Shown here one piece after another: positions 1 to 42,754 of a DNA stretch of 42,754 bases. Every line of letters starts with the position of its first letter. Within the stretch, counting starts at the first letter, position 1. Made by a program: the position numbers and the translations under genes. Origin of the DNA: Anaerolineae bacterium (GTDB taxonomy: Bacteria > Chloroflexota > Anaerolineae > Aggregatilineales > Phototrophicaceae); assembly GCA_030950085.1 (NCBI GenBank), contig JAUZRW010000036.1, positions 1-42,754 on the forward strand. Reading direction: 5' to 3'. The notes under the pieces were generated by a model. That model saw only the letters and a list, made by a program, of their open reading frames with translations, was not told the origin of the DNA and ran no database searches.

Positions 1-80
1 ATCTGCCCACGCATCTCCAAGATGATGTCAATCAGTTGTTCTTTATTCAGTTGTCTCAATTGCTCGCGTATCTCATTCAT
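1..80 (-). CDS. 5' end of a leftward gene, truncated by the window edge
   Basis: An ATG at position 80 on the minus strand opens a frame that runs off the window after 26 codons. The visible peptide begins MNEIREQLRQLNKEQLIDI and looks like an amphipathic helix. It starts 23 bases after the stop of the preceding leftward gene, so the two could be co-transcribed. No strong ribosome binding site is seen. The family cannot be decided from this length; an N-terminal helix of a transposase or of a restriction-modification partner are guesses only. Confidence 0.4.
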   Translation of the reverse strand, partial: MNEIREQLRQLNKEQLIDIILEMRGQ

Positions 81-103
81 GTTTCAGATTGTACCATCTT
101 TTC

Positions 104-1006
104 TCAATTTCCGTTACAATACCCCTGAGCAGTTACTACAATTAAATGATTGATACGTCCTGCTAAGGCTTCAATTTCGCGTTTCGACCAACTTTTGGCG
201 ACAATCACAACGATAAGCATGTCGGTATCTTTGGCAACGGATAGCGCCGAGTTCAAGTCACGGCTAAAAAGATGACTATGACCGCCACCCTGTGTTTCTC
301 TTGTCTTAACTGGAACCAGAATATGACGAACAACTTTGCCATTTTCGTTTAACAGTTTTGCTCCCACATCAAATGTTTCGTTATTAATCTTAACTTGCTT
401 CCCAAAGAGTTCAACATTCGCATAAATACCATAACTGCCATTCTTGGAGTAGAAGGTTTGGATTGCTTCAAGAAGGGCAGTACGAACAATCACTTCTTTC
501 TCATGCCCTTTGAGACTACGCCGAGAACCTTCTAGCCTATCAATAATAATTTCTCGGATAGCCTGCCATTCAAAAGTTTTGACATCGGAGCGATATTCAA
601 ATATCAGTGTAGCCAAAACGCTGATTTGCGCTTCAATACGCCCATTGTTTGTCTTCTTGACCAATGTACTAATTGGTCCCGATAAACGTTGTTGAGGGGC
701 ATCGCGGATAATCCAAGCAAAAAAATAGTAACATGATTTTCGATGTTTATATGGTCTGCCAATACCATCAAACAATAGCGGTAAATTCTTATTGTCTAAC
801 GGTTTATAACAAGATTCTATTCCTCGTGTAACTTCACTCAAAGAAGCAGTTTGCAGGTTTTTGTCTAAGTTTGATGTGTTGTTCAAGGTGATTTGAAACT
901 GTTTCTCTACCCAATCATAAAATGGCTTTGCTTGGTCAGCTAATTTGGTTAATTCAACTAAGCGTTGGTGTGTTATCTCAACACCATTTACAACTATTTT
1001 CTTCAT
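104..1006 (-). CDS. Hypothetical protein, possible PD-(D/E)XK nuclease-like
   Basis: A 300-residue soluble protein with no signal peptide or membrane segment. I do not recognise the family with certainty. The C-terminal third contains FDVGAKLL, then about 15 residues later VPVKTRETQGGGHSHLF, followed by a hydrophobic strand (MLIVVIVAKSW). An acidic residue followed by a strand with V-x-K is reminiscent of a degenerate PD-(D/E)XK nuclease core as found in type II restriction enzymes; this is inference. The coding sequence is visibly AT-richer (about 35-42 percent GC in lines I counted) than the metabolic genes to its right (50 percent or more in places), suggesting transfer. It has its own promoter (1028-1056), a GGA about 6 bases before the ATG, and is followed by a truncated gene on the same strand. 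Confidence 0.75.
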   Translation of the reverse strand: MKKIVVNGVEITHQRLVELTKLADQAKPFYDWVEKQFQITLNNTSNLDKNLQTASLSEVTRGIESCYKPLDNKNLPLLFDGIGRPYKHRKSCYYFFAWIIRDAPQQRLSGPISTLVKKTNNGRIEAQISVLATLIFEYRSDVKTFEWQAIREIIIDRLEGSRRSLKGHEKEVIVRTALLEAIQTFYSKNGSYGIYANVELFGKQVKINNETFDVGAKLLNENGKVVRHILVPVKTRETQGGGHSHLFSRDLNSALSVAKDTDMLIVVIVAKSWSKREIEALAGRINHLIVVTAQGYCNGN

Positions 1007-1027
1007 AGATTCCGCTACTTGTCATTC

Positions 1028-1056
1028 ATCATAACATACAATTCAACCGCTAGCAA
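1028..1056 (-). promoter_or_regulatory. Promoter of the 104-1006 gene
   Basis: On the minus strand a TTGCTA box (1056-1051) is followed after 17 bases by TATGAT (1033-1028), which is preceded by TG plus one base, an extended -10. It lies 22 bases upstream of the start codon. Confidence 0.55.
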
Positions 1057-1121
1057 CTATGTTCTACCTTATTTCCAATCATAAAACCAGAGACCAAAAT
1101 CTAACCTGCATTAGATTCAAA

Positions 1122-1130
1122 TGTTATAAT
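1122..1130 (+). promoter_or_regulatory. Extended -10 promoter of the acyl-CoA dehydrogenase operon
   Basis: TGTTATAAT is a perfect extended -10 (TGn plus TATAAT) 47 bases upstream of the ATG at 1178. No credible -35 hexamer lies 16-18 bases upstream. It is arranged back to back with the promoter of the leftward gene. Confidence 0.65.
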
Positions 1131-1177
1131 ACGCGCATCACACAAGCAAATATTGAATTAGCGTTAGGATTTTACAG

Positions 1178-2365
1178 ATGGTTACGACATCACCAAAAGC
1201 GTTAACCCTCGTCATGACAGAAGAACACGAAATGTTGCTCAAGATGGTACGTGATTTCGCACAGAATGAGATTGCCCCAGTTGCTGCTGAATTCGATGAA
1301 ACAGGCGATTTTCCGATGGATACGATTAAGAAAATGGGCGCAATGGGTTTGATGGGTATCGAAGTGCCGGAGGCTTATGGAGGTGCAGAAATGGATACTC
1401 TCGCCTATGTGCTGACAATGATTGAAGTCGCCAAAGCCGATGCCAGCCACAGCACGATTCTCAGTGTCAATAATTCGCTCTATAACTACGGTCTGATGAA
1501 GTTCGGCACAGAAGCACAAAAACAAGGATTCCTCGTGCCGATTGCGAGTGGTCAAAAAATCGGCGCGTATAGCCTCACCGAGCCTGCTTCTGGCAGTGAT
1601 GCAGGGACAATGACGAGCCGTGCTGTTCTCAATGATGCTGGCACACATTTTATAATTACAGGGCGTAAAAGTTGGGTGACTTCGGGACCCGTTGCCGATT
1701 ACGTGGTGGTGTTTACCATGACTGACCCTGAACAGGGTTCAAAGGGTGTGAGTGCTTTCTTAATTGATATGAGCAAGTCCGGTGTGCAACGTGGCAAAAA
1801 AGAACCCAAACTCGGTATTCGCGCCAGTGCCACCAGCGAACTACTCTTTGATGGCTATGAATGCCCGATTGAAAATATGCTCGGTAAACGCGGAGAAGGT
1901 TTCAAAATTGCAATGACTGTGTTGGATGCAGGTCGTATCGGCATCGCATCACAAGCACTCGGAATCGCCGAAGCTGCCTATGAAGCGAGTGTCAATTATG
2001 CCCGTGAACGTGTCGCCTTTGGTGCGCCAATTGGCAAATTCCAGATGATTCAGCAAAAAATCGCTGATATGAAAACCCGTATCGAAGCGGCACGATTGCT
2101 GATTTATAATGCAGTGTTGGCGAAAGAACGCGCCAAAGCAACCGATGGACGCTTTACGACTGAGGCGAGTATGGCGAAATTATTTGCCAGCGAAACCGCC
2201 GCCTTTGTCACCGATGAAGCAGTTCAAATTCATGGAGGCATGGGCTACAGTAAAGAACTCCCTGTCGAACGTTATTACCGCGATGCTCGCATTACCCGTA
2301 TTTACGAAGGCACATCTGAGATTCAACGGATGGTGATTGCCCGCAATGAGCTAGGATTACGATAA
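1178..2365 (+). CDS. Acyl-CoA dehydrogenase (FAD-dependent, butyryl/short-chain type)
   Basis: A 395-residue protein of standard family length that oxidises acyl-CoA to trans-2-enoyl-CoA with FAD, passing electrons to electron-transfer flavoprotein. The N-terminal helical domain covers about 15-130, the middle beta domain about 130-250 (YSLTEPASGSDAG is the FAD/substrate signature), and the C-terminal helical domain follows. Near the C-terminus IYEGTSEIQRMVIAR carries the catalytic base Glu377 at the place usual for butyryl- and short-chain enzymes. QIHGGMGY is also typical. The first ATG is preferred because AGGAT lies 8 bases before it; an inner ATG at 1214 has no such site. The chain-length preference cannot be read from sequence. 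It is followed after 2 bases by an MDR oxidoreductase, so the two are almost certainly one operon. Confidence 0.96.
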   Translation: MVTTSPKALTLVMTEEHEMLLKMVRDFAQNEIAPVAAEFDETGDFPMDTIKKMGAMGLMGIEVPEAYGGAEMDTLAYVLTMIEVAKADASHSTILSVNNSLYNYGLMKFGTEAQKQGFLVPIASGQKIGAYSLTEPASGSDAGTMTSRAVLNDAGTHFIITGRKSWVTSGPVADYVVVFTMTDPEQGSKGVSAFLIDMSKSGVQRGKKEPKLGIRASATSELLFDGYECPIENMLGKRGEGFKIAMTVLDAGRIGIASQALGIAEAAYEASVNYARERVAFGAPIGKFQMIQQKIADMKTRIEAARLLIYNAVLAKERAKATDGRFTTEASMAKLFASETAAFVTDEAVQIHGGMGYSKELPVERYYRDARITRIYEGTSEIQRMVIARNELGLR

Positions 2366-2367
2366 TT

Positions 2368-3408
2368 ATGAAAGCAGCCGTATTTTACGAACATGGTGAA
2401 ACAACTGATGTCATTCAAATCGCTGATGACCTCCCCATACCAGAACCCAAACGCGGTGAAGTCCGTTTGAAGATGAAAGCCGCCGCCCTCAATCGGCTGG
2501 ATTTATTTGTGCGGAGGGGATGGAAGGGACTGAATCTCCATTTTCCGCATGTTATTGGTAGTGATGGCGCAGGAGTCGTGGATGCACTAGGCGAAGGAGT
2601 CACTACTTTGGCAGAAGGCGATGCCGTTGCCGTAGACCCTAGCCTCTTCCCAGATGAACCCAACCTCGTTGGTGACTACCAGAATCAAGTTCGTACCAGA
2701 ATAATCGGGGAGCATGGGAGTGGCTTTGCTGCTGAATATGTGGTTGTTCCAGCAAGAAATTGTGTCAAAGTACCCGATGGCTTCGACCTGAAAGAAGCCG
2801 CAGCAGCCGGATTAGTTTATGTGACGGCATGGCATTCTCTGATTCGGCGCGGCAATTTCCAAGCTGGCGAAGATATTTTAATAGTCGGTGCAGGTGGCGG
2901 AGTTAATAGTGCCAGTATCCAGATTGCGCGGCTTGCTGGTGCTGGCAAAATTTATGTAGTGGGCAGTGATGCAGAAAAATGTCAGCAAGCCATGGAAGTC
3001 GGTGCGGATGTGACGATTAATCGCCAAGAAGAAGAAAATTGGTCAAAGGCTCTGTATAAGCTAACTAATAAACGCGGAGTCGATGTTGTGGTGGATAATG
3101 TCGGTCAGGCAACGATTCCCCTCAGTATGCGTTCGCTGCGTCTCGGTGGTCGAATTCTCGTTGTTGGTGGGACGACAGGCTACAATGCGAGTATCAACAT
3201 TGCACAATTGTTTGCCCTTCATATCAGCATCATCGGTAGCACGATGGGCGAGCATAAAGATTATGTCGATGTGATGAATCTCATTTTTGAAGGCAAATTG
3301 AAGGCTGTTGTCGGCAAAGTCTTCCCCTTATCAGAAGCGAAACAAGCGCAAGATGCCCTCGAAAACTTTGATGTCTATGGCAAAGTCGTGATTGACCTTG
3401 AAGCCTAA
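2368..3408 (+). CDS. Zinc-independent MDR oxidoreductase (quinone reductase/enoyl reductase-like)
   Basis: A 346-residue medium-chain dehydrogenase/reductase. It has the GroES-like N-terminal domain (about 1-130), then a Rossmann domain with the nucleotide-binding loop VGAGGGVNSASIQIARLAGA. The region that carries the structural zinc lobe in alcohol dehydrogenases is present in length but has no cysteine ligands (DPSLFPDEPNLVGDYQNQVR). The catalytic zinc ligands are also replaced: the GHE motif reads GSDGAG and the Cys position reads NRLDLF. It should therefore be an NADPH-dependent, metal-free quinone, enone or enoyl reductase. The gene starts 2 bases after the acyl-CoA dehydrogenase stop, implying a shared transcript and perhaps a shared acyl-CoA pathway. 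The substrate is unknown. Confidence 0.9.
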   Translation: MKAAVFYEHGETTDVIQIADDLPIPEPKRGEVRLKMKAAALNRLDLFVRRGWKGLNLHFPHVIGSDGAGVVDALGEGVTTLAEGDAVAVDPSLFPDEPNLVGDYQNQVRTRIIGEHGSGFAAEYVVVPARNCVKVPDGFDLKEAAAAGLVYVTAWHSLIRRGNFQAGEDILIVGAGGGVNSASIQIARLAGAGKIYVVGSDAEKCQQAMEVGADVTINRQEEENWSKALYKLTNKRGVDVVVDNVGQATIPLSMRSLRLGGRILVVGGTTGYNASINIAQLFALHISIIGSTMGEHKDYVDVMNLIFEGKLKAVVGKVFPLSEAKQAQDALENFDVYGKVVIDLEA

Positions 3409-3416
3409 GTATCCAC

Positions 3417-3450
3417 AGGAGAGTTCAACGCTCTCCTCTTAATCTTCCTT
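3417..3450 (+). terminator. Putative intrinsic terminator after the MDR gene
   Basis: A perfect 7-bp stem AGGAGAG / CTCTCCT (3417-3423 and 3431-3437) with a 7-base loop is followed by a T-rich but interrupted tract (CTTAATCTTCCTT). It starts 8 bases after the stop codon. Confidence 0.5.
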
Positions 3451-3501
3451 AATTCAAAATTAAGAAATATGTCCTATCTGTAGATTCACATTACGGCGCT
3501 A

Positions 3502-3510
3502 TGATATAAA
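3502..3510 (+). promoter_or_regulatory. Extended -10 promoter of the CYTH gene
   Basis: TGATATAAA fits the extended -10 form and lies 82 bases upstream of the ATG at 3593. No clear -35 is present. The position implies a 5' leader of about 75 bases. Confidence 0.5.
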
Positions 3511-3592
3511 CAGTAAGGACGTTATTCATATTGAAATGTTTCACAAACGCCAGTGATTCCATTACTCGCTCAGTGAAGAGGTTGTTAAAATT

Positions 3593-4207
3593 ATGAACCC
3601 ACAAGAAATCGAAGTTAAAATTTATGTTACCAATCTCGCGATTATTGAGGAAAAGTTGCTAGAACTCGGTGCAAATCGTGTCCAAGAGCGCATCCATGAG
3701 CGCAATATGCGTTATGATACCCCTGATGGCTCATTGACTACAAAGGGTATTGTGCTGCGCTTACGAGAAGATTCGGGTATCAAACTCACATATAAAACTA
3801 GAGGGACGCTCGAACGCGGCATTAGCACTCGTGAAGAGCTAGAAGTTGAGGTGAGTGATTTTGATACGATGGAAGCGATTCTTCAAAAATTTGGCTTTGA
3901 GCAGCATATGTTCTATGAAAAATACCGCACAGTCTATACCTACAACGGCACATACATCATGCTAGATGAACTTCCGTTTGGCAATTTTGTTGAGGTTGAA
4001 GGCGATACAGAAGGCGAAATTGAAGGGGTGCTGGCGGAACTCGGTCTGCAAGATATAGAGCGACAAGGTGATAGCTACTCCAAACTGTTTGAGCATGTGA
4101 AGCACCATATGGGATTGACGTTCCATAATCTCACGTTTGAGAACTTCCAAGATATTGATGTACCGCAAAGTGCCTTCATTGCGCCGGGTAGTATCGTCAT
4201 TCGATAA
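3593..4207 (+). CDS. CYTH-domain protein (class IV adenylate cyclase-like / triphosphatase)
   Basis: A 204-residue protein whose first 170 residues form a CYTH triphosphate-tunnel domain. The family signature ExExK is present as EIEVK (Glu5, Glu7, Lys9), and later charged strands supply the tunnel (VLRLRED, KLTYKTRG, REELEVEV, YEKYRTVY, FVEVEG). Members hydrolyse or cyclise nucleoside, thiamine or inorganic triphosphates with a divalent metal. The layout (EVEVK-type start, GNFVEVEGD, about 180 residues) is closest to the CyaB/class IV cyclase-like branch, but cyclase activity cannot be claimed from sequence. The last 30 residues fall outside the usual domain. A GAAGAGG site lies 11 bases before the ATG. 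It appears monocistronic. Confidence 0.9.
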   Translation: MNPQEIEVKIYVTNLAIIEEKLLELGANRVQERIHERNMRYDTPDGSLTTKGIVLRLREDSGIKLTYKTRGTLERGISTREELEVEVSDFDTMEAILQKFGFEQHMFYEKYRTVYTYNGTYIMLDELPFGNFVEVEGDTEGEIEGVLAELGLQDIERQGDSYSKLFEHVKHHMGLTFHNLTFENFQDIDVPQSAFIAPGSIVIR

Positions 4208-4209
4208 CA

Positions 4210-4233
4210 AGAGAAGGTGTCGATTCGCCCTCT
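4210..4233 (+). terminator. Weak hairpin after the CYTH gene
   Basis: AGAG-AA-GGTG pairs with CGCC-CTCT around a 6-base loop, 2 bases after the stop codon. There is no T tract, so it may be a transcript-end stabiliser rather than a true intrinsic terminator. Confidence 0.35.
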
Positions 4234-4364
4234 AGGTCACTCATGCGCTGAAAACCTTGCCAAAAAGCCTATCTCGCTCATTACCAAAAGGCATAGACTA
4301 TAGCTCAAAAGACCCCTTTCGCGTTATCATGGTAGCCATAATGCAATCGTGATAAAGGGCTATT

Positions 4365-6020
4365 ATGAGCATCAGTGATAATTTACAACGTTGGGAGCGA
4401 GAAACTGTCGCCAAGGCAACATCGCGCTTCCCTGAACGCAAAGAGGCTTTCGCCACCTCGTCAGAAATTCCTGTCAAACGCCTCTATACCCCTGCCGATG
4501 TTTCACCGGATTACGAAAGCGAATCCGGTTATGCGGGTGAGTATCCATTTTTACGCGGCGTACAACCGACGATGTATCGCAGCCGTTTTTGGACAATGCG
4601 CCAATATGCTGGTTTTGGCACAGCCGCAGAATCGAATCAACGCTATCGTTTCCTATTAGAGCAAGGGCAAAGTGGCTTATCAGTCGCCTTCGATTTGCCG
4701 ACTCAAATAGGCTATGATGCCGATGACCCGATGGCATTGGGTGAAGTGGGTAAAGTCGGTGTGTCGATAAGCAGCATCCACGATATGATGACCCTCTTTG
4801 ACCAAATTCCCCTCAATAAAGTTTCTACCAGTATGACGATTAATGCGCCGGCGGCGGTTTTGCTGGCAATGTATATCGTTGTTGGTAAACGTCAAGGTGT
4901 GGAAGAAAATAAATTGCGCGGCACAGTGCAAAATGACATTCTCAAAGAGTATATCGCTCGCGGCACATATATTTTCCCACCAAAGCCCTCTATGCGCTTG
5001 ATTACAGACTCATTTGCCTATTGCCAAAAAAATGTTCCACGCTGGAATACGATTAGCATCAGTGGCTATCATATTCGGGAAGCAGGTAGCACGGCTGTTC
5101 AAGAAGTGGCATTTACACTAGCGAACGGTATCGCTTATGTTGAAGCGGCTATCAAAGTAGGTTTAGATGTCGATGAATTTGCACCGCAACTCTCATTTTT
5201 CTTCAATGCCCATAATAACTTCTTAGAAGAAATTGCCAAATTCCGTGCGGCACGGAAGATATGGGCAAGCATCATGAAAAATCGTTTTGGTGCGAAAAAT
5301 ATCAAGAGTATGCAATTGCGCTTTCATACCCAAACAGGCGGCAGTACACTCACAGCACAACAACCTGAAAATAATATTGTGCGTGTGGCGTTACAAGCGA
5401 TGGCGGCGGTTCTCGGCGGAACACAGTCTTTGCACACCAACAGCATGGATGAGGCGCTTGCCCTACCCACCGAAAACGCGGTACAAATCGCACTACGGAC
5501 ACAGCAAATCATCGCCCATGAAACAGGTGTCGCTGATTCTGTTGACCCACTTGCTGGCAGTTATATGGTCGAAAGCCTCACCCAAGAAATCATCAATCAA
5601 GCACAAGATTACATCCAGAAAATTGATGATTTAGGCGGTTCACTTCATGCGATTGAAGACGGATTCATCCATAGAGAAATTCAAGATGCAGCTTATCGTT
5701 ATCAACGGGCGCTAGAAAAACGCGAAGAAATTGTCGTCGGAGTCAATGAATTTGTTACTCATGATGAGATTCAACCGGATTTACTGCGTGTTGACCCAGC
5801 CATTGAACAGGCAGCCCACGAGCAATTGAAGGCACTGCGCGAGAATCGTGACAATGAAAAAGCGAGTGCCTTACGGCAACAATTGGAATCTGCGGCAAAA
5901 AGCGATAATAATCTGATGCCACTCATCATTGAATGTGTTGATAATGACGTGACATTGGGTGAAGTGTGTCATAGTCTGCGTGCCGTATTTGGTGAATATC
6001 GTCCGGCAGTGATGGTGTAA
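4365..6020 (+). CDS. mcmA: Methylmalonyl-CoA mutase, catalytic (large) subunit
   Basis: A 551-residue substrate-binding TIM-barrel subunit of adenosylcobalamin-dependent methylmalonyl-CoA mutase, converting (R)-methylmalonyl-CoA to succinyl-CoA. It contains the barrel only. The B12-binding DxHxxG domain of full-length mutases is absent, so it must pair with a separate small subunit not seen here. By alignment from memory with the Propionibacterium enzyme, Tyr89 and Arg207, which hold the substrate carboxylate, correspond to Tyr81 (RQYAGFG) and Arg199 ([11 protein letters not shown]), and His244 to His236 (SGYHIREAG). These identify a genuine methylmalonyl-type enzyme. AAAGGG lies 5 bases before the ATG. 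It is upstream of the carboxylase genes on the same strand, separated by two small genes. The roughly 155-base upstream gap shows only weak promoter-like boxes (CATAAT at 4337-4342). Confidence 0.95.
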
Positions 6021-6135
6021 GGCGAAAAATTGCAAAATCATACAAACTACATTACGAGAATTGTTAAATCGGTTCAGCATATCTGGATAATTTTATCGCT
6101 GAGCCGCTATTCTCACAGGCTGAGGAGTTAAGTTT

Positions 6136-6477
6136 ATGCCGACCCAACTGAGTGAGCAAGCACGTAACATCTTACAATTGATTGCTGAAGGGTATACTTT
6201 CGAGCAAATCTTGACTGACTATAGCGCAAGCCATATCCAAACTGCTGCCCACGAAGCATTAGCTATTGATGCGGCTACTCATCCTAGCATCCATCCACCC
6301 AATAAGCGCGTCAAAACGAACGTTCGTACCTATGAGGTGTGGACAGAAAAGGAAGATTCTTTGCTGCTGGAAAGAGTAGAAAATGGCGTGTCCCTCCCAG
6401 ACATTGCAACAGAACTAGAGCGTCATCCGATGACAATCCGCCGCCGCATCACACAATTAGGTCTGGATGAGTTCTAA
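6136..6477 (+). CDS. Small helix-turn-helix protein (two HTH-like segments)
   Basis: A 113-residue protein. Residues 5-45 (EQARNILQLIAEGYTFEQIL) look like a short helical DUF433/LuxR-like segment. Residues 68-113 begin YEVWTEKEDSLLLERVENG and continue with SLPDIATELERHPMTIRRRI, a Myb/SANT- or resolvase-like helix-turn-helix. A linker rich in Pro, His and Lys joins them. A DNA-binding regulatory role is inferred. It lies 115 bases after the mutase and directly abuts the next gene, inside the propionyl-CoA block, so local regulation is possible. GAGGAG lies about 9 bases before the ATG. Confidence 0.8.
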   Translation: MPTQLSEQARNILQLIAEGYTFEQILTDYSASHIQTAAHEALAIDAATHPSIHPPNKRVKTNVRTYEVWTEKEDSLLLERVENGVSLPDIATELERHPMTIRRRITQLGLDEF

Positions 6478-6879
6478 GTGTCTGAACAAGCGCACATCGC
6501 CCCAAAACACTCTGGATGCTTGATGTTTATAACAGCAATTCTAGGGCTTTACCAAATCATTTTTGCCGCTAGGGTGTTACAACAAATGGATATTCTGAAA
6601 GAATACCATGTTCCATTGCTGATTCAGGCTGGATTAGCCATTATATGGTCAGGTATATTCATGAGTATCACAGTTGGATTGTTCGGACAAAAGCGGTGGG
6701 CATTACGCTATAGATATTGGTCTATTTTAGCCTTTATCGTTTATAATCTGCTGCGTGCGATATTATTGACACAAGCCGATTATGACCGTAACCGTCTGAC
6801 ATTCTTAGCCTTGATAACACTCATTATCTCAGCAATACCACTACTTGCCCTTCTTCATCAGAAGCAGCAAGAGATTTAA
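6478..6879 (+). CDS. Small four-helix membrane protein, unknown function
   Basis: A 133-residue protein with about four membrane segments (roughly residues 14-33, 46-68, 80-97 and 108-126) separated by short charged loops; there is no recognisable motif. The GTG at 6478 follows the preceding stop codon with no gap, indicating translational coupling; an ATG at 6520 would delete only the polar N-terminus. It ends 20 bases before the carboxyltransferase start. Its place between mutase and carboxylase suggests co-transcription, but no function can be assigned. Confidence 0.75.
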   Translation: MSEQAHIAPKHSGCLMFITAILGLYQIIFAARVLQQMDILKEYHVPLLIQAGLAIIWSGIFMSITVGLFGQKRWALRYRYWSILAFIVYNLLRAILLTQADYDRNRLTFLALITLIISAIPLLALLHQKQQEI

Positions 6880-6899
6880 TCAACTAGAGAGAGACTTTT

Positions 6900-8450
6900 A
6901 TGGTAGTAAACCCTAGAATTGAAGAACTTCGTGAAAAACGCACTCAAAGCCATGATGGTGGTGGCAAAGAGCGCGTTCAAAAACAACACGACAATGGGCG
7001 ACAAACCGCCTATGAACGACTCGATATATTGCTAGACCCCGGGAGTTTCCGTGAGTTAGATGCCTTCATTACCCATCGCTCAACAAATTTTGGCATGGAC
7101 AAGAAAAAATTTCTCGGTGATAGTGTCGTCACAGGTTGGGGTACGATTGAGGGTCGCTTGGTCTATGTTTACTCACAAGACTTTACAGTTATGGGCGGTA
7201 GTTTAAGTGAAGTCCATGCGGCGAAAATCTGCAAAATTATGGATATGGCGATGAAAACCGGTGCGCCTGTGATTGGACTAAATGATAGCGGCGGCGCACG
7301 TATCCAAGAAGGTGTGGAAAGTCTGGCTGGGTTCGCTGATATTTTTTTGCGGAATACGATGGCGAGTGGTGTCATCCCACAAATTAGTGTCATTATGGGT
7401 CCCTGTGCTGGCGGTGCTGTTTATAGCCCTGCCCTAACCGACTTCACAATTATGGTGCGCGATACGAGTTATATGTTTATCACGGGACCTAATGTGGTCA
7501 AGCAAGTTCTGAATGAAGATATCACCGCAGAAGAATTGGGTGGTGCAACGGTTCATGCCACGAAAAGCGGTGTCTGTCATATGGTGGGCAATGATGAAAC
7601 TGAAGCATTGTTGTTTGTCCGCGAATTGCTGAGTTATTTGCCACAGAATAATATGGAAGATGCCCCTTATCTCGCTACAAGCGATGACACATTACGCGCC
7701 GATGCCAAACTCGATAGCATTGTGCCGGATAATCCTAATAAACCTTACGATATGAAAGAGGTTATCGAAGCGGTTGTTGATGATGGTCATTTCTTCGAGA
7801 CACAAGAAGATTATGCCGCCAATATTGTGGTTGGGTTTGCACATCTCGGCGGAAATGCAGTTGGTGTTGTGGCTAATCAACCGATGGTGTTAGCTGGTGT
7901 GCTTGATATCAACGCCAGCGAAAAAGCAGCGCGTTTCATCCGCACCTGTGATGCCTTCAACATTCCCCTGATTACATTTGTTGATGTACCGGGTTATCTA
8001 CCGGGAAGCGACCAAGAACATGCTGGCATTATCCGTAGTGGTGCGAAGTTGCTATTTGCTTATTGCGAAGCCACAGTACCGAAATTGACTGTGACAACCC
8101 GTAAAGCATACGGGGGTGCTTATTGCGTGATGAGCAGTAAACACATTCGCGGTGATTTGAATCTGGCATGGCCGACAGCAGAAATTGCCGTGATGGGTCC
8201 AGAAGGGGCTGTCGAAATTATCAGTCGGCGTGACATTGCTAGTGCAGAAGACCCTGTTGCTCGTAAAAAAGAGTTGGCTGATGATTATCGAGAACAATTC
8301 GCCCACCCCTATATAGCGGCTGCACGCGGCTTTATTGATGATGTCATTGAACCCAGCGAAACGCGCCCACGCCTGATTAATGCACTGCAAGTGTTCCAGA
8401 ATAAGCGTGATGAAAATCCAGCTAAAAAACATGGCAACGTGCCGCTTTGA
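6900..8450 (+). CDS. pccB: Acyl-CoA (propionyl-CoA) carboxylase, carboxyltransferase subunit
   Basis: A 516-residue crotonase-fold carboxyltransferase, standard length for PccB/AccD5-type subunits. It transfers CO2 from carboxybiotin to an acyl-CoA. N- and C-terminal halves each carry oxyanion-hole glycines: SGGAR (about 130-134) with CAGGAVYSP (169-177), and VPGYLPG (363-369) with AYGGAY (403-408). Asp422 of Streptomyces PccB (Asp437 of mycobacterial AccD5), which selects propionyl-CoA, aligns with Cys409 here, so acyl preference is not settled by that residue. Context with a methylmalonyl-CoA mutase favours propionyl-CoA. A purine-rich AGAGAGAG site precedes the ATG. The biotin carboxylase begins 16 bases downstream. 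Confidence 0.95.
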
Positions 8451-8466
8451 GGGGAGACCATAATTT

Positions 8467-9996
8467 ATGTCAACAGAGCCACTAAGCAAAAATATTCGAA
8501 AGGTACTGGTCGCCAATCGCGGTGAAATTGCAGTGCGTATTATTCGCGCCTGCCGTGACCTCGGCATTGCTACAGTTGCCGTTTACAGCGATGCAGACCG
8601 TCAGGCATTACATACCCGTTATGCGGATGAAGCGATTAATATTGGCGCACCACCGCCCCGTGAAAGTTATCTTGTCAAGGAAAAAATTCTTGAGGCTGCG
8701 AAAAAAACAGAAGCTGATGCCATTCATCCCGGCTATGGTTTCCTCGCAGAAAACGCTGATTTTGCAGGGATGGTTGCGGATGAGGGGCTGATATTTATTG
8801 GACCATCGCCTCATGCCATCACGACAATGGGCGATAAACATAAAGCACGCGAAGCCGTGAAAAAATATAATGTGCCGCTTGTTCCCGGTACTGAAGCGGG
8901 CTTATCCGACGAAGAACTCATTAACGCTGCTGAGAAAATTGGCTTCCCAATTATGGTGAAAGCAATTGCAGGGGGTGGCGGTAAAGGGATGCGCCCTGTT
9001 TATGATGCTGCGAATTTCGTTGAGGCTTTACGGACTGCACGCTCTGAGGCTGAAAGTTCTTTTGGGAATGGCGATGTCTACATTGAAAAATTGCTGGTTG
9101 GCGCACGGCATATCGAATTTCAGATTCTAGCGGATTCGCATGGCAACACCATTCATCTTGGCGAACGTGAATGCAGCATTCAACGCCGTAATCAGAAGTT
9201 GGTAGAAGAAGCCCCTAGCATCTTTATGGATGATGATTTGCGTCAGCGTATGGGCGAAATGGCGATTAGCGCCGCGCAATCTGTGGATTATGTCAATGCA
9301 GGGACAATCGAATGCCTTGTAGACAAGGATAAGAATTACTATTTCCTTGAAATGAATACACGCCTACAAGTCGAACATCCGGTTACAGAACTTGTTACTG
9401 GAATTGACCTCGTAAAAGAACAGATTCGGATTGCTCGTGGTCGCCGTATGACTCCTACTGAAAGTGTTCTCAATCCACAGGGTTGGGCGATGGAGTGTCG
9501 GATTAATGCGGAAGACCCCTACAATAATTTTGTGCCATCAATTGGACTAATCCGCGCAAGCAATACTCCCAAAGGGCCCGGTGTTCGTGTAGATAGTGGT
9601 GTTTTTGCAGGTTACGAAATCACGCCTTATTATGACAGTATGATTGCCAAGTTGATTACTTTTGGTGAAACTCGTGCCGATGCTATGGCACGGATGCGAC
9701 GCGCATTATCAGAATATGTGATTACAGGGGTACGCCATAACATCCCCTTCCATATTAACCTGATGAACAGTTTCAGTTTCATTGCGGGGCAATTCGATAC
9801 ACGCTTTGTTGAAGACCGTTTCCATATGAATACCTATGAAAATGACCCCACCGAAGCCGAGCTAGAAACAGTTGCCATTGCAGCCACATTGCACGCCCAT
9901 CGTAAGCGTCAATTAGCATCACAAGTTGTCGCCCCTGCCGAACGGGATACGAGTAACTGGAAATGGGTTGGGCGTTATGAGAGGATTCATCGATGA
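8467..9996 (+). CDS. accC: Biotin carboxylase subunit of acyl-CoA carboxylase
   Basis: A 509-residue ATP-grasp enzyme that carboxylates biotin using bicarbonate and ATP. It has the N-terminal Rossmann-like domain (VLVANRGEIAVRIIRACRDLG), the glycine-rich lid AGGGGKGMR (about 168-176), and the metal/catalytic strand EMNTRLQVEHPVTE (Glu296, Arg300, Glu304 in this numbering). The C-terminal B/C domain (GWAMECRINAEDP and following) completes the family architecture. It lacks a fused biotin carrier domain, which is supplied by the overlapping next gene. GGGGAG lies about 10 bases before the ATG. It is the middle gene of the tight carboxyltransferase-carboxylase-carrier cluster. Confidence 0.96.
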   Translation: MSTEPLSKNIRKVLVANRGEIAVRIIRACRDLGIATVAVYSDADRQALHTRYADEAINIGAPPPRESYLVKEKILEAAKKTEADAIHPGYGFLAENADFAGMVADEGLIFIGPSPHAITTMGDKHKAREAVKKYNVPLVPGTEAGLSDEELINAAEKIGFPIMVKAIAGGGGKGMRPVYDAANFVEALRTARSEAESSFGNGDVYIEKLLVGARHIEFQILADSHGNTIHLGERECSIQRRNQKLVEEAPSIFMDDDLRQRMGEMAISAAQSVDYVNAGTIECLVDKDKNYYFLEMNTRLQVEHPVTELVTGIDLVKEQIRIARGRRMTPTESVLNPQGWAMECRINAEDPYNNFVPSIGLIRASNTPKGPGVRVDSGVFAGYEITPYYDSMIAKLITFGETRADAMARMRRALSEYVITGVRHNIPFHINLMNSFSFIAGQFDTRFVEDRFHMNTYENDPTEAELETVAIAATLHAHRKRQLASQVVAPAERDTSNWKWVGRYERIHR

Positions 9997-10496
9997 AATA
10001 CACAACCATTGTCAATAACGAACATTTTGAAGTTGAAATTCAGCGCGATGGCTCTGTGTTTGTCAACGGCAAACGGCATGAGGTTGATTGGTTAGAATTG
10101 CCAGAATCACTATATTCGATGATTAAAGATAACAAGTCAATTGAAGTCGCTGTTGATGAAAATGACGGCAATTATAATGTCTTGTTAGAAGGTCGGCTGT
10201 ATGAAGCGCAGGTACTTGACCAACGTGCCATGATGATGCTCGGACGCAAAGGGGGACTTAAGCTCGATTCAGGCGAAATTAAAGCCCCGATGCCCGGATT
10301 GATTATTGATGTGCTTGTCAATGTCGGCGACGATGTGAACGAAGGCGATACTGTCATCATCCTCGAATCAATGAAGATGCAAAACGAGTTGAAAGCCCCA
10401 CGGACTGGCAGTGTGCAATCGATTCAGTGCAAGCAAGGGGACACAATAGACAAAAACACGCTGCTGCTTATCATTAGCGGCAGTGATGAAGAATAG
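9993..10496 (+). CDS. Biotin carboxyl carrier protein
   Basis: A 167-residue protein. Residues 95-165 form a biotinyl domain with the canonical ESMKM motif, Lys128 being the biotinylation site, flanked by APMPG (98-102) and NELKAPRTGSV. The first 90 residues resemble the small beta region that precedes the carrier domain in propionyl-CoA carboxylase alpha chains and should dock on the other subunits. The start codon overlaps the biotin carboxylase stop (ATGA), so translation is coupled. The three genes together should make one complete heteromeric carboxylase. Confidence 0.95.
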   Translation: MKYTTIVNNEHFEVEIQRDGSVFVNGKRHEVDWLELPESLYSMIKDNKSIEVAVDENDGNYNVLLEGRLYEAQVLDQRAMMMLGRKGGLKLDSGEIKAPMPGLIIDVLVNVGDDVNEGDTVIILESMKMQNELKAPRTGSVQSIQCKQGDTIDKNTLLLIISGSDEE

Positions 10497-10508
10497 AAAA
10501 TCCCACAA

Positions 10509-10548
10509 AAGAGGCTCATGTTCGATGGATTCGACTGTGAGTTCTCTT
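10509..10548 (+). terminator. Imperfect hairpin after the carboxylase operon
   Basis: AAGAG-g-CTCA pairs with TGAG-tt-CTCTT around an inner part that can itself fold (TCGA...TCGA). It starts 13 bases after the stop. No T tract follows, so intrinsic termination is uncertain. Confidence 0.4.
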
Positions 10549-10616
10549 GACCCTAGCTGCTATTCCCCTATTCCCAATTATGCCATCGTGCGCTACGATA
10601 TTGCGCTAATTTATGC

Positions 10617-11426
10617 GTGAGGTACAAGTCAAATTCAGTGATGGTAGAACAAAGTACAGAAACCCGTCAACAATCGACAGCAACCTACCCGATGGGACGC
10701 GCTGTTGTCGTGTTGCCAACCTATGATGAACGCGACAATATTGAGGCTGTAACAGAGGCTGTTCTCAAGCAACAAGCACAGATTGCCAACTTTGAATTGC
10801 ACGTTCTCATTTCTGATGGACATTCGCAAGATGGCACAATGGATATCGCCCAACGGATGGCAGATGAAAATCCGCGTGTGCATTTCATTGATGTGAATAA
10901 ACGCGGTATTGGTGCCGGCATATTCGTCGGTTTCACGCACGCCATCAATGAAGTCGATGCCGATGTTATCATCGAAATGGACTCTGATTTCCAGCATAAC
11001 CCCCATGATATCCCTATTATGTTGGAGCAAATTGCCGCCGGCTATGATGTTGTTGTTGGGTCACGGTTTTTGACAGGTAGTCACAATAATATGCCCTTCT
11101 TTCGCAAAATCTTGAGCTACGGGGCGAATGCTGTCTTACGCATTGCACTCGGTCTCAAAGGGGTGACAGAAATTACCACCTCATTCCGTGCTATTCGTAA
11201 AGAGGCATTCCTCAAATTAGACGAAAGCGAAGTCCCTTGGTGGGAAGAAAAATCATTCATCGCTGTGCCAGTTTTTCTCGTGCGGATGCTCAGTAAAGAT
11301 GTGAAAGCAACCGAAGTTCCGATGACGATGCACCCGCGTATCAAAGGCTACTCTAAGATGATTTATTGGCGCTATATCCGCGATGTCTTGTGGTTTTCCT
11401 TCAAAGACCGCCTCGGATTGACGTAA
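10617..11426 (+). CDS. GT2 glycosyltransferase, polyprenyl-phosphate mannose/glucose synthase-like
   Basis: A 269-residue soluble GT-A fold enzyme resembling Dpm1, which moves a sugar from a nucleotide donor to polyprenyl phosphate on the cytoplasmic membrane face. Motifs are VVVLPTYDERDNI (about 31-42), ISDGHSQDGT, and the metal-binding DSD (122-124) in EMDSDFQHNP. There is no C-terminal membrane pair, so it is the short form. The start is uncertain: a GTG at 10617 opens the longest frame and an ATG at 10641 also fits; neither has a convincing ribosome binding site. The gene heads a run of membrane glycosyltransferases that would use its lipid-linked product. Confidence 0.9.
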   Translation: MRYKSNSVMVEQSTETRQQSTATYPMGRAVVVLPTYDERDNIEAVTEAVLKQQAQIANFELHVLISDGHSQDGTMDIAQRMADENPRVHFIDVNKRGIGAGIFVGFTHAINEVDADVIIEMDSDFQHNPHDIPIMLEQIAAGYDVVVGSRFLTGSHNNMPFFRKILSYGANAVLRIALGLKGVTEITTSFRAIRKEAFLKLDESEVPWWEEKSFIAVPVFLVRMLSKDVKATEVPMTMHPRIKGYSKMIYWRYIRDVLWFSFKDRLGLT

Positions 11427-11440
11427 TTTAGACCCTCATC

Positions 11441-12964
11441 ATGTTTTTAATCAAAAGCAGCACTCAGAAAAGCACAGCAACCGAAAAGCATCTGCCACGA
11501 TGGTTTGATATCCTATGGTTGCTTGTGTTATCAGCGTATATTTTGGCAGGCATATCACTTGTGCCACTACATGGCGATGAAAGCACACAAACTTATATGG
11601 CACGCGATTTCTACACTTTGTTTGTTGAGCGAGATTTGTCACAGTTAAGCTATGGTGCATGGGATACGCTAGATGGTCAGGCAGCGACAGAGCAAGATTT
11701 ACGCTTAAAAGATGGTGTCCTGCATCGTTATCTCTTTGGTGCGGCTGCCTCTATGGGCGGATACACTGTTGATGACCTCAATGAGCAATGGGTATGGGGC
11801 GCAGGTTGGGATTGGAATCATCAGAATGGTCATGTGCCAAGAGATGATTTACTGTTCCGTGCGCGATATGTTTCGGCGGCGATGTTGGCAATCGGCATGA
11901 TGACTCTATTTGCGATTGCGAATAAAATTGGCGGACGGTTAACCGCTTATATTGCGACACTTCTCTATGCCACAAGTCCGGCGTTACTGCTCAATGGGCG
12001 ACGGGCTATGATGGAAGGGGCAATGACTCTATTTAGTTTATTGGTTGTTCTTGCTGGATTATGGGTCGTACAATCGCGTAAATGGTGGACATTTGCATTA
12101 CTCGGATTATTCAGTGGATTAGCAGTTGCGAGTAAGCACACATCGGTTGTGACGGTTGCGGCTGTGTTTGTGGCATGTGGGCTGGTGATTATATACCCAT
12201 ATTTGCAAGAAAAATCGCACTCGCTAACGGACGGGATAACACAGTTTAGCGCCTTAGTACCGCAAACCCCTCCCCCTAACCCCCTCCCCGAATTCAAGGA
12301 GGGGGAATCATTCTCCCCTGAATTCGGGGGAGATGTCGCCTCAGCGACAGAGGGGGTTGAAACACCATATTATCTCAAAGATTATGATTCTATCATTAAA
12401 CAACTCCTATATTTAATTATGGCTGGGATTTTATCGCTGACTGTTTTCTACGGGCTGAATCCGGCGTGGTGGTCAAACCCTGTAGCGCGTGCCAAAGAAG
12501 TCTCTGCTATTCGCCTTGATTTTATGCAAGCGCAACAAGATACTTTTGGTGGCTACGAATCGTTCACAGATAGACTCAATGGTTTTTTCTGGCAGACGTT
12601 CGGGATGCAAAATATGGTTGCTGAAACCGATATTGATAATTTTATCGACAATCTTTCAGATGAAACTGCCACATACGAAGCATCATTATTTAGCGGATTC
12701 ATCAATGGTGGTTTTGTCGTTATGCCATTGGCTTTCTTGGGATTGTCTCTACTAGGTGGGATTGCGCTCTGGCTTGACACTCGCACTCATGCTGAACTGC
12801 GTTTTGTTATTGCTGTATGGGTCGTAGCAATGATTATCCTGACTCTATTCTTGACTCCGCTTGAATGGCAGCGATATTATTTACCAGTCTATCCGCCTGT
12901 TATGTTATTAAGTGGTCTCGGCGTGCGATATCTCATCCACCGCGTTCGTCACCTCATCACCTGA
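11441..12964 (+). CDS. GT-C membrane glycosyltransferase (PMT/ArnT-like) with an in-frame repeat insertion
   Basis: A 507-residue polytopic protein. The first membrane helix (about 23-41) is followed by HGDESTQTYMARD; the Asp46-Glu47 pair sits in the first external loop where GT-C enzymes of the PMT/ArnT type hold their catalytic acid. About ten further helices follow. Such enzymes move sugar from a polyprenyl-phosphate carrier to protein or lipid, which suits the GT2 gene 14 bases upstream. Between two membrane segments, residues about 276-306 (bases 12266-12358) are a Pro/Gly/Glu-rich stretch encoded by a palindromic repeat rather than ordinary glycosyltransferase sequence. The frame stays open through it. 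The acceptor is unknown. Confidence 0.88.
   Translation: MFLIKSSTQKSTATEKHLPRWFDILWLLVLSAYILAGISLVPLHGDESTQTYMARDFYTLFVERDLSQLSYGAWDTLDGQAATEQDLRLKDGVLHRYLFGAAASMGGYTVDDLNEQWVWGAGWDWNHQNGHVPRDDLLFRARYVSAAMLAIGMMTLFAIANKIGGRLTAYIATLLYATSPALLLNGRRAMMEGAMTLFSLLVVLAGLWVVQSRKWWTFALLGLFSGLAVASKHTSVVTVAAVFVACGLVIIYPYLQEKSHSLTDGITQFSALVPQTPPPNPLPEFKEGESFSPEFGGDVASATEGVETPYYLKDYDSIIKQLLYLIMAGILSLTVFYGLNPAWWSNPVARAKEVSAIRLDFMQAQQDTFGGYESFTDRLNGFFWQTFGMQNMVAETDIDNFIDNLSDETATYEASLFSGFINGGFVVMPLAFLGLSLLGGIALWLDTRTHAELRFVIAVWVVAMIILTLFLTPLEWQRYYLPVYPPVMLLSGLGVRYLIHRVRHLIT
12266..12358 (+). repeat. Palindromic, GC-rich repeat element inserted in frame in a coding gene
   Basis: About 93 bases, a multiple of three, of highly foldable sequence. 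The outer arms AACCCCCTC (12278-12286) and GAGGGGGTT (12350-12358) are exact inverse complements. Inner arms CTCCCCGAATTC (12284-12295) and GAATTCGGGGGAG (12320-12332) pair with one bulge, and TGTCGC/GCGACA (12334-12339 and 12344-12349) form a further hairpin. The C-rich start resembles CCCTCCCCCTAACCCCCTCCCC-type intergenic repeats familiar in bacteria. It encodes a Pro-rich then acidic peptide in a loop between membrane helices. Confidence 0.8.
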
Positions 12965-12989
12965 AAATAGCTCTGGTCATCATTTGCCT

Positions 12990-15518
12990 ATGGAATCACT
13001 TTACTGGCTCACACAAAGTCTAGCAGCACTGCCCCTCGCATTATGGGTTTATCTCGGCTTAGGGATACCGTATGCCTTGCTCATTTTGCCACGACAAGAT
13101 TGGCAAAGTCGGGCAATGGTACTTTGTGTCGGATTTGCCTTGGGTCCAGCATTATTGACAGCTTGGATGTTTATTCTCGGTACAATTGGTGGCGCAACAG
13201 AAACAGCCTTATTGCGCTTCGATTTGATATTCGTCGGAACAGTGCTAATCGCTGTCGTCGGAATTGGGTTTGCATGGCGAAAAGCCCGTAGCACAACAAG
13301 TCAAAAATTACCCGCCACACCGCTTGCATTGGATGAGTGGGTTTTGCTGGGATTAATCTTAGCCGCCGTCATTATACGCTGGCTCACTGTCGCTTACTGG
13401 CCTTTCACCGCTTATGATTCACTATGGGTTTATGGCTATGAGGGGCGCTCATGGTTTTTGCAAGGATTCATCTCGCCGGATATTGGCTATTATCCGCAAT
13501 TTTTACCCTTACAATATACGTTTATGCAGCTTGGAGTCGGTGCAATTGATGACCATGCTGCCCGAATTGTTGTACCATTTTTGCAGTGGGGAAGCATCCT
13601 TGCAGCCTATGTCTTAGGGATGCGACTCGTTAATCGTCGCACAGGGTTGATACTGGCTGCTATTTGGACACTGTATCCGCATCTCGCTATGTGGTCACAT
13701 GTCGGCGATTTGGAAGTCCCCCTGACATTTTTATTCACCGCGACTTGCGCCTTTTTCTTGATGGCATGGACAGCTAAGGGCACTTTTTTACGTCGCCGTT
13801 ACGCACTCATAGCCGGTATTTTCTTTGGCATTGCCATGTGGACAAAACCGACTGCTGGGGCGTTTATTTGGGGCGTTGTGTTACTGGTCTTGATTGAATT
13901 ATTGCGCGTGCGTTTTGATTGGCGACAATGGTTTCCGCGTTTTGAAGTTGCCTTGATTGCTGGGCTGGCTTGTATTCCATTAGGCGCAATCTGGTATATT
14001 CGCAATATCGTGCTTGGACTGCCGCCGTTGGTCTTTCCACATCCATCATGGCTCGACTTAGCAACGCGCAGTGGTGACTTGCTCAGTTGGCTGATATTAG
14101 CTCTGTTCCTGTTGATTGCCTATCTAGCGACTACGCGCACACTCAAAAAGGGTAAGTGGCTATTATTGGTCGGTATGCTGCTGATACTTGTCGGGACAAT
14201 GCCATCATCTCCAGTCATGATTCGCTTCGATAACTGGTTAGGATTCAATCTGTTAGATACTGCCCGTCTCAATCCACCCGATAGCCGCCTAACAATAATC
14301 GAATGGCTCTTGATTGGCACGGGTGTCGCGCTGACACTCTTTCATCTGCGCCAATATTTGTCAAAAGACGTACTGCCGACTGTCAAAAACGTAGGCTGGG
14401 CATATGGTCTTGCGCTGCCTTATTTTATCACATGGTTCTGGTCATATAGTTATCATGCACGGCTCTCATTTGCGATTGTGCCATTACTCGCCTTACCATC
14501 GGCTGCGATTTTGGCGCACTGGGTTGATAGCCGCAAATGGCGATTCTCGCGGCAATTGCTGTGGGCAATGAGCATAATTGCGATAAGCATCCCAAGTGTG
14601 ATTATGCCACTTTATAGCCTTGACCATTATTACGATTGGTTGTGGACAAATCGTTATACAGATGACGTTGCCAAGTACAAATTACACAATGCCGATGTTT
14701 TTCTCACCGCAGAGCAATTATGGGGTTATGAGGTAGTTTATGGACGCGAGCCTATCGTGATTGCACCGGGCGAACAACGCCTGCCCTTCTTTTTGCCGCA
14801 AGCAACGATTATCACCGACACGCTACCCACGACACTTGATGAATTAGAGGGTGCGACACATTTTTTGTACGGCTCATTGGCGCAATGGCGCTATGAAAAT
14901 GATGAAGGCATTGACCCACTGCAAAATCAGGTAGTTGCAGCATTGGGACGCGAAGACATCATGGAAAAGGCGCTCAACTTCGTTACTGGAAGTTTTCGCT
15001 ATGAATTGTATGAGTTGCATCTCGAAAATCGGGATATTCCGCTCGAAGATACACGCATCGGAAATTTTATAGCGGATGATGTTGTTTTTGGCGGATTCGC
15101 CCGTTATCTCGGTGATAATGTCAGCAATGGGCAACTGGTTGGCAATACCATTTATATTGATTATCTGTGGGATGTGCTTGCAGAAACCGAAGATGATTAT
15201 TTCGTTCAGATTGATTTACGGAATACCGAAGATGGGCAAATCTATTTTACGTGGCGCGACCCTGTAAATCCGCATCAACATGGGAGCAATCCACGAGTGT
15301 TATATTACAGCACGCAGGTCTGGCAAGCGGGTGAGCGCATTGTCGATAGGCGTGCTATTCAGTTAGACTATAATGGCACAATGCCCGACGGACGAGACAT
15401 ATACAGGCTCATCGTCAATTTTGTGGATGCCGAGACGCTCGAACCGCTTCCAATGACGATTAATGGTGAAGCGGCTGATGGTTATCCGATGGTTGCCCGA
15501 TTCAGCATCCGAAACTAA
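12990..15518 (+). CDS. Large GT-C-like membrane glycosyltransferase with a C-terminal soluble domain
   Basis: An 842-residue protein. The first 560 or so residues carry about 12 membrane helices. The external loop after the third or fourth helix contains TAYDSLWVYGYEGRSWF with an acidic residue (about Asp143) where GT-C enzymes keep the catalytic acid. The last 270 residues are hydrophilic and probably outside the cell, ending in a beta-rich segment (LVGNTIYIDYLWDVL, YFVQIDLRN, YRLIVNF). I chose the ATG at 12990, 25 bases after the preceding stop; a longer reading from 12912 would overlap the previous gene and add a peptide unlike a membrane start. There is no strong ribosome binding site. 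It converges on the next gene with overlapping stops. Substrate and acceptor are unknown. Confidence 0.85.
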   Translation: MESLYWLTQSLAALPLALWVYLGLGIPYALLILPRQDWQSRAMVLCVGFALGPALLTAWMFILGTIGGATETALLRFDLIFVGTVLIAVVGIGFAWRKARSTTSQKLPATPLALDEWVLLGLILAAVIIRWLTVAYWPFTAYDSLWVYGYEGRSWFLQGFISPDIGYYPQFLPLQYTFMQLGVGAIDDHAARIVVPFLQWGSILAAYVLGMRLVNRRTGLILAAIWTLYPHLAMWSHVGDLEVPLTFLFTATCAFFLMAWTAKGTFLRRRYALIAGIFFGIAMWTKPTAGAFIWGVVLLVLIELLRVRFDWRQWFPRFEVALIAGLACIPLGAIWYIRNIVLGLPPLVFPHPSWLDLATRSGDLLSWLILALFLLIAYLATTRTLKKGKWLLLVGMLLILVGTMPSSPVMIRFDNWLGFNLLDTARLNPPDSRLTIIEWLLIGTGVALTLFHLRQYLSKDVLPTVKNVGWAYGLALPYFITWFWSYSYHARLSFAIVPLLALPSAAILAHWVDSRKWRFSRQLLWAMSIIAISIPSVIMPLYSLDHYYDWLWTNRYTDDVAKYKLHNADVFLTAEQLWGYEVVYGREPIVIAPGEQRLPFFLPQATIITDTLPTTLDELEGATHFLYGSLAQWRYENDEGIDPLQNQVVAALGREDIMEKALNFVTGSFRYELYELHLENRDIPLEDTRIGNFIADDVVFGGFARYLGDNVSNGQLVGNTIYIDYLWDVLAETEDDYFVQIDLRNTEDGQIYFTWRDPVNPHQHGSNPRVLYYSTQVWQAGERIVDRRAIQLDYNGTMPDGRDIYRLIVNFVDAETLEPLPMTINGEAADGYPMVARFSIRN

Positions 15519-17233
15519 GGCACACGCCGAAAGATTCTGCCTGTGCTATCTTCATAGATGACTTCCCATTGGTAGTCGTTCGGCAATTTATCGAATGTCA
15601 GTGTATGAGAGGCAGTCGTCATAGCGTAATCAGGTGTGGGTACATCAAAGCGCCCTGATAAACCGAGTGGATACAGTGTACCTTGTGTGACTGTAATATC
15701 AGCATTGGGATACATCAAGAAAAATGGCTCTAAGGATTCAATGAAAATAGTCCCCATACTGATTTCTTGGCGCACATAATCATAGATACTATCATATTCT
15801 GCATCACTTTCGGGATAAGGGTCAATGAGAGCCTGTCGATAAGTCGCCTCATCGGTGTTAATCTGTGTCGGTACATCAAATATCCATAACACGCCACCAA
15901 TCCCGATTATCAGCACCAAGACCACCATTGCTTTATGGTTGAACGAATCAGTCATTTCGCGCCAGATAGATACGATTAACGTTGCCCCTAGCCCTATCAA
16001 AACCACGTATCCCCATAACGCCCCATGCAGTACATAACGCCATTCAACACGCAGAACCGTACTCTGCGGCGTATGAAAAGCACTCAGCGGCGTTGTCATG
16101 AACGACAAAGTTATCATCACCAGCAGCAATGCGACTCGCCACCTAAACCGTTGATTGAGCCACAAAAAAATCGTTAGCGCCACAACATACGCAGCCGCAA
16201 TCATCAAGGCAATTGATTCAGTACCTGATTGGTACAAGAGCGCATTGTTCAGATTAGTGGCTATTGTGGTTTCAGTAAATGAGCTTATTTCTGGCGATAA
16301 GACAGCACCCATGCGAATCAAATTGCGAATCACCCATAATCCGCCGGGAAACATCAAGCCTAGTGCGGCAGCAAAAATCGCTGGATGCAAGTAGTCATAG
16401 TGTTGTTTTTTCTGATAGGCTTGCCACCAACGCCACAGAATCAAGCCCCACAGATATACCAGAACGAATAAGCCACCTGTTTTCGTCGCAATAGAAATCA
16501 GAGTCGCATAAGCTAATCCCATCGGGTGAAAGCGTTCATCAGATGCCGCCGAACTATGCAAAATCGCCGTCAGCACCGTGATACTCAATAGCACATCGTT
16601 TTTGCCGATAGTGAGCAATTGCCCATAAAGTAGCGGCACGAATAAGAATGCAGCACTCAGCAAGAACGATAACGCTAAGGGTAATTTTGCATAACGACGC
16701 AGCAACAATACGAGAGTGGTCAGTAACCACAGCACCAACACAAATTGAAGCAAACCCGCCCATTGCAAACTGCCGGTTAATGCCTGACTAAATGCCAGTA
16801 AACTCTCATAACCGAGTGGATATTCGCCATAGGGTATTGTCACATTCCAATAAGAGTGACTGCGAACGAGGTCAAGAGCCTTGAGCGCATGATAAGCGTA
16901 GAAGTCTGACGGGATAAGTCGCCCTAATTCAGAATAGGGGAATGCTATCATGCGTAAGCCGAAAACGACTGTTAGCAGCAACAACACAAGCCCTACAATT
17001 ATCAAGGTGAATAGCGATTGGTCGCTGTCATCATCAGGATTGAGTGTTTCAAACCAGTTCTTATGCAGGCGATAATATCCTGTCAAGGATGCTCCCATCA
17101 CAATAAAGGTGATAGGCACAGCAAACCAGCGCCAATAAATCCCCAGAAACCCTAATACTTGTGCTGTAAAAACGATAGCAAATATCAAACAGAGGAAAAA
17201 AGCATTTAGCCCGATGATTGCGCGATACCGCAT
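15515..17233 (-). CDS. Polytopic membrane protein, GT-C glycosyltransferase-like
   Basis: A 572-residue protein with about 12 membrane helices and a short C-terminal hydrophilic tail of about 120 residues. After the third helix an external loop contains RLIPSDFYAYHALKALDL; Asp110 is a candidate catalytic acid of a GT-C fold. The shape matches the neighbouring glycosyltransferases, but no family signature is decisive. It is transcribed leftward, converging on the 842-residue protein; the two stop codons overlap in CTAA (15515-15518). AGGAT lies 6 bases before the ATG at 17233, and a TATAAT box lies upstream. Confidence 0.8.
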   Translation of the reverse strand: MRYRAIIGLNAFFLCLIFAIVFTAQVLGFLGIYWRWFAVPITFIVMGASLTGYYRLHKNWFETLNPDDDSDQSLFTLIIVGLVLLLLTVVFGLRMIAFPYSELGRLIPSDFYAYHALKALDLVRSHSYWNVTIPYGEYPLGYESLLAFSQALTGSLQWAGLLQFVLVLWLLTTLVLLLRRYAKLPLALSFLLSAAFLFVPLLYGQLLTIGKNDVLLSITVLTAILHSSAASDERFHPMGLAYATLISIATKTGGLFVLVYLWGLILWRWWQAYQKKQHYDYLHPAIFAAALGLMFPGGLWVIRNLIRMGAVLSPEISSFTETTIATNLNNALLYQSGTESIALMIAAAYVVALTIFLWLNQRFRWRVALLLVMITLSFMTTPLSAFHTPQSTVLRVEWRYVLHGALWGYVVLIGLGATLIVSIWREMTDSFNHKAMVVLVLIIGIGGVLWIFDVPTQINTDEATYRQALIDPYPESDAEYDSIYDYVRQEISMGTIFIESLEPFFLMYPNADITVTQGTLYPLGLSGRFDVPTPDYAMTTASHTLTFDKLPNDYQWEVIYEDSTGRIFRRVP

Positions 17234-17295
17234 GGTTATCCTAGTTATTCAAACGAAAATATTTCAGGACAGCATCCGTGCTATACCCGACAGGC

Positions 17296-17301
17296 ATTAT
17301 A
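17296..17301 (-). promoter_or_regulatory. -10 box upstream of the 15515-17233 gene
   Basis: A TATAAT on the minus strand (17301 to 17296) lies 62 bases before the start codon. Neither a TG extension nor a clear -35 is present. Confidence 0.4.
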
Positions 17302-17335
17302 CGGTTACGAAATTCAGATTGTATAGGGCTATCGC

Positions 17336-19252
17336 CTAAAAGTTCGTATTTTCCAGAATCGTCTGGAAGAATTCTAGCACGCCGATATTAGGATTATTCG
17401 CTACTTCGCGCAAACCATCATTAACGATTGCCCACTCATAAATTTTGAAGGTTAGCACTAACGGGATACCCCAACCGAAAATACGCGCTGGTAAACGAGC
17501 AACAGTCAGTGAAACGGGTGTTTCCGATACTTCTGCCAGTTCTTGACGGTCACGAACAATCGCCAAGCGTTCCATATTCAAACGGTCACGTTCGCCATTA
17601 AGAAAAATCAAATCATGAAGCATGTCAATTTGTTCATCATGATTCGTGCGAAGGTTGCCTCTATTTTTCCAGACTATCTCCCCTTGATTGATTCGTATCT
17701 GTAATTCAGTCAGGCGTGCATCAATTTTGGATAAATCATGCTCCAACTTTTGGGTATACTGCTTGCGCCATTGAGATTGACCCAAACCATACGGGATACG
17801 AATGAACACGAAGTAATGGGCATAAAGCAAGATGAGTGGAATCAGCACATCAAATGCCAGAATAAAACCCAAGTTGCGGCGTACACTGAAAATCGCGCCA
17901 GATGCCAGCACTTGACTAAACGGAATCGCGGCAAGGTACAAGGTGATAATAAAGATAATCAGCAAGGTTATGGGCAGTTTGTTGACCAATGTATCGCGGT
18001 CTTTTGCCGATAAATCATCGCGTGCCATGCTCATCGCGTAGAGTGCCAAGAGTGAAACCGCCACAACATAAAACGGCAGCGCAAAAATGAAAGCAAGCGC
18101 CTGTTCTGATGTATCAATTAAGGCATTTTGTCCGGCGAGGCGTTGTTGTAATGAGTCGATGAAAACGGTGTTGTTGAAAACAAATATCTGCAAGGGAATC
18201 GTCATCATTAGCACACCGAACACAAGCAAAATATCCATATCGGAAACAGTGCGTAAGGGTCTCGAAATACGGGCGGGTAAAATCCCTAACAAATCATTGG
18301 GAATTAAGCGCCGTCGTAAGCCGCGACTCCCCGTATACACCATGATAACGATGAAGAAAATCATCATCCAAATAGTCGGTGATAAGGCTAAAATCGTTTG
18401 GTCAAGGACTGCTGTGCCGAGCAATGTCGCACTGCGTGCATCGCTCAACCGTGTGAAATGTCGCACAACCACAACACTGGCAACTATCAAGGCAGTCGGA
18501 GCCAATATACGGGCTAATCGTACCCAAACAAGACTGCGCCCTAACCACGTATTCCAACGTTGAATCCACATAATTTGTATAATGCTATAGTACATAACCG
18601 TCATAAACAGCAAGCCGCCACTGTAGTAAACATTCACGCGCAATGTGAAGACATCGGGTTGAAAGATTCGCGCTAATTCTCCACCGAGAACAAATGCCAA
18701 CAGCGAGGCTGCCATAAATTCATTGAGGGCAACTAGAACCTGCTCCCAAATAGGAATCTTTGAAATAAAGAGGCGATAGCCAAATGGTGTAAGCGCAAAT
18801 AGCGACAACATCAGCCGAAAAGTCACTGTCCCTAGCAATACCGCAAACACATAGAAAAACCGACTATCTTTGCCAGATGATGGGATAGTGTTCGATAAGA
18901 GTTGGAAAAATTCTAACCACAATAGGCTATAAATCCAGAAGGTCATCAGATAAAAAGCATGACTCCGTGTAAATGATTGTCGCAAAATCATGCGCTGGAA
19001 GGGCTTCACTGCGGCAAAGACGACCATCAACACAACGCCAAAACCAGAGACGAGCGTTGCCACAAAATCACCATTTAATACCTGCCACCCTGTATATAGC
19101 ACTTGGAGCAACAAGAGGGCTGGAATGAGTAATTGTTCAAATCTCGTTGCACCTTCGGCAACAGCTAACCATGCAAAGAAGCGATGTCTGATGACATTTT
19201 TTTGCGCTTGTGAGGGTTGGGTATCTTGTGAAGCATCCGGTGAGTCAGTCAT
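17336..19252 (-). CDS. Unknown large polytopic membrane protein with a cytoplasmic coiled-coil segment
   Basis: A 638-residue protein with roughly 12 membrane helices between residues 30 and 490. A hydrophilic, helix-forming segment follows (about 497-585; KLEHDLSKIDARLTELQIRI and DRLNMERLAIVRDRQELAE), likely a coiled coil, and then a last hydrophobic helix. I recognise no family. The frame remains open to a start at 19324, but the ATG at 19252 is preferred because the upstream part would be an unusual N-terminus and the region contains promoter-like sequence; an ATG at 19285 is also possible. It is divergent from the B12 mutase gene, sharing a roughly 140-base intergenic region. Confidence 0.8.
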   Translation of the reverse strand: MTDSPDASQDTQPSQAQKNVIRHRFFAWLAVAEGATRFEQLLIPALLLLQVLYTGWQVLNGDFVATLVSGFGVVLMVVFAAVKPFQRMILRQSFTRSHAFYLMTFWIYSLLWLEFFQLLSNTIPSSGKDSRFFYVFAVLLGTVTFRLMLSLFALTPFGYRLFISKIPIWEQVLVALNEFMAASLLAFVLGGELARIFQPDVFTLRVNVYYSGGLLFMTVMYYSIIQIMWIQRWNTWLGRSLVWVRLARILAPTALIVASVVVVRHFTRLSDARSATLLGTAVLDQTILALSPTIWMMIFFIVIMVYTGSRGLRRRLIPNDLLGILPARISRPLRTVSDMDILLVFGVLMMTIPLQIFVFNNTVFIDSLQQRLAGQNALIDTSEQALAFIFALPFYVVAVSLLALYAMSMARDDLSAKDRDTLVNKLPITLLIIFIITLYLAAIPFSQVLASGAIFSVRRNLGFILAFDVLIPLILLYAHYFVFIRIPYGLGQSQWRKQYTQKLEHDLSKIDARLTELQIRINQGEIVWKNRGNLRTNHDEQIDMLHDLIFLNGERDRLNMERLAIVRDRQELAEVSETPVSLTVARLPARIFGWGIPLVLTFKIYEWAIVNDGLREVANNPNIGVLEFFQTILENTNF

Positions 19253-19349
19253 GATTCTAGTGTAATCCTGTCCAAATCTTGGCATCTTCTCTATTGTATG
19301 ACAAATTCTGCCAAAGGCATACAACCCTTATCATATTGCCCAATAGAAA

Positions 19350-19358
19350 TGATATAAT
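19350..19358 (+). promoter_or_regulatory. Extended -10 promoter of the second mutase gene
   Basis: TGATATAAT is a perfect extended -10, 34 bases before the ATG at 19393. There is no matching -35 at 16-18 bases. Confidence 0.65.
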
Positions 19359-19392
19359 ATGCTCAAAGTATAGTCGATTATAGGGATACAAA

Positions 19393-21078
19393 ATGGCAAT
19401 TTTTGATAAGAAGGCATTAGACAAATTAAAGAAATCTCATGAAAAATGGCAAGAAACAACCCTCAAGCAAGCATTAGAGCGCAAAGCCGAGCGTAAAGAG
19501 CAATTTATTACAGAGTCAAGTGTGCCAATTGAACGACTCTATACCCCACTCGATATTCCTGATTTTGATTACCAGCGTGATTTGGGCAATCCGGGCGAAT
19601 TTCCCTATACTCGCGGTGTCCATGCTACTGGCTATCGAGGTCGTCCGTGGACAATGCGGATGTTTGCTGGCTTCGGCACGGCTGAAGAAACCAATGAGCG
19701 TTTTAAGTATCTGGTTGAAAATGGCAATATGGGTTTATCAGTCGCCTTCGATTTGGCAACATTGATGGGCTATGATACCGATGCGCCGCAAGCATTAGGT
19801 GAGTTCGGCAAATGTGGCGTGGCTATCAGTTCGCTTAAAGATATGGAAATTTTGTTTGATAGTATCCCGATGGGCGAGGTCAGTACGAGTATGACGATTA
19901 ACAGTCCAGCACCGATGATATGGGCGATGTATATTGCTGCCGCCCAAAAACAAGGTGTGCCAATAGAAAAATTGCGCGGCACATTGCAAAATGACATCCT
20001 CAAAGAATATATCGCCCAAAAAGAGTTCATCTTTCCGCCAGAACCCTCAATGCGTTTAGTGACTGATACAATTGAATTTGCGACCCAACAGATGCCAGCT
20101 TGGAATTATCTCAGTGTCAGTGGCTATCATATCCGTGAAGCAGGGAGTACCGCCGTTCAAGAATTGGCGTTCACACTAGCTGATGGGATTGAATATGTGA
20201 AATGGGCGCTTAAACGAGGCTTAGATATTGATGATTTTGCACCGCGTATGAGCTTTTTCTTTAATTTGCATAATGACTTTTTTGAAGAAATCGCCAAACT
20301 ACGGGCAGCCCGTCGGATTTGGTCACGCGAAATGCGCGAAACATTTGGCGCAAAAAATCCACGTAGTTGGCTCATGCGATTCCATTGCCAAACTGCCGGA
20401 GTCAGCCTCACGGCACAGCAGCCAGAAATCAATCTTGTTCGGGTGGCGATTCAGGCACTCGCAGGGGTTATCGGTGGCACACAATCACTGCATACGAATA
20501 GCATGGATGAGGCACTCGCCCTACCGAGTGAACATGCCGTCACACTTGCTATGCGAACACAACAAGTCATCCTAGAGGAAACAGGTGTCACCAATACGAT
20601 TGACCCCTTTGCTGGTAGTTATTTCATGGAGACCTTGACAAACGAAACCGAAGCACAGGTTTATGACTACTTCAAACGCATTGAAGATTTCGGTGGTGTG
20701 TTACCTGCTATCGAAAATGGTTTTTTCCAGATGGAAATTGCCGATGCCAGTTATCGTCATCAACAAGAACTTGAACGTGGCGAACGCGATATTGTGGCAC
20801 AGAGCAAATATAGCAATGACGACCCTGTTCACATTCCGATACTGAAAATGGATCCCGAAGGTTACGATAAGCAGGTAGCGCGTCTGAAACAAGTTCGTTC
20901 AGAGCGTGATTCGCAAGCCGCAAGCGAGGCAATTGATGCGTTGCGTGATGCTTGTACTCACGACAAAAATGTAATGCCCTATTTGATTGATGCTGCCAAA
21001 GCCTATGTCACCCTCAGCGAAATGACCGATGTGATGCGTGAAGTGTTTGGCTTATATCAAGAGCCATTACATATTTAG
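19393..21078 (+). CDS. icmA: Isobutyryl-CoA mutase-like large subunit (B12 mutase, second paralogue)
   Basis: A 561-residue catalytic barrel subunit homologous to the protein at 4365-6020, again without the B12-binding domain. The two residues that separate methylmalonyl from isobutyryl mutases differ here: the Tyr is Phe91 ([13 protein letters not shown]) and the Arg is Gln209 ([11 protein letters not shown]), the pair known from Streptomyces IcmA (Phe80, Gln198). The catalytic His is kept (His246, SGYHIREAG). It should therefore act on an uncharged acyl-CoA such as isobutyryl-/butyryl-CoA or a close relative, not on methylmalonyl-CoA. Automated annotation would probably name it methylmalonyl-CoA mutase. 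It has its own extended -10 promoter and a likely terminator and is not in an operon. Its small subunit is not in the window. Confidence 0.88.
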
Positions 21079-21097
21079 CAGGTCAGAAAAAGTATTT

Positions 21098-21123
21098 AGG
21101 GCGGTTCAATCGTGAGTCGCCCT
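21098..21123. terminator. Hairpin between convergent genes
   Basis: A perfect 6-bp GC-rich stem AGGGCG / CGCCCT (21098-21103 and 21118-21123) with a 14-base loop lies between the stops of the mutase (21078) and the leftward XisI-like gene (21148). T tracts are weak on both strands. It probably serves both transcripts. Confidence 0.5.
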
Positions 21124-21147
21124 GATGAATCTATTTGTCGAAAACAC

Positions 21148-21450
21148 TTAAGCGAGTGTCTTATCTTGTTGATACGCGAGTATGATTTGATCTTCTGGCA
21201 CCCCATGCGCTAGTAACGCATCGACTAGCATTTTGTCGTTATGGTCAAGGTCAATATAAATCATATTGTCAATCAAGCGTGCAATCAGAACAGCCCCAAC
21301 TACTCGCTTACCCAGAACATCAGCAAAATCAATAATAGCGTAGACTTTCTCGTCTTCGCTAATAGTCAAATGACTAAAAGCATTAAAACCTTCGCCTGCA
21401 TATTTACGCATTTCTGCTAGTAGAATTTGTCTTAAAGTGGTGGTATCCAT
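21148..21450 (-). CDS. xisI: XisI-like protein (fdxN element excision controlling factor family)
   Basis: A 100-residue acidic protein resembling XisI of heterocyst-forming cyanobacteria and its widespread homologues. The recognisable part is the C-terminal block: RVVGAVLIARLIDNMIYIDLDHNDKMLVDALLAHGVPEDQIILAY matches the family pattern of an I-x-I-D strand, a gap of charged residues, and a GVP-x-x-DI-x-L end. The first 30 residues are a helix. XisI normally accompanies XisH, a small nuclease-like protein; no XisH is adjacent here. The usual role is control of programmed excision, but solitary copies have no proven function. GAGGATG upstream may serve as ribosome binding site. Family assignment is by recall of motif shape. 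Confidence 0.7.
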   Translation of the reverse strand: MDTTTLRQILLAEMRKYAGEGFNAFSHLTISEDEKVYAIIDFADVLGKRVVGAVLIARLIDNMIYIDLDHNDKMLVDALLAHGVPEDQIILAYQQDKTLA

Positions 21451-21639
21451 TTTAACAATTCATCCTCATTTGAATTAGATGACATTTGAATCAATAGCTG
21501 TCGCATGAGTTTTGCTCTACTTATGGAAATACTTGAGATTATCTTGATTATAGTCTGTTCAATCATGAAAATGCTGTTTTCATCCGATATTTTGAAAGCA
21601 AAAATGCTCTAAAAGAAGCATATTATTCGATAACGATTT

Positions 21640-21732
21640 CTATGCCGCCACTTGTGATGCCAATAATAAAATCCCTAAAATGAGGATAATGGCAAATAGC
21701 ACGTTAGCGGTCTTTTCAAATGAGTTTGTCAT
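21640..21732 (-). CDS. 30-residue single-helix membrane peptide
   Basis: A short frame read leftward encodes MTNSFEKTANVLF followed by AIILILGILLLASQVAA. Residues 11-28 form one hydrophobic helix long enough to span the membrane; the N-terminus is short and polar. The ATG at 21732 is preceded by a perfect AGGAG at an 8-base distance (21745-21741), one of the best ribosome binding sites in the window, which is the main argument that it is real. The function is unknown; small regulatory membrane peptides or type I toxins share this form. No antisense RNA or terminator could be assigned with confidence. Confidence 0.6.
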   Translation of the reverse strand: MTNSFEKTANVLFAIILILGILLLASQVAA

Positions 21733-21929
21733 CTTGTGCGCTCCTATCGCTTCGTTATCACTACAGTAACAGATTAGAGCATATTGAAATTGACGCACAA
21801 CCTACCATGAACCACCTGTTGCCCTATGCACCGAATCGTCAATCATTGTAATCATGTCGCAAGAGGATTATAGTAAGTTACATGATGTTCAAGCTGTCGA
21901 TAAATTCTAACGGCACGTTTATAGCCTCG

Positions 21930-21938
21930 TGCTATAGT
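21930..21938 (+). promoter_or_regulatory. Extended -10 promoter of secA
   Basis: TGCTATAGT fits the extended -10 form, 47 bases before the secA ATG, with no evident -35. Confidence 0.55.
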
Positions 21939-21985
21939 ACGATACGATTGATGACCTAGCATGGCTGATAGAAGGTATTCCTAAT

Positions 21986-24775
21986 ATGTTCAACAGAATT
22001 GTCAAATCTATATTTGGCGACCCCATGGAACGGGCAGTCTCCAAATATCAACCCGCAGTTGAAAAAATTAATGCACTAGAATCCGAAATAAAAGTGTTGA
22101 GTGATGAAGAACTTGTCGCCAAGACTGATGAGTTCCGGCAGCGATTAGCCAATGGCAGCACGCTGGCTGATATCTTAGTCGAAGCATTTGCTGTTGTGCG
22201 CGAAGTTTCTAAACGCACACTTGGTCTGCGCCATCATGATGTGCAATTGATTGGCGGAATGGTGCTGCACGAAGGACGTATCGCTGAAATGAAAACGGGT
22301 GAAGGTAAAACACTCGTTGCCACCCTTCCCATGTATCTTAATGCCCTAACAGGTAAGGGTGTTCATCTCGTGACACCGAATGATTATCTGAGTAAGGTCG
22401 GTTTACAACAAATGGGGGCGGTTTATCATTTCTTGGGCTTGACTGCCTCTGTCATCCAAAATACAGGGGGCAAACCGGATTCAGGCTCATTCCAATATGA
22501 CCCCGATTTTGATAGTGCCGATGACCGTTATCAGAACCTGCGCCCCATCTCGCGCCGCGATGCTTATCACACAGATATTACCTATGGGACAAATAACGAA
22601 TTTGGCTTTGATTATCTGCGCGATAATATGGCAGTGACGCAAGACCGCCTTAGCCAACGCGAACTCCATTATGCAATTGTGGATGAAATTGACAACATCC
22701 TCATTGACGAAGCCCGTACCCCGTTAATTATCTCTGGTCCGGCAGATGAACCCTCAGATTACTATGCGAAGTTCGCACAAGTGGTCAAAAAATTGAAGGT
22801 CAGCAGCGAAGAAAGTGTTGAAGCGGAAGAACCCGATGGCGACTATATTGTTGACATCAAAGACCGCGTGTCTTATCTCACAGACAAAGGTGTTGAACGA
22901 GTTGAGCAGATTGTCGGGGTTGAGCAATTGTATCACCCTGATAATTCGGAAATGCTGCCCTACCTCGATAATAGCTTACGGGCGATGGCGCTCTATCATC
23001 GTGACCGCGATTATGTGGTTGACGCAGGCGAAGTCGTCATTGTGGATGACTTCACCGGACGCTTAATGCCGGGGCGTCGTTTCAGCGAAGGCTTACATCA
23101 GGCAATTGAGGCGAAAGAAGGGGTACAAATCCGCCGCGAAAATGTCACGATGGCAACGATTACTTTCCAGAATTACTTCCGTATGTACGATAAATTATCT
23201 GGCATGACGGGTACTGCCGCAACAGAAGCGCCGGAATTCGAGAACATCTATAAAACTGATGTGGTTGTCATCCCAACAAATGTCCCTGTTACCCGTATCG
23301 ACAATGACGATTTCATCTATATGAATGAAAATGCCAAGTGGAAAGCAGTAATCGAGCAAATCAAATATCGCTCACAGAATAATCAACCCGTTCTCATTGG
23401 TACAGTCGCCATTGAAACATCGGAAACTCTGAGTAAGAGACTCAAGCGTGCAGGTGTCGAACACGAAGTCCTCAATGCTAAACAGCACTTCCGCGAGGCT
23501 GAAATCATTACACAAGCCGGACGACCCGGTGCAGTCACACTTGCGACCAACATGGCAGGACGTGGTGTTGATATTAAGCTCGGTGGCAATGCCGAAGGGT
23601 TGGCGCGTGCCACACTGCGTCAAAAGGGCATTGATTTAGCTGAAGTGACGAATGAGCAGTGGGAAAAAGCCTTAAAAGAAGCCACTGAGCAAGTCAAGAT
23701 TGACCGCGAAACTGTGATAAAAGCCGGTGGTTTGTACGTGCTGGGTACAGAACGCCATGATGCGCGGCGGATTGATAACCAGTTACGGGGGCGCTCAGGT
23801 CGTCAAGGTGAACCGGGCGAGACTCGCTTTTATCTCAGCCTAGAAGATGATTTGATGAAACGCTTCAATGCTGATGCTGTCAAGAAGTTTATGTCGTGGG
23901 CTAATCTGCCAGAAGATGAGCCGATTGAACATGGCATGATTAGTAAGTCAATTGAGCAAGCACAGGTACGGGTTGAAGGTCATAACTTTGACATTCGTAA
24001 AAAAGTGCTGGAATACGATGATGTCGTCAATCGCCAACGCGAACAGATTTACAGTCAGCGCAAAGCATGGCTATTTGATGAGCCAGAAGAGGTCAAACAA
24101 AAGTATCTGGAAATGATAGAAGAGCAGATACGAGATATCATCGACTATAGTGATGAAGGCAGCGAGACAAGTACCGAATGGGATGATGTCGATTTGCTCT
24201 ATCGGGATTTGCTATCTATCTTCCCAGTGCCAGAGACGATAAACCCCGATACGATGGCATCCATGACGCACCAAGAATTAGAAACGGCGCTAATTGAGGC
24301 AGCACGTCAAGCCATTGCAGCCAAAGAAGCTGAATTGGAAGCGGCTAAAGAGGGTTTGATGGATTATGCCATGCGCTTTACCATGCTGCGGACAATTGAT
24401 TATCATTGGCAACGGCATCTGACGGCACTCGATATGCTGCGTGAAGGCATTGGTTTGATGGGTATTGGCGGAACTGACCCCTTGGTCGCCTACAAAATTG
24501 AAGGCTCGAAGATGTTTAGAGAATTGCAAGACCAGATTAATGAACAGGCTTCGAATCAGATTTTCCGCGTACAGCCACAAGTTGCTAATACACCTGTCCG
24601 TCGCCAAATGAGAGCCAGCCTGCGGTCACTTGCTGGCGTAGCACAAACACAAAGCAAGCCAGAACCTGTCAAAAAGAAGCGCGATATTGGTCGTAATGAA
24701 CCTTGCTGGTGCGGAAGTGGCAAAAAATATAAGCATTGTCACTATAAAACCGATAAACAGGGACAAACAGCCTGA
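21986..24775 (+). CDS. secA: SecA, preprotein translocase ATPase
   Basis: A 929-residue motor that drives secretory proteins through SecYEG. The DEAD-type core has Walker A MKTGEGKTLVATL (TGEGKT at 104-109) and Walker B VDEIDNILIDEARTPLIISG (from about 232; the usual VDSILIDEAR reads IDNILIDEAR). The preprotein cross-linking domain follows, then the second motor domain (NMAGRGVDIKLGG, QLRGRSGRQGEPG), helical wing and scaffold domains. The C-terminal zinc-binding tail NEPCWCGSGKKYKHCH is intact. Length is slightly above the E. coli protein (901). A GAAGG lies 11 bases before the ATG. Transcribed alone; its stop codon is part of the next gene's -35 box. Confidence 0.98.
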   Translation: MFNRIVKSIFGDPMERAVSKYQPAVEKINALESEIKVLSDEELVAKTDEFRQRLANGSTLADILVEAFAVVREVSKRTLGLRHHDVQLIGGMVLHEGRIAEMKTGEGKTLVATLPMYLNALTGKGVHLVTPNDYLSKVGLQQMGAVYHFLGLTASVIQNTGGKPDSGSFQYDPDFDSADDRYQNLRPISRRDAYHTDITYGTNNEFGFDYLRDNMAVTQDRLSQRELHYAIVDEIDNILIDEARTPLIISGPADEPSDYYAKFAQVVKKLKVSSEESVEAEEPDGDYIVDIKDRVSYLTDKGVERVEQIVGVEQLYHPDNSEMLPYLDNSLRAMALYHRDRDYVVDAGEVVIVDDFTGRLMPGRRFSEGLHQAIEAKEGVQIRRENVTMATITFQNYFRMYDKLSGMTGTAATEAPEFENIYKTDVVVIPTNVPVTRIDNDDFIYMNENAKWKAVIEQIKYRSQNNQPVLIGTVAIETSETLSKRLKRAGVEHEVLNAKQHFREAEIITQAGRPGAVTLATNMAGRGVDIKLGGNAEGLARATLRQKGIDLAEVTNEQWEKALKEATEQVKIDRETVIKAGGLYVLGTERHDARRIDNQLRGRSGRQGEPGETRFYLSLEDDLMKRFNADAVKKFMSWANLPEDEPIEHGMISKSIEQAQVRVEGHNFDIRKKVLEYDDVVNRQREQIYSQRKAWLFDEPEEVKQKYLEMIEEQIRDIIDYSDEGSETSTEWDDVDLLYRDLLSIFPVPETINPDTMASMTHQELETALIEAARQAIAAKEAELEAAKEGLMDYAMRFTMLRTIDYHWQRHLTALDMLREGIGLMGIGGTDPLVAYKIEGSKMFRELQDQINEQASNQIFRVQPQVANTPVRRQMRASLRSLAGVAQTQSKPEPVKKKRDIGRNEPCWCGSGKKYKHCHYKTDKQGQTA

Positions 24776-24800
24776 CAAATTTGGGCAATCGTGTTATACT
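24772..24800 (+). promoter_or_regulatory. Promoter of the winged-helix gene, overlapping the secA end and terminator
   Basis: CTGACA (24772-24777) and TATACT (24795-24800) are spaced by exactly 17 bases, with a TGn extension (24792-24794). The -35 box includes the secA TGA stop codon, and the -10 box lies in the loop of the secA terminator hairpin. Confidence 0.7.
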
Positions 24801-24818
24801 GTTCACGATTGCCTTCCT
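24784..24818 (+). terminator. secA terminator hairpin
   Basis: A perfect 10-bp stem GGCAATCGTG / CACGATTGCC (24784-24793 and 24804-24813) with a 10-base loop, followed by TTCCTT. It starts 9 bases after the secA stop. Confidence 0.7.
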
Positions 24819-24878
24819 TGAAAAATTGTTTCACTTATTACAATGTGGGTTAAACAATAAAAACAGGAGAAAACCTCA

Positions 24879-25259
24879 ATGCCTCAAATGTCCAATGTGG
24901 TGAACGCGGAGATGAATGCGACATGGATTCAATTCCTTCAAACCAAAGTCAATTCGTTCATCAAGTGGGACTTAGTCCGTTTCTTCCACGATAATCCTCA
25001 TACTACAGACACGGCAGAGAATATCGCCCGATTCGTGGGACGTGATGCCAAAACAGTTCAGTATGAATTGGATGGACTGGCAAAAGCAGACGTGTTACTC
25101 ACACAGTCGATTTCTGGTCAGCGCATATACCGCCTATCGGATGCTGATGAAACTCGTCAGCTTATCCGTGAGTTTGTAGCAGCCTGTCATAGTCGTGAAT
25201 TCCGAGTCAAAGCAATCAACTGTATGATGGATTTTCGGCACGGTATGACTTCTAAATAA
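24879..25259 (+). CDS. Winged-helix domain protein, probable transcription regulator
   Basis: A 126-residue protein. Residues 30-95 read as a winged helix: a first helix (WDLVRFFHDNP), TAENIARFVGRDAKTVQYEL as helix-turn-helix, GLAKADVLLTQ, and a wing ending SGQRIYRLS. The C-terminal 30 residues form a helix (DETRQLIREFVAACHSREF). This resembles small ArsR/MarR-like sensors without a visible metal or ligand site. AGGAG lies 9 bases before the ATG, and the gene has the best two-box promoter in the window. The target is unknown. It is followed after 28 bases by two membrane genes and adenosine deaminase. Confidence 0.85.
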   Translation: MPQMSNVVNAEMNATWIQFLQTKVNSFIKWDLVRFFHDNPHTTDTAENIARFVGRDAKTVQYELDGLAKADVLLTQSISGQRIYRLSDADETRQLIREFVAACHSREFRVKAINCMMDFRHGMTSK

Positions 25260-25287
25260 TAGCGAAGGCAGCGTAAGGCGGCAAGTA

Positions 25288-25590
25288 TTGAACAACGAAT
25301 CGCTCCATCAGTTTTTGGTGTTGTATACGTGGTTTCCACTTGCTGCTTTACTGTTTTTTATGCTCCTCATTGCGCGTTTTTACAAGATATTTTCAGGTCA
25401 TCGCACATATTTCTGGTATTATGGTGTTGTGATTGTACTATTTGGCATCGTTGCAGTACGGTATGCGAGTGTTGGCGCGGTACTAGGTGATACGGTAACA
25501 GACATTGTTTCCATTATCGCTGGGGGGTTGTTAACCTTCCTCTGTGCCGTTCTTTACCACTGGATGATACGAAAGAATCATCAGCCATGA
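25288..25590 (+). CDS. Small three-helix membrane protein
   Basis: A 100-residue protein with three membrane helices (about 9-29, 42-60, 71-92), basic C-terminus (MIRKNHQP) and no recognised domain. The start is TTG at 25288, with AAGG about 10 bases before it. The stop overlaps the next start (ATGA), so the pair is translationally coupled and may form a complex. Confidence 0.7.
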   Translation: MNNESLHQFLVLYTWFPLAALLFFMLLIARFYKIFSGHRTYFWYYGVVIVLFGIVAVRYASVGAVLGDTVTDIVSIIAGGLLTFLCAVLYHWMIRKNHQP

Positions 25591-25913
25591 TGTTAGTCAG
25601 CCATATACTAGGCTTACTTGGGCAATTTGCGATTGGTCTAGCATTACTTGTGCTGGCAAGCCTGAGCCAAAAACTTGGGCAAATTACGCATGTACGACCC
25701 TATTTCATATGTCACTATATAGCAGCCGGACTTATTTGGGCTGGTTTATTAGTCCGTTTATATCTTATTATGCAAGGAACAGAAGCGTTACGCACCTCTT
25801 CGCGCACTGTATTGTATACATTAATCACTGACGGCTTACCGGCAATTGGTGTCACGCTGGGTTTGGTGGTGACATGGTTTTACTGGAGCTGGTTGTTGGC
25901 TGAACGGGATTAA
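25587..25913 (+). CDS. Small three-helix membrane protein
   Basis: A 108-residue protein with three hydrophobic helices (about 5-27, 40-62, 81-104). There is no conserved motif I recognise. The ATG overlaps the preceding stop by 4 bases, and the following deaminase frame opens directly after its stop, so it lies inside one operon. Confidence 0.7.
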   Translation: MMLVSHILGLLGQFAIGLALLVLASLSQKLGQITHVRPYFICHYIAAGLIWAGLLVRLYLIMQGTEALRTSSRTVLYTLITDGLPAIGVTLGLVVTWFYWSWLLAERD

Positions 25914-25949
25914 TTGGCAATACAGGTAAAAATAATCAAGGATTTTCCA

Positions 25950-26990
25950 TTGTTAGAACCTGACTTACGGGCAACGATAGCAGATTTGCCGAAAATCGAA
26001 TTACATCGACATCTGGAAGGCTCTCTGCGTTTGGATACGCTGGTCGATATTGCACGCGAACACGGTATCGAGATGCCGGATTATGATATAGAGACCTTAC
26101 GCCCTTTTGTTCAAATGATGCCGAATGAACCGCGCACCGCTAAACATTTCCTCAGCAAATTTACTATGCTGCGCCAATTTTACCGCACAATTGAAATCGT
26201 ACAGCGCATCACACGCGAAATTGTTGAAGATGCTGCTAAAGATAATGTCCGTTATATGGAGTTGCGCTTTACACCAAAGGCTCTTTGCAATATCAGCGAC
26301 TGTACACTAGAAGAGATTGTGCCGCTTGTCTGCGATGCCGGTAACGAAACGGCTGAAGAACACGGTATCATTGTGCGCTATATTGTCTCCATGAATCGTC
26401 ATGAACCCGTTTCGCTTGGGGAATCTGTTTTACGTGCCGCAATCAACAATCAACACAAAGGTGTCGTGGGACTCGATTTGGCGGGCAACGAAGCTGATTT
26501 TTCTTGTATCCCATTTCGTAGCCTCTTTCATCGCGCAAAAGCCGCCGGATTAGGAATCACCATCCATGCTGGTGAATGGGCAGGTGCAGCGAGTGTTTGG
26601 GATGCGATAGGTAATTTGGGCGCGAGTCGCGTCGGTCATGGTATTTCGGTGTTAGAAGACCCGGCATTGGTTCAAGTCCTCGTTGACCGCGAAATCACAC
26701 TTGAGGTTTGCCCTAGTAGTAATTATCTGAGTGGCATTGTCGATTCTTTAGAAGACCACCCGTTGCAAGCACTGACGCGCCGTCATGTCCTGACAACACT
26801 CAATACGGATGACCCACTTCTTTGTAATATCACCCTCAGCGACGAAATCGCCCTTGTCATGGCGCATATGGATATTACGCTTGATGATATCAAACAATAT
26901 ATGTTACGAGCAGCACGCGCAGCTTTCTTACCACCATCCGAACGTGAAGACCTCATCCGCCAATTTCAGGGCTTTATGGCAGCCATCTGA
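25950..26990 (+). CDS. add: Adenosine deaminase family protein
   Basis: A 346-residue amidohydrolase that deaminates adenosine (or a related aminopurine) to inosine using one zinc. Metal ligands are the H-x-H of ELHRHLEGSL (His19, His21), HAGE (His207, with Glu210 as catalytic acid/base), GHG (His231), and TLNTDDP (Asp288, Asp289). The usual HLHLDG reads HRHLEG, which could mark an adenine or modified-nucleoside branch. I prefer the TTG at 25950, because AAGGA lies 7 bases before it; the frame is open to a TTG at 25914 that abuts the previous stop and has no such site. Last gene of the operon starting at 24879. Confidence 0.92.
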   Translation: MLEPDLRATIADLPKIELHRHLEGSLRLDTLVDIAREHGIEMPDYDIETLRPFVQMMPNEPRTAKHFLSKFTMLRQFYRTIEIVQRITREIVEDAAKDNVRYMELRFTPKALCNISDCTLEEIVPLVCDAGNETAEEHGIIVRYIVSMNRHEPVSLGESVLRAAINNQHKGVVGLDLAGNEADFSCIPFRSLFHRAKAAGLGITIHAGEWAGAASVWDAIGNLGASRVGHGISVLEDPALVQVLVDREITLEVCPSSNYLSGIVDSLEDHPLQALTRRHVLTTLNTDDPLLCNITLSDEIALVMAHMDITLDDIKQYMLRAARAAFLPPSEREDLIRQFQGFMAAI

Positions 26991-27004
26991 AACGCTGTTT
27001 TTAC

Positions 27005-27115
27005 AAAATGCGTAACGCAGAGAAACAGAGCATCAGAGGCGCAGAGCATCATTTTGAATAGGATTCTTGGCACTCTTGGCGTTTTGGCGGTTCATCTTTT
27101 TTTGAAGTTCTTTGC
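27005..27115 (+). repeat. Intergenic repeat, copy 1 of 2
   Basis: A stretch containing GTAACGCAGAGAAACAGAG and, further on, GGCGTTTTGGCGGTTCATC. It matches 35467-35580 over about 110 bases; the first half is nearly identical. It fills the gap between the convergent deaminase and phosphofructokinase genes. It resembles ACGCAGAG...TTGGCGGTTCA repeats seen in many bacterial intergenic regions. Confidence 0.75.
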
Positions 27116-27129
27116 AGACCTCACATGAT

Positions 27130-28095
27130 TTAGCGCGATAAAATTTCGGCTAAATCATAGTATTCATCGGTAATCGAGCGACTGTTGCTTGTCACCTCTT
27201 CAAGCGGAATCGTGTTTTGTCCGCGTCCAGTACGCGCTATCATGACTCCTGTTTCTCCTGATATGAGACGATTAACAGCCTCAACACCCAATCGAGTCGC
27301 TAATAAGCGGTCAAATGCGGTTGGTCCACCACCACGCTGGATATGCCCTAAAATCGTTAAGCGAATTTCAAAACCGACTTCTTGCTTGGTCAGATAATCC
27401 ACTAACTCAGTCACATGATAAGGTGCCCCTTCTGCAATTACAGCAATCGCGTGAGCCTTTCCCTTGATATAAGCTGCCTCTAACTCATGGGCAACTTCTT
27501 CCATAGGTATTTCTTTTTCAGGCGTGACAATTACCTCTGCCCCACCGAGAATCCCACCCATGAGTGCCAGATAACCACAATTACGCCCCATAACTTCAAT
27601 GAGGAAGCAGCGATTATGTGACGTTGCTGTATCACGCAAACGGTCAAGCGCATCAAGAATCGTATTGAGGGCAGTATCTACGCCGATGCTCATGTCCGTA
27701 CCATAGATATCATTATCAATACTTGCCGGAATACCAATTACAGGCACGCCTAACGTATGAAGCGCCATTGCTCCGCGCAAACTGCCATCACCGCCGATGA
27801 CAATGACTCCATCAATTTGATGTTCGTTCAGCCGACGCAGTGCCTTTCGTTGACCTTGCTTTGTTTTGAATTCTTCATTGCGTGCTGTTTGCAAAATTGT
27901 GCCGCCGCGCTGCAAAATACCACTCACTTCGCGGCTCGTTAAGCGTTCAAAATCTCCGGCGAGTAAGCCCGTGTATGCTTGACGAATGCCATATACTTCT
28001 AATCCGAATGCAATTCCTGTGCGAACAACTGCTCGGATTGCGGCATTCATTCCGGGAGCATCGCCGCCGCTCGTCATTATGGCGATTCGCTTCAT
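27130..28095 (-). CDS. pfkA: ATP-dependent 6-phosphofructokinase
   Basis: A 321-residue enzyme of standard bacterial length, phosphorylating fructose 6-phosphate to the 1,6-bisphosphate, the committed glycolytic step. MTSGGDAPGMNAAI (7-20) binds ATP, GGDGS (101-105) has Gly at position 104 as in ATP rather than pyrophosphate enzymes, and SIDND (125-129) contains the catalytic Asp127 (usual TIDND). MGRNCGYLA and GHIQRGG are also conserved. The start is taken at 28095, where AGGAG precedes the ATG by 8 bases; the frame is open to 28134, but this would add 13 residues not seen in the family. It lies downstream of dnaE on the same strand after a 288-base gap. Confidence 0.96.
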   Translation of the reverse strand: MKRIAIMTSGGDAPGMNAAIRAVVRTGIAFGLEVYGIRQAYTGLLAGDFERLTSREVSGILQRGGTILQTARNEEFKTKQGQRKALRRLNEHQIDGVIVIGGDGSLRGAMALHTLGVPVIGIPASIDNDIYGTDMSIGVDTALNTILDALDRLRDTATSHNRCFLIEVMGRNCGYLALMGGILGGAEVIVTPEKEIPMEEVAHELEAAYIKGKAHAIAVIAEGAPYHVTELVDYLTKQEVGFEIRLTILGHIQRGGGPTAFDRLLATRLGVEAVNRLISGETGVMIARTGRGQNTIPLEEVTSNSRSITDEYYDLAEILSR

Positions 28096-28339
28096 GCGCT
28101 TCACTCCTGTATTGGTGTCATTTATGATTGTCAAAGTTGGTATCCACCACCCTATGCCATCTCAAATACGGCTATCGTAGCCCATTAGATTTCGCTTATA
28201 TTGTAAATTTTGATTAACCCACAGTGTAGCAACAGTCTGTGAAGGGTACATTAAGTGGGCAGAGTATCTTATTTGACAAATCATCTCTGATACCCCTCTA
28301 ACATCGGTCTCACCCTGCAATTTTGTGTGAGGCGCGGTG

Positions 28340-28361
28340 AAACCCCGAAAGGGGCTTTTTT
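28340..28361 (+). terminator. Orphan intrinsic terminator on the plus strand
   Basis: CCCC-GAAA-GGGG plus C and six T (28343-28361) is a textbook intrinsic terminator on the plus strand. Both flanking genes (pfkA and dnaE) are on the minus strand, where the same hairpin is followed by only three T. A second hairpin CTCAC...GTGAG lies just upstream (28309-28331). A perfect TTGACA at 28273-28278 could be a -35 box, but no good -10 lies at the right distance. Confidence 0.6.
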
Positions 28362-28383
28362 CGTCAAATACCCCGCAAGTGTA

Positions 28384-31300
28384 TCAGGAAGTCGGGCTAA
28401 TGTGGATGTTACCTTCGCCCACAATCTCTTGTAAATCTTGCATAAGGGCATCGCACCAACCTGTTTTGGTTTCAGCAAAATTCATGGTGACAAGTTTGCG
28501 CGGTGTCTCAATGATGATGCTAAAAGTATCATTACCCGGATATGTCACAAATGCCCGATGAAGGCGACGTAAGCGGCGGCGGTCTTTATTCGTATCCGTA
28601 GAGCGTTGAAATGTCACAGTAATGTGGCACGGGGGGGCGCTTTCTATGTCACTGCTGATGTCATCAAAGAGTGCCTCATTTCCATGACTATAATTGCCAT
28701 TCGCCCATGCTGGCAAGGCATCATGATTGTTGCCGTTGGTCGTAGCAAACTGAGGCTCGATACTGGGTGTTGCTGACATACTATCGGCTGGACTTGGCGT
28801 TTGTGGCGGCATAGCCGCACCTTTTTCCGCGTCGTAAAAGTTATCATCATGCAAAGGCGGCGGTTCATCATAACTGTTATAGCTAGAACCGTTCATCCAT
28901 GGCATATCAGATTGATACGAATCATAGGTATTTGCGATTTCGTCTGCGTTCATATACTCAAATTCAAAATCGACACTATCACCGATAATTTGTGGGTCGC
29001 CGCGTTGGTCATCATATTTACCAGCGACTACCAGAATGTCGCCAGACTCAATTTCATAGGTGTGAATAGCCTCTTCGTCAAAATCTTCTGCTTCACGCGC
29101 TTTTGCTTCTTTATGGCGACGGACAGAATCTTTCACGCCTACCCATGTTCGGGGGAACATCACAACTTCAATTGTACCTGCTGATTCGTGCCAATCTTCT
29201 ATGGTAAGAATTGCCATTTGCTCAGTATTTTTAGTCGTTATCTTGCGGACATTGACGACTTCACCTGCAATTTTGACTTTACCATTCGGTGGCGGTGTTT
29301 CAGGGTTTTTCAGGTCAGCGATAACGACTGTATTACCCATGGCGCGGAATTTTTTGCTATGATTATCAACGGGACGACCTGAGACGTACAAGCCCATCAG
29401 TTCTTTTTCCCATCCCAGTTGTTCACGACGCGATTTTCTTTGTTTGATAGGTGCAGCAGGAATATCAAGCCGTTCTTCAAAACCTGCTGCTTCACCGAAG
29501 AGGCTCATTTGACCGACTTCTTGTGCCTTATGATAATCCGCACTGAAACCCAAGATACGGTCTAGCGCGAACAATAAATCATCGCGCTCGCCCCAGCCAT
29601 CAAAAGCCCCTACTTTGACGAGACTTTCAATCGCCCGTTTGCCGACTTGTCGCAAATCCACCCGATGGCAAAAATCGACTAAACTGGCAAATTCGCCATT
29701 TGCCTCACGCTCTTTAATGATATGTTCGAGTGCGCCCACACCCGCATTTTTAATCGCTCCCATGCCAAAACGAATCCCACGTTGACCATCGGGCGTATTT
29801 TCAATATCGAAGTCAATAGCACTATTATTGACGTGTGGTGGCAGAACAGGAATTTGCAAACGGCGGCATTCTTCAAGGAAAATAGCCACTTTATCACTGT
29901 TATCAAATTGTACTGTCAGCAACGCCGTCATGAACTCTGCCGCATAATGACATTTCAGAAACGCACTTTGAACTGTTATGACTGCGTAATCAGCTCCGTG
30001 AGCCTTATTGAATCCATAATTAGCAAACAACATGATATCGTCAAATATCGAACTTGCCGTTTCTTCATCTATTCCATTTTTTGGACCCCGTTCCAAAAAG
30101 GTTTCACGATGTTTGAGAAGTTCTTTTTCCTTCTTTTTCGATACCGCCTTGCGGATAAGGTCAGCTTCACCGAGTTCGTATCCAAAAAGTTCTCCTGCAA
30201 TTTGCATAATTTGTTCTTGATATACAATTATGGAGTATGTTTCGTTTAATATAGGTTCTAATTTATGATGTTTGTAATTTAGTTCTTTTCTTCCATGTAA
30301 GTAGTCATTGTAATCATCAATAAATTCCATTGGACCCGGGCGATAGAGCGATACACCAGCAATAATGTGTTCAAATTTATTGGGACGCATCCCACGTAAC
30401 ATCGACTGCATCCCTGCGCCTTCAACTTGAAAAACACCAATCGTCTCACCGCGCCCCATCATCTCGAAGGTTTGGTCTAAACGGCGCAAATCTTCTTCTG
30501 ATAGTGGGTTCACGAGGTCATCATGACGATAGGGAATATTATCCATGCTGTAATCTGTGCCGTGATGCTTGTTCACGAGGTCACAGGCTTTCCGCAAAAT
30601 CGTCAGTGTAGAAAGTCCAAGAAAATCCACTTTCAGCAAACCAATCGACTCTGCCGCTTCCATCGGGAATTGAGTTACGGCTTCGATTGCCCCGTTTGTG
30701 GTATCCTGCCCTGTTATTTTATGGAGCGGTGTATATTCATCAAGCGACTTATCCGCAATGATAATTCCGGCAGCATGGGTTGAAGCGTGGCGCGTCAAAC
30801 CTTGCAAAGCGATGGCTGTGTCCATGACTTTTTGAATATCAGCATCTTTGTTGTATAAATCCGTTAAATCCGAATTCATATCAATATAGTCACGGATAGG
30901 TTTTTGCTTCGCATCTTGCGGAATGAGACTCGTCGCATAATTGACCTTTGCCAATTCAACATCTAATGCTCGCCCAACATCTTTCACTGATGCCTTTGCG
31001 CCCATTGTCCCGAAGGTGATAATCGCTGCTACTTTGTCTTTGCCATATTTATTCGCGGCATAAGCAATCATCTCAGCACGCTTATCATCGGGGTAATCGA
31101 GGTCAATATCGGGCATTGAGACACGTCCCGGATTGAGGAAGCGCTCAAACAGCAAGCCATTCTGAATTGGGTCAATGTTGGTAATGCCAAGACAATAAGC
31201 GACCAAACTCCCTGCCCCCGAACCGCGCACATTCCACCAGATATCAGCTTCGCGGGCAAATTCGCATAAATCCCATACGATGAGGAAGTAAGTGTTAAAG

Positions 31301-32340
31301 CCCATATCGCCAATAACACCCAGTTCATAGTCAATGCGCTGCTGTAACACAGGGTCGTCTTCGCGTCCAGAAAAGCGCCACTCTAAACCCATTTCACACA
31401 AGTAACGCAAATAAGCGCCTGTATCGTCCTCATATTCTGGTGGCACAGGGAAAATCGGCAAATGATATTGTTTATCATCCAGATTTACATCGGTCATGTC
31501 TGCTATTTTTAGCGAATTGGCAAATGCCTCAACAAGCATCTCTTGCGGCATTCCCTGTTTGAGAAATTCATCTCGCATCTCATCCGCAGATTTCATGTAG
31601 TAGCTGGCATGAGGTTCCATCCGCATTCGCTTTTCTTCGGATTTGAGCGCCCCTGTCTGGATGCACAACAGCGTATCATGGACATCCCAATCATCACGAT
31701 AGACATAATGCACATCGTTGGAAGCGTAGAATTGCACTTTGCTATGATTGCTTTTGCGGTACTCAATTAGCCATTTATTCAAGACATCTAACTGACCAAT
31801 TTTATGAGGTTGTAATTCCAGATAAAAATTATCTTCACCGAAGACTTCTAAGTATTTACCAATCAGGTCACGGGCAGCCTCATCTCTACCCATTTCGACA
31901 AGGCGCGGAATCTCGGCAGCGAGGCAACCACTGGTGACAATCAGTCCGTCCGAAAACTCATCCAACAAATCCCAATCCACACGCGGACGATAATAGTAAC
32001 CTTCTAATTGCGATTTACTGGCAAGTTTCATCAGGTTTTTGTAACCAGTCATATTTTGCGCCCACATCAGCAGGTGATACGGGCGTTTATCAAAGGCGGC
32101 ATCTTTATCAAAGCGTGTACGCGGCGCGAGGTAAGCCTCCATACCAATAACGGGCTTCACCCCTGTTCCCTGACAAGTCCGATAAAAATCAAGTACGCCG
32201 AACATTACGCCATGGTCACTGATGCCAACAGCCGGCATATCTAAGTCTTGGGCGCGGCTGACTAATTGGTCAATTCGGCTTTGACCATCTAATAACGAAT
32301 ATTCAGTATGGACGTGCAAATGGACAAATTCGCTCGACAT
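28384..32340 (-). CDS. dnaE: DNA polymerase III alpha subunit
   Basis: A 1318-residue replicative polymerase, longer than E. coli DnaE (1160). The N-terminal PHP domain opens with VHLHVHTEYSLLDG and keeps the SDHG motif. The polymerase core has GSGAGSLVAYCLGI and PDIDLDYPDDKR with catalytic Asp411 and Asp413. YQEQIMQIAGE, the fingers and helix-hairpin-helix regions follow, then an OB domain (KVKIAGEVVNVRKITTKNTE). After about residue 1130 comes a roughly 100-residue low-complexity linker rich in Ser, Pro, Asn and Asp, and then a globular C-terminal segment to 1318. No intein is present. A block at about 30181-30333, encoding the conserved YQEQ region, is unusually AT-rich. An extended -10 promoter lies upstream. 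Confidence 0.97.
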   Translation of the reverse strand: MSSEFVHLHVHTEYSLLDGQSRIDQLVSRAQDLDMPAVGISDHGVMFGVLDFYRTCQGTGVKPVIGMEAYLAPRTRFDKDAAFDKRPYHLLMWAQNMTGYKNLMKLASKSQLEGYYYRPRVDWDLLDEFSDGLIVTSGCLAAEIPRLVEMGRDEAARDLIGKYLEVFGEDNFYLELQPHKIGQLDVLNKWLIEYRKSNHSKVQFYASNDVHYVYRDDWDVHDTLLCIQTGALKSEEKRMRMEPHASYYMKSADEMRDEFLKQGMPQEMLVEAFANSLKIADMTDVNLDDKQYHLPIFPVPPEYEDDTGAYLRYLCEMGLEWRFSGREDDPVLQQRIDYELGVIGDMGFNTYFLIVWDLCEFAREADIWWNVRGSGAGSLVAYCLGITNIDPIQNGLLFERFLNPGRVSMPDIDLDYPDDKRAEMIAYAANKYGKDKVAAIITFGTMGAKASVKDVGRALDVELAKVNYATSLIPQDAKQKPIRDYIDMNSDLTDLYNKDADIQKVMDTAIALQGLTRHASTHAAGIIIADKSLDEYTPLHKITGQDTTNGAIEAVTQFPMEAAESIGLLKVDFLGLSTLTILRKACDLVNKHHGTDYSMDNIPYRHDDLVNPLSEEDLRRLDQTFEMMGRGETIGVFQVEGAGMQSMLRGMRPNKFEHIIAGVSLYRPGPMEFIDDYNDYLHGRKELNYKHHKLEPILNETYSIIVYQEQIMQIAGELFGYELGEADLIRKAVSKKKEKELLKHRETFLERGPKNGIDEETASSIFDDIMLFANYGFNKAHGADYAVITVQSAFLKCHYAAEFMTALLTVQFDNSDKVAIFLEECRRLQIPVLPPHVNNSAIDFDIENTPDGQRGIRFGMGAIKNAGVGALEHIIKEREANGEFASLVDFCHRVDLRQVGKRAIESLVKVGAFDGWGERDDLLFALDRILGFSADYHKAQEVGQMSLFGEAAGFEERLDIPAAPIKQRKSRREQLGWEKELMGLYVSGRPVDNHSKKFRAMGNTVVIADLKNPETPPPNGKVKIAGEVVNVRKITTKNTEQMAILTIEDWHESAGTIEVVMFPRTWVGVKDSVRRHKEAKAREAEDFDEEAIHTYEIESGDILVVAGKYDDQRGDPQIIGDSVDFEFEYMNADEIANTYDSYQSDMPWMNGSSYNSYDEPPPLHDDNFYDAEKGAAMPPQTPSPADSMSATPSIEPQFATTNGNNHDALPAWANGNYSHGNEALFDDISSDIESAPPCHITVTFQRSTDTNKDRRRLRRLHRAFVTYPGNDTFSIIIETPRKLVTMNFAETKTGWCDALMQDLQEIVGEGNIHISPTS

Positions 32341-32388
32341 AAAAACACCCTGAAAGCAACATGATAGTTTGACAGTTAGAACATATGT

Positions 32389-32397
32389 AGTATAGCA
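32389..32397 (-). promoter_or_regulatory. Extended -10 promoter of dnaE
   Basis: On the minus strand TGCTATACT lies 48 bases before the dnaE ATG. There is no matching -35. Confidence 0.6.
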
Positions 32398-32538
32398 CCA
32401 TTCAGCAAAAATGGCTTCTTAAAAATGACAGAATCGCGTTTGTTTTGTGGATTGTGTCATCTTGCCATTGAAGATGAAAATTGGACAGGGCTTGTTTACA
32501 AACCTTTACTTTTTCCCAATTTTTGTTGTTATGAGGTA

Positions 32539-32547
32539 TGGTAAACT
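32539..32547 (+). promoter_or_regulatory. Possible extended -10 promoter of mutM
   Basis: TGGTAAACT matches the extended -10 pattern at four of six core bases. It lies 112 bases before the ATG, so the leader would include the hairpin repeat. Confidence 0.35.
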
Positions 32548-32575
32548 ATTATAGGGCTTACGCAGTTGACTATTA

Positions 32576-32606
32576 TTTTCGGGCGCACATGTGGGTACGC
32601 CCCTAC
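32576..32606 (-). repeat. Hairpin repeat TAGGG...CCCGAAAA, copy 1 of 3
   Basis: Read on the minus strand it begins GTAGGGGCG and ends GCGCCCGAAAA, with GGGCG/CGCCC arms and an imperfect middle. The same ends occur at 35625-35654 and 37828-37859. It lies in the leader of mutM. Confidence 0.7.
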
Positions 32607-32659
32607 GATTATGTGTTGGAGTGCGTAGTTTCTATTTACATGATGAGGAATGAAAATCC

Positions 32660-33478
32660 ATGCCGGAATTACCGGAAGTGGAGACAGTGGTACGTGGGTT
32701 ACGTCAACCATTGATTGGTCACACCATCGAAAGTATGTGGTATGACTGGGAAAATAGCATTGCCTTACCCCACGCAAATGAATTTGAAGGGCGCGTTGTC
32801 GGGCAGACAGTGATAGGTATCCGTAGACGTGCCAAGTATATCGTGATTGAACTCGATAAAGACTTGCTGCTCGTTCATCTGCGAATGACAGGTCGCTTGT
32901 ATGTGGCAGAAGAAAATGCCGTACAGCGAGTCGATAAATGGGTGCATGTCAAATTTGGTTTGGATGGCGCTAAAGAATTGCGTTTTAGTGATTCACGTAA
33001 ATTTGGCAAAGTATATCTCACAGATAATATTGATGATGTCACGGGTGGCATTGGTCCCGAACCGCTAGAAGATACTTTCACGGTGGCGGTTTTCAAAGAA
33101 CGCTTAACAGGGCGACGTAAGGTGATTAAATCACTATTGCTTGACCAACATTTCATCGCAGGTGTCGGCAATATTTATGCTGACGAGGCATTACATCGTG
33201 CCGCGATTCACCCACAACGCTCGGCTGATTCACTGAGCGATGAGGAGATTGTTCGTTTATATACGACTGTGCGAGCAGTATTAGCGGCTGGTATCCAACA
33301 TGAGGGCGCGAGTATCAATTGGTATCGCAAGCCGGATGGCACGCAAGGCGAATCGCAAAAGCACTTTTATGTCTATGGTCGTGATGGACAAGACTGTCTC
33401 ACCTGTGGGCAAGCACGTATCGAGAAAAGTCGCATCGCCCAACGCGGCACTCATTTTTGTCCGAATTGTCAAAAATAG
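32660..33478 (+). CDS. mutM: Formamidopyrimidine-DNA glycosylase
   Basis: A 272-residue bifunctional DNA repair enzyme removing 8-oxoguanine and formamidopyrimidines and cutting the abasic site. The N-terminal MPELPEVETVVRGL supplies the catalytic proline (Pro1 after Met removal) and Glu2. RRRAKYIVIEL carries the conserved lysine of the beta hairpin. The helix-two-turn-helix region (QHFIAGVGNIYADEAL) is intact. The C-terminal zinc finger has four cysteines: CLTC then CPNC. AGGA lies about 12 bases before the ATG. It is followed after 9 bases by a membrane-anchored protein gene, probably co-transcribed. Confidence 0.97.
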   Translation: MPELPEVETVVRGLRQPLIGHTIESMWYDWENSIALPHANEFEGRVVGQTVIGIRRRAKYIVIELDKDLLLVHLRMTGRLYVAEENAVQRVDKWVHVKFGLDGAKELRFSDSRKFGKVYLTDNIDDVTGGIGPEPLEDTFTVAVFKERLTGRRKVIKSLLLDQHFIAGVGNIYADEALHRAAIHPQRSADSLSDEEIVRLYTTVRAVLAAGIQHEGASINWYRKPDGTQGESQKHFYVYGRDGQDCLTCGQARIEKSRIAQRGTHFCPNCQK

Positions 33479-33487
33479 GGAGACATA

Positions 33488-34510
33488 ATGGAATTACTTG
33501 GACAGCCAGTTTTCAGGGCAATACTTACCTTTTTCATTGTTTCTATCGCCCTGCTTGTTGCACTCGTGGTGCTGCTTCAGAAGATGCAATCAAATAAGGC
33601 AAAGCAACAGGCACGCAAAAAAGCAGAAATCGACGCAGTATTAAACCCGACTGCGAATCCCAAAGGTGCTAAAACTCGCAAAGATGGTGATGACCTTGAG
33701 TTTCTCACATCGTCTAGCAGCACGAAAAATAGCGATGACCCTCTTGCCGATTTGTATCAATCCGATTTTGATGACGACGACGATGAAGTAGATTTGGGTT
33801 CGCTACTACCCGATACAGGAGAAGAAAAAGTGCATACGATTGCAGAAAAGACAGTCCGTGTTCAGTTAGTATCGGGTGAGAAAACACAAGCACGCGAACT
33901 CCTCAGTATCCTCAGAGATGAAAGCGACGGACGTTTGATGGTGCTTGCCGGCGATACTGCCTATCGTACCCTAATCAATGACCCCGCCGCGAAAAAGCAG
34001 TTCACAACTCTCATGAAAGAATTAGCGGCAATCATTCTAAAAGCGGATACTCGTCCAGAAAAAGTCGCATCTAAGCCTGCGGAAACAGTAAAACATGGGC
34101 TACTTGCACGCCAAAACGTCAAAGCTGATAGTGAAAAGGAAGTGAATTTAAGTGTCCAAGCGGCGAAAGAACTCGAAATTGAAGAGCGCCTACCGGGTGA
34201 TTTACCGAGTATGAAACTGCCAGACAACCCCGATAATTATGAAAAGGGTCGCTTAGGGTGGACAAAGGTAAAGCGTATAGATAAAGCCCCCGAACTCAAT
34301 ATTGCTGCGGCGATTGAAGCCTACTTGCAGTATAAAATCGAACAAAATCCAGAGTACCAACGGCGTGGGATTCATATCAAACCAGCTATAAGCGGTGGAG
34401 TCAGCATTGAAGCTGATGGTAAGGTTTATGAATTTGTGGATGAAATCGCTGACTCTGATGTGCGCGAATTTATCCAAACGGCAATCAATGAATGGCAAGA
34501 ACGGCACTAG
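33488..34510 (+). CDS. Membrane-anchored protein with an acidic linker, unknown function
   Basis: A 340-residue protein. Residues 12-31 form one membrane helix, followed by a basic stretch (KAKQQARKKAEID), so most of the protein faces the cytoplasm. A disordered linker follows, with Ser repeats (about 75-78) and a run of Asp (93-99). Residues 115-180 look globular (VRVQLVSGEKTQARELLSIL), and the C-terminal 90 residues form a second small domain (AAAIEAYLQYKIEQNPEYQ, GGVSIEADGKVYEFVDEI). I recognise no family. GGGAGA precedes the ATG. It is likely in an operon with mutM; a functional tie to DNA repair is not shown. Confidence 0.82.
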   Translation: MELLGQPVFRAILTFFIVSIALLVALVVLLQKMQSNKAKQQARKKAEIDAVLNPTANPKGAKTRKDGDDLEFLTSSSSTKNSDDPLADLYQSDFDDDDDEVDLGSLLPDTGEEKVHTIAEKTVRVQLVSGEKTQARELLSILRDESDGRLMVLAGDTAYRTLINDPAAKKQFTTLMKELAAIILKADTRPEKVASKPAETVKHGLLARQNVKADSEKEVNLSVQAAKELEIEERLPGDLPSMKLPDNPDNYEKGRLGWTKVKRIDKAPELNIAAAIEAYLQYKIEQNPEYQRRGIHIKPAISGGVSIEADGKVYEFVDEIADSDVREFIQTAINEWQERH

Positions 34511-34514
34511 CGAT

Positions 34515-34544
34515 GATATAGGCGATTGATGAATCGCCTATATC
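34515..34544. terminator. Bidirectional terminator between convergent genes
   Basis: A perfect 13-bp stem GATATAGGCGATT / AATCGCCTATATC with a 4-base loop. It starts 5 bases after the rightward stop and overlaps the stop codon of the leftward metallo-hydrolase by two bases. Confidence 0.7.
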
Positions 34545-35412
34545 ATTCATTCACATAGGGTTCATCAATCGCTTCGACAATTATCGCGCCTCTTTCAGTT
34601 TGAGTGAGGCGACCAATGGGACGTTTGACATCGTGCGGAAAAATGACAATTGCATCATTGTCTAATGCCCATTGTTGCCAGATGCGTTTGGTTTCGAGCG
34701 TTCGTAGGGGTTCGACATCATAAGCAGTCATCCAAGCTATACGCTCAAAATGAACGGCATAACTCGCTAAATCACACAAAAATGCCGCATGTTCACCCTT
34801 GCTCTCGAAACGGATACTCATATGGGCAGGGGTATGTCCCGGTGTGACAATACCTGTGATACCGGGCAAAAGTTCTTCATCGCCATCTAATAAACGCATC
34901 TGCCCACTTTCGACTAAGGGCTGATAATTGAACGGAAAATAAGTTGCAGCAGTGCGTTCATTGGGCTGCATAGCATCTTCATACTCTCGACGTTGTACCA
35001 CATATTCGGCATTCGGAAAGGTCGCTTCGACTTCATCCGTGCTGCCTTCGACAAATTTGGTATTGCCACCAGCATGGTCAGAGTGCAAATGTGTATCAAT
35101 CACAAGGTCAATCTCTTCTGGTAACACGCCGAGTTTCGCCAAGCCCGTCAATAAACCGCCTTCTGCTTCAATGCGAAAAATACGCCGTACTTTGTCATTG
35201 AGTTTCGTACCAAGTCCGGTATCAACAATGATATTTTTGCCATTAGCCCGTACAAATAAGCAGGTTTGATTCATGGGAATCATATTATCGTCGGTGGGCT
35301 TGAAGTAACGCTGCCACAAGATACGTGGTACAAGCCCGAATGCCCCTCCACCATCGACCATCACACGGCAATCATTAATTAGATGAATTTCAATATCACC
35401 AATTTTAATCAC
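34543..35412 (-). CDS. Metallo-beta-lactamase fold hydrolase
   Basis: A 289-residue hydrolase with the two-metal motif H-x-H-x-D-H in DTHLHSDHAGG (His108, His110, Asp112, His113). TPGHTPAHMSI supplies the next His, and FLCDLASYAVH and the final FPHD positions match the remaining ligands. The overall layout resembles the lactonase/AttM-like group, but the substrate cannot be assigned. The start is GTG at 35412, supported by AGGAG 8 bases upstream. It converges on the mutM operon, and its stop lies in the shared terminator. The upstream gap (35413-35691) contains two repeats. Confidence 0.92.
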   Translation of the reverse strand: MIKIGDIEIHLINDCRVMVDGGGAFGLVPRILWQRYFKPTDDNMIPMNQTCLFVRANGKNIIVDTGLGTKLNDKVRRIFRIEAEGGLLTGLAKLGVLPEEIDLVIDTHLHSDHAGGNTKFVEGSTDEVEATFPNAEYVVQRREYEDAMQPNERTAATYFPFNYQPLVESGQMRLLDGDEELLPGITGIVTPGHTPAHMSIRFESKGEHAAFLCDLASYAVHFERIAWMTAYDVEPLRTLETKRIWQQWALDNDAIVIFPHDVKRPIGRLTQTERGAIIVEAIDEPYVNE

Positions 35413-35466
35413 AAAATTTACTCCTGTTTGTGGGTGTCATATTACAGAGTCCGACAAATTTTCGAG

Positions 35467-35580
35467 AAAAAGCGTAACACAGAGAAACGGAGAATCAGAG
35501 GCGCAGAGCATGATTTTGAATAAAGATTCTTTGTGTCCTTTGTGCCTTCGTGGTTCATCTTTTTTCTAGGTTTTCTCCAG
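35467..35580 (+). repeat. Intergenic repeat, copy 2 of 2
   Basis: It contains GTAACACAGAGAAACGGAG, GAGGCGCAGAGCATGATTTT and TGGTTCATCTTTTTTC, collinear with 27005-27115. It lies upstream of the metallo-hydrolase, in the same gap as a hairpin repeat. Confidence 0.75.
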
Positions 35581-35624
35581 ATTCTAGTACTTGACCAATT
35601 TAATTCTTGATGATTAGATTTGTG

Positions 35625-35654
35625 TTTTTCGGGCGCAATGCCTTGCGCCCCTAC
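35625..35654 (-). repeat. Hairpin repeat TAGGG...CCCGAAAAA, copy 2 of 3
   Basis: A perfect 8-bp stem GGGCGCAA / TTGCGCCC with loop TGCC. Read on the minus strand it begins GTAGGGGCGCAA and ends GCGCCCGAAAAA. It is about 45 bases from the 35467-35580 repeat. Confidence 0.75.
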
Positions 35655-35691
35655 ATAAAAACTTTTTTGGTCGTGTACTAGCTTAATGCCC

Positions 35692-36186
35692 TTATGATTC
35701 ATCGGTCTGGCTAATTTCTGCGATTTTTGCCTTGAGCAAATTCAATAATGGCATCACCGGAATCCGTAACTGTAGCCCACGTTGTCCCGCACTGATAACG
35801 ATATTTTGCAACTCCATCGCTGGTTGGTCGATATAAACAGACCAATTTTTATCCATCAACATCAAGGCACTGATTCCGCCGACTTGTAAGCCTGTCAATT
35901 TTTCGGCTGTGCTATGTTTTGCCATGTGAACTTTTTTCTCTTTGGCGGCGCTTGCCATTCTCTTCAAGTCAAGCTGACAATCACAGGCAATCATAGCAAT
36001 GAATGGCATATTGCTTTTCACGGATTGTACAATGAGCGTTTTGTAAACCATAAACGGTGGCATTCCTACCATTTCAGCTACTTGTTGGGCATCTTTAATA
36101 CTCGAATCATATTCTAGCACTTCGTAGGGGACATTATTTGCATCCAACAAGCGCATAGAATTCAGTTTTTTAGGTTTTTTCGCCAT
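35692..36186 (-). CDS. ybaK: YbaK/EbsC-family aminoacyl-tRNA deacylase
   Basis: A 164-residue protein of the YbaK/ProX family, which hydrolyses mischarged Cys-tRNA(Pro) and related species. Lys49 in PPFMVYKTLIV is the conserved catalytic lysine, and LQVGGISAL carries the conserved GG of the active-site loop. The N-terminal helix (MRLLDANNVPYEVLEYD) is typical. It starts 17 bases downstream of the methyltransferase stop on the same strand, so it probably belongs to the leftward SDR-methyltransferase-YbaK run. The ribosome binding site is weak. Confidence 0.92.
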   Translation of the reverse strand: MAKKPKKLNSMRLLDANNVPYEVLEYDSSIKDAQQVAEMVGMPPFMVYKTLIVQSVKSNMPFIAMIACDCQLDLKRMASAAKEKKVHMAKHSTAEKLTGLQVGGISALMLMDKNWSVYIDQPAMELQNIVISAGQRGLQLRIPVMPLLNLLKAKIAEISQTDES

Positions 36187-36203
36187 AGCAACTTTCGCTT
36201 ACT

Positions 36204-36935
36204 TTAAGTTGGTTTACGGAACAGGAATAAGCCAAAACCCAGTGCATCGCGTCCATATTGGATAAATTCATCACGCAATTGCCGACTGCGCTCTAACATG
36301 GCAGGGACATCGGGGTCATCGGGGTTTTCTACGGCGTACATTTCAATCGAATAACTTTGTAACCATGCGTAGCGGTCAATATCAAGCGGCGTGCAGACTG
36401 TGGCATATAAAGCTGTGAGTCCCTGCTTGATGCCCGAATCAACTGCCCCTTTATAATCATGTGTGACAGTAAATGATTGAATACCTGCGTTGGCTTGTGT
36501 TCGCCAATAATAATCACCCATGATAACCATGCCGCCGGGCTTGGCTAATTTGGTAATTTCTGCCAGTGCCTTATCATAGTCGCCGTATAGTCCCGATGAA
36601 TTGACACACATCGCAGCATCGTAAATCTCTAGTTCGGATTTATACTCGCTAACAGGCGTGGCGTAAAGCGTAATATCGGCAGCCGGAGCGCGTTGTGCGA
36701 TTTCTTGTTTTGCGATTTCAAGGAATTGTGGTGATGTATCAATGCCAACTGCTGAAACCTGACATAAATCTGCCATGTGCAACAGTATTTCAGCTTTCGC
36801 ACAACCGACATCAATGATATTTGTCGCAGGTGCTAAACGCATTAATTCTGCCACTTCCTCAACCATCACGGTACGGAGTGGACTGACATATTTCAGTTCG
36901 GTATGGGCAATCATATCGTACTTGCTTTTGTCCAT
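36204..36935 (-). CDS. SAM-dependent class I methyltransferase
   Basis: A 243-residue Rossmann-fold methyltransferase. The SAM-binding motif I is NIIDVGCAKAEILLHM (about 39-54), acidic residue at the end of strand 2 is in VGIDTSP, and motif IV lies around DAAMCVNSSGLYG. KLAKPGGMVIMGDYYW is the typical strand 4-5 region. It is similar in shape to small-molecule methyltransferases of the UbiE/Methyltransf_25 type; the substrate is not known. AAGGA lies 8 bases before the ATG. It begins 38 bases after the SDR stop on the same strand, suggesting an operon. Confidence 0.9.
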   Translation of the reverse strand: MDKSKYDMIAHTELKYVSPLRTVMVEEVAELMRLAPATNIIDVGCAKAEILLHMADLCQVSAVGIDTSPQFLEIAKQEIAQRAPAADITLYATPVSEYKSELEIYDAAMCVNSSGLYGDYDKALAEITKLAKPGGMVIMGDYYWRTQANAGIQSFTVTHDYKGAVDSGIKQGLTALYATVCTPLDIDRYAWLQSYSIEMYAVENPDDPDVPAMLERSRQLRDEFIQYGRDALGFGLFLFRKPT

Positions 36936-36973
36936 GAGTTGTTCCTTTATCCTCTGTGGATATTTTAACTATC

Positions 36974-37750
36974 TTACTGATATTGCCGTGCTGCCAATTT
37001 GCCGATAATACCGGGGACGAGACGATTCCCCAACACCAATAGTCTATCAAAAAATCGCAGAATAACTGTGTTTTTAGGCTTCTTGACGACTTTGACAATC
37101 GCTTCGGCAACTGTATCGGCTGTCATGGTTGGGACACTTTTTGAGCGTTTGATACTGCCGCCTAGCCGATTTTCGTTAAATTCTGTTTCGGTACGACCCA
37201 CAAGAAAGTCACTGACTTTGATATTATCTTTGGTGACTTCGATACGAATTGAGTTAGCGATACTGCTCACGAAGGCTTTACTTGCCGCATAAGTCGCAGC
37301 ATAGGGCGAGACGAGATTGTAGGCAACAGATGAAATTGTGATGATATGCCCCCCGCCCTGTTTTCGCATTTCTGGGACACACGCACGAATACTATGTAAT
37401 ACCCCGTCAATGTTGGTTCGCAACAGTGTTTCAAGGTCTTCCCATTCGGCATCAACCATTACGCCACGCTGTCCGACTCCGGCATTGGCAACAAGAATAT
37501 CCAACTGTCCGAAATGTTCAACTGTTTGGGCGACGGCTGAAACTATAGACTCAGCATGGGTGACATCGCCTGTAATCGGCAAAAATTCGCCCTGTGAAGT
37601 CGATAGGGCGCTAATTTCGCTCTGTAATTCAGACAATCGTTCCGCACGGCGGGCAGTGCCAGCAACATGATACCCTGCTTTCACAAAAGCTAATGCTGTC
37701 GCTCGCCCGATGCCACTCGATGCGCCTGTAATAAAAACAACTTGTGTCAC
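36974..37750 (-). CDS. Short-chain dehydrogenase/reductase
   Basis: A 258-residue classical SDR. The cofactor loop TGASSGIG (8-15), NAG (89-91), catalytic Ser in ITISSVAYN, and YAASK with Tyr154 and Lys158 are all present. The basic pair after strand 2 (TARRAERL) suggests NADPH. The hydrophobic C-terminus may contact membranes. The start is GTG at 37750, supported by GGAG 9 bases upstream. It leads the leftward run SDR, methyltransferase, YbaK. The substrate is unknown. Confidence 0.93.
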   Translation of the reverse strand: MTQVVFITGASSGIGRATALAFVKAGYHVAGTARRAERLSELQSEISALSTSQGEFLPITGDVTHAESIVSAVAQTVEHFGQLDILVANAGVGQRGVMVDAEWEDLETLLRTNIDGVLHSIRACVPEMRKQGGGHIITISSVAYNLVSPYAATYAASKAFVSSIANSIRIEVTKDNIKVSDFLVGRTETEFNENRLGGSIKRSKSVPTMTADTVAEAIVKVVKKPKNTVILRFFDRLLVLGNRLVPGIIGKLAARQYQ

Positions 37751-37787
37751 GAATTACTGCTCCAAATATGCTTGTGAATCTTGCCAT

Positions 37788-37796
37788 AGTGTAACA
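37788..37796 (-). promoter_or_regulatory. Extended -10 promoter of the SDR gene
   Basis: On the minus strand TGTTACACT lies 37 bases before the GTG start. No -35 is seen. Confidence 0.5.
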
Positions 37797-37827
37797 GGAA
37801 ATACCGAAATCGTAGAGAGGATATGGC

Positions 37828-37859
37828 TAGGGTGCAGTTTGGGTTCTGCACCCGAAAAA
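37828..37859 (+). repeat. Hairpin repeat TAGGG...CCCGAAAAA, copy 3 of 3
   Basis: A perfect 8-bp stem GGGTGCAG / CTGCACCC with an 8-base loop, beginning TAGGG and ending CCCGAAAAA. The arms differ in sequence from the other copies but keep base pairing. It lies 7 bases beyond the DUF4177-like stop codon. Confidence 0.7.
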
Positions 37860-37866
37860 CTTAGCC

Positions 37867-38238
37867 TTATGATTCGGTGGAGGGTGTGCTTTGTGTGGGT
37901 TGTTGCTGTGCAGGGGCTTGCTGTTGTTGTGCTTGCGGCGGATGGGCAACATGGACAGGCATTGATGTTCCTGCCTCACGGCGCTTGAATACACAGAAAT
38001 ATTGATTGCTCCAACTGTGCTGGTCAAATTGGATATCTTCTTTACCGCCTAGACGTGGCACAGGTTCCATATGTACCAGTTCCCAACCTTGTTTTCCGTA
38101 TTCATTCAGTTTTGGAATCATGGCTTCGGGTGAGTGCCGCTTTGCTTTTTTGTCAAATGTATTCTTGATAAATTCTTTGACTTCCTTTTTCTTGGCAGTG
38201 GCTTCAAGAAAGGTTGTCAAATATTCCCACTGTTCCAT
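37867..38238 (-). CDS. DUF4177-like small protein with a Gln/Pro-rich tail
   Basis: A 123-residue protein. The N-terminal part begins with MEQWEYLTTFLEA and includes LNEYGKQGWELVHMEPVP and YFCVFKRRE, the arrangement of the DUF4177 family (tryptophan-containing strand, helix, GWELV). An insertion with many lysines separates the first strand from the helix. The last 35 residues are a low-complexity tail of Gln, Pro, Ala and Ser. The function of the family is unknown. AAGGGG lies 7 bases before the ATG, and a TATACT box (38284-38279, minus) lies upstream. Confidence 0.82.
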   Translation of the reverse strand: MEQWEYLTTFLEATAKKKEVKEFIKNTFDKKAKRHSPEAMIPKLNEYGKQGWELVHMEPVPRLGGKEDIQFDQHSWSNQYFCVFKRREAGTSMPVHVAHPPQAQQQQAPAQQQPTQSTPSTES

Positions 38239-38435
38239 AAAATTTCCCCTTACGAGACAAGAAAATACGCATATTGACAGTATAACCCATTAATCCAACA
38301 TTAGCCGAAGTTGGCAAGATGCTTCAAAATATTAGCGATATGACATATATTTACTGACAAACTTCTCATATCCAAAAAAGCAACCAAAATCAAACGAAGT
38401 AGGCACATTTCTTTAGTGCTGTTAGACAAGGGCTG

Positions 38436-38444
38436 TGATAGAAT
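38436..38444 (+). promoter_or_regulatory. Extended -10 promoter of the sensor kinase gene
   Basis: TGATAGAAT fits the extended -10 pattern 47 bases before the ATG at 38492, with no -35 at the expected distance. Confidence 0.5.
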
Positions 38445-38491
38445 TAATATAGAGTTTCATCAATTAAACTTCAAGTAGTGGGAAATGACGC

Positions 38492-41400
38492 ATGAGCGCG
38501 ACCACCCTTAACAAGACATCAAGTGATACCAAAAGCCAAACTACTCTTTCATCCTTCACCATTTGGCAATATCTGGTAGGTGGATTAGGCATCATCACAA
38601 CGGGTTTGATAGTCATCTATCTTGTGACAGCCGTAACATTTTGGCTGCGTCCCTTTGCAGGTGTGATGGTATCGCACACACTGGTTGTCAATGCTGGCGA
38701 GACACAAGGTTCAGCATCTTGGTCGGGGCATTTAGCTGGCATAGAAGCCGGCGACCAGATTATTGCTATCAATGGCACAGATTTGTTTAATACACCTGAC
38801 CGCAGTGATTATCGTGCTGCGATGAATCGTTACACTAATATTCTCAGTGAGATTAACATTAGCGCCGATAACGGCTATGATGCGATTACCGTTGATTTTC
38901 TGAGACGTGAAAATTCAGCAAATATCAGTGCCAGTATTTGTAGTGCGCCAGAAAATAGTTTTGCACAGTGCAGCGTGACCTATAACCCGATAGATTTCCC
39001 TGATGTAGACTTTTTATCTTTCTTCATGATGCCCTTTTTAGGTTCGGTACTTGTTATCGTCATGGGTTGGTTGGTCATCAAAAATGCTTATCAGCGACGG
39101 GAAGGTTTGCTGGCAGCAACCATCGCTTTTACGAGTGCCATCTTCGCAGGTGGCTTATTTGATATCGGCACACAAGCCATTTTAGGTATCGCTTGGATGG
39201 TGAGTGCTGGGTTGCTCAGTGGGACGCTGATTGTCTTCGGCTTGACTTTCCCACGGACACTGCGATTAGTGCGGAAGTTCAAACCAATAGAATATGTGCC
39301 GATAGTCGTGGGGATCTTATTTGGACTCATCCTAGCTGGCTTACACTTTTTCCCCACTGATGCCTACGCCGGACTATTCATAACGAAGGTCGGGACAATT
39401 ACCGTAACCATTGGCTTATTTTCACTCCTAATCCTCGTATCTATTCAACGAACTAAAGCGACCTCACCAGCCACCCGTGACCAGAGCAATACGATTTTTA
39501 TCGGCAGTGGCTTGATGATTGTTGCTGTTATTCTCTGGTTATTGAATTTAGTCGCTGTCAGCGTTACACATACCACACTCCCTATCAACATGGAATTTGT
39601 AACAACCGTTTTTATCTTCCCGATTGCGGCAATCGCTTATGCTGTATTGCATTATCCCAAGAACGATACCGACCGCCGCATCAGCCAAGGTATTACCTAC
39701 CTGATTATGCTCGGTGCATTAATCGCTGCTGTATTTTTATTGTCACTTGGCGGTACGATACTGACAATCGAATTGCTCAATGTCAATAATGCGCTCATTA
39801 TTGCGGTCATCTTGTTTGCGATGGTGATGCTCTTCACACCTATCCGTGTGAGTTTGCAAGAACGTATTGATAAAATTTACTTTCGCCAACAACGCAATTA
39901 TCAAGCAAAAATCGAAGAATTTAGCACGCGCCTGACAAATCTTGATACTTATCAAGAAATTGCGACCCTCTTTTACTCGCTACTGAAAGACACCATTTCA
40001 CCATCCAGCATTCTCATTTATTTACGCGATAGCAATGGTGAATACAGCGCCTATAAAGTAAATGGCACGAATACAGAAATTCGTTTTGCGTCCAATAGCC
40101 CCATGCTCGAATTATTAAGGCGGACAGCGAGTGCTATCAGCTTACAACCCGGTCAGCAGTGGCCACATGAATTGTGGGTAGACCAAGCTCGTTTACGCTT
40201 ATTGAAAACAGCCATCATTACACCCATTAAGGGGCAGCAAGAATTGAGTGGCTTCGTTTTACTTGCCCCACCGAGCAACAAAGAAAGCTACTCGCACGAA
40301 GAAGTTCGATTTGTTGAAAGTCTCGTCAATCAGTTAAGGGTAGCCACCCAACGCTCTCAGGTGGTTGAATCGCTACAACGGCGTGTAGACGAATTGGATG
40401 TGTTGAGCCAAGTCGGTCAGGCTGTCAACTTCACGATTGAATTTGATGACCTACTCGAACTGATTTATGCCCAAACTAGCCGTCTAATTTCTGTACCAAA
40501 CTTCTATATTGCACTTTATGATGAGCGTATCAACCGTTTGTATTTCGCCTTCTTCCTCGAAGGTAATGAACGCTACGATAATAAAGAAGGGATACGCTGG
40601 GAATTAGGGATTGACCTCTTTAGCGAAGTCATCAAGAAGAACACATCGTTGAATGTGGGGAATTATAAGCAAGAATTAGACAATCGGGGCGCAACATCAA
40701 TTCTTGTCAGCGAAAAATTACGGGCATGGATGGGTGTCCCTCTCACGGCTGGACGGCGTATTCTCGGTGTAATTGCGACAGGTAAAGTCCGAGATACAGC
40801 GCCATATGATGCTGAAATGTTCAAAATCTTCAATGATATTGGCTCCCTTGCAGCGACATCACTCGATAAAGCGAATCTCTTTACACAGACGAAAGCGCGT
40901 GAGCGGCAACTTACCGTCCTAAACAATATCAGTCGTCAGTTGGTTGCGACAGAATCTGATGTCGAAAAGCTGCTTGAAATCATCATGAACAGTTCAGTAG
41001 AGATTTTGAATGCCGAAGCGGGGTCGCTCTTGTTGCATAGCGAAGATGATTCCGGCGATTTAGAATTCCGTGTGGTGAGTGGCGGTGGTGGTGACGACTT
41101 GCTTGGCACTCGTGTTCCTGCTGGGCAGGGTGTAGTGGGACAAGTTGTCAAAACGGGGAAGCCCCTTATCGTCAATGATGCGGAAAATGACCAACGCCAC
41201 ACCGTTGAACTGGTTGATGACTTCATCTCACGTTCCTTATTGGCTGTGCCGCTAGTTGCTAAAGACCAAGTCATTGGCGTGCTGGAAGTTCTCAACAAAA
41301 CAGATGGAACACCTTTTATTGAAGACGATGCCGACTTGCTGACGACATTTGCAGGTCAGGCTGCTGTCGCCATTGAAAATGCGCGTTTGTTCCAACAGAC

Positions 41401-42697
41401 AGACCAACAATTAAGCCAGCGTGTTGCAGAATTGGAAACCCTAGAACGAATTGATGCACAACTGAATCGCACACTTGACCTGAATGAAGTAGCGAATATC
41501 ACGATTACTTCGGCTATGAAGATTCTCAATGCGAATGCTGGGGCATTAGGCATCGTTAGCCAGGAGCCACACGGCTTAAGAATTGTAGCCATTGAGGGTT
41601 ATACGCCGGATGAATATCCCGAAGGCGCTGATGACTTGTTATGGTCTCTTGACCAAGGTATTGTGAGCCGTGTGATACGGTCAAGGCAAGCTGATATTAT
41701 CCTGAATGTGGAAGATGACCCCGATTACGATAAGGGTTTGAAAGACTCTAACAGTCAAATTACTCTCCCGATGATGAGTGGCGATGAAGTTAATGCCATT
41801 CTGATTCTGGAAAAGAACACTCTGCCCCGTTTTAGTCTACCAGATTGGGCATTTGCACAGCGCATAGCCGAACATGCTAGTATTGCTGTCGCAAACGCGC
41901 AATTCTATGAAGCACTGATGCAAGCTAATCAATCGCAGAGTGATTTTATGGGCTTCGCTGCACATGAACTCAAAAACCCGCTGACTCCCCTGATTGGATG
42001 GGCAGATATGCTACGTGGTGGCAGCCTTGGTGAGCTATCAGAGCAACAAGAGCATGTTGTCGGAGTCATCCACTCGAATGCCAAACGTATTAAAACAATC
42101 ATTGATGACTTACGCGATGCGGCAAGAATGAAGACAAGAGATTTCCGAGTAGAAGCAGAACCTATGAATATTTATAGTGCTGTGGTGGAAACCCTACGTC
42201 CTTTTGTACAGGCATTTGCAGACAAAGACCAAGAACTCATTAACAAGGTGCCAGAGGATTTACCCCTCATTATGGGTGATGAAAATCGTATCATTCAAGT
42301 TCTCACCAATCTTGTGACCAATGCGAATAAGTATAGCAAAGCAAACACAACCATCACTGTGGAAGCATGGCTAGATGATAACTATCATGACCAGCAGGGA
42401 AAACGCAGAGACCCAATGGTAGTTGTTGCACTACGCGATGAAGGTCTTGGTATGAGTGAAGAAGACCAAAAGAAACTGTTCAAAGTACAATACTTCCGCA
42501 GCGACAATCCAGAAGCTAAAGAACAACCCGGGACAGGTCTGGGCATGATGTTGACTTATAATATCATGCGTGGGCATAACGGAGAAATCTGGCTCGAAAG
42601 CGAACTCGGCAAAGGGTCAACATTCTTTATCAGTTTCCCTGTATTTGATGAAGGGAGCCTTCGTTTAAAAGACGATTCTGAATCTGCTGCTGACTGA
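38492..42697 (+). CDS. Large membrane sensor histidine kinase with PDZ-like, 4 GAF, HisKA and HATPase domains
   Basis: A 1401-residue sensor. After one membrane helix (about 24-48) an external loop carries a PDZ-like segment (HLAGIEAGDQIIAINGTDL). About nine further membrane helices run to residue 455. Four GAF-like domains follow at about 472-622, 631-797, 805-968 and 977-1143, each ending in a helix such as AIENARLFQQ. The kinase core starts at FMGFAAHELKNPLTPLIGW with phospho-acceptor His1158. The ATP-binding domain has NLVTNANKYS (N box), DEGLGMS (G1) and GTGLGM (G2). No receiver or response regulator is in the window, though the gene ends only 57 bases before the edge. The ligand is unknown; the PDZ-like loop suggests sensing at the cell surface. 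Confidence 0.93.
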   Translation: MSATTLNKTSSDTKSQTTLSSFTIWQYLVGGLGIITTGLIVIYLVTAVTFWLRPFAGVMVSHTLVVNAGETQGSASWSGHLAGIEAGDQIIAINGTDLFNTPDRSDYRAAMNRYTNILSEINISADNGYDAITVDFLRRENSANISASICSAPENSFAQCSVTYNPIDFPDVDFLSFFMMPFLGSVLVIVMGWLVIKNAYQRREGLLAATIAFTSAIFAGGLFDIGTQAILGIAWMVSAGLLSGTLIVFGLTFPRTLRLVRKFKPIEYVPIVVGILFGLILAGLHFFPTDAYAGLFITKVGTITVTIGLFSLLILVSIQRTKATSPATRDQSNTIFIGSGLMIVAVILWLLNLVAVSVTHTTLPINMEFVTTVFIFPIAAIAYAVLHYPKNDTDRRISQGITYLIMLGALIAAVFLLSLGGTILTIELLNVNNALIIAVILFAMVMLFTPIRVSLQERIDKIYFRQQRNYQAKIEEFSTRLTNLDTYQEIATLFYSLLKDTISPSSILIYLRDSNGEYSAYKVNGTNTEIRFASNSPMLELLRRTASAISLQPGQQWPHELWVDQARLRLLKTAIITPIKGQQELSGFVLLAPPSNKESYSHEEVRFVESLVNQLRVATQRSQVVESLQRRVDELDVLSQVGQAVNFTIEFDDLLELIYAQTSRLISVPNFYIALYDERINRLYFAFFLEGNERYDNKEGIRWELGIDLFSEVIKKNTSLNVGNYKQELDNRGATSILVSEKLRAWMGVPLTAGRRILGVIATGKVRDTAPYDAEMFKIFNDIGSLAATSLDKANLFTQTKARERQLTVLNNISRQLVATESDVEKLLEIIMNSSVEILNAEAGSLLLHSEDDSGDLEFRVVSGGGGDDLLGTRVPAGQGVVGQVVKTGKPLIVNDAENDQRHTVELVDDFISRSLLAVPLVAKDQVIGVLEVLNKTDGTPFIEDDADLLTTFAGQAAVAIENARLFQQTDQQLSQRVAELETLERIDAQLNRTLDLNEVANITITSAMKILNANAGALGIVSQEPHGLRIVAIEGYTPDEYPEGADDLLWSLDQGIVSRVIRSRQADIILNVEDDPDYDKGLKDSNSQITLPMMSGDEVNAILILEKNTLPRFSLPDWAFAQRIAEHASIAVANAQFYEALMQANQSQSDFMGFAAHELKNPLTPLIGWADMLRGGSLGELSEQQEHVVGVIHSNAKRIKTIIDDLRDAARMKTRDFRVEAEPMNIYSAVVETLRPFVQAFADKDQELINKVPEDLPLIMGDENRIIQVLTNLVTNANKYSKANTTITVEAWLDDNYHDQQGKRRDPMVVVALRDEGLGMSEEDQKKLFKVQYFRSDNPEAKEQPGTGLGMMLTYNIMRGHNGEIWLESELGKGSTFFISFPVFDEGSLRLKDDSESAAD

Positions 42698-42754
42698 TTC
42701 TGTCATGCACGAGGTCTAAAAACACCGATTAAAAAAGCAAAACGCCCTATCTTT

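Follow-up and report, generated by a model that had tools for sequence, protein, structure and literature searches.

Palindromic repeats flanking in-frame DUF559 nuclease domains suggest a so far undescribed kind of bacterial mobile element

A stretch of DNA of 42,754 nucleotides from an Anaerolineae bacterium (hereafter, the window) carries a strongly folding palindromic repeat inside an uninterrupted gene for a GT-C membrane glycosyltransferase. With a probability that we put at about 0.7, judged from comparison of sequences, this insert would be a protein-coding palindromic repeat and would belong, as a form lacking the nuclease, to a family of mobile elements, the complete form of which would consist of a palindrome, a DUF559 domain (a Vsr-like PD-(D/E)XK endonuclease) and a second palindrome. 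We found the repeat dispersed in its genome, inserted in frame and patchily present among relatives, DUF559 lying between repeats, and sites common to short and complete forms. According to the mechanism that we propose, such elements would insert into genes where loops are permissive and persist as long as the reading frame remains open, the short form giving its host protein a Pro/Gly/Glu-rich linker and the complete form giving it a linker-nuclease-linker segment with no splicing domain. Cutting by DUF559 would start, and the nuclease thereby presumably drive, the spread of the elements, and the short forms would either derive from complete ones as remnants or be moved by them in trans as passengers. 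Likewise, the elements are presumably mobile, translated and active, and the fused host proteins probably made and working.

Results and Discussion

A folded repeat within the frame of a glycosyltransferase gene

The genome to which the window belongs (G000) is a 5.09-Mb draft in 266 contigs, 97% complete. The host gene lies between two other glycosyltransferase-type ORFs (Table 1); its product matches PF13231 (E 1.2e-10) and PF02366 (E 2.7e-9), has no relatives in the PDB at E<=1 and gave no match to the Intein_splicing profile. A preliminary description of this DNA had proposed that nested inverted repeats interrupt the gene without breaking its frame and add residues to a loop between membrane helices. 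The ORF is indeed free of stops throughout the element, and an AlphaFold model of the protein (mean pLDDT 84.2) places residues 273-309 in a low-confidence coil between helices 233-272 and 310-339, in agreement with the proposed loop. The inverted repeats are equally real, since the RNA folds at -52.6 kcal/mol (z -4.1) and the DNA with a z of -5.05, in each case with 0/200 shuffles as good. An extent of 93 bases (12266-12358) had been given; the element is located there, but the unit common to its copies is slightly longer. In the predicted fold, an outer stem pairs the ends of the element and encloses three hairpins, the first of which forms the core of the module with the widest dispersal (model R1, below). 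A search of window positions 12000-12600 against Rfam returned a single match below threshold, whalefall-1 (18.9 bits vs a gathering score of 37), which covers 12267-12336 on the minus strand.

Table 1. Features of the window, element places inside genes of G000 and genes hosting DUF559 elsewhere
Feature	Location	Strand	Basis	Remark
GT-C membrane glycosyltransferase (PMT_2/PMT family), host gene	11441-12964	+	ORF, Pfam matches	507 aa
Family 2 glycosyltransferase, upstream neighbour	10617-11426	+	ORF, Pfam
Second GT-C type ORF, downstream neighbour	12912-15518	+	ORF, Pfam	overlaps host gene end in mechanical ORF list
Palindromic element, full-length copy	12264 to ~12372	+	repeat alignment	sense-read as about 32-36 residues (TPPPNPLPEFKEGESFSPEFGGDVASATEGVET...); without counterpart in 27 homologues measured
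Outer stem of multi-hairpin fold	12267-12355	+	fold	arms 12267-12272/12350-12355
Hairpin 1	12280-12305	+	fold	arms 12280-12287/12298-12305, C-rich and G-rich, around GAATTCAA
Hairpin 2	12312-12333	+	fold	arms 12312-12320/12325-12333, around TGAATTC
Hairpin 3	12334-12349	+	fold	arms 12334-12339/12344-12349, TGTCGC/GCGACA
1-nt deletion	12311-12312	+	copy alignment	unique to window copy among five full-length copies
1-nt insertion (G)	12359	+	copy alignment	unique to window copy among five; in less conserved tail
Element in GT-C gene of the window	G000		Pfam
Element in second PMT_2 gene	G000, C193		Pfam
Elements in ORF with Polysacc_synt part	G000, C153		Pfam	one good, one weak
Element in DnaB intein	G000, C35		Pfam
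Elements in type ISP restriction-modification protein	G000, C211		Pfam	three copies
Element in another type ISP restriction-modification protein	G000, C232		Pfam
Elements in Eco57I-type protein	G000, C151		Pfam	two
Elements in MmeI protein	G000, C157		Pfam	three
Element in PriA	G000, C208		Pfam
Element in phage capsid protein	G000, C44		Pfam
Element in FGE-sulfatase/TIR protein	G000, C23		Pfam
DUF559 in MetH, Bacteroidia genome	L404		Pfam	before B12-binding domain
DUF559 in MetH, Stygiobacter (Ignavibacteriota)	L415		Pfam	before B12-binding domain
DUF559 in LeuRS, Pustulibacterium	L406		Pfam
DUF559 in LeuRS, Chitinophagales	L409		Pfam
DUF559 in IleRS, Bacteroidota genome	L410		Pfam	145 residues vs 4 in 8c8w
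DUF559 in PurL, G030	L224		Pfam
DUF559 in HsdM, Verrucomicrobiia	L390		Pfam
DUF559 in type ISP protein, Pseudanabaena	L401		Pfam
DUF559 in DUF1156 protein	L407		Pfam
DUF559 in oxidoreductase with Pyr_redox_2	L343		Pfam

Compared with the other four full-length copies found in G000, the window copy bears two single-base changes of its own. In the host's reading frame, each of the other four would meet a TGA, whereas the window copy does not: the deletion after 12311 avoids the TGA, so that the frame stays open, and the inserted G at 12359 restores the frame of the host. Together, the two indels leave the net length of the copy unchanged. They support selection for an open frame and, along with the open frames themselves, suggest that the element is tolerated as peptide, as had been supposed; with one case to go by and the inserted base located in a less conserved tail, the argument is one of support and not of proof. 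In the window, the element would sit between two GT-C helices, probably kept translatable by compensating changes. No target-site duplication was seen by eye in the five full-length copies.

Homologous glycosyltransferases lack the insert

Homologues of the host protein were matched in 58/61 family genomes, with 35-47% identity across the alignment. We read the 29 best other loci, 28 of them besides that of G005 (L030), and 27 of these could be measured, L038 being left out as unreadable in the frame used. The segment from VASKH to LNPAWW, which has a length of 110 aa in the window and of 93 aa in L030, spans 45-66 aa in the 27 homologues, and by eye the insert peptide occurs in none of the 27. 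The objection that all orthologues might carry the same peptide therefore falls.

The nearest orthologue, that of G005 (44% identical to the host), contains an in-frame palindrome of its own in the same loop, unlike the window element in sequence. This repeat has a 100% copy elsewhere and 51 matches in the G005 genome (72-nt query; the identity extends beyond it), and it folds into an outer stem around two hairpins, a plan similar to that in the window (z -5.7). Since the same loop holds different repeats in two genera, the two insertions would most simply be separate events. The hairpin module of the G005 repeat is also found to the left and right of a DUF559 gene, oriented oppositely on the two sides; that gene is split over two frames and looks broken.

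Copies of the element in G000 and its relatives

BLAST searches of G000 with the element gave 24 matches at E<=0.001, which disposes of the objection that no other copy exists. Five copies, the window's included, are near full-length with 90-100% identity; measured against the window, those on C151 and C49 are 94% identical over 108-109 nt, that on C215 is 93% and that on C193 is 90% identical. None of these other four lies within a long ORF, in keeping with the earlier remark that the C-rich end resembles repeats between genes. We then searched with two repeat models, R1 (the left module) and R2 (the whole element, built on only 1.66 effective sequences). Because scoring covered 150 of 1218 candidates from the first look for R1 and 150 of 1286 for R2, the resulting catalogue of at least 48 distinct places (56 R1 matches, minus 10 opposite-strand duplicates, plus two places found by R2 only) is a lower bound. 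Seventeen of the 48 places are inside an open frame with at least 80 aa on both sides (11/34 when R1 matches at E<=1e-4 are taken), and 16 of these 17 have the element in the sense orientation. Since the remaining 31/48 lie outside such frames, genes are not the element's main niche. Pro, Gly, Ser and Glu abound in the encoded peptides, which draw on several reading frames. The preliminary description had likened the insert to Rickettsia palindromic elements (RPE); given the 17 places in open frames and the homologues read without an insert, the comparison is apt in the sense that the element works like them.

Across the family, the window element was matched in 55/98 genomes, the matches listed being mostly to the left module, with at most 9 or 10 candidates scored per genome. 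In the DnaB intein of G000 (L149, C35), the element occupies aa 500-531, a mobile repeat within an intein. A RAYT was considered as the mover of the element in G000 and rejected: the genome's single match to Y1_Tnp belongs to the end of a 604-aa ORF (L087, C18), which is no obvious RAYT gene, with the proviso that one could have been missed in a draft that is 97% complete. The Y1-transposase-like domain of L087 is perhaps domesticated.

Considering how strongly the element folds, it might be kept for a role as RNA or DNA, as an mRNA hairpin or a nuclease target, with the peptide a tolerated by-product. The multi-branched fold recurs in the different repeat of G005 and four of the five full-length copies lie outside long ORFs, as this explanation would have it, but palindromy might also be needed for mobility, and the only Rfam match stays well below its threshold. 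We regard such a role as unlikely.

A DUF559 nuclease between palindromes

G000 contains one match to DUF559 (PF04480), in frame within a 1160-aa MmeI ORF of C157 and flanked by two element places, C157:4178-4308 (R2 E 2.9e-7; left part R1 E 8.4e-9) and C157:4665-4707 (R1 E 8.6e-6). The stretch concerned counts 222 residues vs 47 in the MmeI of known structure (5HR4). An AlphaFold model of the protein was weak (pLDDT 62.3, pTM 0.39); in blocks of ten residues, DUF559 scored around 56-82, and the values of about 22-39 for the palindrome-coded stretches are in line with flexible linkers but prove little.

Among the family genomes, 67/98 have a DUF559 match and 31/98 are without one. Counting matches at E<=5.6e-21 (weaker ones, being fragments or distant and including parts of ~1700-aa proteins, were left out), we found 27/96 in open frames of at least 300 aa and 20/96 in frames of at least 900 aa, compared to 0/35 matches in frames of at least 300 aa for true Vsr (PF03852), used as a control (27/96 vs 0/35, Fisher p 1.3e-4, the matches not being independent). 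When DUF559 lies in a long ORF, peptides of palindrome-like type, for example SPPNPLSAHGEGE and GSPSPRAERGLGG, usually border it. The flanks of 67 chosen family loci were also searched for perfect GC-rich 8-bp hairpins at most 250 nt from DUF559; these were present in 40/63 upstream and 40/65 downstream flanks, in 51/760 control windows and in 3/28 and 0/28 Vsr flanks, an enrichment at DUF559 of about ninefold in the family loci, and similar in named genomes. G000's own DUF559 flanks have no perfect 8-bp hairpin by this strict test, like more than a third of the other DUF559 flanks. This weighs against the proposed partnership of nuclease and repeat, as do the one DUF559 match of G000 set beside at least 48 repeat places, the family genomes without DUF559 and the location of most catalogued copies outside genes.

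The insertions divide recognizable host domains. The MmeI_Mtase profile, for instance, is split by DUF559 in L210, L211, L213, L215 and L217, and the FGE-sulfatase profile lies in two stretches around it in L214, L216 and L228, while none of 30 DUF559-bearing ORFs scanned matched Intein_splicing. Twelve aligned DUF559 sequences have in common D46, E57, D59 and H63, which we take to be catalytic residues. Several of the DUF559-bearing ORFs (L216, L218, L228, L214) are NACHT, STAND, TIR or DUF4062 proteins, classes that are common among defence or signalling genes.

The repeats might alternatively be ordinary REP or MITE sequences that owe their movement to a RAYT or some other IS transposase and occasionally fall in frame, DUF559 being merely a neighbour. 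In-frame intragenic REPs are described from several bacteria, and repeats of the GTAG type from Chloroflexi (PMC3733652), and G041 has at least nine repeat matches and no DUF559 match. What makes this explanation improbable is that inside genes copies of the element enclose DUF559, at sites where element-only copies also occur (see below), that hairpins are so enriched at its flanks, and that the sole Y1_Tnp match of G000 comes with no obvious RAYT.

Short and complete forms at the same sites

PriA was located in 92/98 family genomes, and the stretch before Walker A was read in 90 loci plus G024 (G010 ends 12 aa upstream, at a contig end). Inserts were found in 11/91 genomes, scattered over seven genera, and by eye neither type was seen in the rest. 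Seven genomes (G000, G012, G021, G029, G041, G044 and G067) have the palindrome-type peptide alone and four (G008, G023, G024 and G071) have DUF559. The insert in the PriA of G023 (L229/L298, G023:C531) is a decayed DUF559 that has lost its EVDG..H motif, is still in frame and has hairpin-free flanks, as expected of a degenerating homing element. In G029 (L278) and G044 (L280), which belong to one genus, the palindrome-coded stretch before Walker A clearly differs in length, as if repeats had recombined in frame.

Other sites tell the same story. The FGE site before LPTE holds the element in G000 and DUF559 in L214, L216, L223, L228 and L233 (the last visible from the right side only, at a contig end). 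ISP site A has DUF559 in L227 and L234 and the element alone at G000 C211:20464; ISP site C has DUF559 in L341, L349 and L353 and the element alone at G000 C232; and MmeI site 2 has DUF559 in L225 and the element alone at G000 C157:5851. In all, 5/15 of the gene places at which G000 has the element alone correspond to sites that bear DUF559 elsewhere, two of the five (C157:5851 and C232) having been found by R2 alone, with E values of 1e-3 and 4e-3.

On a tree of 50 nucleases, with insertion-site labels assigned by eye, the 30 rows at nine recurring sites required 11 site changes, whereas 200 shuffles of the labels gave 21.5 changes on average and 18 at the least. Taken alone, this clustering fits both homing and inheritance and proves neither. 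It could mean that DUF559 and its palindromic linkers are stable domain fusions, inherited vertically and not mobile, since nuclease relatives tend to share sites. Patchy presence within genera strains such an account, as does the scatter of the PriA insert; moreover, closely related nucleases (L220, L225 and L227) are found in different genes, the FGE site holds different nuclease branches (L228 vs L214, L216, L223 and L233), and in G000 and G005, the two genomes tested for this, the repeats at the flanks also occur dispersed. We therefore consider vertical fusion very unlikely, and the tree fits re-use of sites as well as movement between sites. Finally, although Pro/Gly-rich loops are common in proteins, the notion that the window insert is a natural low-complexity linker, palindromic by chance, is refuted by its four copies of 90-94% identity outside long ORFs, by folding z values of -4 to -5 and by the 27 measured homologues without an insert.

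Relation to known elements

RPE were reportedly described by Ogata in 2000 and 2002, and EDxHD or Vsr-like homing endonucleases are said to have been treated by Taylor in 2011. We know of no established way in which in-frame palindromic repeats move, and the Vsr-like homing endonucleases known to us are in introns or inteins, or free-standing. RPE are palindromic DNA dispersed in frame in unrelated genes, the peptide being tolerated (PMC10969869, PMC3733652), and in-frame palindromic repeats have been in print since 2000 (PMC10969869). The elements described here share with RPE this dispersal in unrelated genes and the orthologues without an insert, a likeness of behaviour and not of sequence; they differ in occurring in other phyla and in that the complete form carries a nuclease between the palindromes. 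Intragenic REPs (GTAG/CGTC) are short palindromes, single or paired, that code for 20-30 aa in genes including those of replication and repair (PMC3733652). Ours are similar in all of this except their partner, which for intragenic REPs is a RAYT transposase or none and here is DUF559. A REPtron requires a RAYT/Y1 transposase gene with REP ends, and no such arrangement was found in G000.

A DUF559 gene has been assigned to the EDxHD homing family (PMC9403480). Like EDxHD homing endonucleases, the nuclease here is Vsr-like and sits in conserved genes at recurring sites, and its conserved active-site-like residues would be those of a homing endonuclease; unlike them, it is surrounded by no splicing domain and the frame runs through. 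Inteins resemble these insertions in being in frame within conserved enzymes, at recurring sites and with or without a nuclease, but the DUF559-bearing ORFs scanned gave no Intein_splicing match. Our searches of the open-licence literature turned up no paper that connects DUF559 with palindromic repeats or with in-frame insertion without splicing. If DUF559 is indeed the partner, the movement of in-frame palindromes becomes testable, as enzyme, ends, and filled and empty sites are at hand. In the genomes examined, nearly all of them draft or metagenome assemblies, no transposition event, target-site duplication or base-resolution empty site was seen.

DUF559 insertions in other phyla

Somewhat less firmly than the reading of the window insert, we think it rather probable that these elements form a class of bacterial mobile elements that live inside proteins unspliced. 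Their palindromic ends would be translated as flexible linkers around DUF559, in loops that permit insertion within central enzymes (PriA, IleRS, LeuRS, MetH, PurL and restriction-modification proteins), and nuclease-less palindromes would be their small derivatives. Unlike inteins and introns, such an element would live in frame as a parasite that its host tolerates and does not remove, and would extend to at least Chloroflexota, Cyanobacteriota, Bacteroidota, Verrucomicrobiota and Ignavibacteriota. If this is true, the central enzymes of some genomes contain a built-in nuclease domain or its linker scar, which would bear on annotation, on structure work and on the origin of new protein segments from selfish DNA.

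In named genomes, we scanned the best 80 of 545 DUF559 relatives, requiring an active-site-like pattern. Open frames of at least 300 aa contained 31 of these 80, five of which (L347, L357, L368, L376 and L388) are probably family contigs that had already been read, and hairpins were present in 52/80 upstream and 53/80 downstream flanks of the same best 80, compared to 92/1674 control windows. The two LeuRS cases, L406 and L409, are insertions at two different sites. Hairpins occur on both sides in the IleRS L410 and the MetH L415 (1 and 1) and in the PurL L224 (3 and 3), while few or none were found in the MetH L404 (0 and 0) and in the LeuRS L406 (0 and 0) and L409 (0 and 2). Since L404 and L406 are hairpin-free and L409 has hairpins on one side only, the tie between DUF559 and palindromes is less strong in Bacteroidota. 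PDB matches to the MetH of L404 cover 22-409 in some chains and 548-1028 in others. In the MetH proteins of two phyla (L404 and L415), DUF559 lies directly before the B12-binding domain.
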